Part shown: one piece after another, positions 1-64,000 of the stretch
How the letters are laid out: every line of letters starts with the position of its first letter
Numbering within the stretch: position 1 is the first letter of the stretch
Origin: an uncultured bacterium
GTDB taxonomy: Bacteria; Cyanobacteriota; Vampirovibrionia; Gastranaerophilales; Gastranaerophilaceae
DNA: 64,000 nucleotides
Direction: 5' to 3'
Assembly: GCA_902775025.1 (NCBI GenBank)
Contig: CACYKP010000023.1
Location: forward strand, 1 to 64,000
The notes under the pieces: model-generated
The model's database searches: none
The model's input: only the letters and a program-made list of their open reading frames with translations
What the model was told of the DNA's origin: nothing
Program-made: the position numbers and the translations under genes

Positions 1-849
1 TATTAAATCGTACAAAGCTTGGTTATATGGTGTTTGAACATTATATTTTTTACCCAATTTTATTATTTCGCCTGAAAAAATATCGACTTCTGTTTTTCTG
101 CCTGCAAGGACATCTTGAAGCATAGAGGTTTTACCTTCTTCGCACATTTTATTTAAGGCTTCAAGAGCATCAATTTGAAGCTTTTCTATGTATTTTACTC
201 CTTCTTTTTCTGCAATCAGGCAAACTTCATTAATAATTTTTTTAGCAAAATCAATAAAATTCACATTCTGTCTAAGTTCTCCGAATGTCATGTTTAAAAT
301 TGCCGAAAGCGGATTAGCATAACAATTAAATGTATATTTTAGCCACATTGAATAATTGATGTCTTCAGGCATGGAAAAATTTATTCCTGTTTTTGTAAAG
401 AAGTCATGTATAAAATCGTCTTTTACGATAACTATTTCGCCCACTCCATCTTGGTTTACGGAATTATCAACTCTTACGGCACTATGACCTATAAAATATG
501 ATTTTAAGACTTTTGCTTGCGGATAAAAGTTTTTAATTTGTTCTTCTGATGAAATACCGTTTATAAGTGATATTATTCTTGTGTTTTCTCCGACAAAATT
601 TTCAATACTTTTTATTGCTGAATTTAAGCCATAAGATTTAGTGGCAATTATGATTAAATCAGCTATAAATTTATCAGAGGGTAAAATATATTCAAAATCC
701 TGTTCTTTACCGTTAAATACCGGTTTAGATTTTTGATATCGTTTGATACGTTCTTCATCAGCCAATATGTATAAATCACATTTGGTTAAAAGCTTTACTG
801 CATAAGTAAGTCCGACTGCCCCTAATCCTATTAAAACAACTTTTTGCAT
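1..849 (-). CDS. panE: 2-dehydropantoate 2-reductase (ketopantoate reductase), 3' end cut by the window edge
   Basis: This enzyme reduces ketopantoate to pantoate with NADPH in cytoplasmic pantothenate/CoA synthesis. The frame is open from the ATG at 849 to base 1 (283 codons), so only the C-terminal tail is missing from a family of about 300 residues. The N-terminus MQKVVLIGLGAVGLTYAVKL is a Rossmann dinucleotide-binding motif. The segments SLINGISSEEQI and FNCYANPLSAILN match the conserved middle and the ApbA C-terminal helical domain. A TAAAAT box ends 7 nt before the ATG with no ribosome site, so the mRNA is probably leaderless. panB and panC occur elsewhere in the window but are not linked to it. 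Confidence 0.88.
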   Translation of the reverse strand, partial: MQKVVLIGLGAVGLTYAVKLLTKCDLYILADEERIKRYQKSKPVFNGKEQDFEYILPSDKFIADLIIIATKSYGLNSAIKSIENFVGENTRIISLINGISSEEQIKNFYPQAKVLKSYFIGHSAVRVDNSVNQDGVGEIVIVKDDFIHDFFTKTGINFSMPEDINYSMWLKYTFNCYANPLSAILNMTFGELRQNVNFIDFAKKIINEVCLIAEKEGVKYIEKLQIDALEALNKMCEEGKTSMLQDVLAGRKTEVDIFSGEIIKLGKKYNVQTPYNQALYDLI

Positions 850-930
850 AGAATTATTTTAAACCAAATTCCAAAAAGGTGCAAAAATGTATAGTACAAA
901 CCTTGTCTTTTTTCGTTTATAATTTTATTT

Positions 931-2250
931 ATGAAGATTAGAGCAAAACATATTTTTGTAGGAATTGCATCTGTTGGTGTTATCACGCTTGCAGGAATTG
1001 GTGCTGTATATAAATGGGGGATACCTGCCGTTGTAAACAGTCCTGCTGCCGCAAACTTTGTACAAAAAGAAGCTTCTAAAATGCTTAATGCAGATGTTAA
1101 GATAGTGAAACCTCATCTTAAAACCGGCATGGAGATAGCGTTTACGGTTGACAAGTTGACTATTGATAAAGATGGTAAAAACTATTTAACACTATCTGAT
1201 ATTGATACTTTGTTTTCGCTGCACAAACTTCATAAAAAAAGCATTATAGTAAAAAAAATGCTTGCAAAAGACATATATGTTGATGCGTATAATCTTTCAA
1301 AAATTCTTCCGCATCAAGAAAAAAAGAAAGAAAAAAAGCCTTCACCAATCGGATTAGATATGTATAATACCCTTTTAGGTGTTAAAAATGTTACCCTTGT
1401 TTATCATACGCCTGAGTTTGATTTTGATTTGAAAGCTAAACATGCTATTTTTGACAGGACTGAAGCAAGAAAATATCTTCACGTTGATTTTGATTTAGAT
1501 ATACAAAAATCAGGACACAAGATTAATATATCCGCAAACGACAAAAATCGTATTTTTATGGAAAACCACGTTGCCTATATTAAAGATTTTCCGATAAATA
1601 TTGAAAAATCAAATATTGTTATAAACGCTTTTATGACTAATAAAGGTAAGTATGAGTTAAATGTATCCGCTAAAAACTTTAATGCAAAAGATGTTGCAGA
1701 TATTGTTAATTCTAATCTTGTTATTGCAAACGGCAGTCAAATGCTTGAGCCTGTAAAAGACATAAGTGGTACTGTTGATTTTGACGTAACTTTAAAGCAA
1801 GGAAAATTGAGCGGTGATATAAATATTGATGAAGTAGGATTTAAAGTAAAACCGCTTATGGACATGCCGGTTAGAATCACAGGCGGAAATGTTAATATCG
1901 GTGAAAAAGATATAGAATTTAAGGACTTTAGCGGATACTATAACAACAAAAAAACAAACACGCTTTCACTAAAAGGATACACAAAAGACTATCAAAAAAC
2001 TTGTGATACAAAACTGGATTCAGATATCTTTGTAACAAATGACTTTTTCAAAAACTATTTATCAAAAATGCTTGGTTCACCCGTTCAAATTGTCGGCGAT
2101 TCGATGTCGAAGCTGATTATAAAATCCGTAAACGGCTCTGTTGATGTTTTGTGGTTCTTTTTACTAAGAGAAAATCACGGATTTAAGTTTGGTGATCAAT
2201 CAATGGTTTTGAAGGATTATAAAACATTCTTCATATTACAAAAGAGTTAA
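931..2250 (+). CDS. AsmA-like envelope protein, N-terminal part (gene split by a frameshift)
   Basis: The protein begins with an N-terminal membrane anchor at about residues 7-30. Long beta-rich repeats typical of the AsmA/DUF3971-like family follow; such proteins tether to the inner membrane and extend into the periplasm, with roles in outer-membrane lipid homeostasis. The frame stops at 2250 after DYKTFFILQKS. Restoring one A in the four-A run at 2221-2224 would join it directly to the next open frame as DYKNILHITKELKRGMTPLV. The combined length would be about 900 residues. The start is supported by TATAAT at 918-923, 8 nt before the ATG, with no Shine-Dalgarno. The exact AsmA subfamily cannot be told from sequence alone. 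Confidence 0.7.
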   Translation: MKIRAKHIFVGIASVGVITLAGIGAVYKWGIPAVVNSPAAANFVQKEASKMLNADVKIVKPHLKTGMEIAFTVDKLTIDKDGKNYLTLSDIDTLFSLHKLHKKSIIVKKMLAKDIYVDAYNLSKILPHQEKKKEKKPSPIGLDMYNTLLGVKNVTLVYHTPEFDFDLKAKHAIFDRTEARKYLHVDFDLDIQKSGHKINISANDKNRIFMENHVAYIKDFPINIEKSNIVINAFMTNKGKYELNVSAKNFNAKDVADIVNSNLVIANGSQMLEPVKDISGTVDFDVTLKQGKLSGDINIDEVGFKVKPLMDMPVRITGGNVNIGEKDIEFKDFSGYYNNKKTNTLSLKGYTKDYQKTCDTKLDSDIFVTNDFFKNYLSKMLGSPVQIVGDSMSKLIIKSVNGSVDVLWFFLLRENHGFKFGDQSMVLKDYKTFFILQKS

Positions 2251-2258
2251 AACGAGGT

Positions 2259-3632
2259 ATGACTCCGCTCGTTCAGGTTAATGGCAACTTGGATATGGCA
2301 AATAATATGAAAATTTTGGATTTGAATATAAATATGCCTCGTCAGTTACCGAGTGAGTTTTTAAACTTTATCACCTGCCAAAAAATATTCAAAAAAGGTA
2401 ATGTTTCAGTAAAAATGTCTATAAATAATCACGGCAAATTCCCGACTATGACAGGTGAATTTAATCTTGATAAAGTTGTTATTCCCGCTCAAAGGCTGTT
2501 TATACGTTCGGCTAAATTAAAGGCAGAAGGAAATAAAATTGCACTTGTTTCAGAAGGTCGTTTCAGACGGGAACAGTACAAGTTTGACGGATACGTTTTG
2601 AATGAACTTAGATTACCGATTATTGTTAAAGACATAAATTTAACGCTTGATAATATTGATGTGGAAAAAATCCTTACTCAAGAACAGAGTGCAAACTCAG
2701 CTGCCAATCCTACAAACGCACTTGTTTCAACAGGGGCGGAAAATGAGGAAGATTCTGAAGTAATTCCTCCATTCCAAAAAGGATTAATTGTTATTGAAAA
2801 ATGCTCTCTAAATTTGCTTAAAGGTGTTTATAAAGAGATTAACTTCGGAAATATCCACGCTGATATGACACTTGATAAGAACGGTATGCTTAATCTTAAA
2901 TCAAACAGATTTGATATAGCTGACGGACATTCTTCCTTGAAGGTTGATGCTGATTTAGTTAACAGAAAATTCCACTTTAGACTTGGGGTAAAAGATGTTG
3001 ATTCAAATATTATGGCAACTTCGATACTCGGCTTACCTCGCCAAATTAGCGGAAAAGCAAAAGGACTTTTGGATTTGACAACCGATAAAACACTCAAACT
3101 CAACGGTGATATTAAGTTTAACGTAAAAGACGGAACAATAGGACAAGTCGGATATGTTGAATATATCCTGAAAGTTGCATCCCTGTTTAGAAATCCGCTT
3201 GCTATGATTAGTCCTTCGATTTTAGCAGATTTGGTTTCAATTCCTGACGGCAGATTTGACGATATCTCAGGTGAGATGAAGCTTGATGATAATATTATTA
3301 AGCGTATGAATATTAAATCAACGGCACCGGAGCTTGCAACATTTATAATCGGAAGGTACGATTTATCAACAAATGATGCAATGCTTAGAATTTATACAAA
3401 GTTCTCTGATAAAGGCAAAGGATTTGCAGGAATTTTAAGAAATATATCTTTGAATACTTTAGCTTCAACGCTTCCTATAAGTGCAAGAAATGACAGCAAT
3501 TATTATGCAAATGAGCTTTCTCAAATTCCTACTCTTGAATCAGGCGAAGAAAGGGCACAAGTATTTTTGACAAAAGTAGACGGTGATATTATAAACTTTA
3601 ACTTCTTATCTTCACTCAAAAGAATTAAATAA
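2259..3632 (+). CDS. AsmA-like envelope protein, C-terminal part (same gene as the preceding fragment)
   Basis: This is the continuation of the AsmA-like protein in another frame. Open codons run back from the ATG at 2259 to 2223, so that ATG is internal rather than a true start. The C-terminal section has the repeated short beta strands and the late GxIGQVGYVEYILKVAS segment followed by a KRMNIKSTAPELATFIIGRYDL stretch, typical of the AsmA C-terminal region. The last 8 bases overlap the convergent gene ending at 3625. A single-base deletion, real or from assembly, is the simplest explanation. No canonical -1 slippery heptamer is seen at the break. Confidence 0.65.
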   Translation: MTPLVQVNGNLDMANNMKILDLNINMPRQLPSEFLNFITCQKIFKKGNVSVKMSINNHGKFPTMTGEFNLDKVVIPAQRLFIRSAKLKAEGNKIALVSEGRFRREQYKFDGYVLNELRLPIIVKDINLTLDNIDVEKILTQEQSANSAANPTNALVSTGAENEEDSEVIPPFQKGLIVIEKCSLNLLKGVYKEINFGNIHADMTLDKNGMLNLKSNRFDIADGHSSLKVDADLVNRKFHFRLGVKDVDSNIMATSILGLPRQISGKAKGLLDLTTDKTLKLNGDIKFNVKDGTIGQVGYVEYILKVASLFRNPLAMISPSILADLVSIPDGRFDDISGEMKLDDNIIKRMNIKSTAPELATFIIGRYDLSTNDAMLRIYTKFSDKGKGFAGILRNISLNTLASTLPISARNDSNYYANELSQIPTLESGEERAQVFLTKVDGDIINFNFLSSLKRIK

Positions 3633-4860
3633 GCTCTAAAATATCATTAATAATTAATTCAGCACTGTTATTGTTTTTTAATCCCAGTTTGTTTAAAAGC
3701 TCTAATCTCTCAATTTTTTTATAATCGTTTTTATTCAAAATAACTTCGTTAAGATGTTCAAAAAGTTCTTCTGTATTTTTTGCTGTGTAATATGTTTTGT
3801 CTATAGCATTAACTGTTGAATTTGGAACAAATTTATCTGATATAAGATGAATTATAGGATTTTCTGTTACAAAATATTCGGTCAGAAATGAACCGCAATC
3901 GGTAATCATTGCGTAAGATTCATTAAATAACTGTATATAAGAACCTCCATCACTAAAAATTCCTATATTTTTCCATTCTTCATAATAGCTATCTATTTCT
4001 TCCTTAGACATAAATCCCGAAGTTAAAATAAACTTGTACAAAAGCGGATGCGGACGAAAAACCCAATTAAGTTCAGGATGTAATTTAGCAAACTCTAAAA
4101 TTTTTTTTCCGTTCCAATCAAATGTCCCAAACCTCAAATTCTCGCCGCATACAGTCCAATGCGGAGCATAAATTATATACTTTTTTTCTACATCATGATT
4201 ATTTTTATAACAATTAAAAATCGGATGTCCTACCGTTTTTAGTGATTTACCTTTGTTTGGCATATTTTTTGAATAAAAATCTTTAACTAAATCAGTCGGA
4301 ACATAATGTCTGAAAAGATATTGATGAAATCTAAGCCCGTATTCGTGCCATTGCTCTGAAGCAGGAATAAAATACGGTATATAAAAAGTGAGCGCAAATT
4401 TTGAACATACAACAGGCCCTTGAGTTTTATAAACATACCATGGATGAGAATATATGATAATATCGGGGCAGAATTTTTCAAATGGTATAAAATCATCATT
4501 TTTTATATCATACCCGTATTCAACCTTCATTCCTTTATTTTTAAAAAAATCATAACATTTTTGAACATCTTTTTTTGTTTGATAATTTGCATTTTCTTTA
4601 ATAGCACAATTCTTTGTTACAACTATTAGCGGATTAAACCTTTCATCTTGCTCCATTAAATCGTAAACGGACTGAGATTTCCATTTGGATTCATCGTATA
4701 CATAAAAAATTACATTTAATTTTGCTTTATTTTTAAGTTTTTTTAAAACTTTTTTTCTATTTTTATCTATATAATCCAAATTTTGCTTAACTTTTAGATT
4801 ATAGAAAAAATCTCTTCCAAATCCTAACTTTTCACCTATTTTTTCATAATTTATATACAC
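3625..4860 (-). CDS. CDP-glycerol glycerophosphotransferase-like (TagB/TagF family) protein
   Basis: This is a GT-B-type cytoplasmic or peripheral transferase of the glycerophosphotransferase family that builds polyol-phosphate or related surface glycans. In its C-terminal half, IIYAPHWT, the RPHPLL motif and TDCGSFLTEYFVTENPIIHL correspond to the substrate-binding face of TagF-like enzymes. There, two histidines and a D-S/G-S motif are conserved. The N-terminal third has a Rossmann-like alternation. At 411 residues it is compact and lacks a separate glycosyltransferase domain. The start is GTG at 4860 with AAAGG upstream. The neighbours are not an obvious glycan cluster, so the acceptor is unknown. 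Confidence 0.62.
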   Translation of the reverse strand: MYINYEKIGEKLGFGRDFFYNLKVKQNLDYIDKNRKKVLKKLKNKAKLNVIFYVYDESKWKSQSVYDLMEQDERFNPLIVVTKNCAIKENANYQTKKDVQKCYDFFKNKGMKVEYGYDIKNDDFIPFEKFCPDIIIYSHPWYVYKTQGPVVCSKFALTFYIPYFIPASEQWHEYGLRFHQYLFRHYVPTDLVKDFYSKNMPNKGKSLKTVGHPIFNCYKNNHDVEKKYIIYAPHWTVCGENLRFGTFDWNGKKILEFAKLHPELNWVFRPHPLLYKFILTSGFMSKEEIDSYYEEWKNIGIFSDGGSYIQLFNESYAMITDCGSFLTEYFVTENPIIHLISDKFVPNSTVNAIDKTYYTAKNTEELFEHLNEVILNKNDYKKIERLELLNKLGLKNNNSAELIINDILELI

Positions 4861-4951
4861 TAATCAAAACCTTTTATTAAACTTAGATATATTTTACACT
4901 AAAATACAAAACACCTGCAATATAAAACAATAATATTGTATAATAATATTT

Positions 4952-5788
4952 ATGAAAATTGTTATTGATGATTTATGTGAAGAAAAAAGGCTGGATACAT
5001 ATCTTGCCCAATATCTGCAGGATTTTTCACGCTCTAAAATCTCAAATGAAATTAGAAAAGGTTCTGTTTTAGTTAATTCTAAAGAAACTAAGCCTTCTTA
5101 TACGATTAAAAGCGGTGATGTTGTTGAAATAAATATTCAAGAAAATATTTTTAAAATAGAGCCGGAAAATATTTCGCTTGAAATAGTTTATGAAGACGAA
5201 AATATGGCAGTCATAAATAAGCCGTCAGGAATGCTTACTCATCCCACAACAATTGAAACAACAGGAACTTTAGTCAATGCCCTTATGTATAAATACGGTG
5301 AAAATTTGTCTGATATAAATGGAGAATTCAGAAGGGGAATTCTTCACCGATTAGACAGAAATACATCAGGGCTTTTGATGATAGCAAAAAATAACAAAAC
5401 TCACGAATACCTTGTTGAAAAGACAATAAATAAACCAATCGGCAGAAATCCAAACCACCCTGAAAAAATGGGAATTTTAGGGATAAATGAAGGCGGAAAA
5501 GAGAGTATTTCAGAAGTCAAAGTCCTCAAAAGATTTAAAGAAGCAACGCTTATTGAAGTACACCTCATTACAGGCAGAACTCATCAAATAAGAGTACATC
5601 TTTCATCTATAGGACATCCTGTGTTTAACGATACTCTGTACGGTTTTGGCAAAATGAAAATCAAAACAGAAGAACAAGTTCTTCAATCCTATAAACTATC
5701 ATTCCCCAAACCTTTTAGCGGTGAGATTTTATCTTTTGAAATAGAGCCTGATGAAAAAGTTAAAAAAGTTTTGAATTATTTGGGATAA
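4952..5788 (+). CDS. RluA-family pseudouridine synthase (RluD-like)
   Basis: This enzyme isomerises uridine to pseudouridine in ribosomal or transfer RNA. Residues 1-65 form an S4 RNA-binding domain. The catalytic domain follows with GILHRLDRNTSGLLMIAKN, in which the Asp is the nucleophile of the RluA family. GRTHQIRVHLSSIGHPV comes near residue 210. At 278 residues it is slightly short compared with E. coli RluD. TATAAT at 4939-4944 ends 8 nt before the ATG and no Shine-Dalgarno is present, so the transcript is probably leaderless. The target position cannot be assigned from sequence; RluD-like specificity is likely from the S4 domain and overall architecture. Confidence 0.85.
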   Translation: MKIVIDDLCEEKRLDTYLAQYLQDFSRSKISNEIRKGSVLVNSKETKPSYTIKSGDVVEINIQENIFKIEPENISLEIVYEDENMAVINKPSGMLTHPTTIETTGTLVNALMYKYGENLSDINGEFRRGILHRLDRNTSGLLMIAKNNKTHEYLVEKTINKPIGRNPNHPEKMGILGINEGGKESISEVKVLKRFKEATLIEVHLITGRTHQIRVHLSSIGHPVFNDTLYGFGKMKIKTEEQVLQSYKLSFPKPFSGEILSFEIEPDEKVKKVLNYLG

Positions 5789-5822
5789 AAATCACACCAG
5801 TCTGAAAATTTTAAACCAATTA

Positions 5823-5843
5823 TTGTCAGGTTCCACCTGACAA
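5823..5843. repeat. TGTCAGGT palindrome, copy A
   Basis: A perfect inverted repeat with 9-base arms, TTGTCAGGT and ACCTGACAA, is separated by TCC. The same core recurs intergenically at 15303, 37399, 53489 and, in degenerate form, 53564. Confidence 0.75.
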
Positions 5844-5907
5844 GAAAATTTATTCATGCAATTTATATAATATTTACTTGCCCCTTTCACCTTGATATAA
5901 TCAAGGT

Positions 5908-6681
5908 ATGAAATATCCGAATTTAGAAAAACTTGTTGATATAATTGCGGTTTTGCGCAGCGAAAACGGATGTCCGTGGGACAGGGAACAAACTCACAAA
6001 ACGCTAAGACCAAATATGCTTGAAGAAGCTTATGAAGCGGTTGACGCAATTGATGAAGGTGATATTGCTAATTTGAGAGAAGAACTCGGCGATGTTCTTC
6101 TGCAAGTTGTACTTCACGCTCAAATAGCTAAAGACAACAATGAATTTGATATTGAAGATGTAGCTAAAGAATTGAGCGACAAGCTTATTCACCGTCATCC
6201 GCACGTTTTTGGAAATACTCACGTTGATAACGCAAATGATGTGGTTGTTAATTGGGATAAACTTAAACAAGAAGAAAAAACATACAGAAAATCAATCTTA
6301 GACGGAATTTCAAAATCACAGTCAGCCCTAATGTCAGCTCAAAAAATAAGCAAAAAAGTTGTTAAAGTCGGGTTCGAATGGGAAAATGTTGAAAGTCTAA
6401 AAGAATGTATTAAATCTGAGTACAAAGAGTTTGAAGAAGCGGTTGAAAGCGGCAACAAAGAACGTATGGAAGACGAGATGGGCGATATTTTCTTTGCAAC
6501 CGTAAATCTTGCTCGTTGGTACAAGATTGACGCTGAACAAGCACTTTTAGGTGCAAATAAAAAATTCACAAAACGATTCAAAAAAATGGAAGAACTTAAA
6601 ACTAAGCCATTTGAGGAATATTCATTTGAGGAATTTAACGATTTGTGGAAAAAGGCTAAAATAGAAATAGATGAGGGTTGA
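5908..6681 (+). CDS. mazG: Nucleoside triphosphate pyrophosphohydrolase MazG
   Basis: MazG hydrolyses (d)NTPs to monophosphates and pyrophosphate, a cytoplasmic house-cleaning role. Two tandem MazG domains are visible in the 257 residues. The first contains CPWDREQTHKTLRPNMLEEA, with the EExxE metal ligands and the later EELGDVLLQVVLHA. The second contains EYKEFEEAVESGNKERMEDE followed by GDIFFATVNLARW. The full double-domain length matches E. coli-type MazG. A promoter TTTACT-N17-TATAAT (5873-5901) places the -10 box 7 nt before the ATG, so the start at 5908 is favoured and the mRNA is probably leaderless. Confidence 0.92.
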   Translation: MKYPNLEKLVDIIAVLRSENGCPWDREQTHKTLRPNMLEEAYEAVDAIDEGDIANLREELGDVLLQVVLHAQIAKDNNEFDIEDVAKELSDKLIHRHPHVFGNTHVDNANDVVVNWDKLKQEEKTYRKSILDGISKSQSALMSAQKISKKVVKVGFEWENVESLKECIKSEYKEFEEAVESGNKERMEDEMGDIFFATVNLARWYKIDAEQALLGANKKFTKRFKKMEELKTKPFEEYSFEEFNDLWKKAKIEIDEG

Positions 6682-6724
6682 CCTCTTATCACCCCCTAAC
6701 CCTCTTCCGCTGGGCGAGGGCAAG
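6671..6724. repeat. GAGGG-type hairpin repeat
   Basis: A GC-rich segment with pairs such as GAGGGTT/AACCCTC and CCCTC/GAGGG lies across the mazG stop codon. It resembles the CCCTCTCC...GGAGAGGG hairpins at 7150, 14857 and 31608. Confidence 0.45.
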
Positions 6725-6740
6725 ACTGAAAGGAGAAAAA

Positions 6741-7103
6741 ATGAAAAAACTTTTAGGAATAATTTTATTACTTTTATTAATAGCAATCCCTGTAAAAGCA
6801 TACATGGGAAGCAGTTTTGATGAACCGATTAACGTTTGTGCAAGTCATATTCTTGTACCTGAAGAAATACAAGCAGAACAATTAAAACTTGAAATCAAAA
6901 ATTATGAAGATTTTCAACAATTAGCAAAAATATATTCTCAATGTCCATCAGGAAGAAAAGGAGGATATTTAGGCTGCTTTGGTAAAGGGCAAATGGTTAA
7001 AGAATTTGAAAAAGCAGCATGGAAAGCTAATACAAATGAAGTTGTCGGACCTGTTAAAACAGAATTCGGTTATCACTTGATTTGGGTTAACAGAAAATTC
7101 TAA
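6741..7103 (+). CDS. Secreted parvulin-type peptidyl-prolyl isomerase
   Basis: This is a short rotamase of the PpiC/parvulin family that should assist folding of exported proteins outside the inner membrane. A signal peptide covers about residues 1-20 (MKKLLGIILLLLLIAIPVKA), and the parvulin core follows. Visible are ASHILVPEE near the start, the GRKGGYLGCFGKGQM loop, and the C-terminal TEFGYHLIWV strand. At 120 residues it is essentially a bare domain. The ATG at 6741 is chosen because AAAGGAG precedes it by the right spacing and it starts a signal peptide. An upstream in-frame start would translate the hairpin repeat. Confidence 0.85.
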   Translation: MKKLLGIILLLLLIAIPVKAYMGSSFDEPINVCASHILVPEEIQAEQLKLEIKNYEDFQQLAKIYSQCPSGRKGGYLGCFGKGQMVKEFEKAAWKANTNEVVGPVKTEFGYHLIWVNRKF

Positions 7104-7149
7104 AGGCACTAAGATACTAGAATGAAAAATAAACAAATGAAGGGAAATA

Positions 7150-7187
7150 CCCCCTCACCCCAACCCTTTCCCGTTGGGAGAGGGAGA
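7150..7187. repeat. CCCTTTCCC/GGGAGAGGG hairpin repeat
   Basis: GC-rich inverted repeat around CCCTTTCCCGTTGGGAGAGGG directly before the EamA gene. The 3' arm GGGAGAGGGAG may also supply the ribosome site for the gene starting at 7195. Confidence 0.6.
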
Positions 7188-7194
7188 ACGATTT

Positions 7195-8094
7195 ATGAAA
7201 AATAAATTAACATCTAATATCGCATTATTTTTAACGGCACTTATTTGGGGGCTTTCGTTTGTTGCCCAAAGAGCAGGCATGGAATATATTGAACCGTTTA
7301 CGTTCAATATGGTTAGATGTGTATTAGGCGGTTTGAGTTTAATTCCTGTAATTTTATGGGTTAAAGTATCTAAACCCGACCATAGAACAGAGAGAAGAAA
7401 ACATTTTCAACATATTAATTTAGCTCGTGCAGGTATAACTTGCGGTGTTGCTCTTTTTTTAGCAATGTCTATTCAACAATACTGTATGAAGTTTGTTGGA
7501 GCAGGTAAAGCGGGATTTATCACAGCACTTTATATTATTTTTGTCCCTATTTTAACCGTACTTTTAGGTGATAGATTAAGAAAACGAGTTATTGTAAGCG
7601 TTTTTCTGGCTTTAATCGGACTTTACCTTTTATGCTTTAAAGTTGGTTCAGGGTTTAGTCTTTGGGATTTACTTTTATTATTAAGTGCATTTTTTTATGC
7701 AGTACATATTATGGTAGTTAACTATTATTCAAGAATAGTTAATCCTGTAAAAGCATCTTGTGCACAATTTTTTGTCGTAAGTATTTTATCTTCGTTGCTT
7801 GTTTTATTGTTTGAAAATCCAAATTTTGATGCAATTATGGCTTGCAAATATCCGCTTTTATATGCAGGTGTTGTAACATGCGGAGTTGCATATACTTTAC
7901 AGATTTACGGACAAAAATACACACTCCCCGTTCTTGCCTCACTTATTTTTTCATTAGAATCAGTTTTTGCAGTGGTTGGCGGTTCAATAATTCTTGGAGA
8001 AGTGATGAGTTTAAAAGAAATATCAGGGTGTATATTTGTTATATGCGGAGTAATCCTGTCAAACCTTCATTCACCTAAAAAAGAACTAAAATAA
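7195..8094 (+). CDS. EamA/DMT-family transporter
   Basis: This is an inner-membrane drug/metabolite transporter with about ten hydrophobic helices over 299 residues in two EamA repeats. Its N-terminus has the family signature ALIWGLSFVAQRAGMEYIEPFTF. The second repeat begins near residue 150 (FSLWDLLLLLSAFFYAVHIM) and ends with LESVFAVVGGSIILGEVMSLKEISG, a well-conserved DMT segment. The ATG at 7195 is preferred over an upstream TTG at 7174 that lies inside the GGGAGAGGG repeat. The substrate cannot be inferred; amino-acid or metabolite export is common in the family. Confidence 0.88.
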   Translation: MKNKLTSNIALFLTALIWGLSFVAQRAGMEYIEPFTFNMVRCVLGGLSLIPVILWVKVSKPDHRTERRKHFQHINLARAGITCGVALFLAMSIQQYCMKFVGAGKAGFITALYIIFVPILTVLLGDRLRKRVIVSVFLALIGLYLLCFKVGSGFSLWDLLLLLSAFFYAVHIMVVNYYSRIVNPVKASCAQFFVVSILSSLLVLLFENPNFDAIMACKYPLLYAGVVTCGVAYTLQIYGQKYTLPVLASLIFSLESVFAVVGGSIILGEVMSLKEISGCIFVICGVILSNLHSPKKELK

Positions 8095-8095
8095 G

Positions 8096-9094
8096 TTAAC
8101 CGCAAATTTTTTCTACAATCTCATCAGAAGATATTTTTAAACAATCCAAACTCTCGCAAGTTGTCTGACGTCTTTCCCAAAGGCAAGGTTGAAGCGGACA
8201 ATTACAATTTTTTGCCTTGATAGGAATAACTTTTTCACTTTGAGGAATTAATTTTTTGTTATCAGTAGAACCAAAAATTACATAAGTTTGTACTCCGAGT
8301 GCAACTCCGATATGTAATGGTGCTGAATCTGAACATAAAAATATTTCAGCACTTGATATAAGTTCAGCCAGTTCTGTCAAATTCTTTGTTTTACCGTACA
8401 TATTTGTATATTTTTCTTGAGGTACATTTTTAATAATTGTATCAATAGTTTCCTTGTCATCAGGCCCGCCTGCAAGGATAACTTTTTTACCACTGTCTGC
8501 AAGTTTTTCAACAACTTCTGCCCAAATATTTGCAGGAATAGTTTTAATCATACCTTTTTTAACACTCATTAAACTAACACCGGGGTGAATTAAAACCGTA
8601 TTTGGCACAACTTCTCGCCTTGTAATATTAATTTGCGGCAATTCTGTTTTATTTTGAGTTATTTCATTCACCAAATCATGGTACATATTAACCGCATATT
8701 GCTCTTTTTTAAGAGGAATAGCTTTAGTCAAAACTATTTCGCTTAATTTACCCGAATTATACCCATATCTTTTTTTGATGAAAGTTAAAAACAAAAATAA
8801 TGCTATAAATTTGTTTGAACCGGAACATACAACAATATCAAAACTTTTTGTCCAAATTTTGAATAATAATTTTAATAATTCAAAATACTTGTTTTTACCT
8901 TTGATATCCGCAAACAAAGTTTCATCAATAATATTTGTAAGTGAGCAAATTCCTTTGCTTCTTGGTTCAAGCGCCAATGTAATCTTAGAATTTGGAAATT
9001 CTTTTTTTACGGAAATAATTGACGGTAAGAATAAAATCTCATCACCTAATCCGCCAAAATTTATGAATAAAATCCTTTTTTGTTCATTTTGCAT
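8096..9094 (-). CDS. Glycosyltransferase family 9 (heptosyltransferase-like)
   Basis: This cytoplasmic GT-B transferase is of the kind that adds heptose to LPS core or related surface glycans. ILFINFGGLGDEILFLPSI at the N-terminus is the conserved GT9 start. VLIHPGVS, ILAGGPDDKETI and the CSDSAPLHIGVALG segment form the nucleotide-sugar site. The ATG at 9094 is chosen because a TATAAT box (9106-9101) ends 7 nt upstream and an upstream start would be non-homologous. It is convergent with the EamA gene, whose stop lies one base away. Its presence fits an outer membrane with LPS-like glycans, but the sugar is not determined. Confidence 0.8.
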   Translation of the reverse strand: MQNEQKRILFINFGGLGDEILFLPSIISVKKEFPNSKITLALEPRSKGICSLTNIIDETLFADIKGKNKYFELLKLLFKIWTKSFDIVVCSGSNKFIALFLFLTFIKKRYGYNSGKLSEIVLTKAIPLKKEQYAVNMYHDLVNEITQNKTELPQINITRREVVPNTVLIHPGVSLMSVKKGMIKTIPANIWAEVVEKLADSGKKVILAGGPDDKETIDTIIKNVPQEKYTNMYGKTKNLTELAELISSAEIFLCSDSAPLHIGVALGVQTYVIFGSTDNKKLIPQSEKVIPIKAKNCNCPLQPCLWERRQTTCESLDCLKISSDEIVEKICG

Positions 9095-9125
9095 ACATGG
9101 ATTATAACATAAAGAGAGTGCGGAA

Positions 9126-9253
9126 AAGTTTGTGCAACAAAAAAGAGATTCTTCCGGCAAAATGGTTATTTTACTCCTCAATAACCTGTCTATTTGGCTT
9201 TAAGCGTGCTGTCGTTCTGAGGCGAAAGCCGAATAATCTCTAAATTATGATTT
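9126..9253. repeat. Palindromic intergenic repeat, GTCATTCTGAG/GAATCTC family, copy 1
   Basis: About 128 bp align with 21097-21222, sharing GGCTTTAAGCGTGC, CGTTCTGAGGCGAA and AGATTCTTC blocks. It lies between the GT9 start and the LCP gene. Confidence 0.7.
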
Positions 9254-9344
9254 ACTCCCCTATAATTTTTTCCCTATAATTTACCCCTCCCCTGATTGAT
9301 TTTCGTTCTTGCTTAAAATATAATTTTTAACAGAGAGAAAATCG

Positions 9345-10655
9345 ATGAAATTAGCTAATAATAATCAACAAGAAGAATATAAGGCTTTTTTAAACCAAAT
9401 AAGACGCGAAAGAAAAGAAGAAACCTCAAATTTTGCTAAACTTTTGTTTACTTTTGTTTTGGCGATTTTATTTGCTGTTATTGTATGTGTATTTGTTGTT
9501 GAAAACAGTTCGCTAATGAATAATATGACAAATGAAGAAGCATCTGCCGGCGGATTTTTCAAATTTTCAAGAAACAAAAAAGATTTTCAAGTTCCTTTTT
9601 CGCCAAGGCGTCAAAACATTTTGTTTCTTGGAGTTGATTCAAACGGTCAGGGAGCAGATTTATGGGAAGGAACACGCTCTGATACAATTATGGTCATAAA
9701 TGTTGACCCTAAAACAAAGACAATAAAAGCTATTTCTATCCCAAGAGACAGCAAAGTTTATTTGCCTGAAAACAAAGGTGTTTCAAAGATTAATTCAGCA
9801 CATGCTTTAGGCGGAGTTAATCTTGTTAAGAAAACATTGAAAGAAACTTTTGGTATAAAAATTGATAAATACATTATTGTTCATGACGGAGCAGTAGAAA
9901 AAATTGTTGATGCTTTTGGCGGTATTCCTATTTATGTTGAAAAACCAATGAAATACCACGACTGGGCGGGACATCTTCATATAGATTTGAATAAAGGCAA
10001 TACTGTTCTTAACGGAAAACAAGCTGTCGGTTATTTAAGATACCGTAAAGATGGACTTGGTGATATTGGTAGAACTCAACGCCAGCAATGGTTCATGAGA
10101 AGTTTATTTGAAAAAATGAAATCTCTTGATACGATTACAAAATTGCCTGAGGTTTTGAATATTTGTAAAACACATATAAAGACAGATATGAGTTTTTATG
10201 AACTTTCTCAATACGCAGGATTTGTAAAGGGTGTAGATGAAAATAAGATTGAAATAGCAACACTCCCAGGAGCACCAAATCAAAAAGGATATATAAGTTA
10301 TTGGATACTTGATCCTCAAAAAACTCAGGAAGTAATTGATAGAATTATATATAGGGATAGACAAGAAGCTGATTTTTCAAAGTTTAAAGCAGGAATAATG
10401 TATTCACCACTAAAAGAACAAGAAGCACAAATTATGCAAGACCAGCTTAAAGAACTTGGTTTTGAAGTTAATATGCTAAAAATTACGCATCTGTCTCATA
10501 CACGATTTGTTGCAAACAGAAATGCTGTTACCGTAGATTTCTATAACTGGCTTCAAAAGAAAATGCCCCAATTAAATAAGATACAATTTGTTTATGACCC
10601 AACAGAAAACTTCTCAGTAGGAAGTGATTTTACAATTGTTTTAGCAGAGGGGTAA
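9345..10655 (+). CDS. LytR-CpsA-Psr (LCP) family protein with LytR_C domain
   Basis: LCP enzymes transfer lipid-linked glycans to peptidoglycan on the outer face of the cytoplasmic membrane. One membrane segment lies at about residues 27-50. The LCP domain follows with FLGVDSNGQGADLWEGTRSD, VINVDPKTKTIKAISIPRDS and GYLRYRKDGLGDIGRTQRQQ, which carry the Asp and Arg residues that bind pyrophosphate and metal. Residues from about 345 form a LytR_C-like domain. AGAGAG precedes the start and a TATAAT box lies 22 nt upstream. A strong terminator follows at 10659. LCP proteins also occur in cyanobacteria, so the gene fits a cyanobacterial sister lineage. Confidence 0.9.
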   Translation: MKLANNNQQEEYKAFLNQIRRERKEETSNFAKLLFTFVLAILFAVIVCVFVVENSSLMNNMTNEEASAGGFFKFSRNKKDFQVPFSPRRQNILFLGVDSNGQGADLWEGTRSDTIMVINVDPKTKTIKAISIPRDSKVYLPENKGVSKINSAHALGGVNLVKKTLKETFGIKIDKYIIVHDGAVEKIVDAFGGIPIYVEKPMKYHDWAGHLHIDLNKGNTVLNGKQAVGYLRYRKDGLGDIGRTQRQQWFMRSLFEKMKSLDTITKLPEVLNICKTHIKTDMSFYELSQYAGFVKGVDENKIEIATLPGAPNQKGYISYWILDPQKTQEVIDRIIYRDRQEADFSKFKAGIMYSPLKEQEAQIMQDQLKELGFEVNMLKITHLSHTRFVANRNAVTVDFYNWLQKKMPQLNKIQFVYDPTENFSVGSDFTIVLAEG

Positions 10656-10658
10656 AAT

Positions 10659-10696
10659 AAAAATCACGTTTTCAATAAACAAAAACGTGATTTTTT
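10659..10696. terminator. Bidirectional terminator between the LCP gene and ferritin
   Basis: Inverted repeat AAAATCACGTTTT / AAAACGTGATTTTTT with T-runs on both strands, serving convergent genes. Confidence 0.88.
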
Positions 10697-10713
10697 ATAT
10701 TTGTAATTTAACC

Positions 10714-11223
10714 CTACCCGATAACAGGTTGAACAAATGTTCTTGCAGCAAGGTCTTTGTCAAGCATTAATAAAGCTTTTTTGTCATCACCGATAAGCTT
10801 TAATGTTGCAAGAAGTCCGCCGACATTTGATTCTTCTTCAACTTGTTCTTTAATATACCAATCTAAAAGATGAAGTGCGGCTCTGTCTTTAACTTCTTCT
10901 GCTACATCTGCAACATGATTTATGCTTGATGTAACATATTGTTCGTGTTTAAGAACTTCTTCAAAAATCTCCAAAGGAGTTGTACCGTGAAATTCTGGTT
11001 TTGCAATTGCTTCAAGTTTAATATTTCCCCCTCTTTCATCAAGATAATCGAACATTCCCATTCCGTGTGCGTGTTCTTCTTGAACTTGTACATTAAACCA
11101 ATTTACAAAACCTTGCAAATTCCATTCCATAAATTTAACTTTCATTGCCAAATACAAGTACTCAGAATACAATTCTTTGTTGATTTGTTCATTAAAAGCT
11201 GCTTCTAATTTTTCATTAATCAT
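10714..11223 (-). CDS. ftnA: Ferritin (non-heme, bacterial FtnA type)
   Basis: This cytoplasmic iron-storage protein oxidises Fe(II) and stores a ferric core in a 24-mer shell. The 169 residues form a four-helix bundle. The ferroxidase ligands are visible as Glu17 (NKELYSEYLYLAM), EEHAHG near residue 50, and KHEQYV plus KEQVEEE in the later helices. The ATG overlaps the upstream stop as ATGA with GGAGG just before it, so translation is coupled to the preceding hypothetical gene. A Fur gene with a textbook operator lies at the other end of the window, but no such operator is visible before this operon. Confidence 0.93.
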   Translation of the reverse strand: MINEKLEAAFNEQINKELYSEYLYLAMKVKFMEWNLQGFVNWFNVQVQEEHAHGMGMFDYLDERGGNIKLEAIAKPEFHGTTPLEIFEEVLKHEQYVTSSINHVADVAEEVKDRAALHLLDWYIKEQVEEESNVGGLLATLKLIGDDKKALLMLDKDLAARTFVQPVIG

Positions 11224-11807
11224 ATATTATCCTCCTGTACTAATATTCCATCCTTATATTCCATAAATTTTGATAAATCACCGGTTTTTATAATTTCATC
11301 TATTTTTTCTTTAAATGTTATTGCACCATCAGTATTCATATACATAGGAAGTTCAATATCCGTATTATATATAGAACTTACAAACCCTTTATTTATAATC
11401 AAAAATTCCTTATAAGCATCTAATATTCTTATAATATTTTCATCAAATTTAAAAGTTTCTCCTGCAAAATATTGCATATCTTTAGGAAATAATTGTACAA
11501 ATTTTATTAAATAATCAGTTTCCGAAGTATTTTCTTCCTCATTATATTTTCTGTTTAAACAATGATTATCTAATATTCCCTGTTCAGGCTGAGTTTTAAT
11601 ATATGCAGCCCACATTAAACAACCTATATAAAACCCTACATTATTATAAAAAACAGTAAGTATTTTTTTATAATATTGTTTAAATTTCATTTTCTTCTGA
11701 GAAAAATTTTTAAATCTGTTAATATCAGCATACAAATAATTAACCGTACCTTGAAACGGCATAACATAAGGAGCAAATCCCGGATCAAATTCCAAACCTT
11801 CTGCCAT
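11220..11807 (-). CDS. Hypothetical protein co-translated with ferritin
   Basis: I do not recognise this 195-residue protein. It is soluble and tyrosine/phenylalanine-rich, with helical stretches such as FKQYYKKILTVFYNNVGFYIGCLMWAAYIK and no signal peptide. It contains two Cys near residues 58 and 81 but no recognisable metal motif. The start MAEGLEFDPGF has GAGGT about 7 nt upstream. It overlaps the ferritin start as ATGA, so the two are certainly one transcript. The coupling suggests a role related to iron storage or to the same stress, but that is inference. Confidence 0.75.
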   Translation of the reverse strand: MAEGLEFDPGFAPYVMPFQGTVNYLYADINRFKNFSQKKMKFKQYYKKILTVFYNNVGFYIGCLMWAAYIKTQPEQGILDNHCLNRKYNEEENTSETDYLIKFVQLFPKDMQYFAGETFKFDENIIRILDAYKEFLIINKGFVSSIYNTDIELPMYMNTDGAITFKEKIDEIIKTGDLSKFMEYKDGILVQEDNI

Positions 11808-11887
11808 ATAAACCTCTTTCTAGTTAATTTTAACACAAAATTTTTAATTACTAATCTAAATATATGATTTTTTGGCAAAAATAAAAA

Positions 11888-11926
11888 AATCCTGCTATAA
11901 TAGGATTGGATATTTATTACTATAAT
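11888..11926 (+). promoter_or_regulatory. Putative promoter region of the fliLMN operon
   Basis: TATAAT at 11896-11901 sits inside an inverted repeat AATCCT...AGGATT (11888-11893/11902-11907). A second TATAAT lies at 11921-11926. No clear -35 box is seen. Confidence 0.45.
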
Positions 11927-11953
11927 TTTAGGGAAAGAATAGGCGGAGAGAAA

Positions 11954-12553
11954 ATGGCTAACGAACAACCTGACAACAATAATAAACAAGAAATGACTAA
12001 ATTTTTGATTGTAATTATTGCATCTATAGTAATTATGTTTATTGTTTCAATCATAATTAATTACGTAGTAGTAGAAAATATAATTACTCAAAAATTAACT
12101 ACACTTCAACTAAATACAGAAGAATTAGCAGAAGAAGACAGTGAAAGTGATGAAGTTCAAAAGGGTATAATCGTTGATTTAGGTGATTTTATCTTAAACC
12201 TTTGTGATGAAAATGCTAAAAAATACTTGAAAGTTAATGTTGCAATTGAAGTTACCAAAAAAGATACAGATTTTCCAAAGGAAGATGCTAAAGGCGGCGG
12301 AGGACACGGAGGACATGGTGAAGCAGCACCGGCTGCTGATCCTTTAGCTGCAATTCAAGCTGAAATGAACCAGTATAAACCTGCGATAAGAGATGCTGTT
12401 ATTACAAATCTTTCCAGTAAAACATCTGCTGAACTTTCTACTGCAGCAGGAAAAGAACTTTCTAAAGAACAAATTACAAACGATATAAATTCCATCTTAG
12501 GCGGAGAAAGAGAAGTTTTAAGAGTAAGCTTCGGACAATTTATTATTCAATAA
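11954..12553 (+). CDS. fliL: Flagellar basal-body-associated protein FliL
   Basis: FliL is a single-pass inner-membrane protein that surrounds the stator and stabilises motor output. A hydrophobic helix (FLIVIIASIVIMFIVSIIIN) lies near residues 18-40. A periplasmic domain follows with VDLGDFILNL, YLKVNVAIEV and the terminal RVSFGQFIIQ, which match the FliL domain ends. A Gly/His-rich insert (KGGGGHGGHGEAAPAAD) interrupts the domain near residue 116 and is unusual. The ATG at 11954 has GGCGGAGAG upstream. It is first in an operon with fliM 9 bp and fliN 12 bp downstream. Confidence 0.88.
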   Translation: MANEQPDNNNKQEMTKFLIVIIASIVIMFIVSIIINYVVVENIITQKLTTLQLNTEELAEEDSESDEVQKGIIVDLGDFILNLCDENAKKYLKVNVAIEVTKKDTDFPKEDAKGGGGHGGHGEAAPAADPLAAIQAEMNQYKPAIRDAVITNLSSKTSAELSTAAGKELSKEQITNDINSILGGEREVLRVSFGQFIIQ

Positions 12554-12562
12554 CAGGGTAAA

Positions 12563-13537
12563 ATGGCAGACAATAATATAGACAGTTTAACAGACTTGGA
12601 AAATTTTGAAGATAACGAAGAAGAACATAAGAGTTACAAACTCTATAACTTCAGACGTCCTGATAAATTTTCTAAAGATAACTTAAAAGCCTTAAGAGAT
12701 ATTCACAGAGAATTTTCTAAGGCTATATCTCTTGTACTCAGTGGTTATTTGCGTATGAGGGTTGAGATAGAAATTGTTTCTGTTGACCAATTAACTTATG
12801 AAGAATTTGTTCGTTCAATGCCTTCACCAATAAGCGTTGGTGTTTTTGAATTTGAACCGCTTTCAGGACAAATTTTATTAGGTATTAGTTTTGAAGTTAT
12901 ATCTTGTATCGTAAACAGAATGCTTGGCGGTATAGGAGCAGTAGATCCGCAATCAAGAGAACTTACGGATATTGAAAAAGCTCTAGCTAAAAAAGTTATA
13001 AATATTATTATTAAATCTCTTGAAGATTCTTGGAACACTATTGTTCCGGTTGAAGGTAAATTTATAAGCTTAGATGACAATTATCAATCAATTCAAGTTG
13101 CTACAGCAGGTGAAATTGTCGCTCTATTAACATTTGAAGTACAAATTGCAGGTAAACACTTTGGTTTATTCAGTCTTTGTTTCCCATATCCTGTTTTGGA
13201 AACTGTTTTAACTCACTTGAGCACACAACACATATTCCAAACTAAAGGTCTTGTTGCTACAAATGATGAACGTATGAAGATGATTAATAAACTTAATCTT
13301 TCTTTAGCAGATTTAAGAGTTCAATTCGGTACTTGTAATATTACCTTAGATGATTTTATGCAATTATCTGAAGGCGATATTATTAAACTCGATAATAAAA
13401 TACAAGATGACTTGATAGTGAAAGTTAACGGTGAAAAAAAATTCTTTGCACGTCCGGGAACTTTAAAAAATCAGATTTGTGTTAAAATTACTGATGTATA
13501 TGATGAAATGCATGAAATATTAAGAAATTATTTTTAG
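12563..13537 (+). CDS. fliM: Flagellar motor switch protein FliM
   Basis: FliM forms the middle of the C-ring and binds phospho-CheY. The N-terminal 50 residues are acidic and hold the region expected to contact CheY. The CheC-like middle domain includes LVLSGYLRMRVEIEIVSVDQ and FEFEPLSGQILLGIS. The C-terminal SpoA-like domain includes LNLSLADLRVQFGTCNITLDDFM and GDIIKLD. The length of 324 residues is normal. The motif FRRPDKFSKDNLKALRDIHREF before the middle domain is strongly conserved in FliM. It sits between fliL and fliN in the usual order. Confidence 0.95.
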   Translation: MADNNIDSLTDLENFEDNEEEHKSYKLYNFRRPDKFSKDNLKALRDIHREFSKAISLVLSGYLRMRVEIEIVSVDQLTYEEFVRSMPSPISVGVFEFEPLSGQILLGISFEVISCIVNRMLGGIGAVDPQSRELTDIEKALAKKVINIIIKSLEDSWNTIVPVEGKFISLDDNYQSIQVATAGEIVALLTFEVQIAGKHFGLFSLCFPYPVLETVLTHLSTQHIFQTKGLVATNDERMKMINKLNLSLADLRVQFGTCNITLDDFMQLSEGDIIKLDNKIQDDLIVKVNGEKKFFARPGTLKNQICVKITDVYDEMHEILRNYF

Positions 13538-13549
13538 AGGGGTTTTTAA

Positions 13550-14071
13550 ATGTTTGATGATGATGAAGATTTAAATAATGAAGCAGAAAATGATAGTACA
13601 TCTAATGATGTAACAGATTCTTCTGATACAGCAGAAACACCAAGTTCTATGGAAGGATTTGAGAATTTTGATAATGAAGAAAATCCGGAAGAAGAAGAAC
13701 AAGAAGAGGAAAAACCTGATCCTAACACAATTACGGTTCAACCTGTTCAATTTGCATCTTTTGAAGATTTAGACCAAGTTCAAGGTCCTCAAAATCAAAA
13801 CTTAAACATTCTTCTTGATGTAAAACTTCAATTGTCAGTAGAACTGGGTAAAGCAGAACTTCCTATTAAAAAAGTTTTAGAACTTACTAAAGGTTCTATT
13901 GTAACTTTGAATAAAGCAGCAGGTGAACCTGTTGAGCTTTATGCAAACGGAAAACTTATTGCTTACGGAGAAGTAGTTGTTATTGAAGATAACTTTGGTT
14001 TAAGAATTACTCATATTACAGATCCGGTTAAACGCCTTAACACAATTAACGGCGGAGCAAGAGAAGATTAA
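13550..14071 (+). CDS. fliN: Flagellar motor switch protein FliN
   Basis: FliN completes the C-ring and assists export. The C-terminal 80 residues are a SpoA domain: LNILLDVKLQLSVELGKAEL, then GSIVTLNKAAGEPVELYANG, then GEVVVIEDNFGLRIT. The N-terminal 60 residues are very acidic and low-complexity (runs of Asp/Glu/Ser), longer than in enterobacterial FliN but not rare elsewhere. A GAGGGG ribosome site precedes the ATG. The operon ends at the terminator at 14095, and no further flagellar gene follows. Confidence 0.93.
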   Translation: MFDDDEDLNNEAENDSTSNDVTDSSDTAETPSSMEGFENFDNEENPEEEEQEEEKPDPNTITVQPVQFASFEDLDQVQGPQNQNLNILLDVKLQLSVELGKAELPIKKVLELTKGSIVTLNKAAGEPVELYANGKLIAYGEVVVIEDNFGLRITHITDPVKRLNTINGGARED

Positions 14072-14094
14072 GAGTAAATATAAAATTAATAAAC

Positions 14095-14128
14095 AAAAAG
14101 AGCATCTTTAAAAATGCTCTTTTTTTTA
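14095..14128 (+). terminator. Terminator of fliLMN
   Basis: Stem AAAAAGAGCAT/ATGCTCTTTTT followed by a T-run. Confidence 0.9.
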
Positions 14129-14479
14129 TTTAAAACAACATTAGTTTTGCATATACATCCTATTACATCCCTACTTCGTTACAAAACTTAACTTTATTTT
14201 CAAACATACAAAACATGCTTATAACATGCCTTTTGATTATTTAAAAAGCTAAAACTTGCTATTAATAAGTGTTTTAAATACATTATTTTTTTGAAACACA
14301 ATAAAATTAGCAGTTTAAATATTATTTAAAAAAACTTAACAATTTGGTTTTATGGGTTGTAAATGCTTTCTCAATCAATATAATTAAATTATGGGTTGAG
14401 AGCATTTGGGGAATAGTTCTCAATTATATAATTTAGTTAAATACAAAATTTGAATATAAAAATATTTTGGAGGAAATAA
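14129..14479. other. AT-rich non-coding gap with an inverted repeat before a small Cys-rich gene
   Basis: No open frame of note is seen. An imperfect inverted repeat, AAATGCTTTCTCAA at 14361 and TTGAGAGCATTT ending near 14407, could fold in the leader of the gene at 14480. It has no T-run, so it is not a simple terminator. Confidence 0.4.
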
Positions 14480-14695
14480 GTGTTTAAGAGTCGTGACATG
14501 GGGAGAGCTATTGCTGTCAAAAGATGGACTCCAACAGCATTGGAATGTTATAAACGTGGTTGTGTATGTGACGGTTGTTTCTATAGTGATTTCTTTAGTG
14601 CAACTGCTCAAAAGTGCCAAATGAAAGCAGCAGTACTTGAACTTGTTCGTACAATTGGCGCACCTAATGTTGATATTCCGCAAGTTATAGATTAA
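14480..14695 (+). CDS. Small cysteine-rich protein, unknown function
   Basis: This 71-residue protein starts at GTG with GGAGG 7 nt upstream, a strong ribosome site. It has five cysteines with the pattern C-x4-C-x-C-x2-C between residues 23 and 33 plus Cys46 in QKCQMK, suggesting a bound metal or iron-sulfur cluster. The C-terminal half KCQMKAAVLELVRTIGAP is a plausible helix. I do not recognise a named family with certainty. It stands alone between two non-coding regions with inverted repeats, suggesting its own regulation. Confidence 0.7.
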   Translation: MFKSRDMGRAIAVKRWTPTALECYKRGCVCDGCFYSDFFSATAQKCQMKAAVLELVRTIGAPNVDIPQVID

Positions 14696-14720
14696 TCAAC
14701 ATTTATAAATACTTTAATAT

Positions 14721-14791
14721 CACTAACTTTAATGTCTAAAATTATTTTAGGCACTTGACAAGCATGCTTAACATGTGGTATAAAGTTAGTG
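14721..14791 (+). promoter_or_regulatory. Promoter bracketed by an 11-bp inverted repeat
   Basis: A promoter with TTGACA at 14755-14760, an 18-base spacer and TATAAA at 14779-14784 is visible. Perfect arms CACTAACTTTA (14721-14731) and TAAAGTTAGTG (14781-14791) bracket it, the right arm overlapping the -10 box. This looks like an operator. Confidence 0.6.
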
Positions 14792-14810
14792 GGGTAAATG
14801 TATATTTTTG

Positions 14811-14840
14811 AGTCTTGCACACTTTGCAAGACTTTCCTTT
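14811..14840 (+). terminator. Terminator-like hairpin in the leader of the ACT-domain gene
   Basis: AGTCTTGC/GCAAGACT with a seven-base loop is followed by TTTCCTTTT. It lies about 20-50 nt after the predicted start of transcription, so it could be an attenuator or end a tiny RNA. Confidence 0.55.
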
Positions 14841-14856
14841 TATTATATTACTTTTC

Positions 14857-14892
14857 TCCTTGCCCTTCGGGAGAGGGATAGAGTGAAGGAGT
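14857..14892. repeat. GGGAGAGGG hairpin repeat
   Basis: CTCCTT/AAGGAG outer arms with GCCCTTCGGGAGAGGG inside. The element is shared in part with 31596-31627 (reverse complement GGAGAGGGATAGAG). Confidence 0.55.
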
Positions 14893-14927
14893 AACATATA
14901 AAGCATAATATTAAAAAAGAGGTTTTT

Positions 14928-15206
14928 ATGGACGATAACAAAATTATAATAACAGTTTCAGGAACGGATAAAGTAGGCATTGTTGCAACGGTTGCTAATA
15001 TTTTGGCTAAATACAAGGTTAATATTGAAGATATTAAACAAACTTTGATGCAGGGACACTTTGTAATGTTTATGCTTTGCGATATTGAAAAATCAGAAGT
15101 TAATTTTAAAGAACTCAAAAACATTTTGATTGAAGAAGGAAACAAAATGGAATTAGAGATTTGGGTTCAGAAAAAAGGCATTTTTGAAAAAATGCATACG
15201 GTGTAG
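14928..15206 (+). CDS. ACT-domain protein, UPF0237 family
   Basis: This is a 92-residue stand-alone ACT-domain protein, a family thought to sense small ligands such as amino acids. IITVSGTDKVGIVATVANILAKYKVNIEDIKQTLMQGHF is the full beta-alpha-beta start of the fold, and the second half repeats it. GAGG lies 7 nt before the ATG. In many bacteria this family is adjacent to the DUF711/UPF0210 gene; here the DUF711 homologue is about 39 kb away at 53655. Its leader carries a bracketed promoter and a hairpin that may regulate it. Confidence 0.88.
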   Translation: MDDNKIIITVSGTDKVGIVATVANILAKYKVNIEDIKQTLMQGHFVMFMLCDIEKSEVNFKELKNILIEEGNKMELEIWVQKKGIFEKMHTV

Positions 15207-15302
15207 GAGTAAATAGGGGTAAATATTAAAATATTGGCAAATAATATTGTAAAGCACAATAAACTGCGCAATATTTAACATATTACACTTTTTTTAATGT
15301 AG

Positions 15303-15319
15303 GTCAGGTTCCACCTGAC
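15303..15319. repeat. TGTCAGGT palindrome, copy B
   Basis: GTCAGGT-TCC-ACCTGAC. Its reverse-complement flank CCTGACCTAC matches copies C and D. Confidence 0.75.
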
Positions 15320-15416
15320 AAATAATGTTTTTCAATAAAAAGATGAGCACGTCTAACGACTTTTCCCACATTACTTTACTGAAAAAGTTTTTTATTTTGT
15401 ATAGTATAATACATTT

Positions 15417-15881
15417 ATGTCGGAAGAAGTAGATAAATTAAACGAAATATCTGATTTTTTTAGGAGAATGAATGCCAAAATTCTTCTGCTTAGAATGTTA
15501 AAAAAGGCTAAAGAAGAATATGATAAATATGATTATGAATTAGCAAGAAAAACTCTTATTCAAGCTTATTTTACTGATAAAAAAAATTCTGTAATATTTA
15601 GAGGCCTTGGTTGTATTAATCAATTCAAAGGCAAATGGAATTCTGCTATAAGATATTTTAACAGAGCTTTAAAATACTCTGATAAAAAAGAAATTGAATA
15701 TACGCTTCTTGGAATGGCATATTACCTACAAGGTAAATTAGATGATGCAATTATATACTTTAACCGTGCAATCGATGTTAACGACGATTATAACCCTGCT
15801 TATGAAGGAAAAAATCAATCTCTATTAGAAAACCACTTAAAAATTATTGATTTGCAAGAATCTTTAAAAAAACAATTCTAA
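15417..15881 (+). CDS. TPR-repeat protein
   Basis: This is a 154-residue cytoplasmic helical protein built mostly of tetratricopeptide repeats. The clearest units are KKNSVIFRGLGCINQFKGKWNSAIRYFNRAL and KEIEYTLLGMAYYLQGKLDDAIIYFNRAI, which carry the W/L-G-Y-A-F pattern. No signal peptide is present. TATAAT at 15405-15410 ends 7 nt before the ATG with no Shine-Dalgarno, pointing to a leaderless mRNA and fixing this start. A protein-protein scaffold role is general to TPRs; the partner is unknown. Confidence 0.8.
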   Translation: MSEEVDKLNEISDFFRRMNAKILLLRMLKKAKEEYDKYDYELARKTLIQAYFTDKKNSVIFRGLGCINQFKGKWNSAIRYFNRALKYSDKKEIEYTLLGMAYYLQGKLDDAIIYFNRAIDVNDDYNPAYEGKNQSLLENHLKIIDLQESLKKQF

Positions 15882-16038
15882 CTTTAAAAGGGTAAATATA
15901 TCTACTTTTTTATATCTTTAAAGGTATTAAAGCTTATAAAATGATATTTTAATATTATTTTGGGTGATTATAACATCTTAAAATAATACACATCACCACT
16001 AACTCTAATATTAATAGGGAAAAAAATGGAGATTTGTT

Positions 16039-16698
16039 ATGAATATTAAAATATTACTGGTAGAAGACCAAAAACTAATGAGAATAGGTATAAAGTCTTT
16101 ATTCAATGACTATCCTGAAATGGAGGTTATAGGAGAAGCTATAAACGGTAAAGAAGCTATAGAAAAATCTAAACTAATAAAACCGGATATAATTCTTATG
16201 GATATTGGTTTACCTGATATTTCAGGAATTGATGCAGCCAAACAAATATTGGAAAACAATAATAACATAAAAGTTATTATGCTAACTTCTCATATTAATG
16301 AACAAGAATTAAATTCATCATTAACTGCCGGCGCAAATGCTTATGTTATAAAAGATATAAGTACAGAATATTTAATGTACGTTATAAAAATGGTTAAATC
16401 AGGTGCAATGTGGATTGATCCTAAAGTAGTTCCGTTTATAAGAGATAAAAATAACGGAATTATACCTTCAAGACAAATATCAAGAAGTACATTCAGACAA
16501 AATCATTCAAATTTAACTCAAAGAGAATATGAAGTATTAAAGCTTGTTGTTGACGGACAATCCAACAGCCAAATTGCAAAAACTTTAACTATAAGCGAAC
16601 ATACTGCAAAGGCGCATGTTTGTAATATTATACAAAAACTTGTAGTTGATGATAGAACTCAGGCAGCAGTAAAAGCCTTAAAAGAAGGTTTAGTTTAG
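16039..16698 (+). CDS. NarL/FixJ-family response regulator
   Basis: This is a two-component transcription factor. Residues 1-120 form a receiver domain, with the phosphoacceptor in KPDIILMDIGLP near residue 54 and the conserved Lys in YVIKDIS. Residues 150-215 form a LuxR-type HTH (LTQREYEVLKLVVDGQSNSQIAKTL). GGAG lies before the ATG. No histidine kinase is adjacent, so it is an orphan here and its partner must be encoded elsewhere. A terminator follows at 16725. Confidence 0.93.
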   Translation: MNIKILLVEDQKLMRIGIKSLFNDYPEMEVIGEAINGKEAIEKSKLIKPDIILMDIGLPDISGIDAAKQILENNNNIKVIMLTSHINEQELNSSLTAGANAYVIKDISTEYLMYVIKMVKSGAMWIDPKVVPFIRDKNNGIIPSRQISRSTFRQNHSNLTQREYEVLKLVVDGQSNSQIAKTLTISEHTAKAHVCNIIQKLVVDDRTQAAVKALKEGLV

Positions 16699-16724
16699 TT
16701 AAGTTTTAAATTTTTAATATTTTT

Positions 16725-16764
16725 AAAAGATAGGAAGTTTTCTACAAAAATTTTCCTATCTTTT
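16725..16764 (+). terminator. Terminator of the response regulator gene
   Basis: AAAGATAGGAA/TTCCTATCTTTT stem-loop with T-run. Confidence 0.85.
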
Positions 16765-17116
16765 ATTTATTATTATTTATTAATTAATATAAAATAATAA
16801 CAATAATAATAAGCTTTAAATATTTGTATAAAAGTGGATGAAATTGTTATTATTATTGATTTTTTATTGTTAATAACATTGTAGAAAAGTAGTAGAATAT
16901 TAATAAATTTTATACATGTTTAGACATTATTTTTTTATAATTTATAAAAAAAGCTATTCTTATAATAATTATGTTCAAAACTTTTATACTTATTAACAAA
17001 TTTTCTACAGAGTTTTATACAAAAAAAAATAAATCAGAAAAAGTAAAGATTTGTTAAAAATAGTCAATTTTTTTATAAATAATTTTTTTATATAAGTAAC
17101 AGGGATATTTAGAATA
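16765..17116. other. Very AT-rich non-coding region
   Basis: Long runs of TTATTATTA-type sequence and A/T tracts are present with no credible open frame. No DnaA-box cluster (TTATCCACA) is visible. The stretch may hold the promoter of the gene at 17117. Confidence 0.5.
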
Positions 17117-17821
17117 ATGATGTTTTTTGCAAATTTAGGTTTTAATTTTAATTTGCCCATGAGCAATTGGTTCATGCCTAATTTGTCATTTCCTAATTTT
17201 AATTTTTCTTTCAACAACATATTCTCTTTTAATAATTATCACTCTATATCTATGAATAATTGGTTTATGCCTAGTTTTAATAATTATCCTCCTATATATA
17301 TGCCTACTTCATTATTTGACTATAATAACCCTGTAAAAAAAGACAAACTGGTTGACATATCAAATGTTAACACAGATACTTTTAAAAAATCTTCTATAAA
17401 GAAGGATTTTAGTAAGAATAAATTATTCTTTGAAGGTTATAATTCTGAAAAAGGTAAAAAACTTGCCGATATAGCAAAAAGAAATTCTACAGATTGGACA
17501 GGTTTCTGTGCAACTTATGTTAAAACTGCTATTGAACAAGCAGGTTTGGGCGAATATAAACTAGGTCATGCATATAAAATGACAAAAATATTAAGAAAAA
17601 ATCCTAATTTTAAAGAAATATCTCCTGATAATGTAAATCTTAAAAATTTACCTGAAGGTTGTGTGCTTGTTTATGGAAAAGGAACAGAAGGGTACAGTAA
17701 AAAATATGGTCATACAGAAATAACTTTTATTGATGAAAAAACAGGAGTTACAAAAGCAGCATCTGACGGGATAACAAAAAATCTTTATAAAAAACCGACT
17801 TCTATATTTATTCCTGTATAA
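17117..17821 (+). CDS. CHAP-like cysteine peptidase/amidase with an aromatic N-terminal repeat region
   Basis: The C-terminal 120 residues look like a CHAP/NlpC-type domain. Its catalytic Cys is in DWTGFCATYVKTAIEQAG, and its His is in KKYGHTEITFIDEKTG after LPEGCVLVYGKG. This would cleave peptidoglycan peptides or amide bonds. The first 75 residues are Asn/Phe/Pro/Met-rich and contain a duplicated unit, SNWFMPNLSFPNFNF and NNWFMPSFNNYPP. No classical signal peptide is seen, so the export route is unclear. The ribosome site is weak (AGGGATA). The catalytic assignment rests on motif spacing only. Confidence 0.65.
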   Translation: MMFFANLGFNFNLPMSNWFMPNLSFPNFNFSFNNIFSFNNYHSISMNNWFMPSFNNYPPIYMPTSLFDYNNPVKKDKLVDISNVNTDTFKKSSIKKDFSKNKLFFEGYNSEKGKKLADIAKRNSTDWTGFCATYVKTAIEQAGLGEYKLGHAYKMTKILRKNPNFKEISPDNVNLKNLPEGCVLVYGKGTEGYSKKYGHTEITFIDEKTGVTKAASDGITKNLYKKPTSIFIPV

Positions 17822-17826
17822 AAATA

Positions 17827-17849
17827 AACCCCCGCAAAGTGCGAGGGTT
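17827..17849 (-). terminator. Terminator between convergent genes
   Basis: AACCCCCGC/GCGAGGGTT stem. The T-rich tail is on the minus strand, fitting the end of the gene at 17909. Confidence 0.8.
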
Positions 17850-17908
17850 AATAAGTTGATTGGGGTTTGTATATTTTTGAATATCTCTATGTTTATTTAA
17901 TATTGCTG

Positions 17909-18466
17909 TTATAAACCTAATTGTGCTCTGTAAAAACCATTGTTAGCTATTTTGTTTTGGATGATGTTGTTGTCATAAGAAGATGCCATATACATACCGC
18001 TTAATTTGTCCAATCTTCTTGTTAATTTTGTATCAGGATAAACTTTTGATGCAACCTTTAATCTTGTCCAAGTTGCTGCTTCTTTTTGTGTAGCGATTGT
18101 TTCTTCTTCTAAGTCAGCTACTCTTTTAACATGCATACTTTCGTGTGCTACTAAACATGCAATTTGTTCAACAGGTGCATTTTTATATAAAGAATTAATC
18201 ATTATAACTCTTGTACCGTATCTGTTATATGTACTTACTGCAAAAGCTTTACTACTGTTGTATGTATAAGATGTTAAATCATCAAAGGAAACTTGTACCG
18301 CATTCTTTTTTAAGTTTCTTAAAACATCAACTTCACCTGTTTGTTCTAATAAATTAATAGCTGCAATAATTTTTGCATCTGAAGAAAAATCTGCTGCTCT
18401 GTAAGCAAATGCTTGGTTAAGTGTAAATAACACAAACGCCGTAAATAAAACCACTAACTTTTTCAT
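17909..18466 (-). CDS. Secreted HExxH zinc-metallopeptidase-like protein
   Basis: A signal peptide (MKKLVVLFTAFVLFTLNQAFA, residues 1-21) precedes a small domain with CLVAHESMHVKRVADLEEE. HESMH is an HExxH zinc site with nearby acidic residues as candidate third ligands. The 185-residue protein is too short for most named peptidase families and I cannot assign one. GGAG lies before the ATG. It sits in a block of three surface or wall-related genes at 17.1-20.9 kb. A periplasmic or exported peptidase is the best reading. Confidence 0.68.
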   Translation of the reverse strand: MKKLVVLFTAFVLFTLNQAFAYRAADFSSDAKIIAAINLLEQTGEVDVLRNLKKNAVQVSFDDLTSYTYNSSKAFAVSTYNRYGTRVIMINSLYKNAPVEQIACLVAHESMHVKRVADLEEETIATQKEAATWTRLKVASKVYPDTKLTRRLDKLSGMYMASSYDNNIIQNKIANNGFYRAQLGL

Positions 18467-18712
18467 AACTGTAACTCCTAATCAACTTTTTTAACTTTGA
18501 TAGTTGTGTCTTCGGCACAGTTTTGAAAAACTTTAGATTAAGGAATAATATTTGTTACAATAGTTTACAAAAACAATAAAAAATAAGTCTTAAAGTCTTA
18601 TTACAAAAGAATTTTAGTCTTATCAAATTTTTTTTACGAAATGTTAAGACTAAAAAACTAACTAAAAACTATTTTACATTTCTTAATATTATGAATTTTT
18701 ATATTTACATAA

Positions 18713-18742
18713 AAAAAAGATGGTCAAAAAACCATCTTTTTT
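18713..18742 (-). terminator. Terminator of the TPS exoprotein gene
   Basis: AAAAAAGATGGT/ACCATCTTTTTTT. The stop codon of the minus-strand gene lies 30 bp upstream. Confidence 0.88.
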
Positions 18743-18771
18743 TATAAATAAATTGTGTATTTTTATTTTAA

Positions 18772-20943
18772 TTAGTTATTCACAGGATAAGCTCTTACAA
18801 CTGTTACAGAACCATCTACATTCTTTCTGCAAGGACCTTCGATTTGATCATCATCCAAGTCTGCAGCAAATGCAACAGGTGTATTTACTAATGGTTTCAT
18901 AGGATCTTCTGGAACCCAGTTTTTAACTCTGACGTTATCATCATCTGTTGGTTTTGGTCCAGGTTTTGGTCCAGGTGTCGGTTCAGGTTCCGGTCCAGGA
19001 GGTACAGGATTAAAACCAGGACCTACCAAATATGTTGTATTAGTTCCGTTTGTTGGTTTTAAATCAGGTGAGTTATAACCTGTTGAAGGATTATTTGTTA
19101 AATCGTAAGTGATTACATCAGTTGGTTTTATAGTTTTAACTACACCATCTTTAATATTTGTATATTTAGTAGTGAAATCTCTTTTTGGAAAATCAAGTTG
19201 TAAAGTACCTGTTCTTCCGCCTACATTGATTTCTTTTGCGTGAACATTATCTCCTGTTATTGTTATTTTCTTATCAGGAGCAACAAGATTTACAACTCCT
19301 GCATTTGCACCATTTACGAGTAAATCATTATTAGATTTAATGTAAACTTGTACATCATTACCGCCTGCAGAAACTTTTGGAGTTTCTAATTTAGTAATTG
19401 TTCCGCCGTTTATATTCATATAATCATGATCTGTTGGAATGTCAGCCGGAATAAAGACATATTCTTCCATTGTATCTATTATTTTATTATCAATAGTTTG
19501 TCCATTGGCAGTCTTCATACCTCCGATATATCCATCAGATTTGAATTTATAAGTATTGGCTTTTATAACTGATTTATTATCAGATAAAATATTTCCGCCA
19601 TATGTTTTTGTACCATCAATACGAGATTTTGCAGTATAATCTATATTTTTAGCTGTTGTATCAATAGTTGTCATAATATGACCACCATCAGTTACTTTAG
19701 CCTTAATATCACCACCAACAGTTAATTTACCGGGTAGTAAATTACCTTCCCAATGATTTGTTGTAGAAGTACTGCTATAAGGATTATTAGTAACTTCATA
19801 GTTACCAATGTGAATATTTTGTGAAGATTCAATATTTAAATCACCTGTAATGTCTGTATTACCACTAACGTGAACATAGTGATTATATTTTTCATGATTA
19901 ATAGGCTGCCATCCTTCTGTTTTTAAATTAGCATCCCCTCCAACAGTTGCATTTCTTAATTCTACAGCACCACCATCATTATACATATTGATATTACCAT
20001 CAACTTCAACATCTCTTGCAATCAACTGTTGACCGTGAGCCGTAAAATCTGCATCACCTGTAATTGTAGTTTTTTTCTCAAGTGCGCCTGTAGTTTTATT
20101 ATATATACCGTCAATGTAGCTTAAACCGCCAACATTTGCCTTTACATCACCATCGATATCTGAGCCTGCAATAGAAAGAGCACCAACATCGTTAGTAATA
20201 ACTATATCACCATTTATATCCATTGCTGTTAATAAAGTAACACCTTTATTTTCTTTAAGCGATAAACCCTGAGCCAAATAATCAGCACCATTAGCTGTGG
20301 TTAATTTTAATGTATTAGCATTAATTGTTGAATTTGTACCGACAACTTTAGGAGCATAAATATTAAAATCACCACCGACTGTAAAATCAGAATCTTTAAT
20401 TTGAACTTGGATTAAGTCTTGAGTGTCATTACTACCTGCTTTAACCCAGTCAGCACTTGTAAATTTGGTATAAGCACCGTCTGTAAGGTTGTTAACATTA
20501 ACATTTGTCATATCTTTTGTTGTTAACATTACATCACCTGCGGTTGTAAATTTAGCACCATCATATAACATGCCGTTTGGGTTAGAAATAATTAATTGAC
20601 TGATACCGCTGTTAGCGTTAATGTTACCGTAAATTTTTGACATATTGTTTTGTACGGTATTCAAAATTGTTAAGTTTTTTGCACCGTCTACTGCATTGAA
20701 GTTTAATGTTTCACCACGGTTAACATTCAAAGTATCCCATTTAACGTGAGAATTTGCATTGAAATTTAATCCTACATTATTTGTACCTTGACCTGTTATA
20801 CCTTGATACCCTGCACCTCCGTTAATAATAGAAGCGCCGCCATTTCCTGCACCTAATCCTGTATCAATATTTGCAAATGTTACTTGCATTGTTGCAAATA
20901 ATGTACATAAGGTGATTGCTGATAGTTGCTTGAGATTTTTCAT
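18772..20943 (-). CDS. Two-partner-secretion (filamentous hemagglutinin-like) exoprotein
   Basis: This 723-residue exported protein has a signal peptide (MKNLKQLSAITLCTLFATMQVTFA). A TPS/haemagglutinin domain follows, with VKWDTLNVNRGETLNFN and the hallmark LIISNPNGMLYDGAKFTTAGD at about residues 135-160. The middle is a beta-helix-like run of short repeats of the kind GDINMYNDGGAVELRN. The C-terminus is Pro-rich (PVPPGPEPEPTPGPKPGPKP) and then contains a Cys. The ATG at 20943 has AGAAGGAAAA upstream and starts the signal peptide. TPS substrates need an outer-membrane TpsB pore, and none is in this window. A role in adhesion or contact is inferred from the family. Confidence 0.82.
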   Translation of the reverse strand: MKNLKQLSAITLCTLFATMQVTFANIDTGLGAGNGGASIINGGAGYQGITGQGTNNVGLNFNANSHVKWDTLNVNRGETLNFNAVDGAKNLTILNTVQNNMSKIYGNINANSGISQLIISNPNGMLYDGAKFTTAGDVMLTTKDMTNVNVNNLTDGAYTKFTSADWVKAGSNDTQDLIQVQIKDSDFTVGGDFNIYAPKVVGTNSTINANTLKLTTANGADYLAQGLSLKENKGVTLLTAMDINGDIVITNDVGALSIAGSDIDGDVKANVGGLSYIDGIYNKTTGALEKKTTITGDADFTAHGQQLIARDVEVDGNINMYNDGGAVELRNATVGGDANLKTEGWQPINHEKYNHYVHVSGNTDITGDLNIESSQNIHIGNYEVTNNPYSSTSTTNHWEGNLLPGKLTVGGDIKAKVTDGGHIMTTIDTTAKNIDYTAKSRIDGTKTYGGNILSDNKSVIKANTYKFKSDGYIGGMKTANGQTIDNKIIDTMEEYVFIPADIPTDHDYMNINGGTITKLETPKVSAGGNDVQVYIKSNNDLLVNGANAGVVNLVAPDKKITITGDNVHAKEINVGGRTGTLQLDFPKRDFTTKYTNIKDGVVKTIKPTDVITYDLTNNPSTGYNSPDLKPTNGTNTTYLVGPGFNPVPPGPEPEPTPGPKPGPKPTDDDNVRVKNWVPEDPMKPLVNTPVAFAADLDDDQIEGPCRKNVDGSVTVVRAYPVNN

Positions 20944-21096
20944 ACACAATTTTCCTTCTATATTTAAGACATATACTGTCATATTAATTCTACTATTAAC
21001 AAAACCTGAAAAGAAAATATTTGCCCTCTAAATATGCAAATTTTTGAAAATTGTTACAAAAGTTAATCATTTTTTGGCATGGGATTGTACAAAAAA

Positions 21097-21222
21097 AGTT
21101 TGTGCTGTCAAAAAACAGATTCTTCGGGCAAAATAGTTATTTCCCTCAGAATGACGTGTTTGCTTGGCTTTAAGCGTGCCGTCGTTCTGAGGCGAATGCC
21201 GAAGAATCTCAAAATTATGACT
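21097..21222. repeat. Palindromic intergenic repeat, GTCATTCTGAG/GAATCTC family, copy 2
   Basis: The arms AGATTCTTCGG (21117-21127) and CCGAAGAATCT (21199-21209), plus CTCAGAATGACG (21145-21156) and CGTCGTTCTGAG (21180-21191), make an interrupted palindrome about 93 bp long. It is similar to 9126-9253. Confidence 0.78.
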
Positions 21223-21363
21223 TTTTCCGCAAACTCATTTTTTAGCATGCCATAAATATAACGTCCTATTTTGACAGGGGGTAGTTATATGATAAAAATG
21301 TGGAAAGGAAAAATAATATAAATAAAATAAAATAAAATAAAATCTCTCAACCTATGTTATAAA

Positions 21364-21396
21364 GGGGGTAAAATTTAAAAAATATAAAATACCCCC
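21364..21396 (-). terminator. Terminator of the WYL regulator gene
   Basis: GGGGGTA/TACCCCC arms 19 bases apart, with a T-run on the minus strand after CCCCC. Confidence 0.6.
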
Positions 21397-21404
21397 GAAT
21401 TTTT

Positions 21405-22373
21405 CTAATAGTTTTCTAAATTATCAACTAAATATTTCTTATATTCATCTCTCAACGACCTCGGGGCAAGGATTTTACATCCTGAGCCCCATTTAAATAC
21501 GTGCCAAATTATTTCTCTGCTTCCGCTTGCTTTGAATGTAACGGTGTACGTTCCATCTTCATTCCATTTACCTCTTTGAGTCGGATGAAAATTGTATTTT
21601 GAAGCTTCTTCAGCTAATTCTTTATTGAATAATAGTTTTACGCTTAATAATTCGCCCTGATAAATTCCAAACGAACGATTTGAATATTCTTGAAGATTGA
21701 AATCACCCTTATCAAAAATTTCTTCAGTAAGTTTCATATCTTCAAATTTGTGTAAAAGATAGTTATAAATTCCATCTCCTTTTGCTTTTTCTCTTGCAAC
21801 AAGGTAAACTTTTTCACCGTAAATCATGCCCAGAGGTTCAAGCTTTCTTGGTTTATCGTGGTATTTCGCAGTAATAATTTTTGACTCCTTTAAAGCTTCT
21901 CTAACTATTCCCAAATGCTCTAAATTCATTTTATACTGAGGCATTTGACGAACGGCATAACCTTCTGTTTGCATAAACAGTTCAATATTATCTTCTATTG
22001 TATGATTTCGTTTTTGAGAAAGAAGTTTTATTTTGTCTATAGTCTTTTGAAGTTCTTCTTTTACTTCTTTATTTGTTGTTCTTCTTTGGTATTGTTCAAT
22101 ATTTGCAATCTCTTTCGGGGTAAACGAAACTAGAGGAAGAATGGCATGACTTGTAAATCCCCAATGCTTAGTATTATATTGGTCTTCTATCTCCAGTTCT
22201 TCTATCTGAGGAAAAACTTGTATTAAACTATCACGCATGCGCTCTGCCGTTCTTCTTGAAACATTATATTCCGTTTCTATTTCTTTTATTGTTATTCCCT
22301 GCGGACGTGATGCCATAGCAAAAGCAAGTTCTAAAATATCAGTATTTCTTGAATATCTCGGTTTTTCTTCCAT
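21405..22373 (-). CDS. WYL-domain transcriptional regulator
   Basis: This 322-residue DNA-binding regulator has an N-terminal winged HTH (GITIKEIETEYNVSRRTAERMRDSLIQVFP). A WYL domain follows with KYHDKPRKLEPLGMIYGEKVYLVAREKAKG, and a WCX-like C-terminus ends near VFKWGSGCKILAPRSLRDEYKKYL. WYL domains bind nucleotides or nucleic acid and are frequent in stress and defence regulators. GAGAGGAATATTA precedes the ATG at 22373. It is divergent from the NifU-like/GGGtGRT operon, so that operon is a candidate target; this is inference. Confidence 0.85.
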   Translation of the reverse strand: MEEKPRYSRNTDILELAFAMASRPQGITIKEIETEYNVSRRTAERMRDSLIQVFPQIEELEIEDQYNTKHWGFTSHAILPLVSFTPKEIANIEQYQRRTTNKEVKEELQKTIDKIKLLSQKRNHTIEDNIELFMQTEGYAVRQMPQYKMNLEHLGIVREALKESKIITAKYHDKPRKLEPLGMIYGEKVYLVAREKAKGDGIYNYLLHKFEDMKLTEEIFDKGDFNLQEYSNRSFGIYQGELLSVKLLFNKELAEEASKYNFHPTQRGKWNEDGTYTVTFKASGSREIIWHVFKWGSGCKILAPRSLRDEYKKYLVDNLENY

Positions 22374-22441
22374 TAATATTCCTCTCCACAAATAATTATA
22401 TAATATATTTCAACAAAATTAACAAAAATTTTTTGATTTAT

Positions 22442-22533
22442 TCCTTTGATTTGCCCCTTTGATTTACCCCTTTGATTTACCCCTTCGATTTACCCCTTCG
22501 ATTTACCCCTTTGATTTACCCCTGTTTGTTATA
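22442..22533. repeat. Tandem 13-mer repeat between divergent genes
   Basis: About seven copies of ACCCCTTTGATTT, some with TTCG instead of TTTG, lie head to tail. The core TTTACCCC (reverse GGGGTAAA) is also scattered through other intergenic spaces. Confidence 0.85.
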
Positions 22534-22586
22534 TAATATTTTTATTAGAGGATATTAGCTTTATTTTTGATTAATAAGGAGGTCAA

Positions 22587-23288
22587 ATGGGCAAAATAGA
22601 AATTACTAAGGAAATCGAAGAAAAATGCTGCGTTCACCGTGGTGTTAAAGGTTCTCCTGCTCCAATCCCTCAAGAAGGCGAATGGACAAAATGTAAAGAG
22701 ATTAAAGATATTTCAGGTTTAACACACGGCTGCGGATGCTGCGCACCTCAACAAGGTACTTGTAAATTAACTCTTAACGTAAAAGAAGGTGTTATACAAG
22801 AAGCATTAGTAGAAACTATAGGTTGTTCAGGTATGACTCACTCTGCTGCTATGGCAGGTGAAATTCTTCCGGGTAAAACAATACTTGAAGCTTTAAACAC
22901 AGACTTAGTTTGTGATGCAATCAACGTTGCTATGAGAGAATTGTTCTTACAAATCGTTTACGGCAGAACTCAATCTGCTTTCTCTGAAAACGGTTTACCG
23001 GTTGGTGCAGGTCTTGAAGACTTAGGTAAAGGTCTTTGCTCTATGTGTGGTACAATCCACTCTACTAAACAAAAAGGTGTAAGATATCTTCAACTTACTG
23101 AAGGTTATATCCTTAAACTTGGTTTAGACAAAAACGATGAAGTTATCGGATATCAATTCATTAACATGGGTAAATTTATGGATGCAATCAAAAAAGGTGT
23201 TGATCCTAAAGAAGCATTTGATAAAAACGTAGGTACTTACGGCAGATTTGCTGATGCGGTTAAGTACATTGATCCGAGAGAAGAATAG
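22587..23288 (+). CDS. NifU-like iron-sulfur scaffold-type protein
   Basis: This 233-residue cytoplasmic protein is similar to the NifU/IscU scaffold family. It has an early CCVHRG. A cysteine cluster HGCGCCAPQQGTCKLTLNVK follows near residues 48-66. GCSGMTHSAAMAGEILPGK carries the third Cys of an IscU-like core, and a later CSMCGTIH is also present. It is longer than IscU and has extra cysteines, so it is probably a distinct subfamily. AAGGAGG precedes the ATG. The next gene, 170 bp downstream, is a GGGtGRT protein with which such proteins are often paired. The pair's function is not established to my knowledge. Confidence 0.82.
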   Translation: MGKIEITKEIEEKCCVHRGVKGSPAPIPQEGEWTKCKEIKDISGLTHGCGCCAPQQGTCKLTLNVKEGVIQEALVETIGCSGMTHSAAMAGEILPGKTILEALNTDLVCDAINVAMRELFLQIVYGRTQSAFSENGLPVGAGLEDLGKGLCSMCGTIHSTKQKGVRYLQLTEGYILKLGLDKNDEVIGYQFINMGKFMDAIKKGVDPKEAFDKNVGTYGRFADAVKYIDPREE

Positions 23289-23299
23289 TTATTTAAATG

Positions 23300-23410
23300 G
23301 AAAATGGATAATTGAAAATGGAAAATTATTTTACAATTAATTAAATTATAATTTGTCAGTTTATTGCGTAGCAATATTAAAAATTTTCCATTTTACATTT
23401 TCAATTTTCC
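23300..23410. repeat. Imperfect inverted repeat (GGAAAATGG/CCATTTTCC type)
   Basis: Left arm GGAAAATGGATAATTGAAAA and a right arm ending TTTTCAATTTTCC lie about 110 bp apart inside the NifU-like/GGGtGRT spacer, resembling a MITE. Confidence 0.6.
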
Positions 23411-23458
23411 ACTAAAATACAAATTGTAACGAAAAAAATAAGTAAAGGAAATAAAAAT

Positions 23459-24463
23459 ATGACAGTAAAATTTGAAGGACAAGACAGACGTGAAGCAACT
23501 CTTGCTAAGGTTTTACCTGAATACGGTTTCAAATCTTTGGAAGAAGCTCGTGATTTATGTTTGTCAAAAGGCATCGACGTAGATGCTATAGTTAAAGGCA
23601 TTCAGCCAATTGCTTTCGATAACGCATCTTGGGCATATACCCTTGGTTGTGCTATTGCTATCAAAAAAGGAATTAAAACTGCTGCAGAAGCTGCAGAAGC
23701 TATCGGTTTAGGTTTACAAGCATTTGCAGTTCCGGGTTCTGTTGGTGATAGACGTCAAGTAGGTATCGGTCACGGTAACTTGGGTGCTATGCTATTAAGA
23801 GAAGAAACAAAATGCTTCTGCTTCTTAGCAGGGCACGAGTCATTCGCTGCTGCTGAAGGTGCAATCGGTATTGCAAGAAACGCTAACAAAGTCAGAAAAG
23901 AACCTTTAAGAGTTATCTTAAACGGTCTTGGTAAAGACGCAGCTCACGTTATTGCTCGTATCAACGGTTTCACTTCTGTTGAAACAGAATATGACTACAA
24001 AACAGGCGAATTAAAAATTGTTAACGAAACAGCTTTCTCTGACGGTGAAAGAGCAAAAGTAAGATGCTATGGTGCTGACGATGTTAACGAAGGTGTTGCA
24101 ATTATGATTAAAGAAGGTGTTGACGTTTCTATTACAGGTAACTCAACTAACCCAACAAGATTCCAACACCCTGTTGCAGGTACATATAAAAAATGGTGCT
24201 GGGAAAACGGCAGAAAATACTTCTCAGTAGCATCAGGCGGTGGTACAGGTCGTACACTTCACCCTGATAACGTAGCAGCAGGCCCTGCATCATACGGTAT
24301 GACGGATACTATGGGCAGAATGCACGGTGATGCTCAATTTGCAGGTTCATCTTCTGTTCCTGCTCACGTTGAAATGATGGGCGTGATAGGTATGGGTAAC
24401 AACCCAATGGTTGGTGCAACCGTTGCTGTAGCCGTTGCTGTTGAAAACGCTATGAAGGGTTAG
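23459..24463 (+). CDS. GGGtGRT family protein
   Basis: This 334-residue cytoplasmic protein belongs to the family named after the motif seen here as SGGGTGRTLHPDN, at about residues 257-269. Other conserved-looking stretches are VPGSVGDRRQVGIGHGNLGAML and PMVGATVAVAVAVENAMKG. The family's biochemical role is unknown to me. It lies directly after a NifU-like gene, and the two-gene arrangement is a recurring feature in anaerobes as far as I know. GTAAAGGAAATAAAAAT precedes the ATG. It is codon-rich in GCT/GGT and looks highly expressed, though this was judged by eye. Confidence 0.85.
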   Translation: MTVKFEGQDRREATLAKVLPEYGFKSLEEARDLCLSKGIDVDAIVKGIQPIAFDNASWAYTLGCAIAIKKGIKTAAEAAEAIGLGLQAFAVPGSVGDRRQVGIGHGNLGAMLLREETKCFCFLAGHESFAAAEGAIGIARNANKVRKEPLRVILNGLGKDAAHVIARINGFTSVETEYDYKTGELKIVNETAFSDGERAKVRCYGADDVNEGVAIMIKEGVDVSITGNSTNPTRFQHPVAGTYKKWCWENGRKYFSVASGGGTGRTLHPDNVAAGPASYGMTDTMGRMHGDAQFAGSSSVPAHVEMMGVIGMGNNPMVGATVAVAVAVENAMKG

Positions 24464-24535
24464 AGAGGTAAAGGGGTTAAATATATTTATATTTGCTTTT
24501 TTAAGCCCATAAGTTATTTAGCATAAATGAAAACC

Positions 24536-24574
24536 AAAAAACAGGGAGTGAAAATCATTACTTCCTGTTTTTTT
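24536..24574 (+). terminator. Terminator of the NifU-like/GGGtGRT operon
   Basis: AAAAACAGG-G-AGT / ACT-T-CCTGTTTTTTT stem with a T-run. Confidence 0.82.
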
Positions 24575-24796
24575 AATGATATTAATTGTTGTATCCAATA
24601 ATAATTGATAAATACGATTAATAGTAATTATTCAATATATAAAAATAATTAAAAAGTCATTAAGCTAATATCCATCCATTTGTTTAAGTTGTAGAAGATG
24701 ACTTTTGGAGACACTTTTATTAACTATTTAAAGAAAAAAATTTTTGTTGTAGAATGGAGTTTGAAAACAAAATAATTGCAAATTTTGATTATGCCG

Positions 24797-24875
24797 AAGT
24801 GGTACTCTGCCACAGGAAAAGCCGAACCGTTGAGGGTTTTCCGAGAGGGTTGACCTTGAGTCAACTTCCGCCACT
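24797..24875. ncRNA. Candidate structured RNA or decayed element upstream of tRNA-Leu
   Basis: An island visibly richer in GC than its surroundings can close AAGTGG (24797-24802) with CCACT (24871-24875). Inside are GTTGAC-CTTGA-GTCAAC (24849-24865) and GGAA.../AACC...GGTT/TTCC. It begins with the same 14 bases as the tRNA-Leu 5' end region. Confidence 0.3.
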
Positions 24876-24928
24876 GAGTGCATATTACAAGTTGAAAATT
24901 TAATAACATAAGCGTAATATTTAGTTAT

Positions 24929-25009
24929 GCCGAAGTGGTGGAATGGTAGACACGTGCGTTTCAGGTGCGTATGGAGCAATCCGTAGGGGTTCAAGTCCCC
25001 TCTTCGGCA
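24929..25009 (+). tRNA. tRNA-Leu(CAG)
   Basis: The acceptor stem GCCGAAG (24929-24935) pairs with CTTCGGC (25002-25008), with discriminator A at 25009 and no encoded CCA. The D-arm is TGGTGGAATGGTAGACA. The anticodon loop TTCAGGT places CAG at 24962-24964. A long variable arm (class II, as expected for Leu) precedes the T arm AGGGGTTCAAGTCCCCT. Confidence 0.93.
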
Positions 25010-25034
25010 TTTTGTTTTTAAAAAACTGAACTTC

Positions 25035-25862
25035 CTATTGAAACGTAAAACTCTTTTTTACTTTGACTCCAGTTTTATTTTTTCTTCTTGGTTGAGTAAC
25101 CATGTTTTTCACTTCATTTTTATATGACAAAACTCCGTTTAAAATCTCATCATGAAGATTTGTATATTTTTTAACAAACTTTGGAGTAAAATCGGTAAAC
25201 TTACCTAAGATATCATCAATAACAACAATTTGTCCTGAACAATTTACTCCGGCACCAATCCCTATGGTCGGAATTTTAAGATTTTCTGTAATATATTGTG
25301 CGCTATCAGCAGGCATAAGCTCCAGTACGATACCAAAACAACCCGCTTCTTGGAGTTTTTTTGCACTATCTAAAATTGCTTCTATCTTGTCGGAAGTTTT
25401 GCCTTGAATCTTGTGTCCGCCTAATGTATTCATTAATTGCGGAGTAAACCCAAGATGCCCCAAAACAGGAATTCCGGTTTCCGTGCATCTTTTCACAAGA
25501 GTTATAATATGCTCGTTACACCCTTCCAGCTTAACTGCATTTGCACCTGCCTTAATCATCTTTCCTGCATTTTCCAAGCCTTGAGCAACAGATAAATTGT
25601 AACTCATAAAAGGCATATCACCTATTATGAATGAATTTTTAGCACCTCTTGCAACCGCTTTTATAAAAATCAACATCTCATCAATGGTAATATTATAAGT
25701 GTTTTCATGCCCTAAGACTACCATCGCTAAAGAATCACCAACTAAGATGGCATCTATTTCAGCCTTATCCAAAACTTGTGCGGTTGAATAATCATAAGCC
25801 GTAAGCATTGCGATTTTTTCACCACTGTCTTTTAATCTTTGAAATGTTGATACGGTTTTCAT
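25035..25862 (-). CDS. panB: 3-methyl-2-oxobutanoate hydroxymethyltransferase
   Basis: PanB makes ketopantoate from ketoisovalerate and methylene-tetrahydrofolate, the first step of the pantoate branch. It has a TIM-barrel with LTAYDYSTAQVLDKAEIDAILVGDSLAMV near the N-terminus and FIIGDMPFMSY. GANAVKLEGC, GHLGFTPQ and IPTIGIGAG also match the family, with metal and substrate residues in GDS and KLEG. The 275 residues fit, with a basic tail of unknown use. yvcK ends 20 bp upstream on the same strand. It completes, with panE and panC elsewhere in this window, the route to pantothenate. Confidence 0.95.
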   Translation of the reverse strand: MKTVSTFQRLKDSGEKIAMLTAYDYSTAQVLDKAEIDAILVGDSLAMVVLGHENTYNITIDEMLIFIKAVARGAKNSFIIGDMPFMSYNLSVAQGLENAGKMIKAGANAVKLEGCNEHIITLVKRCTETGIPVLGHLGFTPQLMNTLGGHKIQGKTSDKIEAILDSAKKLQEAGCFGIVLELMPADSAQYITENLKIPTIGIGAGVNCSGQIVVIDDILGKFTDFTPKFVKKYTNLHDEILNGVLSYKNEVKNMVTQPRRKNKTGVKVKKSFTFQ

Positions 25863-25882
25863 ATTAATTTATTATTACCCTT

Positions 25883-27205
25883 CTATTTACCCCTCATTGA
25901 TTTTCTGTACCAATAATGAATTGCTCTTGCTACACGATTAGAAGAATGTCTGACAAGTCCTTCCTTATTTTCTTGGATAAGTTTCTGAGAAACAATTTCA
26001 ACTCCGATAGGATTAATATTTTCCATATCCAATCTTACTGGTATTGAGCCTGCTTGAGCATATCCTTCAGAAATATTATCAGGCAAGCTGTTATTAACTA
26101 ATACTGCATCTACAATTTTTTTACCGCCGGCGTGTTTAAATAAAGCGTTTATATGGCTAGCAACAGTATAATCTGTAGTTTCCCCAGGTTGAGTCATAAT
26201 ATTACACACATATATTTTTTTAGCCTTAGCTTTTTGTAATGCATCAACTATTCCGTTTACTAAAAGATTAGGAATGACACTTGTGTACAAGCTTCCGGGG
26301 CCTAAAATTATCAAATCCGCATCACCAATTGCATCAATTGCTTCCGGCAGTGCTTTACAATTTTCAGGTTCTGTAAATAATCTTTTTATTTGTCCGTGAG
26401 CTTCCGGAATACTTGATTCACCATGAACAACACGACCGTCCTCAAATTCTGCACCAAGTTTCATATCATCTAATGTTGCTGGAAGTACGACTCCTCTAAT
26501 ATTAAGAACACTTGCAGATTCTTTTATTGCTTTGACCATATTACCGGTTATTGCACATAATGCAGTAAGAAAAAGATTACCAAAACTGTGTCCTTCAAGT
26601 CCTTCACCTGTTTTAAATCTGTATTGAAAAAGTTCTGTTATTAAATCCTCATCATCACCTAAAGCTGCAATACAGTTTCTAATATCCCCTGGGGGAAGAA
26701 TACCCATTTCTTCTCTTAATCTACCCGAGCTTCCGCCGTCATCACCAACTGTAACAATAGCAGTAACATTACTCGTATATCTTTTAATTCCTCTTAAAAG
26801 CATTGATAAACCTGTACCGCCTCCTATTGCAACAACTTTTGCGCCGCGATTAAGTTTTCTTCTGCGATACAATCTTTCTAACAGATTTGAATTGCCTTTT
26901 GCAGAATTCATATCCATAATAGAAAGTGTAGTTTTTTGCCAGCCTTTAAAGAAAATAATTGAACCTATAAGAATAAATACAGCTGCTAAAACATTGGAGG
27001 GCAAAACTAGGGCAGCTTTTCTTATTAATTCAAGTGTCAGATAAATAGGTCTTATATTTGCAAGCACCATAAATCCGAGAACTATCATAATAGAGCCTAA
27101 AAAGATTAGCGCAAACCATCTTTTTACCTCTAACCCCGGAAGTAACCACCCGACTTCTTTTTTCATATTGACGTTTTCTTTTATATCATCTATATTAAAT
27201 GTCAT
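25883..27205 (-). CDS. yvcK: YvcK/CofD-like protein with N-terminal membrane segments
   Basis: The YvcK family binds UDP-sugars and is needed for growth on gluconeogenic carbon and for normal cell-wall synthesis in firmicutes. Two transmembrane helices at about residues 25-47 and 64-87 precede the CofD-like Rossmann domain. That domain carries VVAIGGGTGLSMLLRGIK and VTVGDDGGSSGRLREEMG, then FGNLFLTALCAITGN and LGPGSLYTSVIPNLLV. Membrane-anchored YvcK homologues exist in cyanobacteria and actinobacteria. AAGGATAAATT precedes the ATG. Confidence 0.9.
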   Translation of the reverse strand: MTFNIDDIKENVNMKKEVGWLLPGLEVKRWFALIFLGSIMIVLGFMVLANIRPIYLTLELIRKAALVLPSNVLAAVFILIGSIIFFKGWQKTTLSIMDMNSAKGNSNLLERLYRRRKLNRGAKVVAIGGGTGLSMLLRGIKRYTSNVTAIVTVGDDGGSSGRLREEMGILPPGDIRNCIAALGDDEDLITELFQYRFKTGEGLEGHSFGNLFLTALCAITGNMVKAIKESASVLNIRGVVLPATLDDMKLGAEFEDGRVVHGESSIPEAHGQIKRLFTEPENCKALPEAIDAIGDADLIILGPGSLYTSVIPNLLVNGIVDALQKAKAKKIYVCNIMTQPGETTDYTVASHINALFKHAGGKKIVDAVLVNNSLPDNISEGYAQAGSIPVRLDMENINPIGVEIVSQKLIQENKEGLVRHSSNRVARAIHYWYRKSMRGK

Positions 27206-27287
27206 AATTTATCCTTTTTTTATCTGCCTATATTAAAGACAACTAAAGAGTTTAACTTGTTATATGTTTAACCTGTCTAAACTATAT

Positions 27288-28085
27288 TTACCCTTCAACC
27301 CAGCCTGAAATCTTAGCATTATTGAAATTAACCGGTGCAGGTGTAATCAAGTGCTTTGCTTCTTTAATCAAATCCATTGATGTCCTGTATTTATTAGAAA
27401 AATGAATTGTATCAACTTCACACATACTTACTCCGCCTGCATTATTGCGAATTTGGGAAGTATGGAGAAGGTGCTGCAATCTTTTTATCATTTCATAATT
27501 ATTCTGATTATCAGGAATTGCATAATCAACCGTTAAATCCGGATTATAAGTTTTTTCCAGACACAATTCTTGTGCTATAGGTATTCCAATATAATCACCA
27601 ACCTTTGAAGTTATATCTCCCATCGGAGCATAATAAACAAGCCAATCTGAACATTTTTTAATTGCTTTGGCTATGGTAGTTGCAAATGTAAAATCTTCAC
27701 CGCAGGCTTTATACATTGCACCATGCGGTCTTACGTGTTCTACACTTAAGCCGTAAGCTTTTGCAAACGACATTATTGCACTAACTTGATAAACAACAAG
27801 CGCTTCAAGTTCATCTTCCCTTAATTCAACAGGCCTGTAACCAAACCCTTGAATATCATTAAATCCGATATGTGCACCTATAGCAACATTTTTTTCTTTT
27901 GCTTTTAAAAGAGCATCCTTTATTGTTACAGGATCACCTGCGTGAAACCCGCAGGAAATATTAACTGAACTAACATAGTCCAAAAGTTCAAATTCTTGAT
28001 TATTCTTATAAATACCGTAACTTTGTGCTAAATCACAATTAAAGTCTATATTTTTGATTGATTTCTTTTCTAAAACTTCTTGCAT
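27288..28085 (-). CDS. pxpA: 5-oxoprolinase subunit PxpA (LamB/YcsF family)
   Basis: PxpA is one part of the ATP-dependent 5-oxoprolinase, PxpABC, which opens 5-oxoproline to glutamate. The 265 residues contain the family signature NIDFNCDLAQSYGIY, SVNISCGFHAGDP and GAHIGFNDIQGFGYRPVEL. HVRPHGAMY follows near residue 118. PxpB and PxpC are not adjacent, so either they are elsewhere or the protein acts in another context. AAAAGGAG precedes the ATG. yvcK lies 82 bp downstream. Confidence 0.9.
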   Translation of the reverse strand: MQEVLEKKSIKNIDFNCDLAQSYGIYKNNQEFELLDYVSSVNISCGFHAGDPVTIKDALLKAKEKNVAIGAHIGFNDIQGFGYRPVELREDELEALVVYQVSAIMSFAKAYGLSVEHVRPHGAMYKACGEDFTFATTIAKAIKKCSDWLVYYAPMGDITSKVGDYIGIPIAQELCLEKTYNPDLTVDYAIPDNQNNYEMIKRLQHLLHTSQIRNNAGGVSMCEVDTIHFSNKYRTSMDLIKEAKHLITPAPVNFNNAKISGWVEG

Positions 28086-28130
28086 TGAAAACTCCTTTTC
28101 AAGTTAATTATACAACAAAAGGGGGAAAGG

Positions 28131-28192
28131 GGTAAATATAAATTACGTTTTTCGTAAAATTGTATGTTCAATCGTCATTCAGAGGGGGAATA
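28131..28192. repeat. GGTAAATATAA...CGTCATTCAGAG repeat, single copy
   Basis: Closely similar to the tandem units at 37461-37620, sharing TTACGTTTTTCGTAAA and CGTCATTCAGAGGGG. Confidence 0.75.
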
Positions 28193-28298
28193 ACCATTCA
28201 ACCCCCGAAAAACCTCTTAAACTGTTTTGAAATGTTTTTGTCAATATGACAATGCAGACCTACTGTATTTTAAACTTTTTTTATTTTATACTGTATGT

Positions 28299-28598
28299 AT
28301 GATAAGTACAGTATCGTTCGACAAAGCTAAGATTTATAACAATAAAATGTTTTTTACGGAATACGGCAAAGATGCTATTTCCACAAGAGTTTTAGACAGT
28401 ATGGGCAACCATATTATAAACAGAATTTCTTACCATCCTGTTAAAACAATAGAGGGTGATAAAGTCATTATTATGAAGAAAAAAGAATACGAAATTCCAA
28501 ATCAAGGAATTATATTTAAAACTGTCAAAAGAATATACGATAAATTTGGTAATTTGCCGGATATAAAAGAAGAATTTAGTAAATTTAAAAATGATTAA
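28299..28598 (+). CDS. Hypothetical protein upstream of an HExxH protein
   Basis: This 99-residue protein of unknown function overlaps the next gene by 8 bp, so the two are co-translated. The sequence is basic and beta-prone, with no signal peptide or recognised motif. The start at 28299 is chosen because TATACT (28287-28292) ends 7 nt before it and there is no ribosome site, which fits the leaderless pattern seen across the window. An upstream ATG in the same frame at 28227 would lie before the promoter. Confidence 0.65.
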   Translation: MISTVSFDKAKIYNNKMFFTEYGKDAISTRVLDSMGNHIINRISYHPVKTIEGDKVIIMKKKEYEIPNQGIIFKTVKRIYDKFGNLPDIKEEFSKFKND

Positions 28599-29373
28599 AC
28601 TATCACCAAATATGAGATTTTCTCCAAATATATCAAAAGGCTCTATGTCAGCAAGAATAAGAACAGCTGATGAATTAAACAACAAAGTTTTTCAAAGGAT
28701 GCTTAAGCTATATGACAAGAAAGATTCTTACGGACTTTGTGCAGTAAAAAACAACTATAACTCTGTTTTACCCGAGAGAAAAAATATTGAAATGTTTCCT
28801 ATTAAAGTTAAAGAAACTGACGATTTAAGTGCCTCTACTACAATTCAAGAACAAAGGGAAAACTTTTTATCAGGATATTCTATAGAGCTTCCTGCTGAAA
28901 AAAAGAAAAAATTAAACATTCTTGATCTTTCACAGTTAATGCATGAATCAACTCATGTGCTGGATTACTTACTTAATCCAAAATATGTGGCAAATTATAA
29001 ACAAATGTGTGAAAGAAATATTTATAATAAAAATTATTTTAATTTGTATGAAAAATGTTTTTATAATCCTGCTGATATGAGAAAAAATGATACAAAACAA
29101 ATGCTTGTTATTGCTGAAGAAGAAACAAGAAAAATTTTAAAACGGATCCCTAAAAAAGATAAGCTAATCTTTTTAAACTATATAAAATACTCTATGGAAA
29201 TGGAATATCACGCTTACAATCAAGATGTTAAATATGCAAAACTTTTGCAAAAACTCGGTAAACCAATAGTTAAAGCTGATTTAGAGAATTTTAATGATTT
29301 TATGGCTTTTCCAGAAAAAATAAAATTAGTCAGCAAATTAATAAAAGAAGAGTTAGAAAAAAATAGAAAATAA
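28591..29373 (+). CDS. Cytoplasmic HExxH metallopeptidase-like protein
   Basis: This 260-residue protein of no named family carries LSQLMHESTHVLDYLL, an HExxH zinc-binding site at about residues 115-119. A downstream YSMEMEYHAYNQDVKYA near residue 195 could supply the glutamate third ligand of a gluzincin. No signal peptide is visible. It is co-translated with a small protein through an 8-bp overlap. The sequence is Lys/Asn-rich like its neighbours. A zinc peptidase is the likely fold; the substrate is unknown. Confidence 0.65.
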   Translation: MIKLSPNMRFSPNISKGSMSARIRTADELNNKVFQRMLKLYDKKDSYGLCAVKNNYNSVLPERKNIEMFPIKVKETDDLSASTTIQEQRENFLSGYSIELPAEKKKKLNILDLSQLMHESTHVLDYLLNPKYVANYKQMCERNIYNKNYFNLYEKCFYNPADMRKNDTKQMLVIAEEETRKILKRIPKKDKLIFLNYIKYSMEMEYHAYNQDVKYAKLLQKLGKPIVKADLENFNDFMAFPEKIKLVSKLIKEELEKNRK

Positions 29374-29376
29374 AAA

Positions 29377-29520
29377 ATCGGGATGACAAGATTGCGCGAG
29401 TGAGCAGAGTGCGGAGGACTTTTGCAAAAAGAACACAAGTTCTTTGATGCAAAATCCGAAGACACGTTTAATGCGAACGAGCAAGAACGAACTTGCGACC
29501 CCTGCGACCCGAACACAGTG
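29377..29520 (-). pseudogene. Broken tRNA-Pro(CGG) copy
   Basis: Two pieces match the intact tRNA at 30754. The acceptor/T-arm part is at 29377-29393, and the T-arm/anticodon part is 33 identical bases at 29488-29520. They are separated by about 94 extra bases, and the 5' third (D-arm and acceptor) is replaced by the 47-bp repeat. It cannot fold as a tRNA. Confidence 0.85.
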
Positions 29521-29562
29521 CTACCTCTCACAAAACTGTCCACAGGACACTTTTGTTCGGCA
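29516..29562. repeat. 47-bp direct repeat, left copy
   Basis: Identical to 30671-30717 and contains the small hairpin TGTCC-ACA-GGACA. It abuts the broken tRNA-Pro. Confidence 0.9.
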
Positions 29563-29891
29563 CAGCGTGAATACGTTTATATGCACCAAATTTTCAAATT
29601 ATCTGTTTCCACACTTTAGCTTGTAGTGTTCATTAAAATGCACGAATTTTTCAAATTACCTATTTTGTCCAATTGGTAAGATTTATATTTTATCGGCATT
29701 TGAGGGCAAATTTTGGCATTTGAAAATTTTCTTGCAAACATTTTTGTTAGCAAAACCAGACATTTCTGACTTTCTACTCAACCAATTTCCGCCCCTATAA
29801 AATCGCTAAGATTGACTGGACTGCCATTATAAAATAACAGAAGGTTTGAGAAGAAAGAATATCTATTTTACCTTATGGAATTCTAACCCAC
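29563..29891. other. Non-coding arm of the tRNA-bounded island
   Basis: No credible gene is present. A weakly repeated segment (TTTCCG...AAAATCGC-AAGA near 29797) reappears near 30570 on the other side of the toxin-antitoxin genes. Confidence 0.4.
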
Positions 29892-29939
29892 AAATATGCA
29901 CTTGATTATGTTGACATAATCAAGTGCATATTTTATAAT
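29892..29939 (+). promoter_or_regulatory. Consensus promoter embedded in a perfect 42-bp palindrome
   Basis: Arms AAATATGCACTTGATTATGT (29892-29911) and its exact complement (29914-29933) flank TG. TTGACA (29911-29916), a 17-base spacer and TATAAT (29934-29939) form a full consensus promoter. This is a likely operator for autoregulation of the following toxin-antitoxin pair. Confidence 0.88.
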
Positions 29940-29957
29940 GTAAATAAGGACTATTTT

Positions 29958-30254
29958 ATGATTTACAAAATTGAAAAACTCAAACATGCAGAAAAAGAAA
30001 TCGCAGATTTAACGAAAATTCAGCAAAAAGCTCTCAAAGACGATTTTGAAACAATAGAAACAAAGGGATTGGAATTTGTTAAAAGACGTTATCTTCGTGA
30101 TGGCTTGTTTGAAATTAAAACCAATGATGTTAGAGCATTATTTAAGTTTCAAGAAGAACGAATCATATTAATAGGACTTGTATATGAAAAACGCTCTAAT
30201 AAAGCACCCGACTATTACATTAATTTGGCACAAAAACGCCTAAAGGAGGTCTAA
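29958..30254 (+). CDS. HigB/Gp49-like toxin of a toxin-antitoxin pair
   Basis: This 98-residue protein is of the RelE superfamily, Gp49/HigB branch, expected to act as a ribosome-dependent mRNA interferase. VKRRYLRDGLFEIKTNDVRALFKFQEERIILIGLVYEKRSNKAP shows the typical strand order with basic residues in LR-x-GLFEIK and the C-terminal helix with K-R-x-x-K. AAGGAC precedes the ATG. The antitoxin begins 1 bp after the stop region. Toxin-first order and the palindromic promoter support the assignment; activity is not proven by sequence. Confidence 0.75.
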   Translation: MIYKIEKLKHAEKEIADLTKIQQKALKDDFETIETKGLEFVKRRYLRDGLFEIKTNDVRALFKFQEERIILIGLVYEKRSNKAPDYYINLAQKRLKEV

Positions 30255-30255
30255 A

Positions 30256-30543
30256 ATGGCTTATGTTTACATAAAAGATGAAGACGGTTTTGTTGTAAAA
30301 AAGAAAAAATCCGAAGTTTTACCTAATGAAACAATAATCACGAAAGAAGAATATGCAGAATTATCAGGAGATAATTATTATAAAGCTACCTTCTCTCATG
30401 GTGGAAAGCGTGAAGGAGCAGGAAGAAAACCAAAAACAGGTGTTGTTCTTGAGTTTCAAGTCCGTTTGTCTGCCAAAGAAAAAGAATTCATAAATTGGGC
30501 AAGAAGTCATAATCTAAACTATGACGAGATTATGGAGGGGTAA
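30256..30543 (+). CDS. Antitoxin-like protein of the island toxin-antitoxin pair
   Basis: This 95-residue protein begins 1 bp after the toxin gene. Its middle, SHGGKREGAGRKPKTG, is a basic linker seen in many small DNA-associated and antitoxin proteins. The C-terminal VLEFQVRLSAKEKEFINWARSHNL is consistent with a ribbon-helix-helix-type domain. The N-terminus MAYVYIKDEDGFVVKKKKSEV has no clear family. GGAGG precedes the ATG. Antitoxin identity rests on position and size; a fold search would settle it. Confidence 0.6.
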   Translation: MAYVYIKDEDGFVVKKKKSEVLPNETIITKEEYAELSGDNYYKATFSHGGKREGAGRKPKTGVVLEFQVRLSAKEKEFINWARSHNLNYDEIMEG

Positions 30544-30670
30544 GGGTAAAGGGGTAAATAATTTTTATTTCCGACCGCACAAAATCGCCAAGACTTACTA
30601 GATTTGGCACTTCTACCTACTATGTTTATTTACCCTTTCCGAGCAAATGTCCTATTTAAAAGTAGTAATG
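30544..30670. other. Non-coding right arm of the island
   Basis: Contains GGGTAAAGGGGTAAAT-type repeats and an AAAATCGCCAAGA segment resembling 29797-29833. No gene is seen. Confidence 0.4.
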
Positions 30671-30717
30671 CAGTGCTACCTCTCACAAAACTGTCCACAG
30701 GACACTTTTGTTCGGCA
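30671..30717. repeat. 47-bp direct repeat, right copy
   Basis: Exact copy of 29516-29562, lying 37 bp from the intact tRNA-Pro. Confidence 0.9.
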
Positions 30718-30753
30718 GAGTCAAACTGCGCTACATCCCAATTCAAACCAAAA

Positions 30754-30827
30754 TCGGGATGACAAGATTCGAACTTGCGACCCCTGCGACCCGAACACAG
30801 TGCGCTACCAAACTGCGCTACATCCCG
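30754..30827 (-). tRNA. tRNA-Pro(CGG)
   Basis: On the minus strand the acceptor stem CGGGATG pairs with CATCCCG and the discriminator is A. The D-arm is TAGCGCAGTTTGGTAGCGC. The anticodon stem-loop CTGTG-TTCGGGT-CGCAG has anticodon CGG at 30793-30791, and the T-arm holds GTTCGAATC. CCA is not encoded. A 3'-part duplicate lies at 29377-29520. Confidence 0.93.
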
Positions 30828-31050
30828 ATTTTGGTTTGAATTTTTTTAGGCAAATGCTTACTATTACTATATAACATAAAAATATCAAAATCAATGTAAA
30901 TTAACAAAAAAATAATATTTAGTCCCCTTTGTTAATATTTGGTTAAAAAATTAAAGTTTACTGAAAATCAGAGTAATAATAAAAGTGTTGAAAGAAAGTA
31001 TTTAGTTAGTCGGTAAAATAAGAAACTTCTATCGTACTGTTAATTAAACA

Positions 31051-31090
31051 GTCGAGGTGAAGCCTCTTATATTTACCCAAGGAGGCATTT
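31051..31090 (+). promoter_or_regulatory. Possible RNA thermometer/anti-SD hairpin before hsp20
   Basis: GCCTCT (31062-31067) can pair with the ribosome site GGAGGC (31081-31086), six pairs including one G-U. The same CCTC can instead pair with an upstream GAGG at 31054-31057, giving two alternative folds. Confidence 0.4.
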
Positions 31091-31552
31091 ATGAAATTCT
31101 TAATTAAAAAAACACCTGACAGATTTATTCGTTCAGTAAACGATGAAATATCATCAATTTTAAACAGAAATTTTGATAGCTTCTTCCCTGAATATATCTA
31201 CAACGAAGATGCTGATTGCGACACTCTTGCCATGCCGGTTGAACTCCATGAAAAAGATAATGAATATTGCGTAAAGGCTGAACTCCCTGGAGTTAAAAAA
31301 GAAGATTTGGATATTGATATAGATAAAAACCACATCACAATTAATGCAAAGAAAGAAGAAGAAGAAAAAGAAGATACTAAGAGTTACAGAAAATCAGAAT
31401 TTCGTTACGGCGAATTTTCAAGAACAGTTTACTTCCCTGCTGATATTGATGTTGAAAAAACCGATGCGCATTTGGAACACGGTATTTTAAAAATTGTTGC
31501 TCCAAAATTAGAAAAAGCAACAGATAAAGTTAAAAAACTTACAATTAAATAA
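31091..31552 (+). CDS. Small heat-shock protein (Hsp20/alpha-crystallin)
   Basis: This 153-residue ATP-independent holdase chaperone has a crystallin domain spanning about residues 50-140. It contains MPVELHEKDNEYCVKAELPGVKKEDLDIDIDKN, FSRTVYFPADIDVEK and AHLEHGILKIVAPK, matching the A-x-L-x-x-G-V-L/I consensus. The C-terminal tail ends KKLTIK rather than with a classic I-x-I. AAGGAGG gives a strong ribosome site that is potentially sequestered by an upstream hairpin, consistent with heat control. Confidence 0.93.
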   Translation: MKFLIKKTPDRFIRSVNDEISSILNRNFDSFFPEYIYNEDADCDTLAMPVELHEKDNEYCVKAELPGVKKEDLDIDIDKNHITINAKKEEEEKEDTKSYRKSEFRYGEFSRTVYFPADIDVEKTDAHLEHGILKIVAPKLEKATDKVKKLTIK

Positions 31553-31580
31553 TCACTCAATAACTTAAATGTTTTACAAG

Positions 31581-31627
31581 GGGGTGTTTATAGCCACCCC
31601 GCTCTATCCCTCTCCATTCGGAGAGGG
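31581..31627. repeat. Paired hairpins of the CCCTCTCC/GGAGAGGG family
   Basis: GGGGTG/CACCCC is followed by a perfect CCCTCTCC-ATTC-GGAGAGGG. It may act as the hsp20 terminator, though the T-run is weak. Confidence 0.7.
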
Positions 31628-31654
31628 TATTTGTTTTTATGATATAACTGTGAT

Positions 31655-32497
31655 ATGGCTAAATTTGATTTACACCTTCATAGCAATAATTCTGACGGAA
31701 GTGCAAGCGTTAAAGAGCTTGTTGAAACTGTTATAAAATCAGGCATAAAAATTTTTGCTCTGACAGATCACGATACAGTAAAGGGAATTAGTAATATCGA
31801 ACAGTTTATTCCTGCCGAAATTAAATTTATAAAAGGTGTTGAACTAACTTGCAAAACACTTGATATAAAGTGCCATATTTTAGGATACGGAATAAATCCT
31901 GATAGCAAAGATTTAACTGATTTAATTGAACTTGGGAAAAAGCTTCGCAGACAAAAACTAGAAACAAGGATTACATACTTAAAAGATGTTTGGAATATTG
32001 ATTTAACCAAAGAAGAATTGGATTGGCTATATTCAAGACCAAGTGTAGTCAAAACTCATCTTGCAAATATTCTTGTTAATCGGGGATTGTCTGATAATAA
32101 TGTGGATGCTATGAAAAAATACCTTGATGACTGCAAAACAGGTAACACAAAATTTGACGGAGAAGCTGCAATTGAAACAATAAAAAAAGCGGGCGGCATT
32201 CCTGTTTGGGCGCATCCCCTCGGTGGTGAAGGCGAAAAACACCTGACAAAAGAAGATTTCTTGCCAAAACTTAGAACCATGATTGAATGTGGAATTCAAG
32301 GTTTAGAATGCTATTATTCAAGATATTCTATATTAGAGATAGAATTTCTTATAAAGTGCGCACAAGAAAACAACCTGTTTATATCAGGCGGAAGTGATTG
32401 GCACGGAACAAATAAAACTGTACCAATAGGAAGACTTAACGCTGACGACATTCAAATTGACTCAACAAATGCGACTTTATTAAACCTTTTGCTCTAA
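31655..32497 (+). CDS. PHP-domain phosphoesterase
   Basis: This 280-residue cytoplasmic metal-dependent phosphoesterase has FDLHLHSNNSDGSASVKEL, the first HxH metal motif, at its start. IFALTDHDTVKGI carries the second, with later GGIPVWAHPLG and FISGGSDWHGTNK supplying further ligands. The layout matches the YciV/RNase AM-like family, which removes nucleotides or phosphates from small substrates. TATAAC at 31643-31648 ends 7 nt before the ATG without a Shine-Dalgarno, again leaderless. Confidence 0.88.
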   Translation: MAKFDLHLHSNNSDGSASVKELVETVIKSGIKIFALTDHDTVKGISNIEQFIPAEIKFIKGVELTCKTLDIKCHILGYGINPDSKDLTDLIELGKKLRRQKLETRITYLKDVWNIDLTKEELDWLYSRPSVVKTHLANILVNRGLSDNNVDAMKKYLDDCKTGNTKFDGEAAIETIKKAGGIPVWAHPLGGEGEKHLTKEDFLPKLRTMIECGIQGLECYYSRYSILEIEFLIKCAQENNLFISGGSDWHGTNKTVPIGRLNADDIQIDSTNATLLNLLL

Positions 32498-32501
32498 TAA
32501 A

Positions 32502-32975
32502 CTATTCTTCGCTATTTTTATTTTCATTGCATTTGCAATTTTCTGCACATTTGCAGCCGCATTTGCATTTTGGAGCAGTTTCTTCTAAAACCTTGTCTGT
32601 CTTTTCTATTGTTTTTTCAGCATGATTTTGCATTTTTGAACCCATTTTTTTCATGCCTTTTGCGGTTGAATTAGAAACTTTATTTGCACCTCTAATAGTT
32701 GCTTTTTTAACTTTGTCCGCACTGTTTTTAATATGCGGTTTAGCTTTTTCAACAGCTTCTTTTGAACCATCTGCTATTGCCTTACCTGCTTTTTTAGAAC
32801 CTGATTTTACGCTTTCTGCTGTTTTTTCAGCAGCAGCTTGCGACATAACTGAAACTGTTTCCCATGCGGATTCTGCCTTCGACTGTTCTTGAACAACATC
32901 TGCAGCAAATGAAATGTTTGTTGATATTAGAATTCCGGTTGAAACAACAGCTAAAATTGTTAAAATCTTTTTCAT
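32502..32975 (-). CDS. Exported Lys-rich helical protein with a Cys-rich tail
   Basis: A signal peptide (MKKILTILAVVSTGILISTNISFA) precedes about 100 residues of Lys/Ala/Glu-rich repeats such as EKTAESVKSGSKKAGKAIADG, reminiscent of phasin- or apolipoprotein-like amphipathic helices. The last 25 residues hold KCKCGCKCAENCKCNEN, six cysteines in 14 residues, a metallothionein-like metal-binding tail. I know of no named family with this arrangement. AAAAGGAGAAAAAT precedes the ATG at 32975. The gene converges on the PHP gene with 4 bp between. Confidence 0.75.
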   Translation of the reverse strand: MKKILTILAVVSTGILISTNISFAADVVQEQSKAESAWETVSVMSQAAAEKTAESVKSGSKKAGKAIADGSKEAVEKAKPHIKNSADKVKKATIRGANKVSNSTAKGMKKMGSKMQNHAEKTIEKTDKVLEETAPKCKCGCKCAENCKCNENKNSEE

Positions 32976-32988
32976 ATTTTTCTCCTTT

Positions 32989-33618
32989 TCATGAATAAAT
33001 AAATTCTTCTTTTCCGTTTTCATCTAAGATTAAGGCGCAAAGGTGCGCATTTGGATATTTCCCGCATCCTAAATCTATTCCGATTTTTCCTTCATCTATA
33101 TAAGGTTCATCAAATTCAGTATGTCCAAAAATAATCTTTTGAGGCAAATTGTGTTTTGAATGAATAAACTTTCCTCTTATATAAACTAAATCAACTTCAT
33201 TTTGGTCTTCTAAATCATAATCAGGATTAATTCCTGCATGAACAAACAAATATTTGTCTGTTAAATAATAAAACTTTAGATTTCTGTAAAAATCACCGTG
33301 GATTTTCATAATATTATCATATCCGCCATAACTTTTTGATGTAGCAGGCCCTCCGTAGTTATCAAAAAGCCAGCCGTAGTATTCGTCAGTTTTAGCTCTC
33401 ATCATTGCATATTCGTGAGAACCGATAAGGTAAATACATTTGTTATAATTTGATTGCTCGATTACCCTATCAACAACTTCTTTGGATTTTTTCCCTCTAT
33501 CAATATAATCACCCATAAATACAAAGATATCATCAGGACGTGTTTCAATCTTAGATAAAACACTTTCAAGCTTATCTAATTCCCCATGAATATCAGTAAT
33601 AGCAATATATCTTGACAT
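32989..33618 (-). CDS. Serine/threonine PPP-type phosphatase
   Basis: This 209-residue calcineurin-like phosphatase has AITDIHGELDKLESVL at the N-terminus, then FVFMGDYIDRGKKSKEVVD, then YLIGSHEYAMM. VHAGINPDY and IIFGHTEFDEPYI follow. The PPP motifs GDxHG, GDxxDRG and GNHE are thus present in order, but the third reads GSHE, so the usual Asn metal ligand is Ser. A related bacterial PrpA-like role in dephosphorylation is plausible. GAGGTAA precedes the ATG. The next gene on the same strand starts 13 bp downstream. Confidence 0.88.
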   Translation of the reverse strand: MSRYIAITDIHGELDKLESVLSKIETRPDDIFVFMGDYIDRGKKSKEVVDRVIEQSNYNKCIYLIGSHEYAMMRAKTDEYYGWLFDNYGGPATSKSYGGYDNIMKIHGDFYRNLKFYYLTDKYLFVHAGINPDYDLEDQNEVDLVYIRGKFIHSKHNLPQKIIFGHTEFDEPYIDEGKIGIDLGCGKYPNAHLCALILDENGKEEFIYS

Positions 33619-33708
33619 AACTTACCTCAAAAAGATTATATCATAGTTACAATATTGCGTACATTTTAAAAATTTGATATCATGAAAGTATAATTAAGAT
33701 TAGTTGTT

Positions 33709-34821
33709 ATGCGTATTCAGTCTGTATCTATTTATAAACCACATAATACACTAAATAGGAGTTATCCAACTGTGTCCAAACCGTCGAAGCCGCATAAACC
33801 TCGAATAACGGAAGAAAATTACCTCTACTATTATTACGATATCCCATTTCAAGGCTCAACCTCAGCAGGGAAACCTTTGAGAAGATTGAAAGATATTACT
33901 TGTCCGTATCGTGGTATAAAAATAATCCCCGGAACTGCACTTAGGGGGTTTGAAAAAAACTTGGGTAAATGCAAATCCTCCGAAGAAATAGTTAAACTTT
34001 TAGGTCAATATTATGACAGTTTGCTTCCTACAGAAAAATCAATGTTTGCAATATTTAAAGATTTTTCTATGCTAAATCCTGAAGATAATATTAAAAACTG
34101 CCTTCAGATGCTTTACAATAACTGCTTAATGAAACTTAAGCTGGAAGAATTTTACGTTCTTGATGAAGTAGATTTGATGTCCAGAAAGCTTTCACCAAGT
34201 ACAGCACTAAAACTTAGACACAAAACCACAAAATGCAGACAACTGATATTAGATAATAAACAACAAGACACATTCAAGCGTAAAACTTTTTTGAATTCTT
34301 TGGAAGAAATTATCCCAAATGAAAACGAAAGAGAAATTTTTTCTGATATCAAAAACAAAGCACTTTTTCTTCCGACCTCAGGAAGCAGCAAGAATGCTTT
34401 TGTCGTAAAATATTCACGCCGTGAGCAAGAAGAAGCTGCAAGGCGTTTGTTCATCGGTTCTACAGGTTCTATTGAACACGTTACGCCTGAATCTTTAGGC
34501 GGAATTAATACAATTGGAAATTTTCTTTTAACTTCCGCAGACGGGAACAGATACAGAGAAAATATGCCTTTAACTGAATATATAAAAAGGCATCCTAATA
34601 TTCCGAAATATATGCAGCAATATATTGATGACGTTATTAGAAATATTCACGAAGGCGGACTTCAAGGCAATGAAACCTACCCTTATAAAATTAAGAAAAA
34701 ACTTATGGACGAATCAAACGGCAGAATAATGATTAGTTTGGGAAAATATAAGTACTCTGAAGAAGAAGCAGCGGAAGCAGTTAAAGAGTATGAATGTCGT
34801 TGGGATAAATACAAGTGTTAA
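33709..34821 (+). CDS. HNH-nuclease-like protein without the usual zinc cysteines
   Basis: This 370-residue protein has a C-terminal GSIEHVTPESLGGINTIGNFLLTSADGNRYR segment that matches an HNH active-site pattern: E-H-x-x-P-x-S-x-G-G, then N and N-R. An upstream DITCPYRGIKIIPG resembles the first treble-clef CxYC half but has Arg instead of the second Cys. The middle is helical. No restriction methylase or phage gene is nearby. TATAAT at 33689-33694 lies 15 nt before the ATG. Nuclease activity is inferred from the motif alone. Confidence 0.6.
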   Translation: MRIQSVSIYKPHNTLNRSYPTVSKPSKPHKPRITEENYLYYYYDIPFQGSTSAGKPLRRLKDITCPYRGIKIIPGTALRGFEKNLGKCKSSEEIVKLLGQYYDSLLPTEKSMFAIFKDFSMLNPEDNIKNCLQMLYNNCLMKLKLEEFYVLDEVDLMSRKLSPSTALKLRHKTTKCRQLILDNKQQDTFKRKTFLNSLEEIIPNENEREIFSDIKNKALFLPTSGSSKNAFVVKYSRREQEEAARRLFIGSTGSIEHVTPESLGGINTIGNFLLTSADGNRYRENMPLTEYIKRHPNIPKYMQQYIDDVIRNIHEGGLQGNETYPYKIKKKLMDESNGRIMISLGKYKYSEEEAAEAVKEYECRWDKYKC

Positions 34822-34871
34822 ACGAGTAATCGCTTTTCTCTAAAAATTCTTGTTTATTGTATAATCTAACC

Positions 34872-36686
34872 ATGACTAGCACGGATTATATGAATAACAA
34901 ATTTGATATTATCGTTGTAGGCGCAGGGCACGCAGGATGTGAAGCTGCTCTTGCTGCGGCACATTTAGGTTGTAATGTTCTTCTTTGCACACTTAATGTT
35001 GATAATATTGCACTTCAACCTTGTAATCCTGCTATCGGAGGCCCTGCAAAATCTACTCTTGTCAGAGAGATTGATGCCTTAGGCGGTGTTATGGGAGAAG
35101 TTGCAGATGCAACTTATCTTCAGATGAAGACGCTTAATTCTTCGAAAGGCCCTGCGGTTAGAGCTTTGAGGGCTCAGTCAGATAAAAAAGAATACACTCG
35201 TTATATGCGAAATATTCTTGAAAACACTGATAACATCTGGATAAAACAAGCTTGTATTACGGATATAAAGGTTAAAGACGGAGAAATCTCAGGTGCTGTT
35301 GATGAATACGGTATAGAGTATTCTTGCAGAGCAATAATCCTAACAACAGGAACATCGCTTGAAGGCAGGCTTTGGATAGGATTAAACAGTTATGATGGTG
35401 GAAGACTCGGAGAACGAGCTGCAATAGGACTTTCAGAGTCGCTTAGAAAACACGGAATTAAGACTAAAAAACTTAAAACAGGCACTCCTGCAAGAGTTGA
35501 TAAAAGGACTATAGATTATTCAAAGATGACGGTTCAACCGGGGGATGAAAAACTAAGTTTTTATTCATTTAAACCCAATCGCCCGATAAGACAGCAATAC
35601 CCTTGTTATCTTACAAGAACAAACGAAGAAACTCACTCAATAATCAGAGCGAACTTAGATAAATCTCCAATGTATCAAGGTCTGATACAAGGTGTCGGAC
35701 CTCGTTATTGTCCGTCAATAGAAGATAAGATTGTACGTTTTGCATCAAATCCTTCACATCATATTTTTATTGAACCTGAAGGGTTAAATACTTATGAAGT
35801 ATATATTCAAGGCTTCTCAACAAGCTTGCCTGCTTGCGTTCAGGTTGAGATGATACGCTCACTTCCGGGATTAGAGAAAGCCCACATTATTAAACCTGCT
35901 TACGCAGTTGAGTACGACTATGTTCCTGCGGTTCAAACATTACATTCACTAATGTCTAAAGATATTAAAGGTTTGTTTTTTGCAGGTCAAATAAACGGTA
36001 CAAGCGGATATGAGGAAGCTGCTGCACAAGGACTTGTTGCAGGAATTAATTCTGTTAATTACTTAAACAATTCAGAGCCTTTAGAACTTTCTAGAGCATC
36101 ATCTTACACGGGTACACTTATTGATGATTTGGTAACTAAAGATATTCAAGAACCTTATAGAATGCTAACTTCACGCTCTGAATACAGACTGGTTGACGAT
36201 GCTCAATATCAAAGATTTTTGGATAAACAAGAAAATATTAAAAAAGAAATCCAAAGACTTCAAGAAGCAAAACTTCCTGCAACAGAAGGGGTAAATAATA
36301 TTTTGGCAAAATATGGCGAGCATATTGAAAACGGTATAAGGCTTGCAGAATTATTAAAACGCCCAAATATCAATTATGACGTATTTAGAGAGTTGGATGA
36401 TGATACTCGAAACATAAACTTAACGAAAGATGTAACAGATGAAGTTGAAGTTCTTGTAAAATATGACGGATATATAAAACGCCAGCTTCAACAGGTAGAA
36501 ACGGCAGAGAAGTTGGAAAAATACAGAATCCCTGCTAATATTGATTATTCAAAAATTACGCATATATCAACCGAAACAAAAGAACTTTTGGAAAAAATCC
36601 GTCCGACAAATTTGGCTCAAGCATCACGCATAGGTGGCGTTAAACCTGCTGATATCTCAGTTTTAATGGTAATGCTTGGAAAATAA
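34872..36686 (+). CDS. mnmG: tRNA 5-carboxymethylaminomethyluridine synthesis enzyme MnmG (GidA)
   Basis: MnmG with MnmE installs the cmnm5U modification at tRNA position 34. It binds FAD and NADH. The 604 residues start with FDIIVVGAGHAGCEAALAAAHLG, the FAD-binding Rossmann motif. GPRYCPSIEDKIVRF, GINGTSGYEEAAAQG-type, and AQASRIGGVKPADISVL segments match the family. The start at 34872 is preferred over the earlier frame at 34857 because TATAAT (34860-34865) ends 7 nt before it, so the upstream start would precede transcription. Confidence 0.95.
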   Translation: MTSTDYMNNKFDIIVVGAGHAGCEAALAAAHLGCNVLLCTLNVDNIALQPCNPAIGGPAKSTLVREIDALGGVMGEVADATYLQMKTLNSSKGPAVRALRAQSDKKEYTRYMRNILENTDNIWIKQACITDIKVKDGEISGAVDEYGIEYSCRAIILTTGTSLEGRLWIGLNSYDGGRLGERAAIGLSESLRKHGIKTKKLKTGTPARVDKRTIDYSKMTVQPGDEKLSFYSFKPNRPIRQQYPCYLTRTNEETHSIIRANLDKSPMYQGLIQGVGPRYCPSIEDKIVRFASNPSHHIFIEPEGLNTYEVYIQGFSTSLPACVQVEMIRSLPGLEKAHIIKPAYAVEYDYVPAVQTLHSLMSKDIKGLFFAGQINGTSGYEEAAAQGLVAGINSVNYLNNSEPLELSRASSYTGTLIDDLVTKDIQEPYRMLTSRSEYRLVDDAQYQRFLDKQENIKKEIQRLQEAKLPATEGVNNILAKYGEHIENGIRLAELLKRPNINYDVFRELDDDTRNINLTKDVTDEVEVLVKYDGYIKRQLQQVETAEKLEKYRIPANIDYSKITHISTETKELLEKIRPTNLAQASRIGGVKPADISVLMVMLGK

Positions 36687-36698
36687 AAAGATAAGTAA

Positions 36699-36727
36699 TT
36701 GACAATTTATCCTAAAAACAATATTCT
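36699..36727 (+). promoter_or_regulatory. Possible promoter for the small membrane protein
   Basis: TTGACA (36699-36704), a 17-base spacer and TATTCT (36722-36727). It is far from the gene at 36956 and precedes a MITE-like element. Confidence 0.35.
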
Positions 36728-36755
36728 GTAAATATAAAAATAAAAAGCAAGAAGA

Positions 36756-36902
36756 TGACTAAAAAGTCAAAATATTATGAGATGCTTCGCTTACGCTCAG
36801 CATGACAAGCCAGTCTAAAAGCATGTAAACACGTCATTCTGAGCCAATTATCAATTTAGAGGCGAAGAATCTCAAACAAAGGAAATTTTGATTTTTTAGT
36901 CA
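36756..36902. mobile_element. MITE-like element with 18-bp terminal inverted repeats
   Basis: Ends TGACTAAAAAGTCAAAAT (36756-36773) and ATTTTGATTTTTTAGTCA (36885-36902) are inverted repeats with one mismatch. The interior holds TGAGATGCTTCGC and GCGAAGAATCTCA, the palindromic GTCATTCTGAG family. No gene is inside. Confidence 0.72.
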
Positions 36903-36955
36903 CCCTCAAATATTAAATTTGTATATAATTACATATAAAAATATAGGAGAAAAGT

Positions 36956-37303
36956 ATGAGAAGATTTAATCCGGAGTTTAAGGATGATAAAGACAGATTA
37001 ATTACTTTAGCAATGCTTATAGCATCAATGTTTTTTATTTTTGTTCCGTCTTTGGTTGTAATTTTTATTCCGAAAAATTATATAAGTGAAACGACTTACG
37101 AAGTTGCAAAAACATTGTTTAATTTTGAACTTTTGCTGTTTTTAATATCTTTGTTGTTTGTAATACCGATTATAGGGTGGATTGTAGGATTTATTGTTGC
37201 ACCGATTTTGATGATTTGGAATGTGATTGTTATAATTATTAACCTTTGTGCATTTGCAAGTAATAAAGAACTTAAAATCCCTGAATATTACAAAGTTGTA
37301 TAG
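36956..37303 (+). CDS. DUF4870/Tic20-like small membrane protein
   Basis: This 115-residue inner-membrane protein has about three hydrophobic segments: residues 13-38, 55-76 and 78-100. The pattern of a first helix, then TLFNFELLLFLISLLF, then a Gly/Pro break and IIINLCAFASNKELKIPEYYKVV resembles DUF4870 (Tic20-like) proteins. GGAGAAAAGT precedes the ATG. No operon partners are apparent; the gene is flanked by repeats on both sides. Function is unknown. Confidence 0.68.
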   Translation: MRRFNPEFKDDKDRLITLAMLIASMFFIFVPSLVVIFIPKNYISETTYEVAKTLFNFELLLFLISLLFVIPIIGWIVGFIVAPILMIWNVIVIIINLCAFASNKELKIPEYYKVV

Positions 37304-37398
37304 ACAAAAATCACCTCTCAAGATGGAGAGGTCGAAGCCGTAGGAACGATAGTGACGTACGGATTCGGGTGAGGTTTAACATTTGTAATAACAGTTTT
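37304..37398. repeat. Hairpin repeat (CACCTCTC/GAGAGGTC type)
   Basis: CACCTCTCAAGATGGAGAGGT forms a short stem and is followed by a remnant of the GAGAGG family. No gene is present. Confidence 0.45.
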
Positions 37399-37416
37399 TG
37401 TCAGGTAAAACCTGAC
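37399..37416. repeat. TGTCAGGT palindrome, copy C
   Basis: GTCAGGT-AAA-ACCTGAC followed by CTAC, matching copy D at 53489. Confidence 0.75.
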
Positions 37417-37460
37417 CTACATAACTGACCTACATAACTATAAGTTTATTTAATTATGTG

Positions 37461-37620
37461 GGTAAATATAATATACGTTTTGTGAATGGGTGCGTGAAAC
37501 CGTCATTTAGGGGTAAATGTAATTCTTGTTTTTCGTAAATAGTTACGCTCAACCGTCATTCAGGGGTAAATGTAATTCTCGTTTTTCGTAAAAGACCATG
37601 CTCAACCGTCATTCAGAGGG
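37461..37620. repeat. Three tandem units of the GGTAAAT...CGTCATTCAGG repeat
   Basis: Units start at 37461, 37512 and 37565, about 51-53 bp each, with TTTTTCGTAAA and CTCAACCGTCATT in units 2 and 3. Another copy lies at 28131. Confidence 0.82.
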
Positions 37621-37867
37621 GAAAATATTCATTTTACCCCCGATGAATCGCCATAACTGATTTATTTATAAAAGTTTTAGAGATTCTTCGGACTCCGTGA
37701 AAGGTAAATGTACAAACTAACAAATCTTTTCCTCTGAATGACGGTTTAATGTAGACACTTGCTACTTAAAGTATTATATATTCAATAATCTATCAAATTT
37801 GTTATTCTTTCGTCATTCATGAATGATGTATAAATGCAAGTTTTTACACTTATAATATTTACATGTT
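37621..37867. other. Intergenic region with fragments of dispersed repeats
   Basis: Contains TCCTCTGAATGACGG and AGATTCTTCGG fragments of the palindromic family, and no gene. Confidence 0.5.
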
Positions 37868-38539
37868 TTATTTAAAAAATTCTTCTAATAATTTTATATC
37901 AGTTTGATTTTTTTCTACTGTTGCGATTACTTTTATTCCCGTTAAGTATTCGACTTGTTTAAGGTTATCTTGGTGCATAAAACTATCTGGATTAAAGTTG
38001 TTGAGAATAATTCCTTCAATATTGATGTTATTTTGTCTTGCGTATTCAACAGTCAAAAGAATGGAATTTATTGTTCCAAGACCACCATCAGCTACAATAA
38101 TTATATTTAATCCTAAATCTTTAATTAAGTCTTTTAGTAAGTATTTTTCACCGTTTTGAACTCTTAGAGGGCAAGTAATACCTCCTGCACCTTCAACAAG
38201 CAGATAGTCATATTGGTTTTGTTTTTCTTCAAATGCTTTTTTAATTCTTTCCGTATTAATTGTTTCTCCTGCTCTTTGTGACGCAAGATGCGGAGAAACA
38301 GCCTCTTTCCACCAATAAGCAACGCAATCGTCAGCCGTTGTCGGGATTTTAGCGGTAGAAACAACATAGTTGCAGTCACTTTCTACAAGCTTTCCCCCTT
38401 TTTCCACAACACCCGACAACACAGGTTTAAAATATCCTGCGTTAAATCCTTCTTCTCTCATTTTTTTTAGAATAAGAGCAGAAATATAAGTTTTTCCTAT
38501 ATCCGTTCCGGTTGCTGTTATAAAAATATTCTTTGACAT
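37868..38539 (-). CDS. bioD: Dethiobiotin synthetase
   Basis: BioD closes the ureido ring of dethiobiotin from diaminopelargonate, CO2 and ATP in biotin synthesis. FITATGTDIGKTYISALIL is its P-loop. YFKPVLSG, SPHLASQRAGETI and LVEGAGGITCPL follow as in the family. The 223 residues are normal. A TATGAT box ends 7 nt before the ATG and no ribosome site is present, suggesting a leaderless transcript. Other biotin genes are not linked here. Confidence 0.94.
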   Translation of the reverse strand: MSKNIFITATGTDIGKTYISALILKKMREEGFNAGYFKPVLSGVVEKGGKLVESDCNYVVSTAKIPTTADDCVAYWWKEAVSPHLASQRAGETINTERIKKAFEEKQNQYDYLLVEGAGGITCPLRVQNGEKYLLKDLIKDLGLNIIIVADGGLGTINSILLTVEYARQNNINIEGIILNNFNPDSFMHQDNLKQVEYLTGIKVIATVEKNQTDIKLLEEFFK

Positions 38540-38583
38540 AACTTAATCATACATCAAACACTTTTTTTAATTTAGTTATTATG

Positions 38584-38647
38584 AAAAAGGACAGGACAAT
38601 CTATAAGCTTCCTAAACTTGATTGCGTAAAGTCCCTGTCCTTTTTTT
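38584..38647 (-). terminator. Terminator of the diiron-like gene
   Basis: AAAAAGGACAGG pairs with CCTGTCCTTTTT across a loop that has its own CAATC/GATTG stem. T-runs are present on both sides. Confidence 0.8.
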
Positions 38648-38698
38648 ATTTTATTTTACAAAAATTGTTAAATAAGATCGTGTTATAATCCGACTAAT

Positions 38699-39169
38699 CT
38701 ATATTAACATTTCTTTTTCTTCTTTGCTTGATTCATGCTCTTCTATCATTTCATCAAGTTCATCAGGTAAGATCGTATTATTAGCAACGGCTTTTTCTTG
38801 TAATCCTTTCTTCAAAATTTCACTTTGTTTTGCTTTCAAGCTTTCTTTTGCTTCTACAACATCTCTGTCGCAGCGGATTGAACCAATTTTTACCGCATAT
38901 TCACTTGGTGCTGACATTTCTGAGAGTCTTTCCTGAATAGGATAACTTGCCCAATCGTCAGGAATTTCTTCAATTGTTTTATAAAATTCACCTTCAGGTG
39001 CAAGTCGTTTATTTACTTCTTTTTCCAGAACTTTTTGAACATACTCTTTTTGGCTTACAAACCTGCAAGGAAGAATAATCTCTGAACCGATAACCTCCTC
39101 AGGATCACGTTTTTCGTATTTTTTGAACAGTTCTGATGCGATTTGAAGATGACCTCGTCCTCCATACAA
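38699..39169 (-). CDS. Ferritin-like/diiron protein, C-terminal part (split by a frameshift)
   Basis: This is the C-terminal part of the protein begun at 39969. It contains HLQIASELFKKYEKRDPEEVIG and an acidic C-terminal tail. Inserting one base in the GAGGTCATCTT segment near 39145 would join EDEV directly to HLQIASELF, giving a single frame of about 423 residues. The apparent TTG start at 39169 lies inside the upstream reading frame and is not believed. A real mutation and an assembly error are equally possible. Confidence 0.65.
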   Translation of the reverse strand: MYGGRGHLQIASELFKKYEKRDPEEVIGSEIILPCRFVSQKEYVQKVLEKEVNKRLAPEGEFYKTIEEIPDDWASYPIQERLSEMSAPSEYAVKIGSIRCDRDVVEAKESLKAKQSEILKKGLQEKAVANNTILPDELDEMIEEHESSKEEKEMLI

Positions 39170-39969
39170 GTATAATAGTTACAAACTTCTGTAAACTCGT
39201 GAACAAGGAATTTTTCCCATAAGCTTTCACTTGGGTCTATCAAAGATTCATACATTGTAACATGTTCTTCCTCAACATCTTTAATCTCAGCATAAGTTTC
39301 TCTAAGAGTGTGATCGCCGTACATAAACCCGTGTTCTGCATAAAAATTGTGTGTTTGTTGTTCACCTGATAAAACGGTTAAAATATTGACCTTTGTTTGA
39401 GGTGATGCGGTTGCTTTGTCATAGTGTTTGCGTTTTCTTAGTCCGTTGCAATTGTGATGGTGCTGAGTAGGACGTCCTGTTATTACATCAGTCTGACCTT
39501 GTACTATATCATTAGGCTTTGTTCCTTCTCTTGCATAGGCAAATTGTGCGTATCTGTACAAATGGTCAAAGTCTTCTAAAAGACCAAAATCAAAAACCTC
39601 TTTAACATATTTGTCAGGCTCATTCTGCGCAAGCCAAGCAGTTAAATCAACAGCAACCTGTTCATAAGCTAAGGTCGTATCTAATACGCTCTGGTCCTCA
39701 GGCCCCATCCAGTTGCAAGTCATTTGCTGGGTATTTTCTATTCTGCCGATTTGAGAAAGTTTGATTTTGTCCTCGTTATCATCTAAATATCTTGCAAGCT
39801 GATGCTTGAAGCCCCAAGCCTCAACCTCAATCCCGTTCATTAAAATCTGACGGGTTCTTGTATAACAATCCACCTCTGTTTTGTTGTAAGGTTTTCCTAC
39901 AATTTGGTGCCAGTTTCTGAGTTGTTTTTCTAAGGGTATTCCTTTTTCTTTTAAGGGATTAAATGTCAT
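39055..39969 (-). CDS. Ferritin-like/diiron protein, N-terminal part (split by a frameshift)
   Basis: The visible helices carry acidic/His motifs expected for a diiron site: EQQTHNFYAEHG, DVEEEHVTMYESL and LVHEFTEVCNYYTCMEDE. An earlier LEDFDHLYRYAQFAYARE also fits. The protein is longer than rubrerythrin and lacks a rubredoxin domain. The exact family is not recognised. The start at 39969 has AAAGGAT upstream and begins MTFNPLKEKGIPLEKQ. The correct frame is lost near 39145, after which the reading ends with unrelated residues. A second iron-related protein, ferritin, is encoded at 10714. Confidence 0.6.
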   Translation of the reverse strand: MTFNPLKEKGIPLEKQLRNWHQIVGKPYNKTEVDCYTRTRQILMNGIEVEAWGFKHQLARYLDDNEDKIKLSQIGRIENTQQMTCNWMGPEDQSVLDTTLAYEQVAVDLTAWLAQNEPDKYVKEVFDFGLLEDFDHLYRYAQFAYAREGTKPNDIVQGQTDVITGRPTQHHHNCNGLRKRKHYDKATASPQTKVNILTVLSGEQQTHNFYAEHGFMYGDHTLRETYAEIKDVEEEHVTMYESLIDPSESLWEKFLVHEFTEVCNYYTCMEDEVIFKSHQNCSKNTKNVILRRLSVQRLFFLAGL

Positions 39970-40051
39970 AATATTATATCCTTTCTGCAAGTTCTCCTTG
40001 CAAAAAGATGATACAAAGAAAGATAAAATTTTTAATCGGTAAGATGTATAT

Positions 40052-40264
40052 TTATATTTCTTTTAATTCTATTTTATAATTAAAAATCTTTGCAATTGTT
40101 TCAAACTCGTGAAATGTTAATATGCCACGAGATAATTTCGCATTAATACTACCTCGAGTGTATTTTTTGCCAATAGCATCTGTCATAGCTTTTGCTAATT
40201 TATCATAATTCGATTGATTTAAAGATAACCAATAGTTTATTATATAATACGTTATAGTATTAAA
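40052..40264 (-). pseudogene. Small HTH-like protein remnant without a start codon
   Basis: The minus-strand frame, open for about 71 codons to the stop at 40052, reads NYDKLAKAMTDAIGKKYTRG followed by SINAKLSRGILTFHEFETIA. This is a helix-turn-helix of the DUF6471-like type. No ATG, GTG or TTG lies upstream before the stop at 40265. The only ATG is at AKAM inside the first helix. It is probably a decayed gene, or uses a non-standard start. Confidence 0.55.
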
Positions 40265-40305
40265 TTAATCTAATAAGTATTAATTTGTATATATGAGAAT
40301 AAATT

Positions 40306-40455
40306 ATGATTAAAAAGAAATTGGGACATAATATTGATACATATTTTGACGATATGCAAGAAAGTTTGGAATATATGCAAACGACAATAAATGATTTGTT
40401 TTCTAGTTTAAATAAAATCAGATACATGATGTGGCTCAAAAAAGAAGTTCTATAA
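40306..40455 (+). CDS. Small 49-residue protein, unknown
   Basis: The frame starts MIKKKLGHNIDTYFDDMQES and ends MMWLKKEVL. It is helical, with a possible short coiled coil around MQESLEYMQTTINDLFSSL. It is divergent from the HTH remnant just upstream. There is no strong ribosome site before 40306. Size and amphipathic pattern make it plausible but not certain. Confidence 0.4.
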   Translation: MIKKKLGHNIDTYFDDMQESLEYMQTTINDLFSSLNKIRYMMWLKKEVL

Positions 40456-40582
40456 TTATTGTTAAGGATGTGCATGCTTGAAATACTTCCCTAAACAGAA
40501 CAATAGTTGCAGGCAAAATCTTAATGTAACAAAATACATAATATGATGAATATGCTATAATCTAATAAAAAGAGGACTATTT

Positions 40583-41476
40583 ATGAGTAATTATTATGAA
40601 CTTAAATTATCAATAAATCCTAATATGGAGGATATAGTTTCAGATATTTGTTTTACTAATTTAGCCTGTGAAGGAGTCGTTTTAGCGGAAGAAACATATA
40701 AAGACCTTGTCATGACTGCTACAACCGAGGGAACTTTAAGGGTTTTCCTGAGTGAAGTGAATGAAAATCCTGTAGAAATACTTAAGACCGAACGTGAACT
40801 TCTTAAATCAAGAGGGTTTAGTGATGAAGAATTAGGCAGCTGGGAAGTTTCTTTAGACGAAAAAGAAAATCAGGATTGGTCTAAAAAATGGAAAGAAAAA
40901 TGGACTGTAACCCACGTAACAGATAATATAGCAGTAGTGCCAAGCTGGTTAAACTATGAACCAAAAGAAAACGAGATTACAATAACTTTAGATCCCGGCT
41001 GTGCTTTTGGTACAGGGACTCACCAAACAACACAACTGTGTATGAAAGCTTTGGAAAAATACCTTAAAAAAGGAGATACTATGGCTGATATTGGTACAGG
41101 CTCAGGAATTCTTGCTATTCTGGCTAAAAAACTCGGCGCATCATTAGCTTATGGCTGCGATAATGACGATACGGTTATTGATGTTGCTATAGAAAATGCT
41201 AATAAAAATAATGAAATCGATTGCAAATTTGAATTAAAAACAGCCGATAAATTAACTGAAAAATATGATTTTGTTTGTGCAAATATTTTGCATAATGTTC
41301 TATTTGAAATCATGGGTGATTTAAAAAATATAATGAAAGATGATGGCATTTTATCATTAAGCGGAATTTTAAACGAAAAGAAAGAAGTTGTTTTAGATGC
41401 AATCAAAAGAGAAAACCTTAAAATTATTGATACCATTGAACAAGATCAATGGATTTCGTATGTTGTAACAAAATAA
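40583..41476 (+). CDS. prmA: Ribosomal protein L11 methyltransferase
   Basis: PrmA trimethylates ribosomal protein L11 at several amino groups using S-adenosylmethionine. The N-terminal third is the substrate-recognition domain. The C-terminal domain shows LDPGCAFGTGTHQTTQL, MADIGTGSGILAILAKKLGA and VCANILHNVL, the class I methyltransferase and PrmA NxL-type motifs. The 297 residues match the family. AGAGGAC precedes the ATG and TATAAT lies about 27 nt upstream. A terminator at 41504 separates it from convergent ftsZ. Confidence 0.94.
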   Translation: MSNYYELKLSINPNMEDIVSDICFTNLACEGVVLAEETYKDLVMTATTEGTLRVFLSEVNENPVEILKTERELLKSRGFSDEELGSWEVSLDEKENQDWSKKWKEKWTVTHVTDNIAVVPSWLNYEPKENEITITLDPGCAFGTGTHQTTQLCMKALEKYLKKGDTMADIGTGSGILAILAKKLGASLAYGCDNDDTVIDVAIENANKNNEIDCKFELKTADKLTEKYDFVCANILHNVLFEIMGDLKNIMKDDGILSLSGILNEKKEVVLDAIKRENLKIIDTIEQDQWISYVVTK

Positions 41477-41503
41477 TCATTAAAAACAAAAAACAATAAA
41501 AAA

Positions 41504-41530
41504 ACCGACTTATTAAAGTCGGTCTTTTTT
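41504..41530. terminator. Bidirectional terminator between prmA and ftsZ
   Basis: ACCGACTT/AAGTCGGT stem with T-runs on both strands. Confidence 0.88.
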
Positions 41531-41546
41531 AGTTATAATAGAACTT

Positions 41547-42788
41547 TTATTTTTTCAAAAAGTCAGGAATTTGAATTGATATATCGTTTCCAAATCCGCC
41601 CATTGTAGGTGCTTTTGCAGGCTGAGCATTATTGAATGCACCCCTAAAGAAATCTTCTGCGCTGATTGAACGGCTTTCGGCCTTTTCTAAAGTCGGCATT
41701 TGTGATTTAAGTTCAAATCCTGTAGCGATAACCGTAATCTGAATTTCACCTTGAATATTATCATCAACAACAGCACCCATGATAACTCTTGCATCGTCAA
41801 GAACCGCATTATTAATAATATTAGCAGCATCATAAACTTCGTGAAGAGTCATGTCAGGTCCGCCGGTAATGTTAACAATAACACCGCTTGCACCGTTAAT
41901 AGATGTTTCAAGCAGTTGAGAATTGATAGCTATATTAGCTGCTTCTGTAGCTCTGCCTTCACCTGAACCACGACCAATACCCATCAATGCTGAACCTGAT
42001 GCAGCCATTACAGACTTAACATCAGCAAAGTCAACGTTGATTAACCCAGGAATTGTAATGATATCAGAGATACCTTGAACACCTCTCATAAGAACTTCAT
42101 CAACAACGACAAATGATTCTGTAAGAGACACTCTTCTGTCTACAACATCAAGTAATTTATCATTTGGTATAACAATCAATGCATCAACTGATTCCCTGAG
42201 TTTTTCCAAACCTTGCAAAGCTTGGTTTTGTCTTCTCTTACCTTCAAAACCGAAAGGTTTTGTAACAACACCGATTGTCAATATACCTAAATCTTTGGCA
42301 ATTTTAGCAACGATAGGAGCTGCTCCTGTACCGGTTCCACCGCCCATACCTGCTGTAACGAATACCATATCAGCGCCTTCAATAGCTGCCGTAATTTCTT
42401 GTTGTGCTTCTTCTGCAGCCTTTTCACCAATTTGAGGTTCACCGCCTGCGCCAAGTCCGTTAGTTAACTTTGCACCTAATTGTATTCTGTTTTTGCAGGT
42501 TGAAGTGTTTAAAATTTGTAAGTCGGTATTCATTAACCAAAATTCGACACCTGTTAAACCATTCTTAATCATTCGGTTTACTGCGTTTCCGCCGCCGCCG
42601 CCGACACCTATAACTTTAATTTTAGCAGGACCTGCACTAACAGGTGCTGCAGTAATATTATCAGATGACTGAATGCTTGAAGGTTGGTATGATGATTCTT
42701 GTTGATATGAAGAACTATCATTTCCTGAACTCATCCCCGTTGCATTAACATCTTTTCTTCCAAAAATATCCGGTCCTAAATTGTCCAC
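41547..42788 (-). CDS. ftsZ: Cell-division tubulin homologue FtsZ
   Basis: FtsZ polymerises with GTP into the Z-ring. The GTPase core has [17 protein letters not shown], the tubulin signature [13 protein letters not shown] and later the T7-loop [15 protein letters not shown] short linker and a C-terminal peptide [14 protein letters not shown] match the D-I-P-x-F-L consensus that binds FtsA/ZipA-type partners. The start is GTG at 42788 with GAGGAATAAAC upstream. The N-terminal 50 residues before the fold are Ser/Asn/Gln-rich. The Min system, its position regulator, is at 46880. Confidence 0.96.
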
Positions 42789-42954
42789 GTTTATTCCTCT
42801 TTTTTTCTTTTCTATACTATACCACTATAGTAACATACTATTTTAAAGTCAGGCAAATGTAAAGTTTTTATACTGGCAAATGTAATATAATTTAACATGT
42901 ATTACTATTCTGATAATCCCGGCATAACGTAATTATTTTAACTTTATAAAAAAA

Positions 42955-43911
42955 TTAATTTTCTAAAAATTTGCCCATTTTTCTGAACTTGTCATATCTT
43001 TGACATCTAAGTTCTTCTGCTGACATTTTAGAAAGTGTTTCTAACGTTCTGAGGATAGTATTCTTCATAGATATTGCCATTTCATTATAGTCCGTATGCG
43101 CCCCGCCAATAGGTTCAGGAATTTCTTCATCAATAATTCCAAGTTCGAGCAAATCTTTTGAAGTAATCTTTAAAGCTTCTGCTGCATCAGCAAATTTTGC
43201 AGCATCTCTCCAAAGAATAGAAGCACAACCTTCCGGTGAAATAACTGTATAATATGCGTGTTCAAGCATCATGACGGAATTCGAGACAGCAAGTCCTAAT
43301 GCTCCGCCACTACAGCCTTCGCCTGTGATAATTGATATAACAGGAACGGAAAGTTTTGACATTTCTCTGAGGTTCATAGCTATTGCAGCGCCTTGTCCTG
43401 TTTCTTCTGCTTTTATCCCCGGGTATGCCCCCGGAGTGTCGATTAATGTAATTATAGGTAAATTAAACTTGTTTGCATGTTTGAACAATCTCAATGCTTT
43501 TCTATATCCTTGAGGCTGCGGCATACCAAAATTGTATTCAAGGTTTTCTTTTGTACTTTTACCTTTTTGAATGCCGATTATCATAACAGGTTTTCCGTTT
43601 AATTTAGCGAGTCCGCCAATTATTGCTCTATCGTCCATTCCTTCCCTATCACCGTGAAGCTCTATAAAATCTTCACACATAAGATTCACATAATCTAAAA
43701 ATTTAGGTCTTTCGGAATGTCTTGCGATTTGTAATTTTTGTGAAGGTTTCAATGTTGAATACAACTCCTTTTTCTTGTCTTCTGCTTGTTTTTCAAATAA
43801 TTCGATTTGGTCCTCCAAATCCAGTCCGGAATTTTCGCTTAATTGTCTTAATTCTTCTATTTTGTTTTGTATATCTATAATTGGTTTTTCAAAATCTAAT
43901 ACCGTTGCCAT
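42955..43911 (-). CDS. accA: Acetyl-CoA carboxylase carboxyltransferase subunit alpha
   Basis: AccA with AccD transfers the carboxyl group from carboxybiotin to acetyl-CoA, the first committed step of fatty-acid synthesis. The 318 residues show ELHGDREGMDDRAIIGGLA, IGIQKGKSTKENLEYNFG and LIDTPGAYPGIKAEETGQ. SIITGEGCSGGALGLAVSN follows with the oxyanion glycines. The start at 43911 (ATG) follows accD by 4 bp, so the pair is co-translated. The earlier TTG in frame at 43914 is not preferred. Confidence 0.95.
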   Translation of the reverse strand: MATVLDFEKPIIDIQNKIEELRQLSENSGLDLEDQIELFEKQAEDKKKELYSTLKPSQKLQIARHSERPKFLDYVNLMCEDFIELHGDREGMDDRAIIGGLAKLNGKPVMIIGIQKGKSTKENLEYNFGMPQPQGYRKALRLFKHANKFNLPIITLIDTPGAYPGIKAEETGQGAAIAMNLREMSKLSVPVISIITGEGCSGGALGLAVSNSVMMLEHAYYTVISPEGCASILWRDAAKFADAAEALKITSKDLLELGIIDEEIPEPIGGAHTDYNEMAISMKNTILRTLETLSKMSAEELRCQRYDKFRKMGKFLEN

Positions 43912-43915
43912 CAAT

Positions 43916-44782
43916 CTATACCTCGTGCATTTCTAAAATATTGGCTAATGTTTTTCTTAAATTTTTTCTCTTAGAAACTATATCAACCTGACCGCATTTT
44001 AGTAAATATTCTGCTGTTTGAAAGTCTTCAGGAAGTTTTTGTCTGATTGTTTGTTCAATAACCCTTCTTCCTGCAAAACCTATTCTTGCGCCTTGTTCTG
44101 CAATAATAATGTCTCCTAATGTTCCGAAGCTTGCAGTAATACCGCCAAAAGTCGGTTCTGTAAGCAAGTTAATATATAATATTCCTGCTTCATCAAGTTT
44201 TCCTGCCGCACAAGATGTTTTAGCCATTTGCATAAGAGATAGGGCACTTTCTTGCATTCTTGCACCGCCTGATGATGTAACAGCAAGTACAGGAACCTTT
44301 AATTCAAGTGCTTTTTCCATAATGCGTGTAACTTTTTCACCTACAACGCTGCCCATCGAACCGCCCATAAATTCAAAATCCATTACCGCAATTGCAATCT
44401 TATGTCCGCAAATCTCTCCGACACCGGTAATAACAGCATCGTTTAAACCTGTCTTTTTTTGTGCCTTATCAAGTCTTACCGCATAAGATTCCGTATCAAA
44501 GAACTCAAGAGGATCCATCGGCTTAATCTCTTTAAACATTTCTTCAAAAGAATCTTCATCTAATAATTGTTTAATTCTTTTTCGTGCGCTTATTTTATAG
44601 TGGTAGTCGCAATGAGGACATACCATCATATTTTCTTCCAAATCTGTTTTAAGAAGCTGAGTTTCACAATGAACGCATTTTGTCCAAAGCTCCGGTGCAT
44701 CATTTTCAACACCCTTAATTTCTTTGGCTCTACGCTCAATTTGAGCTTCTTTTCTTTTTTCAAACCATTCTTGTATACTCAT
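43916..44782 (-). CDS. accD: Acetyl-CoA carboxylase carboxyltransferase subunit beta
   Basis: AccD carries a four-Cys zinc ribbon, WTKCVHCETQLLKTDLEENM followed by CPHCDYHYKI, near residues 33-60. The carboxyltransferase domain includes EFMGGSMGSVVGEKVTRIME and SSGGARMQESALSLMQMAKT. The 288 residues match the family. accA begins 4 bp downstream on the minus strand. No clear ribosome site lies before the ATG. Biotin carboxylase and carrier subunits are not in this window. Confidence 0.96.
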   Translation of the reverse strand: MSIQEWFEKRKEAQIERRAKEIKGVENDAPELWTKCVHCETQLLKTDLEENMMVCPHCDYHYKISARKRIKQLLDEDSFEEMFKEIKPMDPLEFFDTESYAVRLDKAQKKTGLNDAVITGVGEICGHKIAIAVMDFEFMGGSMGSVVGEKVTRIMEKALELKVPVLAVTSSGGARMQESALSLMQMAKTSCAAGKLDEAGILYINLLTEPTFGGITASFGTLGDIIIAEQGARIGFAGRRVIEQTIRQKLPEDFQTAEYLLKCGQVDIVSKRKNLRKTLANILEMHEV

Positions 44783-44966
44783 ATATTAATTCAGCTAAAA
44801 TGCTGTCCTTCTCCTTGTTCTACAATGATTGAGATAACAAATTTATCCCTTTTTACATGTACCTTTACATTCTACACCAAACATATAAAAATAACTTCTG
44901 TCGTAACAATTTGTAAAAAATATATAAAATAAAGCAAAATTTTTTCTTATAATTTTTATTAATACT

Positions 44967-45587
44967 ATGAAGATTATAAATATTACAAAAACTATAGCAC
45001 TAACTTCCATGATTTTTGTTGCATCGCTGAAACAGGCAAATTCATCACAAATATATTCGCAAGAAATGCAACAAGATACTTTTGAACGCTCAATAACTCC
45101 GCAAGGTGTAAAAGATACAACTATTTTAAGACTTGCACCAAAACCGGATATAGTAATAAACGGCAAAAAGAAAAAAGCTGGTATAATTGTTGATTTAACC
45201 AAAAACATTTTATACCGATATGATAAAAACGGGAATCCTATAAATGCGTATCTTATCGCAAGCGGGAAAAAGAGTACGCCTACGGATAAAGGGGTTAGAA
45301 TAGTTACACATAAAGAAAAATTCCCATACAAAAGTGCAATAGGAACAAAAAGAAGAAGGTCGCCAAGAGATTACGGACCGGTGGTAATTTGTCTGAAAAA
45401 ATTAGATCCAAAAACCGGAGAACAATCAAAAACCGGAGAATTTATTCATGGCTGCAGAAGTTATGAAAAAACATTTGAATTAACTCCCGACAGATATGTT
45501 TCTCACGGCTGCATGAGAATGGATAATGGAGTTATAAAACAACTTGCACCTACGGTTGAAAAGGGTGAAATTATTATAATTAAATAA
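44967..45587 (+). CDS. L,D-transpeptidase (YkuD domain)
   Basis: This enzyme makes 3-3 crosslinks in peptidoglycan or attaches proteins to it. A hydrophobic N-terminus (about residues 1-25) can act as a signal. The YkuD domain covers about residues 70-205. It contains IVDLTKNILYRYDKNGNPI, then the catalytic block FIHGCRSYEKTFELTPDRYV followed by SHGCMRM. In that block His and Cys of SHGC are the active site. TATAAT lies 14 nt before the ATG. An export role in wall remodelling is inferred; the exact type is not known. Confidence 0.85.
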   Translation: MKIINITKTIALTSMIFVASLKQANSSQIYSQEMQQDTFERSITPQGVKDTTILRLAPKPDIVINGKKKKAGIIVDLTKNILYRYDKNGNPINAYLIASGKKSTPTDKGVRIVTHKEKFPYKSAIGTKRRRSPRDYGPVVICLKKLDPKTGEQSKTGEFIHGCRSYEKTFELTPDRYVSHGCMRMDNGVIKQLAPTVEKGEIIIIK

Positions 45588-45589
45588 GT

Positions 45590-46078
45590 TTATGATATTT
45601 TTAAGGCATCAGAAACAAATTCACTCAGGTTAGTAACTATGTTTTTTGCATATTTGCTATATTGATTTGCTGCAGTTTTGCGTTCAAAATCAAACAGACC
45701 AGAATTTGCAGTATCAGCCATTGTTGGTTTTGTTTCAAAAACAGGGTTGAACAAAGTTAAAACTTCCTCCATAGAAAAATCTTTTCCGCTATTATATTTG
45801 TTGAACATATTTTTGTCAAACGAATCAACCGGTTTTACTTCAGTAAGTTCGTTTATTTTATGACCATCCAAATCGCCCAAGTCTAATCCGGAAATTGAAG
45901 GAATTCCAAGGGTATTTATAAAATTTTGTCCGTTTTGTTCCAGATTGTTGTTCAATTGTTTATCAAGAAGATTAGCAAAAGTTTTGTCATTCAAATCAAC
46001 TTGAGAGGTTGTTTCTGTTGAATTCCCCTCAATAGCTTTTGATAACATCGTACTTGCTAAATTTGATACTAAATCCAT
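45590..46078 (-). CDS. Hypothetical protein, low-complexity Asn/Leu-rich
   Basis: This 162-residue soluble protein of no recognised family starts MDLVSNLASTMLSKAIEGNS, and FANLLDKQLNNNLEQNGQNF vaguely recalls flagellar hook-length protein N-termini. No signal peptide or catalytic motif is seen. TAAACT at 46085-46090 ends 7 nt before the ATG and no ribosome site is present, so a leaderless transcript is likely. A flagellar association is speculation. Confidence 0.6.
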   Translation of the reverse strand: MDLVSNLASTMLSKAIEGNSTETTSQVDLNDKTFANLLDKQLNNNLEQNGQNFINTLGIPSISGLDLGDLDGHKINELTEVKPVDSFDKNMFNKYNSGKDFSMEEVLTLFNPVFETKPTMADTANSGLFDFERKTAANQYSKYAKNIVTNLSEFVSDALKIS

Positions 46079-46185
46079 ACAATAAGTTTACAATATTATT
46101 GAAAAAGCCTCTATCCTACAAAAAGTTGAATTAATCTTGAAGAAACCTAAAAATACTTATATAATTATAAAAACAGGAGAGAATA

Positions 46186-46833
46186 ATGAAAAAGAGATTT
46201 TTATGCTTATTTGTTTTTATCCTTTTTAGTTTATCTGTATATGCGGAAAATTTTCCTGATATAAAATACAAAAATATCGGAAACAAAGACAAAATTGCGT
46301 ATGATGAAACTGCAGATACTTGGTCAAAAAAATTTGATAAAAAAACAACAAATTATTTTATAAAAACAAAAGGTTTTGGCGAATTTTACGATTATTTATA
46401 TCCAAATAAAAATTTTGCTTTTACAACAAGTTGTGAATATGAATTTATTTATAATGGCAGTTTGATAGGATATTCTAACAGAGATTTGAAATTTTATGAT
46501 ATAAAATTTGTTAATAACGGATTAAGTAAGCGAGAGCTGACAAGAGAAGAAATAGAAAAAATACTGCCTGATTATCACATAATTTATTTATCGGATTTTA
46601 GTGATAAAACAAACTCATATAAGATAAAAAAACACATAGGAAGTTTAAAAATCTTATTAGTCAATGACACAAATGATACATTCGACGATTTTCGTTTTTC
46701 ATCGGGTAATGCAAGCTTTAAAACTTTTGATTTAAAAGGGTTTATTAATGTTACGAAATCCGGAATGATACAATTTGCAAAAAATGACAGTCATATTAAT
46801 GATAAAAACTGGTATGTTATATTGGTAAGATAA
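46186..46833 (+). CDS. Hypothetical exported protein
   Basis: This 215-residue protein has a signal peptide (MKKRFLCLFVFILFSLSVYA). The mature part is basic and rich in Lys/Asp/Asn, with many aromatic residues and no motif I recognise. GGAGAG precedes the ATG. It is bounded by a strong terminator at 46833. The only statement supported is that it is exported, probably to the periplasm. Confidence 0.65.
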   Translation: MKKRFLCLFVFILFSLSVYAENFPDIKYKNIGNKDKIAYDETADTWSKKFDKKTTNYFIKTKGFGEFYDYLYPNKNFAFTTSCEYEFIYNGSLIGYSNRDLKFYDIKFVNNGLSKRELTREEIEKILPDYHIIYLSDFSDKTNSYKIKKHIGSLKILLVNDTNDTFDDFRFSSGNASFKTFDLKGFINVTKSGMIQFAKNDSHINDKNWYVILVR

Positions 46834-46870
46834 AAAAATACACCGTGGTAAGAACCACGGTGTATTTTTT
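46833..46870. terminator. Bidirectional terminator before minE
   Basis: AAATACACCGTGGT/ACCACGGTGTATTT stem with T-runs, serving convergent genes. Confidence 0.9.
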
Positions 46871-46879
46871 TAGTTTTTA

Positions 46880-47554
46880 TTAATTCTCAGAAGAACTTTC
46901 AGCCATACTTTCTATTTCTGCATTATCAGATTTAAAAGGGTTACTTCCTGAATTTGTCATTTCTTCCGGAGCGGATACTTCTTTCTTTTCCTTTTTCTTA
47001 ATTATTTTGGGAATATCTTGAAGTTCGTTTGCGATTGCATCAGTCTTGTCTGCTTCAACTTTTTCTTCTTCTGTTCTTGAGTCAGCATTTTCTTCTTTTT
47101 CATCAGAAGAGGTTTCTTCTGAAACTTCATTTGTTTCAGAATTTTCTGAATCTTCTAAAACATCAGGAACTTTTTCATCTTCTGAACATTCTTTTGAAGA
47201 TTTAGCATCTTCAACAAGCTTTAGCATCTCATCACGTTCTTTTAGTGCCGCATCAATTTCTTCTTCATCTTTTGCTCTGATTACGGGAATTGAAAGCATT
47301 AAAGCAACTTGATTACCTTCTTGTTCAAAGTTCAAATCAAGAAGTTCTTTATCAAGTTCAACATAACGTGAAAGAAGTTCAATAAGTTCACTTCTCATTT
47401 GTTCCAAAATTCTTGGTGTTAGATTTGTTCTGTCTTGCATCAAAACAAGTTTAAGTCTGTTTGTCGCAACTGATTTTGAAGCATCAGCCTGTTCTTCTTC
47501 TTGATTATGAAAAAATTTGGCTAACGTATTATATAAATCTGAAAATAGGCTCAT
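46880..47554 (-). CDS. minE: MinE with a long acidic C-terminal extension
   Basis: MinE stimulates MinD ATPase and sets the pole-to-pole oscillation. The first 90 residues carry the usual MinE fold: the anti-MinCD helix region RLKLVLMQDRTNLTPRILEQ and the topological-specificity part IELLSRYVELDKELLDLN. Residues 95-224 are a long Glu/Asp/Ser-rich, probably disordered tail, which is far longer than typical MinE of about 90 residues. The gene lies 1 bp after minD in the order minC-minD-minE. The tail may tune membrane interaction; that is inference. Confidence 0.85.
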   Translation of the reverse strand: MSLFSDLYNTLAKFFHNQEEEQADASKSVATNRLKLVLMQDRTNLTPRILEQMRSELIELLSRYVELDKELLDLNFEQEGNQVALMLSIPVIRAKDEEEIDAALKERDEMLKLVEDAKSSKECSEDEKVPDVLEDSENSETNEVSEETSSDEKEENADSRTEEEKVEADKTDAIANELQDIPKIIKKKEKKEVSAPEEMTNSGSNPFKSDNAEIESMAESSSEN

Positions 47555-47555
47555 C

Positions 47556-48368
47556 TTACACCTTCACTTTCAGCTTAGATATAACGCTTTTAATCTTTGC
47601 CATAAGTCCTCTGGGCTCATCTAAATCTAAGAACGGAACTTCTTCACCTAAGATTCTTTCAGCAACATTTCTATATGCTTTACCAGCAAGAGCGTTTTCA
47701 TCATTTACGATAGGCTCACCCTTGTTTGTAGATGTAATAATTCCCGTATCTTCAGGAATTATACCTACAAGCGGTATTTCAAGGATTCCTACAACATCAT
47801 CAACGCTCATCATTTCATTTGATTTAATCAAATTAGGACGAACCCTGTTTAATAGAAGCTTAACGCTTGTTATTTCTTCTTTTGTATTTAAAAGTCCGAT
47901 AATTCTATCTGCATCACGAATTGCTGACATTTCAGGAGTTGTAACAACAATTGCTTCAGAGGCACCTGCAACTGCATTTTGGAAACCTTGTTCAATACCT
48001 GCAGGACAATCAACAAGAACGAAATCGTTTTCCTCTTTTAAAATGTCGCAAATTTCTTTTAGTTGTTCAGCATTAACTGCTGTTTTATCTCTTGTTTGAG
48101 CAGCTGCAAGAAGTTGTAAATTAGGATTCTTTTTATCTTTTACAAGAGCTTGTTTAAGCTTGCATCTTTCTTCAATTACGTCAACGATTGTATAAACGAT
48201 TCGGTTTTCAAGACCTAAAAGCAAGTCTAAGTTTCTCAAACCTAAATCTGTGTCGATTAAAACAACTTTATGACCTGATTTTGCCAGTGCAGTACCTATA
48301 TTTGCACTTGTTGTAGTTTTGCCTACACCGCCTTTTCCTGATGTTATAACTATTACTCGGCCTGTCAT
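47556..48368 (-). CDS. minD: Septum-site ATPase MinD
   Basis: MinD is the ParA/MinD-type ATPase that binds membrane and recruits MinC. VIVITSGKGGVGKTTTSANIG is the deviant Walker A, with KVVLIDTDLGLRNLDLLLG the Walker A' and LVDCPAGIE the Walker B. The C-terminus ends SVISKLKVKV-like with basic residues, an amphipathic membrane-targeting helix. The start overlaps minC's stop as TAATG, and minE follows by 1 bp. Length 270 matches the family. Confidence 0.96.
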   Translation of the reverse strand: MTGRVIVITSGKGGVGKTTTSANIGTALAKSGHKVVLIDTDLGLRNLDLLLGLENRIVYTIVDVIEERCKLKQALVKDKKNPNLQLLAAAQTRDKTAVNAEQLKEICDILKEENDFVLVDCPAGIEQGFQNAVAGASEAIVVTTPEMSAIRDADRIIGLLNTKEEITSVKLLLNRVRPNLIKSNEMMSVDDVVGILEIPLVGIIPEDTGIITSTNKGEPIVNDENALAGKAYRNVAERILGEEVPFLDLDEPRGLMAKIKSVISKLKVKV

Positions 48369-49360
48369 TAATCTCTCCTTAACTTTTTATAAATTACAAT
48401 TTTTCCATCTTCAATAAGAGCTTCCTCAGGGGTAAACTCGTTTGATTTTTGAACATAAGGTACGTTCAAAGTATCGTTTCTTCTTGCATATAAACCTGCA
48501 ATTCTAAGTTGAATTGCATTTAGTTTTAATGCTCTGACTTTAGAGGTTACATTACCGTTAGAACCTGCGTGAGCAATACCGCCTAAGATACCCCAAACAG
48601 TAATGTCGCCACCTGCAACAATCTCACTTCCTGGGTGAGCATCACCTATAATAAAAACATTTCCTTCATAACTGATTGTTTGACCTGAGCGAAGTGTCTG
48701 ATGAAGATATAAAGTCGGCATTGTTTCTGTGTTATCAGAATTTTCCTCAACACCTTCCGGTAAAACATTACCGGTATCTAAAAGAATATATTTACTAACC
48801 TCTTCGCTTGGTAAAAGACCTTCGCTTGCGGCTAATGCGCCAAAATCATGCTCATCATAATTTTCTGACGGTATTACCTCTGAAAGTTCTTCTGTTGAAA
48901 CTTCGTCATAGATATCTTCTATTCCTTCTGTTGTTTCAATAGGAAAATTAGGAAGTGAAATCTCCGTTTTTGCCCCACTGGTAATTTCACCTTCTGTTCT
49001 TTCTATTACGGATTCTTGTTTTAACATTTTTTCTTCAAAATTATCAGAAGCTTTTATATCAGCTTCTGCATCAGAAGAAATTTTAGAAATCATGATTCCC
49101 AAACTTACGGCAGATGCCTCTGTTTGTTCGGAAATTGTATCAATAAAAGCAATTGAAGCTTCCATCGAATCAATTAAAGCTTTTATACTCAAAAGCTGAG
49201 ATTGTTTCAAATCCAAACTGCCTAATTTTAAACAAATTCTTTTTCCTCTAACGTCAGGGTGTTCCATTATCGAACTTAATTCAAATACTAATTGAGAAGT
49301 ATTTTTTACATTACTTAAATCAATAATAAACCCGTTTTCTACACTCTTTTCCATTAACAT
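48368..49360 (-). CDS. minC: MinC with a long acidic linker
   Basis: MinC inhibits FtsZ polymers. The N-terminal domain (about residues 10-105) is visible as FIIDLSNVKNTSQLVFELSS through AVSLGIMISKI. The beta-helical C-terminal domain (about residues 215-320) has LRSGQTISYEGNVFIIGDAH and AGGDITVWGILGGIAHAGSN with LNAIQLRIAGL. Between them lies a Glu/Ser-rich linker of about 100 residues, making 330 total against about 230 in E. coli. Its stop overlaps minD by one base. Confidence 0.9.
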   Translation of the reverse strand: MLMEKSVENGFIIDLSNVKNTSQLVFELSSIMEHPDVRGKRICLKLGSLDLKQSQLLSIKALIDSMEASIAFIDTISEQTEASAVSLGIMISKISSDAEADIKASDNFEEKMLKQESVIERTEGEITSGAKTEISLPNFPIETTEGIEDIYDEVSTEELSEVIPSENYDEHDFGALAASEGLLPSEEVSKYILLDTGNVLPEGVEENSDNTETMPTLYLHQTLRSGQTISYEGNVFIIGDAHPGSEIVAGGDITVWGILGGIAHAGSNGNVTSKVRALKLNAIQLRIAGLYARRNDTLNVPYVQKSNEFTPEEALIEDGKIVIYKKLRRD

Positions 49361-49512
49361 AATAACTAATTCCCAAATTGATATGTGACATGAATTAGGA
49401 TAGCCTAAATGTTTTCCAAGTTCAATAAAGTGTGACGCTTTGTAAAGTAAATTTGTTTAAAAATTTAAGATTTATAGCAAATTTTTTATTTATGATTTTT
49501 ATAATAAGTGTT

Positions 49513-49872
49513 ATGAGAATAGAAAAAACAAATCAAACTTCTTTCAGAGCATAATTTTTAAATAAAGCAAAAATCGGACAATTCTTTAATAATGACTCAG
49601 TATACATAGATAAATAAGTTTTTTTGTCAAAATAACTCCGTCAAATCCGAATGACATTAATGCGTTATCTAATCTTGCATTTTATTGGCAGCAGCAATCT
49701 TGAATATAAAGGAATAGGAATAGCTATTTTAGATTCGTTAAAACGCTTAGAAAGAAAAATTAATTGTTTTCCTGCATCAGAAAAATCCGTAAAAGATTTT
49801 TATATAAAAAACGGATTTGTTAAACATCCAAATATTTCAAACTATTATGTTTGGGAGAAAAAAGAGTTATAA
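49513..49872 (+). pseudogene. GNAT-family acetyltransferase remnant
   Basis: A degraded gene with pieces in different frames. MRIEKTNQTSFRA starts at 49513. Then KAKIGQFFNNDSVYIDK and ITPSNPNDINALSNLAFYW appear in other frames, and finally GIGIAILDSLKRLERKINCF plus the typical GNAT end PASEKSVKDFYIKNGFVKHP run to 49872. Stops and shifts separate them. TATAAT at 49500-49505 lies 8 nt before the first ATG. Confidence 0.72.
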
Positions 49873-49882
49873 AAATTTATTA

Positions 49883-50956
49883 TTAATACTTTCTGAATTT
49901 TATTTTTATTCCTAAAATCATAATAACTTTATATATTATATCTTTTTCTTTTTCATTTCGTATAGAAAAAATTTTTTGATAAAAAGATAAACATCCATTA
50001 AGGTTTCTATAAAACTTGCTAGGATTATTGACTAATAACTGATATTGCTCTCCGAAATATGAATCTAATAATGATTTATCAAAAGTATTATTTTTATGTA
50101 TTTCCTTAAAAGTTTTATGAAAAAGATTTAAGTTTTCTTTTTGTTTCTTTTTATCTAATTTTATAAAATTAAAGAAAAAGTTTATAAATTTACTGTAATT
50201 ATATTCATATTTAAAATGTTTCCATAAATTAGGAGATTTTTGTAATAGTTCATATATAAATTGATATTCACTTTGAATCCATGTAAAACCATTTGGATTA
50301 TTAGTGCTGTTTGTTTTAAAAAATCTATAGTGATAAAAAGGGTTATTTATTATATATATTGATTTTGCATATATAAAAGTTTGAAACCAAAAACCTTGGT
50401 CTTGATATCTTGCCCCAGGGGTTTCATTATATCTTATATTATTAGTTTTAATAAAGTCTTTTTTATAAATTCCACTCCATGTATTCATTTTAACATTAAT
50501 GAATACTGTTTTGTCTTCATAAGGATTAATTATTTTATTATAATAAGTACCGTTAACATTTAGAGGAACAACATTTTGTATTAAATCTTCTGTAAATAAA
50601 AAGAAATCAGATTTAACAAAATCTACATTTGTTTCTATTGCTTTAGTATAAAGAATTTCGAACATATCGAGTTCCACATAATCATCTGGTTCAACAATAC
50701 CAATATATTCTCCGGAAGCATTATCTATACCGATATTCATTGATGCACCATAGCCGGAATTTTCTTTATGGATAACTTTTATACGATTATCTTTTTTTGC
50801 ATACTCATCTAATATTTTTCCGGTATTATCTATAGAGCCGTCATCAATACAGATTATTTCGATATCTTTCAAAGTTTGATTAACAACGCTATCTAGACAC
50901 TCTTTTAAATATTTTTCTATGTTATAACAAGGTATTAATATACTAACTTTAGGCAT
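49883..50956 (-). CDS. Family 2 glycosyltransferase
   Basis: This GT-A type transferase of about 357 residues has an N-terminal MPKVSILIPCYNIEKYLKEC-type motif and DIEIICIDDGSIDNTGKI. The metal/sugar site is EYIGIVEPDDYVELDMFEIL. The C-terminal third is helical and AT-rich in codons. The ATG at 50956 overlaps the upstream glf stop by 8 bp and is preceded by GAGG. Linked to glf, it is a candidate galactofuranosyl or other surface-glycan transferase; the substrate is inferred from that neighbour. Confidence 0.85.
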   Translation of the reverse strand: MPKVSILIPCYNIEKYLKECLDSVVNQTLKDIEIICIDDGSIDNTGKILDEYAKKDNRIKVIHKENSGYGASMNIGIDNASGEYIGIVEPDDYVELDMFEILYTKAIETNVDFVKSDFFLFTEDLIQNVVPLNVNGTYYNKIINPYEDKTVFINVKMNTWSGIYKKDFIKTNNIRYNETPGARYQDQGFWFQTFIYAKSIYIINNPFYHYRFFKTNSTNNPNGFTWIQSEYQFIYELLQKSPNLWKHFKYEYNYSKFINFFFNFIKLDKKKQKENLNLFHKTFKEIHKNNTFDKSLLDSYFGEQYQLLVNNPSKFYRNLNGCLSFYQKIFSIRNEKEKDIIYKVIMILGIKIKFRKY

Positions 50957-52070
50957 TTTGTAATTCCTCAAATAGCAAAATCGCTCTTAATATAGCTTTA
51001 TCCATATCATAATACTTATAATCTCCTAATCTTCCAAGGAAATATAAATTTTTTAAAGAACTAGCTTTTTCTAGATATTTATTGTATAGGTAAATATTTT
51101 CATCTTTTGGAATAGGATAATATCTTTCGTTTTTTCCTCTTTCAAAATATTCTGAATATTCTTTTGCAATAACTGTTTTATCTGATTTATTGTCTAAATA
51201 ATATTTATATTCATGTATTCTTGTAAAATCATAGTTACATGGATAATTCACACATGCATTAGATTGATAATAAGGTTTGTTATATGTTTCAAATTTAAAA
51301 TTTACACTTCTATAAGGCAATTCACCAAATTCATATTCAAAATATTCATCTATTGGACCTGTATAAAAAATTCTATCAAATTTGGCTGTATCAATATCTT
51401 TGTAGTCAGTTTTAAGTTTTATTTTTATATTTCTATGTGCAAGCATTTTTTCAATAACTTTGGTGTAACCTTCTAATGGTATACCTTGATATTTATCTTG
51501 AAAATATCTGTTATCCATACTTAAATATATCGGAACTCTCGCTGTTACCGCACCATCTACATCTTTTGGAGATACGCCCCACTGTTTTGTTGTGTAATGC
51601 AAAAATATTTTTTCATATACAAAATTCGCCAAAAACTTTAAATCTTTATCATCTTGTTTTTGAAATTCTAGTATTGGAACTTTTGAATTAATTTCAAATT
51701 TTTCTAACAGTTTTTCTTCAAGCCTTTTAGCTAATGTTTGAGGAAAAACATCATATAGTGTATTAAAATTGAATGGAATATGTGTTTCGATTCCGTCAAT
51801 ATATCCTAAAACTTTGTGCATATATGTATTAAAATCAGTAAATTGCTTTAAAAATTTCCAAACTTTTTCAGAATTTGTATGAAAAATATGAGAACCGTAT
51901 TTGTGAATCATTATGCCGTTTTCATCACGATAATCGTAGCAATTACCGGCAACGTGTTCTTTTTTATCTATAATTATTACGTCTTCATTTAGTTCATTTG
52001 CCAAAAGCCATCCAATTGTTGCTCCGGAAAAACCAGCACCAACTACCAAATTTTTTAACTTCCTATGCAT
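50949..52070 (-). CDS. glf: UDP-galactopyranose mutase
   Basis: Glf converts UDP-galactopyranose to UDP-galactofuranose for surface glycans, using reduced FAD. The N-terminal LVVGAGFSGATIGWLLANEL and DKKEHVAGNCYDY match the FAD motif. YGSHIFHTNSEKVWKFLKQF and PVPIxLS-like LSMDNRYFQDKYQGIPLEGY fit the family. AYARN-type features and the C-terminal FLGRLGDYKYYDMDKAI close the fold. The 373 residues are normal. GAAGGAAA precedes the ATG. The overlapping GT2 gene forms an operon, so galactofuranose-containing surface polymers are likely. Confidence 0.93.
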   Translation of the reverse strand: MHRKLKNLVVGAGFSGATIGWLLANELNEDVIIIDKKEHVAGNCYDYRDENGIMIHKYGSHIFHTNSEKVWKFLKQFTDFNTYMHKVLGYIDGIETHIPFNFNTLYDVFPQTLAKRLEEKLLEKFEINSKVPILEFQKQDDKDLKFLANFVYEKIFLHYTTKQWGVSPKDVDGAVTARVPIYLSMDNRYFQDKYQGIPLEGYTKVIEKMLAHRNIKIKLKTDYKDIDTAKFDRIFYTGPIDEYFEYEFGELPYRSVNFKFETYNKPYYQSNACVNYPCNYDFTRIHEYKYYLDNKSDKTVIAKEYSEYFERGKNERYYPIPKDENIYLYNKYLEKASSLKNLYFLGRLGDYKYYDMDKAILRAILLFEELQNA

Positions 52071-52144
52071 AAAATAGTTTCCTTCTATCTTTTATATTAA
52101 CAAAAAATTGTAAATAATCATTAAATTTTTCGAATAAGAATATC

Positions 52145-53443
52145 TTATATTTCACCAACTAAGTCGTATTCTGTTGCGTCAATAATTTTAACAAGTTCAA
52201 TATCACCGGGGACAACGGGTTTATTTGTTTTAATGTTCACAATTCCGTCAATTTCAGGTGCGTCAAATTGAGAGCGTGCAACAACTTCTCCATTATCAGA
52301 AAAAGCTTCAATTATGCAAGGAATTTTCTTTCCGATAAAACTTCTATTTCTCTCTAGCGATATTGATTGTTGAATCTCCATAAGCTCTTTAAACCTTTTG
52401 TGAGAAACTTTTTTAGGAACTCTCGGTTTCATATCAAAAGATGGCGTCCCTTTTTCTCTTGAATACTCAAAAACACCAACACGGTCAAATTTCATATCTT
52501 TGATAAATTGTTTAAGATGTTCAAAATGTTCTTCTGTTTCTTGCGGATATCCGACAATAAAAGTTGTTCTGATTGTTACATTCGGAATACGTTTTCTAAT
52601 GTTTTCAATCAGAGGTCTATAATCAAAAGCAGGTCTATTCATAAGCTTTAACATTTCAGGATGTGAATGTTGAAGCGGAATATCAACATATTTAACAACT
52701 TTATCGCATTTTGCAATTGTATCAATAAGTTCATCACTCATAGTTGTAGGATATGCGTACATAATTCTTATCCAGCCTAAACCGTCAATTTTATTAAGCT
52801 CTTTTAGAAGTTCTGCAAGCATTGGTTTTTTATAAATATCAATTCCGTACCCTGTGGTATCTTGTGCAATCAGTATAATCTCAGTTACACCACGTTTAAC
52901 AAGTTTTTTAGCCTCAAGTACAATATCTTCCATTTTTCTTGAATGGTAATCTCCTCTAAGGTACGGAATTACGCAATATCCGCAGCGATAATTACAGCCG
53001 TCTGCTATTTTTATATAAGAGCTTGCACCCATTGTAATTTGTTGTCTTTCGACATTTTCGGGATAAATATAATTTGGTTTTTCATTTACCTCAGAAACAT
53101 AATTTTTATCAATGTTTTTTATTACTTCAACAATTTTATTAAAATCAGTAGTTCCTACAATTCCCGCAAGTTCAGGAATTTCTTTTTTAAGTTCTTCAGG
53201 ATGTTTTTGTGCAAGACACCCTGCAACAATAACTTTTTTCCCCTTATCAACAAGCTCTAAAATTGTCCCTATTGATTCTCTTTCTGCATCACAGATAAAT
53301 GAACAGGTATTAACAATTACAACATCTGTTTCATCTTCATTTAAAGTAATTTCATACCCGTTTTGAGATAAAATTCCCAAAATGAGTTCGGAGTCAACTA
53401 AATTTTTTGCACAACCATGTGATATGAGAGCTATCTTTTTCAT
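52145..53443 (-). CDS. rimO: Ribosomal protein uS12 methylthiotransferase RimO
   Basis: RimO inserts a methylthio group into Asp89 of ribosomal protein S12, using two iron-sulfur clusters and S-adenosylmethionine. The N-terminal MTTase domain begins MKKIALISHGCAKNLVDSEL with further Cys in VIVNTCSF and VIVAGCLAQ. The radical-SAM motif CNYRCGYC lies near residue 150, and a C-terminal TRAM-like region follows. The sequence GADG is seen as IKIADGCNYRCGYCVIPYLRG. TAAACT ends 7 nt before the ATG without a ribosome site, so it is probably leaderless. Confidence 0.94.
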   Translation of the reverse strand: MKKIALISHGCAKNLVDSELILGILSQNGYEITLNEDETDVVIVNTCSFICDAERESIGTILELVDKGKKVIVAGCLAQKHPEELKKEIPELAGIVGTTDFNKIVEVIKNIDKNYVSEVNEKPNYIYPENVERQQITMGASSYIKIADGCNYRCGYCVIPYLRGDYHSRKMEDIVLEAKKLVKRGVTEIILIAQDTTGYGIDIYKKPMLAELLKELNKIDGLGWIRIMYAYPTTMSDELIDTIAKCDKVVKYVDIPLQHSHPEMLKLMNRPAFDYRPLIENIRKRIPNVTIRTTFIVGYPQETEEHFEHLKQFIKDMKFDRVGVFEYSREKGTPSFDMKPRVPKKVSHKRFKELMEIQQSISLERNRSFIGKKIPCIIEAFSDNGEVVARSQFDAPEIDGIVNIKTNKPVVPGDIELVKIIDATEYDLVGEI

Positions 53444-53488
53444 AGTTTTAGTTTAGCATGAAATTTGTTTGAATAATATAGCAATTAT

Positions 53489-53506
53489 TGTCAGGTAAAA
53501 CCTGAC
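53489..53506. repeat. TGTCAGGT palindrome, copy D
   Basis: TGTCAGGT-AAA-ACCTGAC followed by CTAC. A degenerate copy E lies at 53562-53583. Confidence 0.75.
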
Positions 53507-53561
53507 CTACTTTGATAAAGTATTATTTGTTTGACATTAGACAAATTATATATTTAACTCT

Positions 53562-53583
53562 GTAGATCAGGTTCCATCTGACA
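53562..53583. repeat. TGTCAGGT palindrome, degenerate copy E
   Basis: AGATCAGGT-TCC-ATCTGACA, with two mismatches to the consensus arms. Confidence 0.55.
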
Positions 53584-53654
53584 ATAACTGGTTTAGGAAC
53601 AGCAATTAAGTATTAATCATTGATAATAGACTAATATATGTTATACTAAAATTA

Positions 53655-54665
53655 ATGACTGTTTTTGACGAAAATTTGATACTTGAAACGATAAACATGA
53701 TTAAGCTTTACAATTTTGATATCAGAACTGTAACGCTTGCAATTAGCCTTAGAGATTGTTTATCAGAAGATGTTAATATTGTTTGCGATAAAATTAAACG
53801 CAAACTTGATAAACATGCTTGTAATCTTGTAAAATATGCTAATGATATTGAAAATGATTATTCAATTCCTATTGTTAATAAACGTATTGCAGTTACTCCT
53901 ATTTCATTAATAGGTGAATCTTGTTCAGTGAAAGATTATGTTAAAATTGCAAAAACATTAGATGACAGTGCTAAAAATTTGGGAATTGATTTTATAGGCG
54001 GATTTTCTGCTCTTGTTGAAAAAGGTTTTACTAAAGGTGATTTAGCGCTTATCGAAGCAATTCCTGAAGCTTTATCCGTAACTGACAGGCTTTGTTCTTC
54101 GGTTAATGTTGCAACATCAAAAGCCGGAATAAACATGGATGCTGTTTTAAAAATGGCTGACACAATTAAAAAATCGGCAGACGGAATAGGTGCAGCAAAG
54201 CTTGTTGTTTTTTGTAATGCCGTCGGTGATAATCCGTTTATGGCAGGTGCTTTTTGCGGATACGGTGAACCTGAGTGTGCTTTAAATGTCGGTGTTTCCG
54301 GTCCAGGAGTTGTCAGAGCCGCAATTATGGATTTGGATAAAAAAGCTGATTTGGGTGTTTTATCCAATAAAATAAAACAAACTGCATATAAAATTACTAC
54401 AACCGGCGAACTTATCGGCAGACGTTTAGCTAAAATGCTTGATATACCGTTTGGTGTAATTGACCTTTCTCTTGCGCCAACTCCTGCAATAGGTGATAGT
54501 GTAGCTCAAATTTTTCAAGCAATGGGGCTTGAACACGCAGGTGCACACGGAACAACCGCCGCTCTTGCGATGCTTAATGATGCGGTGAAAAAATTCTTAT
54601 GTCGGAGGTTTATCGGGTGCATTTATTCCTGTATCGGAAGACGCCGGCATGATAGAGGCGGTTAA
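53655..54665 (+). CDS. DUF711/UPF0210 family protein, N-terminal part (frame broken)
   Basis: This PFL-like family protein has unknown function. [20 protein letters not shown] and [16 protein letters not shown] are at the start. [20 protein letters not shown] and [19 protein letters not shown] follow, with the family core [20 protein letters not shown]. After [17 protein letters not shown] the frame is lost. A short deletion (about 14 or 17 bases, judged by the expected KK-GGxMASS-VGG spacing) near 54592 breaks it. TATACT at 53642-53647 ends 8 nt before the ATG, giving a leaderless start. Confidence 0.75.
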
Positions 54666-54987
54666 TAATAAGCACCTTACTTTTGATAAATTAGAAGCTA
54701 TGACTTGCGTATGTTCTGTAGGGCTTGATATGATAGCAATTCCAGGTGATACACCAAGTACAACAATTGCAGGAATGATAGCCGATGAGATGGCAATAGG
54801 TATGATTAATAAAAAAACAACGGCTGTTAGAATAATTCCTGCACCAAATAAAGAAATTGGTGATAAAATAATATATGGAGGGCTACTTGGTGAAGCTCCG
54901 ATTATGGAAGTAAATAATCTTTCGTCAAAAGATTTTGTAACAAGAGGCGGCAGGATTCCGGCACCGATACACAGTTTAAACAACTAA
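54649..54987 (+). CDS. DUF711/UPF0210 family protein, C-terminal part
   Basis: This is the C-terminal piece of the same protein. Open codons upstream in this frame read [18 protein letters not shown] and run into the ATG at 54649, so that ATG is internal. [34 protein letters not shown] and the ending [14 protein letters not shown] match the family end. The family is normally partnered with an ACT-domain protein; one lies unlinked at 14928. Total length after repair would be about 450 residues. Confidence 0.68.
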
Positions 54988-54996
54988 AGGATAGAT

Positions 54997-55353
54997 ATGG
55001 CTACATTTAAAGATTTAGAAGACAGTTTAAAAACTTATATGATTCAAGAACAATCAGACGCCCACAACGTTAGAACCGCAAACGTCGCTAAATATAATAA
55101 TATTAAAATGTGGGTGGATATGGCAAAATACCAACAGCCTCACTTTTTTGTAAGAATATCTATCTCGGAAGCAGCATTTACAATTAATGACTGTACTAAG
55201 CTAACCGGCGGTTTGGGATATGAAGAAAGATTTGTTTATAAATGGTTTGGAAGAATCGGTAATAAAGACAAATTAAAAGAACTTTGGACAACGGCTCAAC
55301 TTGAACGTAAAGACAGTTCTGAAAACAATGAGTCTAATCAAAACGAAGGTTAA
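54997..55353 (+). CDS. Hypothetical protein downstream of the DUF711 gene
   Basis: This 118-residue acidic soluble protein of unknown family starts MATFKDLEDSLKTYMIQEQS. KMWVDMAKYQQPHFFVRISI and the later GLGYEERFVYKWFGRIGNKD suggest an alpha-beta fold. It begins 10 bp after the DUF711 stop region with AAAGGATAG before it, so it shares the transcript. The C-terminal 20 residues are low-complexity Glu/Asn/Ser. No function can be assigned. Confidence 0.7.
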   Translation: MATFKDLEDSLKTYMIQEQSDAHNVRTANVAKYNNIKMWVDMAKYQQPHFFVRISISEAAFTINDCTKLTGGLGYEERFVYKWFGRIGNKDKLKELWTTAQLERKDSSENNESNQNEG

Positions 55354-55359
55354 TTAGGA

Positions 55360-55785
55360 TTATTTCTTATACTTTTTTTGAACTTTATTAAAAACTTCTT
55401 CAAAGCTTTGTATGGGAACCAGCTTGTATCCGCAATGTTCAGCTAAAGTTCCGCCCATTGCAAAAACTTCTTCTTGAGGGTATCTTCTGCATATTCCCGG
55501 ACGTTTTTTGTGTATTTTACATTTATGAGTTTCTCTATCTAAATTTTCACACTCAAAAACAAGACCGGTTTCATCTTTATCGACAACTTTTAAATAAGTG
55601 TAAAATGAATGTTGTTTTTTTAATCGTTCAAATTCTTCTTCTGTCTGGATTATTGATTCGTGCTTAACATAAATTTTTTGACAGCATTTTCCGCAACAAT
55701 TACAAGAACCGGTGCGGTAATACTTCCTTTTTAAAATATATAAATAATACCATTTTCTTAATGTTTCATATATTTTTTTAAGCAT
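55360..55785 (-). CDS. YkgJ-type cysteine-cluster protein
   Basis: This 141-residue protein has the zinc- or iron-sulfur-type cluster CNCCGKCCQKIYVK near residue 29, with later Cys in ECENLDRETHKCKIHKKRPG and ICRRYPQE, and C117 in EHCGY. This is the YkgJ/UPF0153 pattern of about eight cysteines, a putative zinc- or iron-chelating domain of unknown role. The start overlaps the TPR gene end by 8 bp, so the two are co-translated. The N-terminus is basic and may bind nucleic acid. Confidence 0.8.
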   Translation of the reverse strand: MLKKIYETLRKWYYLYILKRKYYRTGSCNCCGKCCQKIYVKHESIIQTEEEFERLKKQHSFYTYLKVVDKDETGLVFECENLDRETHKCKIHKKRPGICRRYPQEEVFAMGGTLAEHCGYKLVPIQSFEEVFNKVQKKYKK

Positions 55786-56959
55786 TTGTAACTCTTGATT
55801 TTGCTAATTTATACTCCGGAGATTCAGGATTAGATAAAAGCATAACTTTTGTAAAATATTTGTTTGCGGTTTTATAATCACCTTCTTTTTGAAGTTGATT
55901 TCCCTTTTCTAATCCTATTTTTATTACACGATCTTCAGGATTAATAAAAGAATTTAGTCTTTCAATCTTGTCTGAAAGCTCGTTTTTTGTTCGTTCATTT
56001 AGTATAATACAATTTTCGTATTCATATAGCGCAAAATGAAAATTATTTTCTCTAAAATAATTATCTCCCCATTCTTTGTGTCCTTTATAGCTTTGTTCAT
56101 CAAAAGTTGAACTCAGTTCTCTTGCGAGCTTCATTGTGCTTAAGTACTCTTCCTGATTTTCAATTACTAGCGGTAAAAGTCTTCTCATTGCACAAAAAGC
56201 AGCAGTATAATCCCCAAGATTTATAAATACTGAAGTTAGCATTTGTAATGCTTCAACTGATTTTTTGTTGATGCAATAAGCTTGTTTTAAATAAATCATT
56301 GCGTGCATGTTATCATTTTCAGCAAGATAAGCCTTACCTAATAAGAAGTTGATTTCATAATTTGTCGGCAAATTTTTATATGCAAAATTTAAAAATTCTA
56401 CAGCTGATTTATAATCCATTCTCAAAAGAGAAAGTCTGGCTTTTTGCAGAAACTCACTACCGATTTTTGAATATGTATCAAGGCTTTGTTGAACGGCAGT
56501 AAAAGCAGAACCCCTGTCTTTAGCATATTTAAGGTATTTTTCGTAATAAAAAATTGACTGAAACTTCATTCCGCAAGAAAAATATGATGTAGCAAGGTTT
56601 AAACAAACTGTTTCATCTTCAGGTTTGTAGGCAAAAGCGCATGCCCAATTATAAATTGCACGTTTTAAATCTTCTTTTTTGTATGCAATATTTCCTAAAT
56701 AAAGATAAGATGGATTTTCATATTTTTCTATATTAACTGAATTTTGAAAATTTTCTTCAGCATTTTTTATATCACCCATTTTATAATAACATTTTGCAAT
56801 ACGATGATATAATTTATACGAAATGCTCGTGTTAACAAGACTCAAATACAATTTTAGAGCAGCTTGATAATCCCCGTTCATGTAGTGATTACGAGCGGCT
56901 TCCAGTTTTTTATTTTCCATATCAGAGTTGTCAACTACATAGTAATCCGACGATGCCAT
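55778..56959 (-). CDS. TPR-repeat protein
   Basis: This 393-residue protein is built of tetratricopeptide repeats. Clear units include AARNHYMNGDYQAALKLYLS, YHRIAKCYYKMGDIKNAEEN and PSYLYLGNIAYKKEDLKRAI. No signal peptide is present. TAAAAT (56971-56966) ends 7 nt before the ATG with no ribosome site, so the mRNA is probably leaderless. The YkgJ-type gene overlaps its 3' end. It is a likely scaffold; the partner is unknown. Confidence 0.85.
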   Translation of the reverse strand: MASSDYYVVDNSDMENKKLEAARNHYMNGDYQAALKLYLSLVNTSISYKLYHRIAKCYYKMGDIKNAEENFQNSVNIEKYENPSYLYLGNIAYKKEDLKRAIYNWACAFAYKPEDETVCLNLATSYFSCGMKFQSIFYYEKYLKYAKDRGSAFTAVQQSLDTYSKIGSEFLQKARLSLLRMDYKSAVEFLNFAYKNLPTNYEINFLLGKAYLAENDNMHAMIYLKQAYCINKKSVEALQMLTSVFINLGDYTAAFCAMRRLLPLVIENQEEYLSTMKLARELSSTFDEQSYKGHKEWGDNYFRENNFHFALYEYENCIILNERTKNELSDKIERLNSFINPEDRVIKIGLEKGNQLQKEGDYKTANKYFTKVMLLSNPESPEYKLAKSRVTNA

Positions 56960-56977
56960 AGTTGTATTTTAGCATAT

Positions 56978-57352
56978 TTATGAATTTAGGTCATCCCACA
57001 ATTTAGAATTTGTTACAAGTTCTGATAAAACATCCTCTTCAAACGGATCAACTACTCCTTGTGAAAATAAATCTTGGATTTGCTCCATGTATGATAAATC
57101 TTCAGGATTTTCTGATGCTATTTTTGCAAATTTTTGAATATCCAGATCTCTTTGGAATAATTGCATAGCATTAGCTGAAATCTCTGTTTTATCAACATAA
57201 GGATTGTTGTTATATCCGCTTTTTTGTAAATTAGAGCGAATGTTCGCAAGCTGTATTACGTTATTTGCCGTATTTAAATTTAACAGATTATTGTCGTTGA
57301 TGTTATTAAACATTATGCCCCAATCTCCCCAATTATTTTCTTTCATTATCAT
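56978..57352 (-). CDS. Hypothetical protein, possibly FlgM-like
   Basis: This 124-residue protein has KTEISANAMQLFQRDLDIQK and YMEQIQDLFSQGVVDPFEED as its most ordered parts. A segment of the form D-K-x-E-I-S then helix, G-x-V-D, resembles the sigma-28 anti-factor FlgM, but the match is weak. Two ATG codons, at 57352 and 57346, are both possible. There is no strong ribosome site. The neighbours on the minus strand are TPR genes. The FlgM reading is a suggestion only. Confidence 0.5.
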   Translation of the reverse strand: MIMKENNWGDWGIMFNNINDNNLLNLNTANNVIQLANIRSNLQKSGYNNNPYVDKTEISANAMQLFQRDLDIQKFAKIASENPEDLSYMEQIQDLFSQGVVDPFEEDVLSELVTNSKLWDDLNS

Positions 57353-57494
57353 ACATATTGGTCAAGTTGGTATCCTCCGTTTGGAGGATTTTAGGTTAAA
57401 AGTATTAAAGGGGGTACATATACTAAAAAAATGTTATAGAAAGTTGTATTACAATGTGTTATAATGTAATTAAATGCAACACAAGGAGTTAATT

Positions 57495-57722
57495 ATGGCA
57501 GAACAATTTTCATTAAGACTACCTAAAGGAACAAAAGAAAGGCTTCAACAACTTGCAGATGCTACAGGGAGAACAAAGGCTTTTTTAGCCCAAGATGCCA
57601 TAGAAAAATATTTGGATCTTGAAGCATGGCAGATTGCTTCTATTCAAGAGGGTATAAAAGCAGCAGATGAAGGACAAGTTGTGGCATATAAAGATATAAA
57701 GCAGGAATGGGGTTTGGAATAG
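57495..57722 (+). CDS. Ribbon-helix-helix antitoxin
   Basis: This 75-residue DNA-binding antitoxin of the RelB/ParD type has the N-terminal MAEQFSLRLPKGTKERLQQL. TGRTKAFLAQDAIEKYL forms an RHH fold, and the C-terminal half IQEGIKAADEGQVVAYKDIK wraps the toxin. AAGGAG precedes the ATG at 57495. An imperfect palindrome TTACA...TGTAA near 57449 covers the -10 box TATAAT at 57460-57465, a likely operator. The toxin begins directly after the stop. Confidence 0.88.
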   Translation: MAEQFSLRLPKGTKERLQQLADATGRTKAFLAQDAIEKYLDLEAWQIASIQEGIKAADEGQVVAYKDIKQEWGLE

Positions 57723-58004
57723 ATGGAGTATGAATTAATTTTTACTGTTCCTGCACAAGAAGATTTGAGAGCAATCAAACAATATATATGTTGTGATAAT
57801 TATAGTTCAGCACAAAAAGTTATCAAACATATTATAGAAAATATTGAAATCTTAAAAACCAATCCATCACTGGGCAGAGCAGGCAGAGTTTTAAGAACAA
57901 GAGAGCTTATTATCCCAAAATATCCGTATATCGTACCTTATCAAGTCAGAGATAACAATATTTATATCTTGAGAATTTTACATACTTCTCGTAAATGGAG
58001 TTAA
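57723..58004 (+). CDS. RelE/ParE-family toxin
   Basis: This 93-residue toxin of the RelE/ParE superfamily contains YELIFTVPAQEDLRAIKQYI and NPSLGRAGRVLRTRELIIPK. The C-terminal IVPYQVRDNNIYILRILHTS completes the family pattern R-x-L-x-I-x-x-x-x-Y-x-x-x-Y and I-L-R-x-x-H. It starts at the base after the antitoxin stop (TAG-ATG), so translation is coupled. Target (gyrase or ribosome) cannot be told from sequence. This is the second toxin-antitoxin pair in the window. Confidence 0.88.
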   Translation: MEYELIFTVPAQEDLRAIKQYICCDNYSSAQKVIKHIIENIEILKTNPSLGRAGRVLRTRELIIPKYPYIVPYQVRDNNIYILRILHTSRKWS

Positions 58005-58012
58005 TATATTTC

Positions 58013-58363
58013 TTAGTTTAGTATATCAAAAATAATTTTTTTAATTGTTTTTAAATCTTTTAAAGTAGCAACGGTTAACGCTCTATTTATATCCTCAATA
58101 AGAGATGTTTTTGAGGGTTTTGTATCATATACAGAATCATCAAAAAAATAGCTAATCGGAATATTATATGCCAAAGCTATTAGTTCCATTGTTTCTGCAG
58201 AAGGTCGATGTTTTCCGTTTTCTGCACGAGTAATTGTTCGTGTATCTATTCCTACAAATTCAGCAAATTTTTCTTGTGTTAAGCCTTTAGCACGTCTAAG
58301 TAATAAAATTTTATCAGCAATATGTTTTGTTGTTTTTAAGCAATTAGATTTTACATCTTTCAT
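58013..58363 (-). CDS. XRE-family transcriptional regulator
   Basis: This 116-residue protein has one HTH_3 domain: ILLLRRAKGLTQEKFAEFVG followed by IDTRTITRAENGKHRPSAET at about residues 20-60. The C-terminal part after YFFDD is helical and may dimerise. It converges on the toxin gene, separated by 8 bp. The start is preceded by a weak ribosome site. It may control the neighbouring genes or itself; no operator is seen. Confidence 0.85.
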   Translation of the reverse strand: MKDVKSNCLKTTKHIADKILLLRRAKGLTQEKFAEFVGIDTRTITRAENGKHRPSAETMELIALAYNIPISYFFDDSVYDTKPSKTSLIEDINRALTVATLKDLKTIKKIIFDILN

Positions 58364-58570
58364 AACAACAAAATATCTTTTCTTGTGATGTTTTTCTACG
58401 ATAATATTTTTACTTATGTAAATTATATGTCTGCTATATTTTAAGAAAAAACCGCTAAAAAGTTTTTATAAAATGTTTTTTAGAAATGTAACAAATTTTC
58501 AAAAAATCCTAAAGTTTTTTAAAAAATTGCCGATATATTTTATGTAAAACAAAGAACAAGGAGAATAAAA

Positions 58571-59194
58571 ATGGGAATGTTACCAATTGACCGTTTGTTT
58601 GGATTAAGCGAAGTACAGCAAAATCAACAATCGCAGAGATTAGAAAAGCCTGACAAAGGGATTTCTTGGTTAGAAGTAGGTGGCGGCTTTGATACAGTAA
58701 GTTTTTCAACAAACAAGGGAGAGAAATTTGCTGATGTTAGGGCAGAGATGGATAAAAATGTTCCCGATAGAACAACAACAATAGAAGAAAAAGAAAGTGC
58801 AATATCATATATTGATAGAATGCTTGAATGCAGCGATATTACACCGGAGATGAAAAACTATTGGACTAATAAAAAAAATGTAATTGAAATGGAATTTCAA
58901 TCAATAAAGAATGAGCAAACAGTCGGAAGCGGTGAAAAAATTGAAGATGTTTGGAAAGAATTCTCTGAGTTTACAAACAAATATTTCAACAGCATAAATG
59001 ACAATATGACGATGGAAGAAAAGTATGAGAATAGAGTAGCTTATTACAATATGTATAGGACATTTATAGCAAGATTTATGAATTGTTCTGATATTACAGA
59101 GGAACAAAGGGCAGAATATTCACAAATGGAATATAATGCTAATCACGATTTATCAAATTGGGAACGTGATTTTGAAAGATATAAAAATTCATAA
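58571..59194 (+). CDS. Hypothetical protein with an internal duplication
   Basis: This 207-residue, helical, charged protein has no signal peptide. Two copies of a C-S-D-I-T unit, MLECSDITPEMKNYWTNKKN near residue 76 and FMNCSDITEEQRAEYSQMEY near residue 165, show an internal duplication of a roughly 90-residue block. AAGGAG precedes the ATG. I do not recognise the family. It stands alone, downstream of the XRE gene and upstream of repeats. Confidence 0.7.
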   Translation: MGMLPIDRLFGLSEVQQNQQSQRLEKPDKGISWLEVGGGFDTVSFSTNKGEKFADVRAEMDKNVPDRTTTIEEKESAISYIDRMLECSDITPEMKNYWTNKKNVIEMEFQSIKNEQTVGSGEKIEDVWKEFSEFTNKYFNSINDNMTMEEKYENRVAYYNMYRTFIARFMNCSDITEEQRAEYSQMEYNANHDLSNWERDFERYKNS

Positions 59195-59607
59195 CATAAA
59201 TAAAAATACGGTGTCCCAAAAGTCCAAAATTAAAGAGATACTTCGTTCATGCTTAGCATGACTGTATATTTAAAACCCAATAAGCATGTCATTTTTGTAT
59301 ATGTTACATAATTTGGTGATAAAATATTCTGCCGATTACAGGTTATACAATAATCTGTCATTCAGAGCGGGTTATTGAAATAATCGCCATTGTTTGATTT
59401 AAGTAATAGCGAAGAATCTCTATAATTTTCGTAAAGAAACAGTTATGGAGATACTTCGCACTCTGTACTAACTTTCTCAATATATACAACCTTCTGCTCA
59501 GTATGACGAATCAACGCATCAGCTACAAATCTCAAATTCAATACTTTTGTTATCAAAAAATAATAATTTAATCCGAAGGATCTCTTTTATCATTAACAAT
59601 ACATTCT
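59195..59607. repeat. Intergenic region made of GTCATTCTGAG/GAATCTC repeat fragments
   Basis: It contains AGAGATACTTCG, TCATTCAGAGCGGG and GCGAAGAATCTC, plus a second GGAGATACTTCG. These are relatives of the elements at 36756 and 21097. No gene or clear promoter is seen. Confidence 0.6.
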
Positions 59608-60486
59608 CTAAATAGAATCAAGCGTGAAGAACAAATCAGCTTTTTCTGCTTTTGTTAACTCTACAAGCGGACGTCTTACATATTCTTGAATCATTTCTCT
59701 ATAAGCTAAAGCTGCTTTAACAGGGACAGGATTTGGTGCCATAAACAATTTTTTGAATATCGGATAAAGTTTTCTGTGCATATTTCCTGCTGTAGTCGCA
59801 TCACCTGTTTTAAAGTTTCTAATCATGGATTTGATTTCTTTACCGAAAATATGAGATGCAACAGAGATTACACCGTGAGCTCCAACTGATAACATCGGTA
59901 AAGTTAAGCTATCATCACCTGAATATATTGCAAAATCACTAGGGCAGCTCATTTTTAGTTCTGTAATTATATCCATATCACCAAAGCTTTGTTTAAGAGC
60001 AACGATATTAGAATATTTTCTAGCAAGTGTTTTAACGGTTTCAACTGCCATGTTAACACCTGTTCTTGAAGGAATATTGTATAGAATTATTGGTAGTTCT
60101 GTAGCTTCTGCTATTGCTGAGAAGTGTTCAATCATGCCGGCTTGAGATGGTTTATTGTAGTATGGCACAACTGTTAGTATTGCATCTGCGCCTTCTTTTT
60201 CTGCTCTTTTTGCTGTCATAACAGCTGTTTCCGTAGAATTAGAACCTGCGCCCATAATTACTTTACCTTTTCCTGTAACAGCTCTCTTCGCACTTGATAA
60301 TATTTCTAATTCTTCATCAAATGATAATGTAGGCGATTCACCGGTTGTTCCTGTTACCAATACCGCATCAGAACCGTTCTCGACAAGATAGCTTGCCAAA
60401 AACTCAACTTTGTCATAATCTACTTCCCTTTTTTCGTTAAAAGGTGTTACCATTGCCGTAATAACTTCGCCTGCATCATATCTCAT
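59608..60486 (-). CDS. dapA: 4-hydroxy-tetrahydrodipicolinate synthase
   Basis: DapA condenses pyruvate with aspartate semialdehyde in lysine and diaminopimelate synthesis. The 292-residue TIM barrel contains AMVTPFNEKREVDYDKVEFL, VTGTTGESPTLSFDEELEIL, the Tyr-containing LYNIPSRTGVNM and the Schiff-base Lys in NIVALKQSFGD. YSGDDSLTLPMLSVGAHGVI follows. AGGAGTATTAACAAAT precedes the ATG. The panC gene is upstream, separated by a membrane protein. Confidence 0.95.
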   Translation of the reverse strand: MRYDAGEVITAMVTPFNEKREVDYDKVEFLASYLVENGSDAVLVTGTTGESPTLSFDEELEILSSAKRAVTGKGKVIMGAGSNSTETAVMTAKRAEKEGADAILTVVPYYNKPSQAGMIEHFSAIAEATELPIILYNIPSRTGVNMAVETVKTLARKYSNIVALKQSFGDMDIITELKMSCPSDFAIYSGDDSLTLPMLSVGAHGVISVASHIFGKEIKSMIRNFKTGDATTAGNMHRKLYPIFKKLFMAPNPVPVKAALAYREMIQEYVRRPLVELTKAEKADLFFTLDSI

Positions 60487-60524
60487 ATTTGTTAATACTC
60501 CTCTTTTGTGATTGTTATATTATA

Positions 60525-61373
60525 CTACAATTCTTCTCTAAATTCATGAACTTCTAATGTTAAGCTTTCATATTGAAATATACCTACGTTTTGTGTTTTA
60601 TATCTTCTTGTTTTTAATAAATTATATCTGTAAAGAGTTTCTGCTGTCATAATAACTTTGTTAAATTCTTTTAGGTCGCTAAGTTTTTTTATTAATTGCA
60701 GATCATCTCCTGTTTGAATTGATATTGAATATTCAAGCGGGGCCTTAGAGTTTATAAGTCTAAACATTACATCTAAAACATCATCAATTTTTTCAAAGCG
60801 GTCAAATTTATATAAAAATCCGTTATTAAATACAGAATGTTTAACTCCGGTCTCTTCAAAAATAAAATCATTCATGAGATTATTTTGTTCGCCCATACTA
60901 TCATTTTCTCTTTTATAATAGTTTTTATTCCATTGGGTATTTATGAGAATCATGTAATTTCTTACTTTTTTTTCTCTGTCATTAAACTTTTTAATCAATT
61001 TTTTATTAAAATTATCTTCATTATGTTTTTTTACTTTTATATGTACATTATGGTAATCAACCTCTAAATCTTCTAATTTTCTTAAACTTTTTCTGCAAAT
61101 AAATATTATTATCAAAAGTAAAAATATAGCAGTAATGTATTTTATATCAAAAGTCGAACCAAAAGCATTGAATGAAAGCGGTAAGATTTGATTTGCAAAA
61201 TCTATTATGGCATTAGTTACCGGCCTTATAAAATCCAGCCAGCCCCAATGTGCTTTAATTATAGTTTCAATCCAATTTAAAGAGATTATTGTTGTTAAAA
61301 AAGAACAAATTATGCTTATAAATTGAACAATATCTTTTAAACATTTAAAAATAAATAATATTAATTTATTCAT
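60525..61373 (-). CDS. Hypothetical membrane protein
   Basis: This 282-residue protein has hydrophobic segments near residues 3-28 and 80-95 (ITAIFLLLIIIFICR) and a Lys/Asn-rich cytoplasmic C-terminal domain of about 180 residues. A short amphipathic part, LNWIETIIKAHWGWLDFIRP, lies between them. The soluble part contains VDYHNVHIKVKKHNEDNF and ends TLEVHEFREEL. No family is recognised. GAGGTTTATA precedes the ATG. It lies 10 bp after panC and 38 bp before dapA, so co-transcription with both is likely; no link in function is evident. Confidence 0.68.
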   Translation of the reverse strand: MNKLILFIFKCLKDIVQFISIICSFLTTIISLNWIETIIKAHWGWLDFIRPVTNAIIDFANQILPLSFNAFGSTFDIKYITAIFLLLIIIFICRKSLRKLEDLEVDYHNVHIKVKKHNEDNFNKKLIKKFNDREKKVRNYMILINTQWNKNYYKRENDSMGEQNNLMNDFIFEETGVKHSVFNNGFLYKFDRFEKIDDVLDVMFRLINSKAPLEYSISIQTGDDLQLIKKLSDLKEFNKVIMTAETLYRYNLLKTRRYKTQNVGIFQYESLTLEVHEFREEL

Positions 61374-61382
61374 TATAAACCT

Positions 61383-62237
61383 CTATTTTAAATATATATT
61401 ATCAATCAATCTTACATTTTCTACCCTGCACGCTATAAGGGCTATTGAATTATCATCTGCTTTAATTTTGTTTTCCAAAGTATCTCTGTCAACAATTTCT
61501 AAGTATTCCATATCTTGTTTGTCTGTTAAGAAACTGTATGCAGTTTCTTTCAGAGCGCCGACTTCTGTTATACCTTTTTTGTAGCAGGTTTTAATGTTAT
61601 TAAGAATTTTGCTTAACACAAGTGCATCTTTTTTACCTTCTTCTGTCAGATACTTATTTCTTGAACTTAGTGCCAAACCTGATTCTTCTCTTATTATGGG
61701 GCATTGAATAATTTTTATAGGTACATTCAAGTCTTTAACCATTTTTTTGATTATAATAACTTGCTGCGCATCCTTTTGTCCAAAAAATGCATAATCAGGT
61801 TGAACAATGTTAAATAATTTTAATACTACCGTACAAACTCCGTCAAAGTGTCCTGTTCTTGATTTACCGCAAAGCGTATTAACATAGAAAAACGGCGGAC
61901 AAACATAAGTAAGAGTGTCATTTGAAAGTCTTTGACCTTTACCATACATCTCGTCTGCTGATGGTGCAAAAACAATATCAACACCTTCGTTATTACATAA
62001 TTCCATATCTGCATCCAATGTTCTGGGGTATTTGTCAAAATCTTCCGACGGCCCGAATTGGATAGGATTAACAAAGTCTGATACGACAACTTTGTCGCAA
62101 GTTTCTTTTGCTTTCTTTATCAGGCTCAAATGTCCGGCATGGAGTGCGCCCATCGTCGGAACAAGACCAACGCTTAAACCCTCTTTTCGCCATTTTTTTA
62201 CTTCTGCTCTTACTTCCTCTATATAATGTAATAACAT
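61383..62237 (-). CDS. panC: Pantothenate synthetase
   Basis: PanC ligates pantoate and beta-alanine with ATP to make pantothenate. The 284 residues have GLVPTMGALHAGHLSLIKKA with the HxGH nucleotidyltransferase motif. FVNPIQFGPSEDFDKYPRTL, FFGQKDAQQVIIIKKMVKDL and LALSSRNKYLTEEGK, the KMSKS-like region, follow. GAGGGGGATAAA precedes the ATG. It is unlinked to panB and panE in the window but completes the pathway with them; panD is not seen. Confidence 0.95.
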   Translation of the reverse strand: MLLHYIEEVRAEVKKWRKEGLSVGLVPTMGALHAGHLSLIKKAKETCDKVVVSDFVNPIQFGPSEDFDKYPRTLDADMELCNNEGVDIVFAPSADEMYGKGQRLSNDTLTYVCPPFFYVNTLCGKSRTGHFDGVCTVVLKLFNIVQPDYAFFGQKDAQQVIIIKKMVKDLNVPIKIIQCPIIREESGLALSSRNKYLTEEGKKDALVLSKILNNIKTCYKKGITEVGALKETAYSFLTDKQDMEYLEIVDRDTLENKIKADDNSIALIACRVENVRLIDNIYLK

Positions 62238-62433
62238 TTTATCCCCCTCTTATTAAATTTATAAACAAATTATACCACATGATTATTAAACAGGTAATTC
62301 AATTACCCATTTAGGCAATGTAAATAATAAAAAACATTTGATAATAAACATGGGATAAGAATAAAAGGAGGTGAAAAAGTTTTTCCCGCAAAAGTTTTCT
62401 AATAGCCATTAAATTATAAAAGGAGGTGTAATT

Positions 62434-62664
62434 ATGCATATTCTAAGAATGATAGCTTATGCTCTTGTAATTACAGGTGCTATCGTTTGGGGTATAGTTG
62501 GTTTCTTTAACTATAATGTTGTAGCTGCGCTATTTGGCGATGCAACACTGATTTCAAGAATAGTATACTCTCTTGTCGGTATAAGCGGTATTGTTCTGCT
62601 TGCAACAACTGAATACGAAGAAGCAGGTTGTTTCTGCGACTGTCATGATGAAACAAGATACTAA
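62434..62664 (+). CDS. DUF378 small membrane protein with a Cys-rich tail
   Basis: This 76-residue protein has two transmembrane helices (IAYALVITGAIVWGIVGFFN and ISRIVYSLVGISGIVLLATT), the DUF378/YuzA pattern. The last 15 residues add EEAGCFCDCHDET, three Cys plus a His, absent from the typical family and possibly a metal or redox site. GGAGGTG precedes the ATG. A second AAAGGAGGTG about 50 bp upstream has no obvious start codon. Confidence 0.8.
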   Translation: MHILRMIAYALVITGAIVWGIVGFFNYNVVAALFGDATLISRIVYSLVGISGIVLLATTEYEEAGCFCDCHDETRY

Positions 62665-62691
62665 ATCCCATTTCACGCATCTAATATAAAA

Positions 62692-62775
62692 AATACCCAC
62701 CCCAACCCTTCCTGATTAGGGAGGAAGCAGCTCTTAACCTTTCGTAAGAAAGGATTAGAGATGCTGGTGGGTATT
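62692..62775. ncRNA. Candidate structured RNA (three-way junction with GNRA loop)
   Basis: Outer stem AATACCCACC (62692-62701) / GGTGGGTATT (62766-62775). Arm 1 is CCTTCC/GGGAGG (62707-62724). Arm 2 spans 62727-62764 with GCA-CTC...GAG-TGC and CCTTTC-GTAA-GAAAGG, a GNRA-type tetraloop. A T-run follows on the minus strand. No coding potential is evident. Confidence 0.55.
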
Positions 62776-62869
62776 AATTTAATGACTTTTTAGCCGCCAT
62801 CCGAAAGTGAGACATATAACACTAGGGATTTTTATTAAAATTTTACTTTTTATTTATCCTATTATTTTA

Positions 62870-62920
62870 TTGACAATATAAAAAAACTTTGCGATAATAA
62901 TGATAATGATTATCATTATT
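62870..62920 (+). promoter_or_regulatory. fur promoter overlapped by a perfect Fur-type operator
   Basis: TTGACA (62870-62875), a 17-base spacer and GATAAT (62893-62898) form the promoter. A perfect 25-bp palindrome with arms AATAATGATAAT/ATTATCATTATT (62896-62920) contains the Fur 7-1-7 box TGATAATNATTATCA. Confidence 0.88.
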
Positions 62921-62934
62921 GGGAAGTGAGATTA

Positions 62935-63375
62935 ATGAGGAATTCAAAGCAAAAAGACATTGTTTTGTTGGCTTTAGATGAATATCGTGTTCATCCGACT
63001 GCAGAAGAATTGTATAAATATATTCATCAAAAACATTCAGATATTGGTGTTGCAACAGTGTATCGCAATCTTAATAAACTGTCTGAAAAAGGTTTGATAA
63101 AAAAAATTACGGGACTTGACGGATCTTCTCATTTTGACAGTTGTACAGAACCACATTTTCATTTTATATGTGATTGCTGCGGAAAAATTTATGATATTCC
63201 CATGAATATCAGTAATTATTTAATCTCAAAAGCAGAAGAATTTACGGATTGCAAAATTACCTCTATGGATATGAGTTTTAGAGGATTATGCAGAGAATGT
63301 GAAGACAAACACAGAGGCAGTCCTATTTTTGAGGATAAAGAATTGGAAATGTTATTAGCTGCGGGAGTTACATAA
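62935..63375 (+). CDS. fur: Ferric uptake regulator (Fur family)
   Basis: This 146-residue Fur-family regulator has an N-terminal winged helix with YRVHPTAEELYKYIHQKHSD and IGVATVYRNLNKLSEKGLIK. The metal-sensing C-terminus has DGSSHFDSCTEPHFHFICDC with CCGKIYDIP and later LCREC, two Cys pairs for structural zinc. Its own promoter is overlapped by a perfect Fur box, which supports Fur over PerR or Zur and indicates autoregulation. GGGAAGTGAGATTA precedes the ATG at 62935; an upstream GTG at 62926 is not preferred. Confidence 0.9.
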   Translation: MRNSKQKDIVLLALDEYRVHPTAEELYKYIHQKHSDIGVATVYRNLNKLSEKGLIKKITGLDGSSHFDSCTEPHFHFICDCCGKIYDIPMNISNYLISKAEEFTDCKITSMDMSFRGLCRECEDKHRGSPIFEDKELEMLLAAGVT

Positions 63376-63486
63376 TATTTAATTGTTGGAGAAACAATTT
63401 ATATAAGTTAATAAATTTTTAATTAAAACATAAAGTAGTATAATAAGAGTTCATATAAAAATAAGTACAAAGGAGAAATATAAAAA

Positions 63487-64000
63487 ATGGAAGCAACATT
63501 AGAACGCTCAGCCGAAAAGAAATATTCAACAACAGAGTTTGTCGGCGGAAAATGGCAAAAAGAGATTAATGTAAGAGATTTTATACAAAGAAACTATACA
63601 CCTTATGATGGTGATTCAAGTTTTCTTACAGGTCCGACAAAAGCTACAAAAAAACTTTGGGAAGAATGTTGTGATTTGTTTAAGAAAGAACGGGAAAACG
63701 GCGGTGTTCTTGATATGGATACAAAAATTGTTTCTACAATTACTTCTCACGGTGCAGGATATATTGATAAGCCGTTGGAAAAGATTGTGGGTTTGCAAAC
63801 CGATAAACCGCTTAAACGTTCCCTTCAGCCTTTTGGCGGAATAAGAATGGCAGAAGGCGCATGCAAATCTTATGGGTATGAAGTTGATCCTGAAATAAGC
63901 GAAATATTTACAAAATATAGAAAAACTCACAACCAAGGTGTATTTGATGCATATACTCCTGAGATGAAACGTGCAAGACACGCTGCAATTCTAACAGGCT
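63487..64000 (+). CDS. pflB: Pyruvate formate-lyase, 5' part (cut by the window edge)
   Basis: PflB cleaves pyruvate with CoA to acetyl-CoA and formate by a glycyl radical in anaerobic fermentation. The first 171 codons read METALERSAEKKYSTTEFVG and RDFIQRNYTPYDGDSSFLTG. TSHGAGYIDKPLEKIVGLQT and LKRSLQPFGGIRMAEGACKS follow, closely matching the N-terminal region of formate acetyltransferases. The radical Gly and catalytic Cys lie beyond the edge. AAAGGAGAAATAT precedes the ATG. The gene supports an anaerobic lifestyle. Confidence 0.93.
   Translation, partial: MEATLERSAEKKYSTTEFVGGKWQKEINVRDFIQRNYTPYDGDSSFLTGPTKATKKLWEECCDLFKKERENGGVLDMDTKIVSTITSHGAGYIDKPLEKIVGLQTDKPLKRSLQPFGGIRMAEGACKSYGYEVDPEISEIFTKYRKTHNQGVFDAYTPEMKRARHAAILTG

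Follow-up and report, generated by a model that had tools for sequence, protein, structure and literature searches.

The 84-nt element at positions 62692-62775 of the window, the 64,000-nt stretch of DNA that was analysed as a whole, is one copy of a repeat dispersed in Candidatus Gastranaerophilales and is not a leader of the neighbouring fur gene. Most probably it is a non-autonomous palindromic DNA repeat that would spread when a DUF559 protein cuts or nicks it and repair follows. The repeat is composed of a PIT/TM-type hairpin and a second structured arm, closed by a head and the complement of that head, and the family adds a new, composite form to a known class of repeats. Its copies are dispersed and mostly intergenic, and their fold is kept by compensatory changes. 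The window copy occupies a slot downstream of DUF378 whose content varies between species, and relatives of the repeat as well as copies matched by its own model are found adjacent to DUF559 genes; this last link is the result worth following.

Fold and setting of the element

The 10-bp closing stem, the G-U containing arm and the long GTAA-capped arm described in the initial annotation all form as stated (Table 1). The RNA minimum free energy is -41.0 against a shuffled mean of -19.8, with z of -6.3 on the + strand and -5.3 on the - strand, and 0 of 200 shuffles folded as well on either strand; DNA energy parameters gave z of -6.6 and -6.3. The 7-bp stem of hairpin 1 (62707-62713 with 62718-62724) includes one G-U pair, which is the product of a single C-to-T decay. 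No ORF of at least 60 aa covers the element, in line with the reported lack of coding potential, and G+C amounts to 46% in the element versus 24% in the remainder of the spacer, just as a GC-rich patch in AT-rich surroundings had been noted.

Table 1. Positions of the element, its parts and the adjoining genes in the window
Feature	Position	Strand	Basis or remark
Whole 84-nt three-way element	62692..62775	+	Folds; covariance model R1 103 bits; full-length homologue in G019, 78%
Closing stem, left arm (10 bp with 62766-62775)	62692..62701	+	Fold
Left head (third-strand) tract CCCACCC, mostly inside the left arm of the closing stem	62696-62702	+	Triplex rule, by eye
Hairpin 1, TM/PIT-like triplex-motif hairpin, CCCTTCCT-GATT-AGGGAGG	62706..62724	+	Fold; family hairpin CCCTCCCTnnnnAGGGAGGG
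Arm 2, long interrupted stem, GTAA loop 62744-62747	62726..62765	+	Fold; window subtype fully Watson-Crick
Closing stem, right arm GGTGGGTATT, complement of head	62766..62775	+	Fold
DUF378 (PF04070) membrane-protein gene	62434..62664	+	Stop 27 nt 5' of element
fur-family gene (PF01475), likely start ATG 62935	62935..63375	+	About 150 nt 3' of element
Promoter-like site and Fur-box palindrome of fur	62870..62920	+	Separate from element

Past the closing stem the minus strand reads GGTGGGTATTTTTTATATT, a T-run that was the sole site returned by a terminator pattern scan of 62230-63500. The T-run is real, but fur lies on the + strand, so only an antisense RNA could end at this run. The + strand past the stem (GGTGGGTATTAATTTAATGACTTTTT) has a T-run about a dozen nucleotides away and none directly adjoining the stem, and the scan found no + strand site in the same interval. 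Rfam returned two tRNAs only over the window and nothing at gathering level on the element, while two sub-threshold matches on 62600-62930 at E up to 10, of 17 bits each, were judged to be chance. There is no DUF559 gene beside the window copy, which taken alone is an ordinary repeat, and its sole role for the cell at this place is probably to mark where the DUF378 transcript ends.

The slot 3' of DUF378 varies among relatives. Five species share the convergent gene that comes after DUF378 (proteins 71-93% identical), and among them the slot is filled by a plain hairpin within a spacer of 45 nt in G005 and G017, by CCCTCTCC-type hairpins in G023 and G015, and by a copy of the window element in the opposite orientation in G019; in the source genome the copy is oriented opposite to that of G019, with fur beyond. 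Such a slot looks like the outcome of independent arrivals at a gene end and not like an inherited regulator. As for fur itself, a perfect 12-bp Fur-box-like palindrome (AATAATGATAAT/ATTATCATTATT) at 62896-62920 covers its -10 region, and this palindrome, together with similar boxes 5' of fur in five relatives, suggests that the gene may be autoregulated.

A dispersed repeat family in the genus

In the source genome, BLASTN placed the 5' third of the element at three further sites on contig C18, and in 57 relatives' genomes it recovered numerous partial copies and a single homologue of the full length, which lies in a different context in G019 (78% over 87 nt). Covariance model R1, which was built from three copies and whose matches were counted at E up to 0.01, matched in 34 of 65 genus genomes, with up to 33 copies per genome (33 in G085, 30 each in G070 and G018, 26 in G007, 23 in G083 and 8 in the source genome). 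Of the options offered for the element, the one that stands is that it belongs, in elaborated form, to the CCCTCTCC hairpin repeats: the 5' half matches dispersed copies in its own and related genomes, and the whole 84-nt form is dispersed too. Three more places with CCCTCTCC occur in the window, at 7177-7184, 14870-14877 and 31608-31627 (4 matches in all versus 0.23 expected), and the last alone forms a perfect hairpin.

The fold is under selection within the repeat family. The three-way minimum-energy fold was obtained for 39 of 55 copies, and for 27 of the best 28. Compensatory base changes in relatives, on which the initial annotation had made the structure depend, were looked for in the relatives' copies and found abundantly, with 6 pairs changed on both sides when three copies were compared with the window structure, and 27 of 31 pairs so changed across the 55 copies fitted to the model. 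Covariation in these 55 copies reached 0.393, compared with 0.138 when shuffled (0 of 500) and 0.05-0.09 when slid; in 30 MAFFT-aligned copies, not fitted to the model, it was 0.249 versus 0.116 shuffled (0 of 500). RNAalifold on the MAFFT alignment recovered hairpin 1 alone, a shortfall probably due to differing arm 2 lengths. Moreover, when copies were aligned with 60-nt flanks, conservation ended at the element edges.

Arm 2 exists in two forms among the 55 rows, a Watson-Crick form in 16, to which the window copy belongs, and a form with tandem G.A/A.G in 27, where the mismatches are bordered by covarying pairs. A duplex palindrome would not be expected to preserve mismatches on one strand, so the strand-specific tandem G.A hints that a single folded strand is recognised. 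The GNRA loop was present in 12 of 48 copies scored and is not a family feature.

By crude ORF calling, 37 of 40 placed copies lie outside ORFs of at least 90 aa, and the orientation of neighbouring genes relative to the element is +/- in 12 cases, -/+ in 9, +/+ in 9 and -/- in 1. Copies in L008 (about 1470-1620), L308 and L320 have an outer palindrome in common, TTGCACACCTG...CAGGTGTGCAA, which looks like a second repeat that encloses or extends the element. In addition, a small hairpin, CCCTTACGGG or CCCGCAAGGG, adjoins many copies (L305, L307, L309 and L310; L043, L045 and L047 of G007), and in some lineages it may belong to the element as an additional part.

Relationship to intrastrand-triplex repeats

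Judged by its sequence, the 5' half of the element represents one degenerate unit from the CCCTCTCC intrastrand-triplex repeats, a known family described as PIT or as the G/C-rich triplex motif TM, for example TM-ECO of E. coli (Holder et al. 2015, PMC4666352). The left part is laid out as an outward head CCCACCCA, CAA, the arm CCCTTCCT, a loop and AGGGAGG. As in PIT/TM repeats, a C/T arm faces a G/A partner (CCTTCCT/AGGGAGG in the window, 7 pairs including one G-U; CCCTCCCT/AGGGAGGG in the family consensus), and a third strand mirrors the arm, with 7 of 8 positions of CCCACCCA against CCCTTCCT obeying the rule by eye. According to PMC4666352, mobility activities were never found near PIT/TM sites, and the motifs showed no promoter or terminator activity.

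Association with DUF559 genes

The copies on contig C18 flank a 115-aa ORF of PF04480 (DUF559). PF04480 was sought in 57 genomes, which yielded 37 distinct strong genes, and a perfect C/T-arm hairpin lies within 300 nt upstream of 22, downstream of 25 and on both sides of 19 of these genus genes. Among the controls, RAYT and fur loci (112 kb together) contained 5 hairpins, the 64-kb window contained 1 and eight weak PF04480 loci contained 0. Similarly, R1 had 27 matches in 13 of the 37 genus DUF559 loci versus 1 match in 27 control loci.

The association extends across phyla. A DUF559 alignment was used to scan 84,980 species, and of the 568 relatives found the best 80, those nearest to the query, were kept; they include members of Alpha-, Beta- and Gammaproteobacteria, Desulfobacterota, Chloroflexota, Dadabacteria, a Moranbacterium and a Bacteroidete. 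Among these best 80 of 568 genes, 70 have a hairpin within 300 nt and 51 have hairpins on both sides; 124 hairpins fell in 160 bins at 0-99 nt and 32 in 157 bins at 100-199 nt, with almost none beyond 1 kb and none in bins from 1100 nt on. The heads face the DUF559 gene more often than they point away (36 vs 14 upstream, 41 vs 15 downstream; the remaining 40 of 146 had no assignment). The nearest upstream and downstream units carry an identical 7-nt arm in 28 of 35 loci, where 6.0 were expected, and arm type on the DUF559 tree takes 28 changes versus 33.7 when shuffled, which is weak clustering; either the two flanks are kept alike, or the genes enter resident repeats. R1 gave only 5 weak matches in the best 80 of 568 cross-phylum loci: next to DUF559, the 84-nt three-way form is restricted to the genus lineage. 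E. coli genomes searched with a Rouxiella DUF559 stretch gave no match.

The triplex rule could be followed in 106 parsed cross-phylum units, in which 537 of 575 arm C positions are opposed by a C in the head and 137 of 167 arm T positions by an A or T. The mean triplex score of these units is 6.36 of 7 versus 5.04 when permuted (0 of 2000), and for the 32 distinct combinations it is 5.5 versus 4.5 (0 of 2000). At the level of sequence, this triplex covariation shows selection acting on head and hairpin jointly.

Within the genus, the prmA genes of G019 and G015 carry an in-frame insert of about 490 bp in which a hairpin, a small hairpin and a head precede DUF559 and recur after it in mirror order, so that hairpins form the outer ends of the insert. 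The cassette leaves the prmA frame open in both genomes (L245 and L247), and prmA is uninterrupted in seven other relatives, including the ribosomal protein L11 methyltransferase-like gene of the window (41228-41473). From this presence and absence in prmA, we infer that the hairpin-DUF559-hairpin cassette moves; no target-site duplication was readable at the prmA cassette. DUF559 cassettes are also in frame in a long putative helicase/nuclease-like ORF in L105 (1489-3318) and on the minus strand of L128, where several triplex units are translated as LTPPPTPSHKGRG and PLPQGAGE.

Across 34 genus genomes, copy number did not differ significantly with DUF559 presence (13 of 19 with DUF559, 6 of 15 without; Fisher p 0.16). 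G026 (L053-L056) has 15 or more partial copies that are nearly identical, with no PF04480 match, and copies can therefore persist or spread when no DUF559 is resident in the assembly. Searches of a library of PMC papers found no paper on a link between DUF559 and repeats. DUF559 genes and PIT/TM repeats are associated in the loci analysed here, and from this association we infer an activity of the protein. DUF559-transposase segments have been listed among Legionella recombination hotspots, according to PMC12308824.

The DUF559 protein

DUF559 is predicted to adopt a Vsr/homing-endonuclease fold. Its predicted structure (pLDDT 89) matches 3hrl of Neisseria gonorrhoeae (E 4.5e-9), 3r3p, which is I-Bth0305I (9.4e-5), and Vsr (1vsr/1cw0, TM 0.68). 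A profile search of PDB sequences likewise found 3hrl (8.6e-33) and 3r3p (4.7e-4), the only two to pass 0.001; the other 20 rows had E of at least 0.08, were mostly unrelated chains (PvuRts1I at 0.11) and were treated as chance. In 16 DUF559 sequences, E19, E59, D61 and H65 are invariant and D48 is nearly so. A DUF559-containing Vsr-like nuclease, VsrA of Caulobacter, is described in PMC12907096 as the cause of an SOS response.

Origin and spread of the element

Given its association with the repeat, DUF559 probably spreads it. Cassettes bounded on either side by TM units encode the DUF559 protein, which would recognise the folded single strand made of hairpin and third strand, perhaps during replication, and would cut or nick it, after which repair would copy the short element, or the cassette, to intergenic sites elsewhere. 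Against this mechanism stand the weak genome-level correlation, the weak tree signal, the restriction of the three-way form next to DUF559 to one lineage, the recovery of hairpin 1 alone by RNAalifold on the unfitted alignment, and the fact that the data compared include no transposition event. The repeats might instead be a DNA family of the PIT/TM superfamily spread by other means, such as RAYT, replication slippage or recombination, with DUF559 as a passenger that prefers repeats in the way of a homing gene in its target. The flank arm types, which agree with each other and follow the gene tree only weakly, look as if the gene had entered resident repeats, and G026 and G031 hold copies with no strong DUF559 match. 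We nevertheless regard a passenger as unlikely, since the prmA cassette arrived with both of its hairpins while relatives' prmA has none, and the control loci are poor in hairpins. RAYT (PF01797) is present in 25 of 57 genomes and was considered as a mover but rejected; the head motif was found in 0 of 20 RAYT loci, and R1 had one match in them (L083).

A functional RNA element, acting as a 3'-end structure, terminator or stabiliser of DUF378 and selected at gene ends, would account for the plain hairpin that fills the slot in most relatives (by eye), for the co-directional orientation of the element in 9 of 10 copies between tandem genes, and for the mismatches kept on one strand of arm 2. 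Such a role appears quite improbable, as the + strand stem is not directly followed by a T-run, the slot copy of G019 has the opposite orientation, and PIT/TM motifs lack promoter or terminator activity according to PMC4666352. The small RNA or iron riboregulator tied to fur, which the initial annotation had suggested, fared worst. Its position 5' of fur and stable fold speak for it, but R1 matched in 0 of 7 other fur loci, on which ground a fur leader was rejected; in 5 of these 7, whose upstream regions were inspected, Fur boxes were present and the upstream neighbours were different. Moreover, fur has a promoter and Fur boxes of its own, dozens of copies lie elsewhere in the genus and Rfam gave no match at gathering level, so that a fur-linked RNA is extremely unlikely.

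A spread of the repeat by DUF559 remains the reading that we favour. Although hundreds of genomes have long been known to contain PIT/TM repeats, it is the DUF559 link that provides a candidate mover for them, and it also connects a DNA structure with a domain of unknown function. The questions of the mover and of DUF559 function can both be tested with one purified protein and one set of oligonucleotides.

Comparison with known systems

RAYT is a HUH transposase, unlike the partner found here, which has a predicted Vsr fold. It is conceivable, and we offer this only tentatively, that DUF559 and PIT/TM repeats make up a separate class of bacterial mobile elements parallel to RAYT/REP, in which a single-domain protein of Vsr/homing-endonuclease fold would recognise a folded strand and in this way spread both its own cassette and gene-less repeats in many phyla; the folded strand would be the hairpin with its third strand, and here a three-way junction with a tandem G.A arm. 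REP/REPIN with RAYT, as far as the excerpts of PMC3116915, PMC2817692 and PMC3733652 describe them, are likewise short dispersed head-to-head palindromes that are non-autonomous and have a repeat-flanked partner gene. In contrast to REP/REPIN, the present repeats have no constant unpaired GTAG (or CGTC) tag, since GCAG in the window and GTAG or GCTG elsewhere lie within the paired base of arm 2, and RAYT loci are without the repeat head. Rickettsia palindromic elements are said to be miniature elements inserted in frame in genes. As with these, some copies here are translated within host ORFs, but a whole nuclease cassette is in frame instead of a short palindrome alone; the Rickettsia elements are named in PMC3733652. 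DUF559 structurally matches the EDxHD homing endonuclease I-Bth0305I (PDB 3r3p) and Vsr, and VsrA contains the DUF559 domain; an association with repeats, as found here, is not described in the passages of PMC12907096 examined.

The closest relatives are the PIT/TM repeats. The family shares with them, as they appear in the excerpts of PMC4666352, a hairpin with a pyrimidine and a purine arm, a 3-nt loop to an arm-mirroring third-strand head, and an intergenic occurrence in many copies and many phyla. It departs from the excerpted description, in which mobility genes are absent from the sites, in that repeats here flank DUF559, and it represents an AT-rich lineage version in which one unit is joined to a second structured arm and a complementary head to form a three-way junction.
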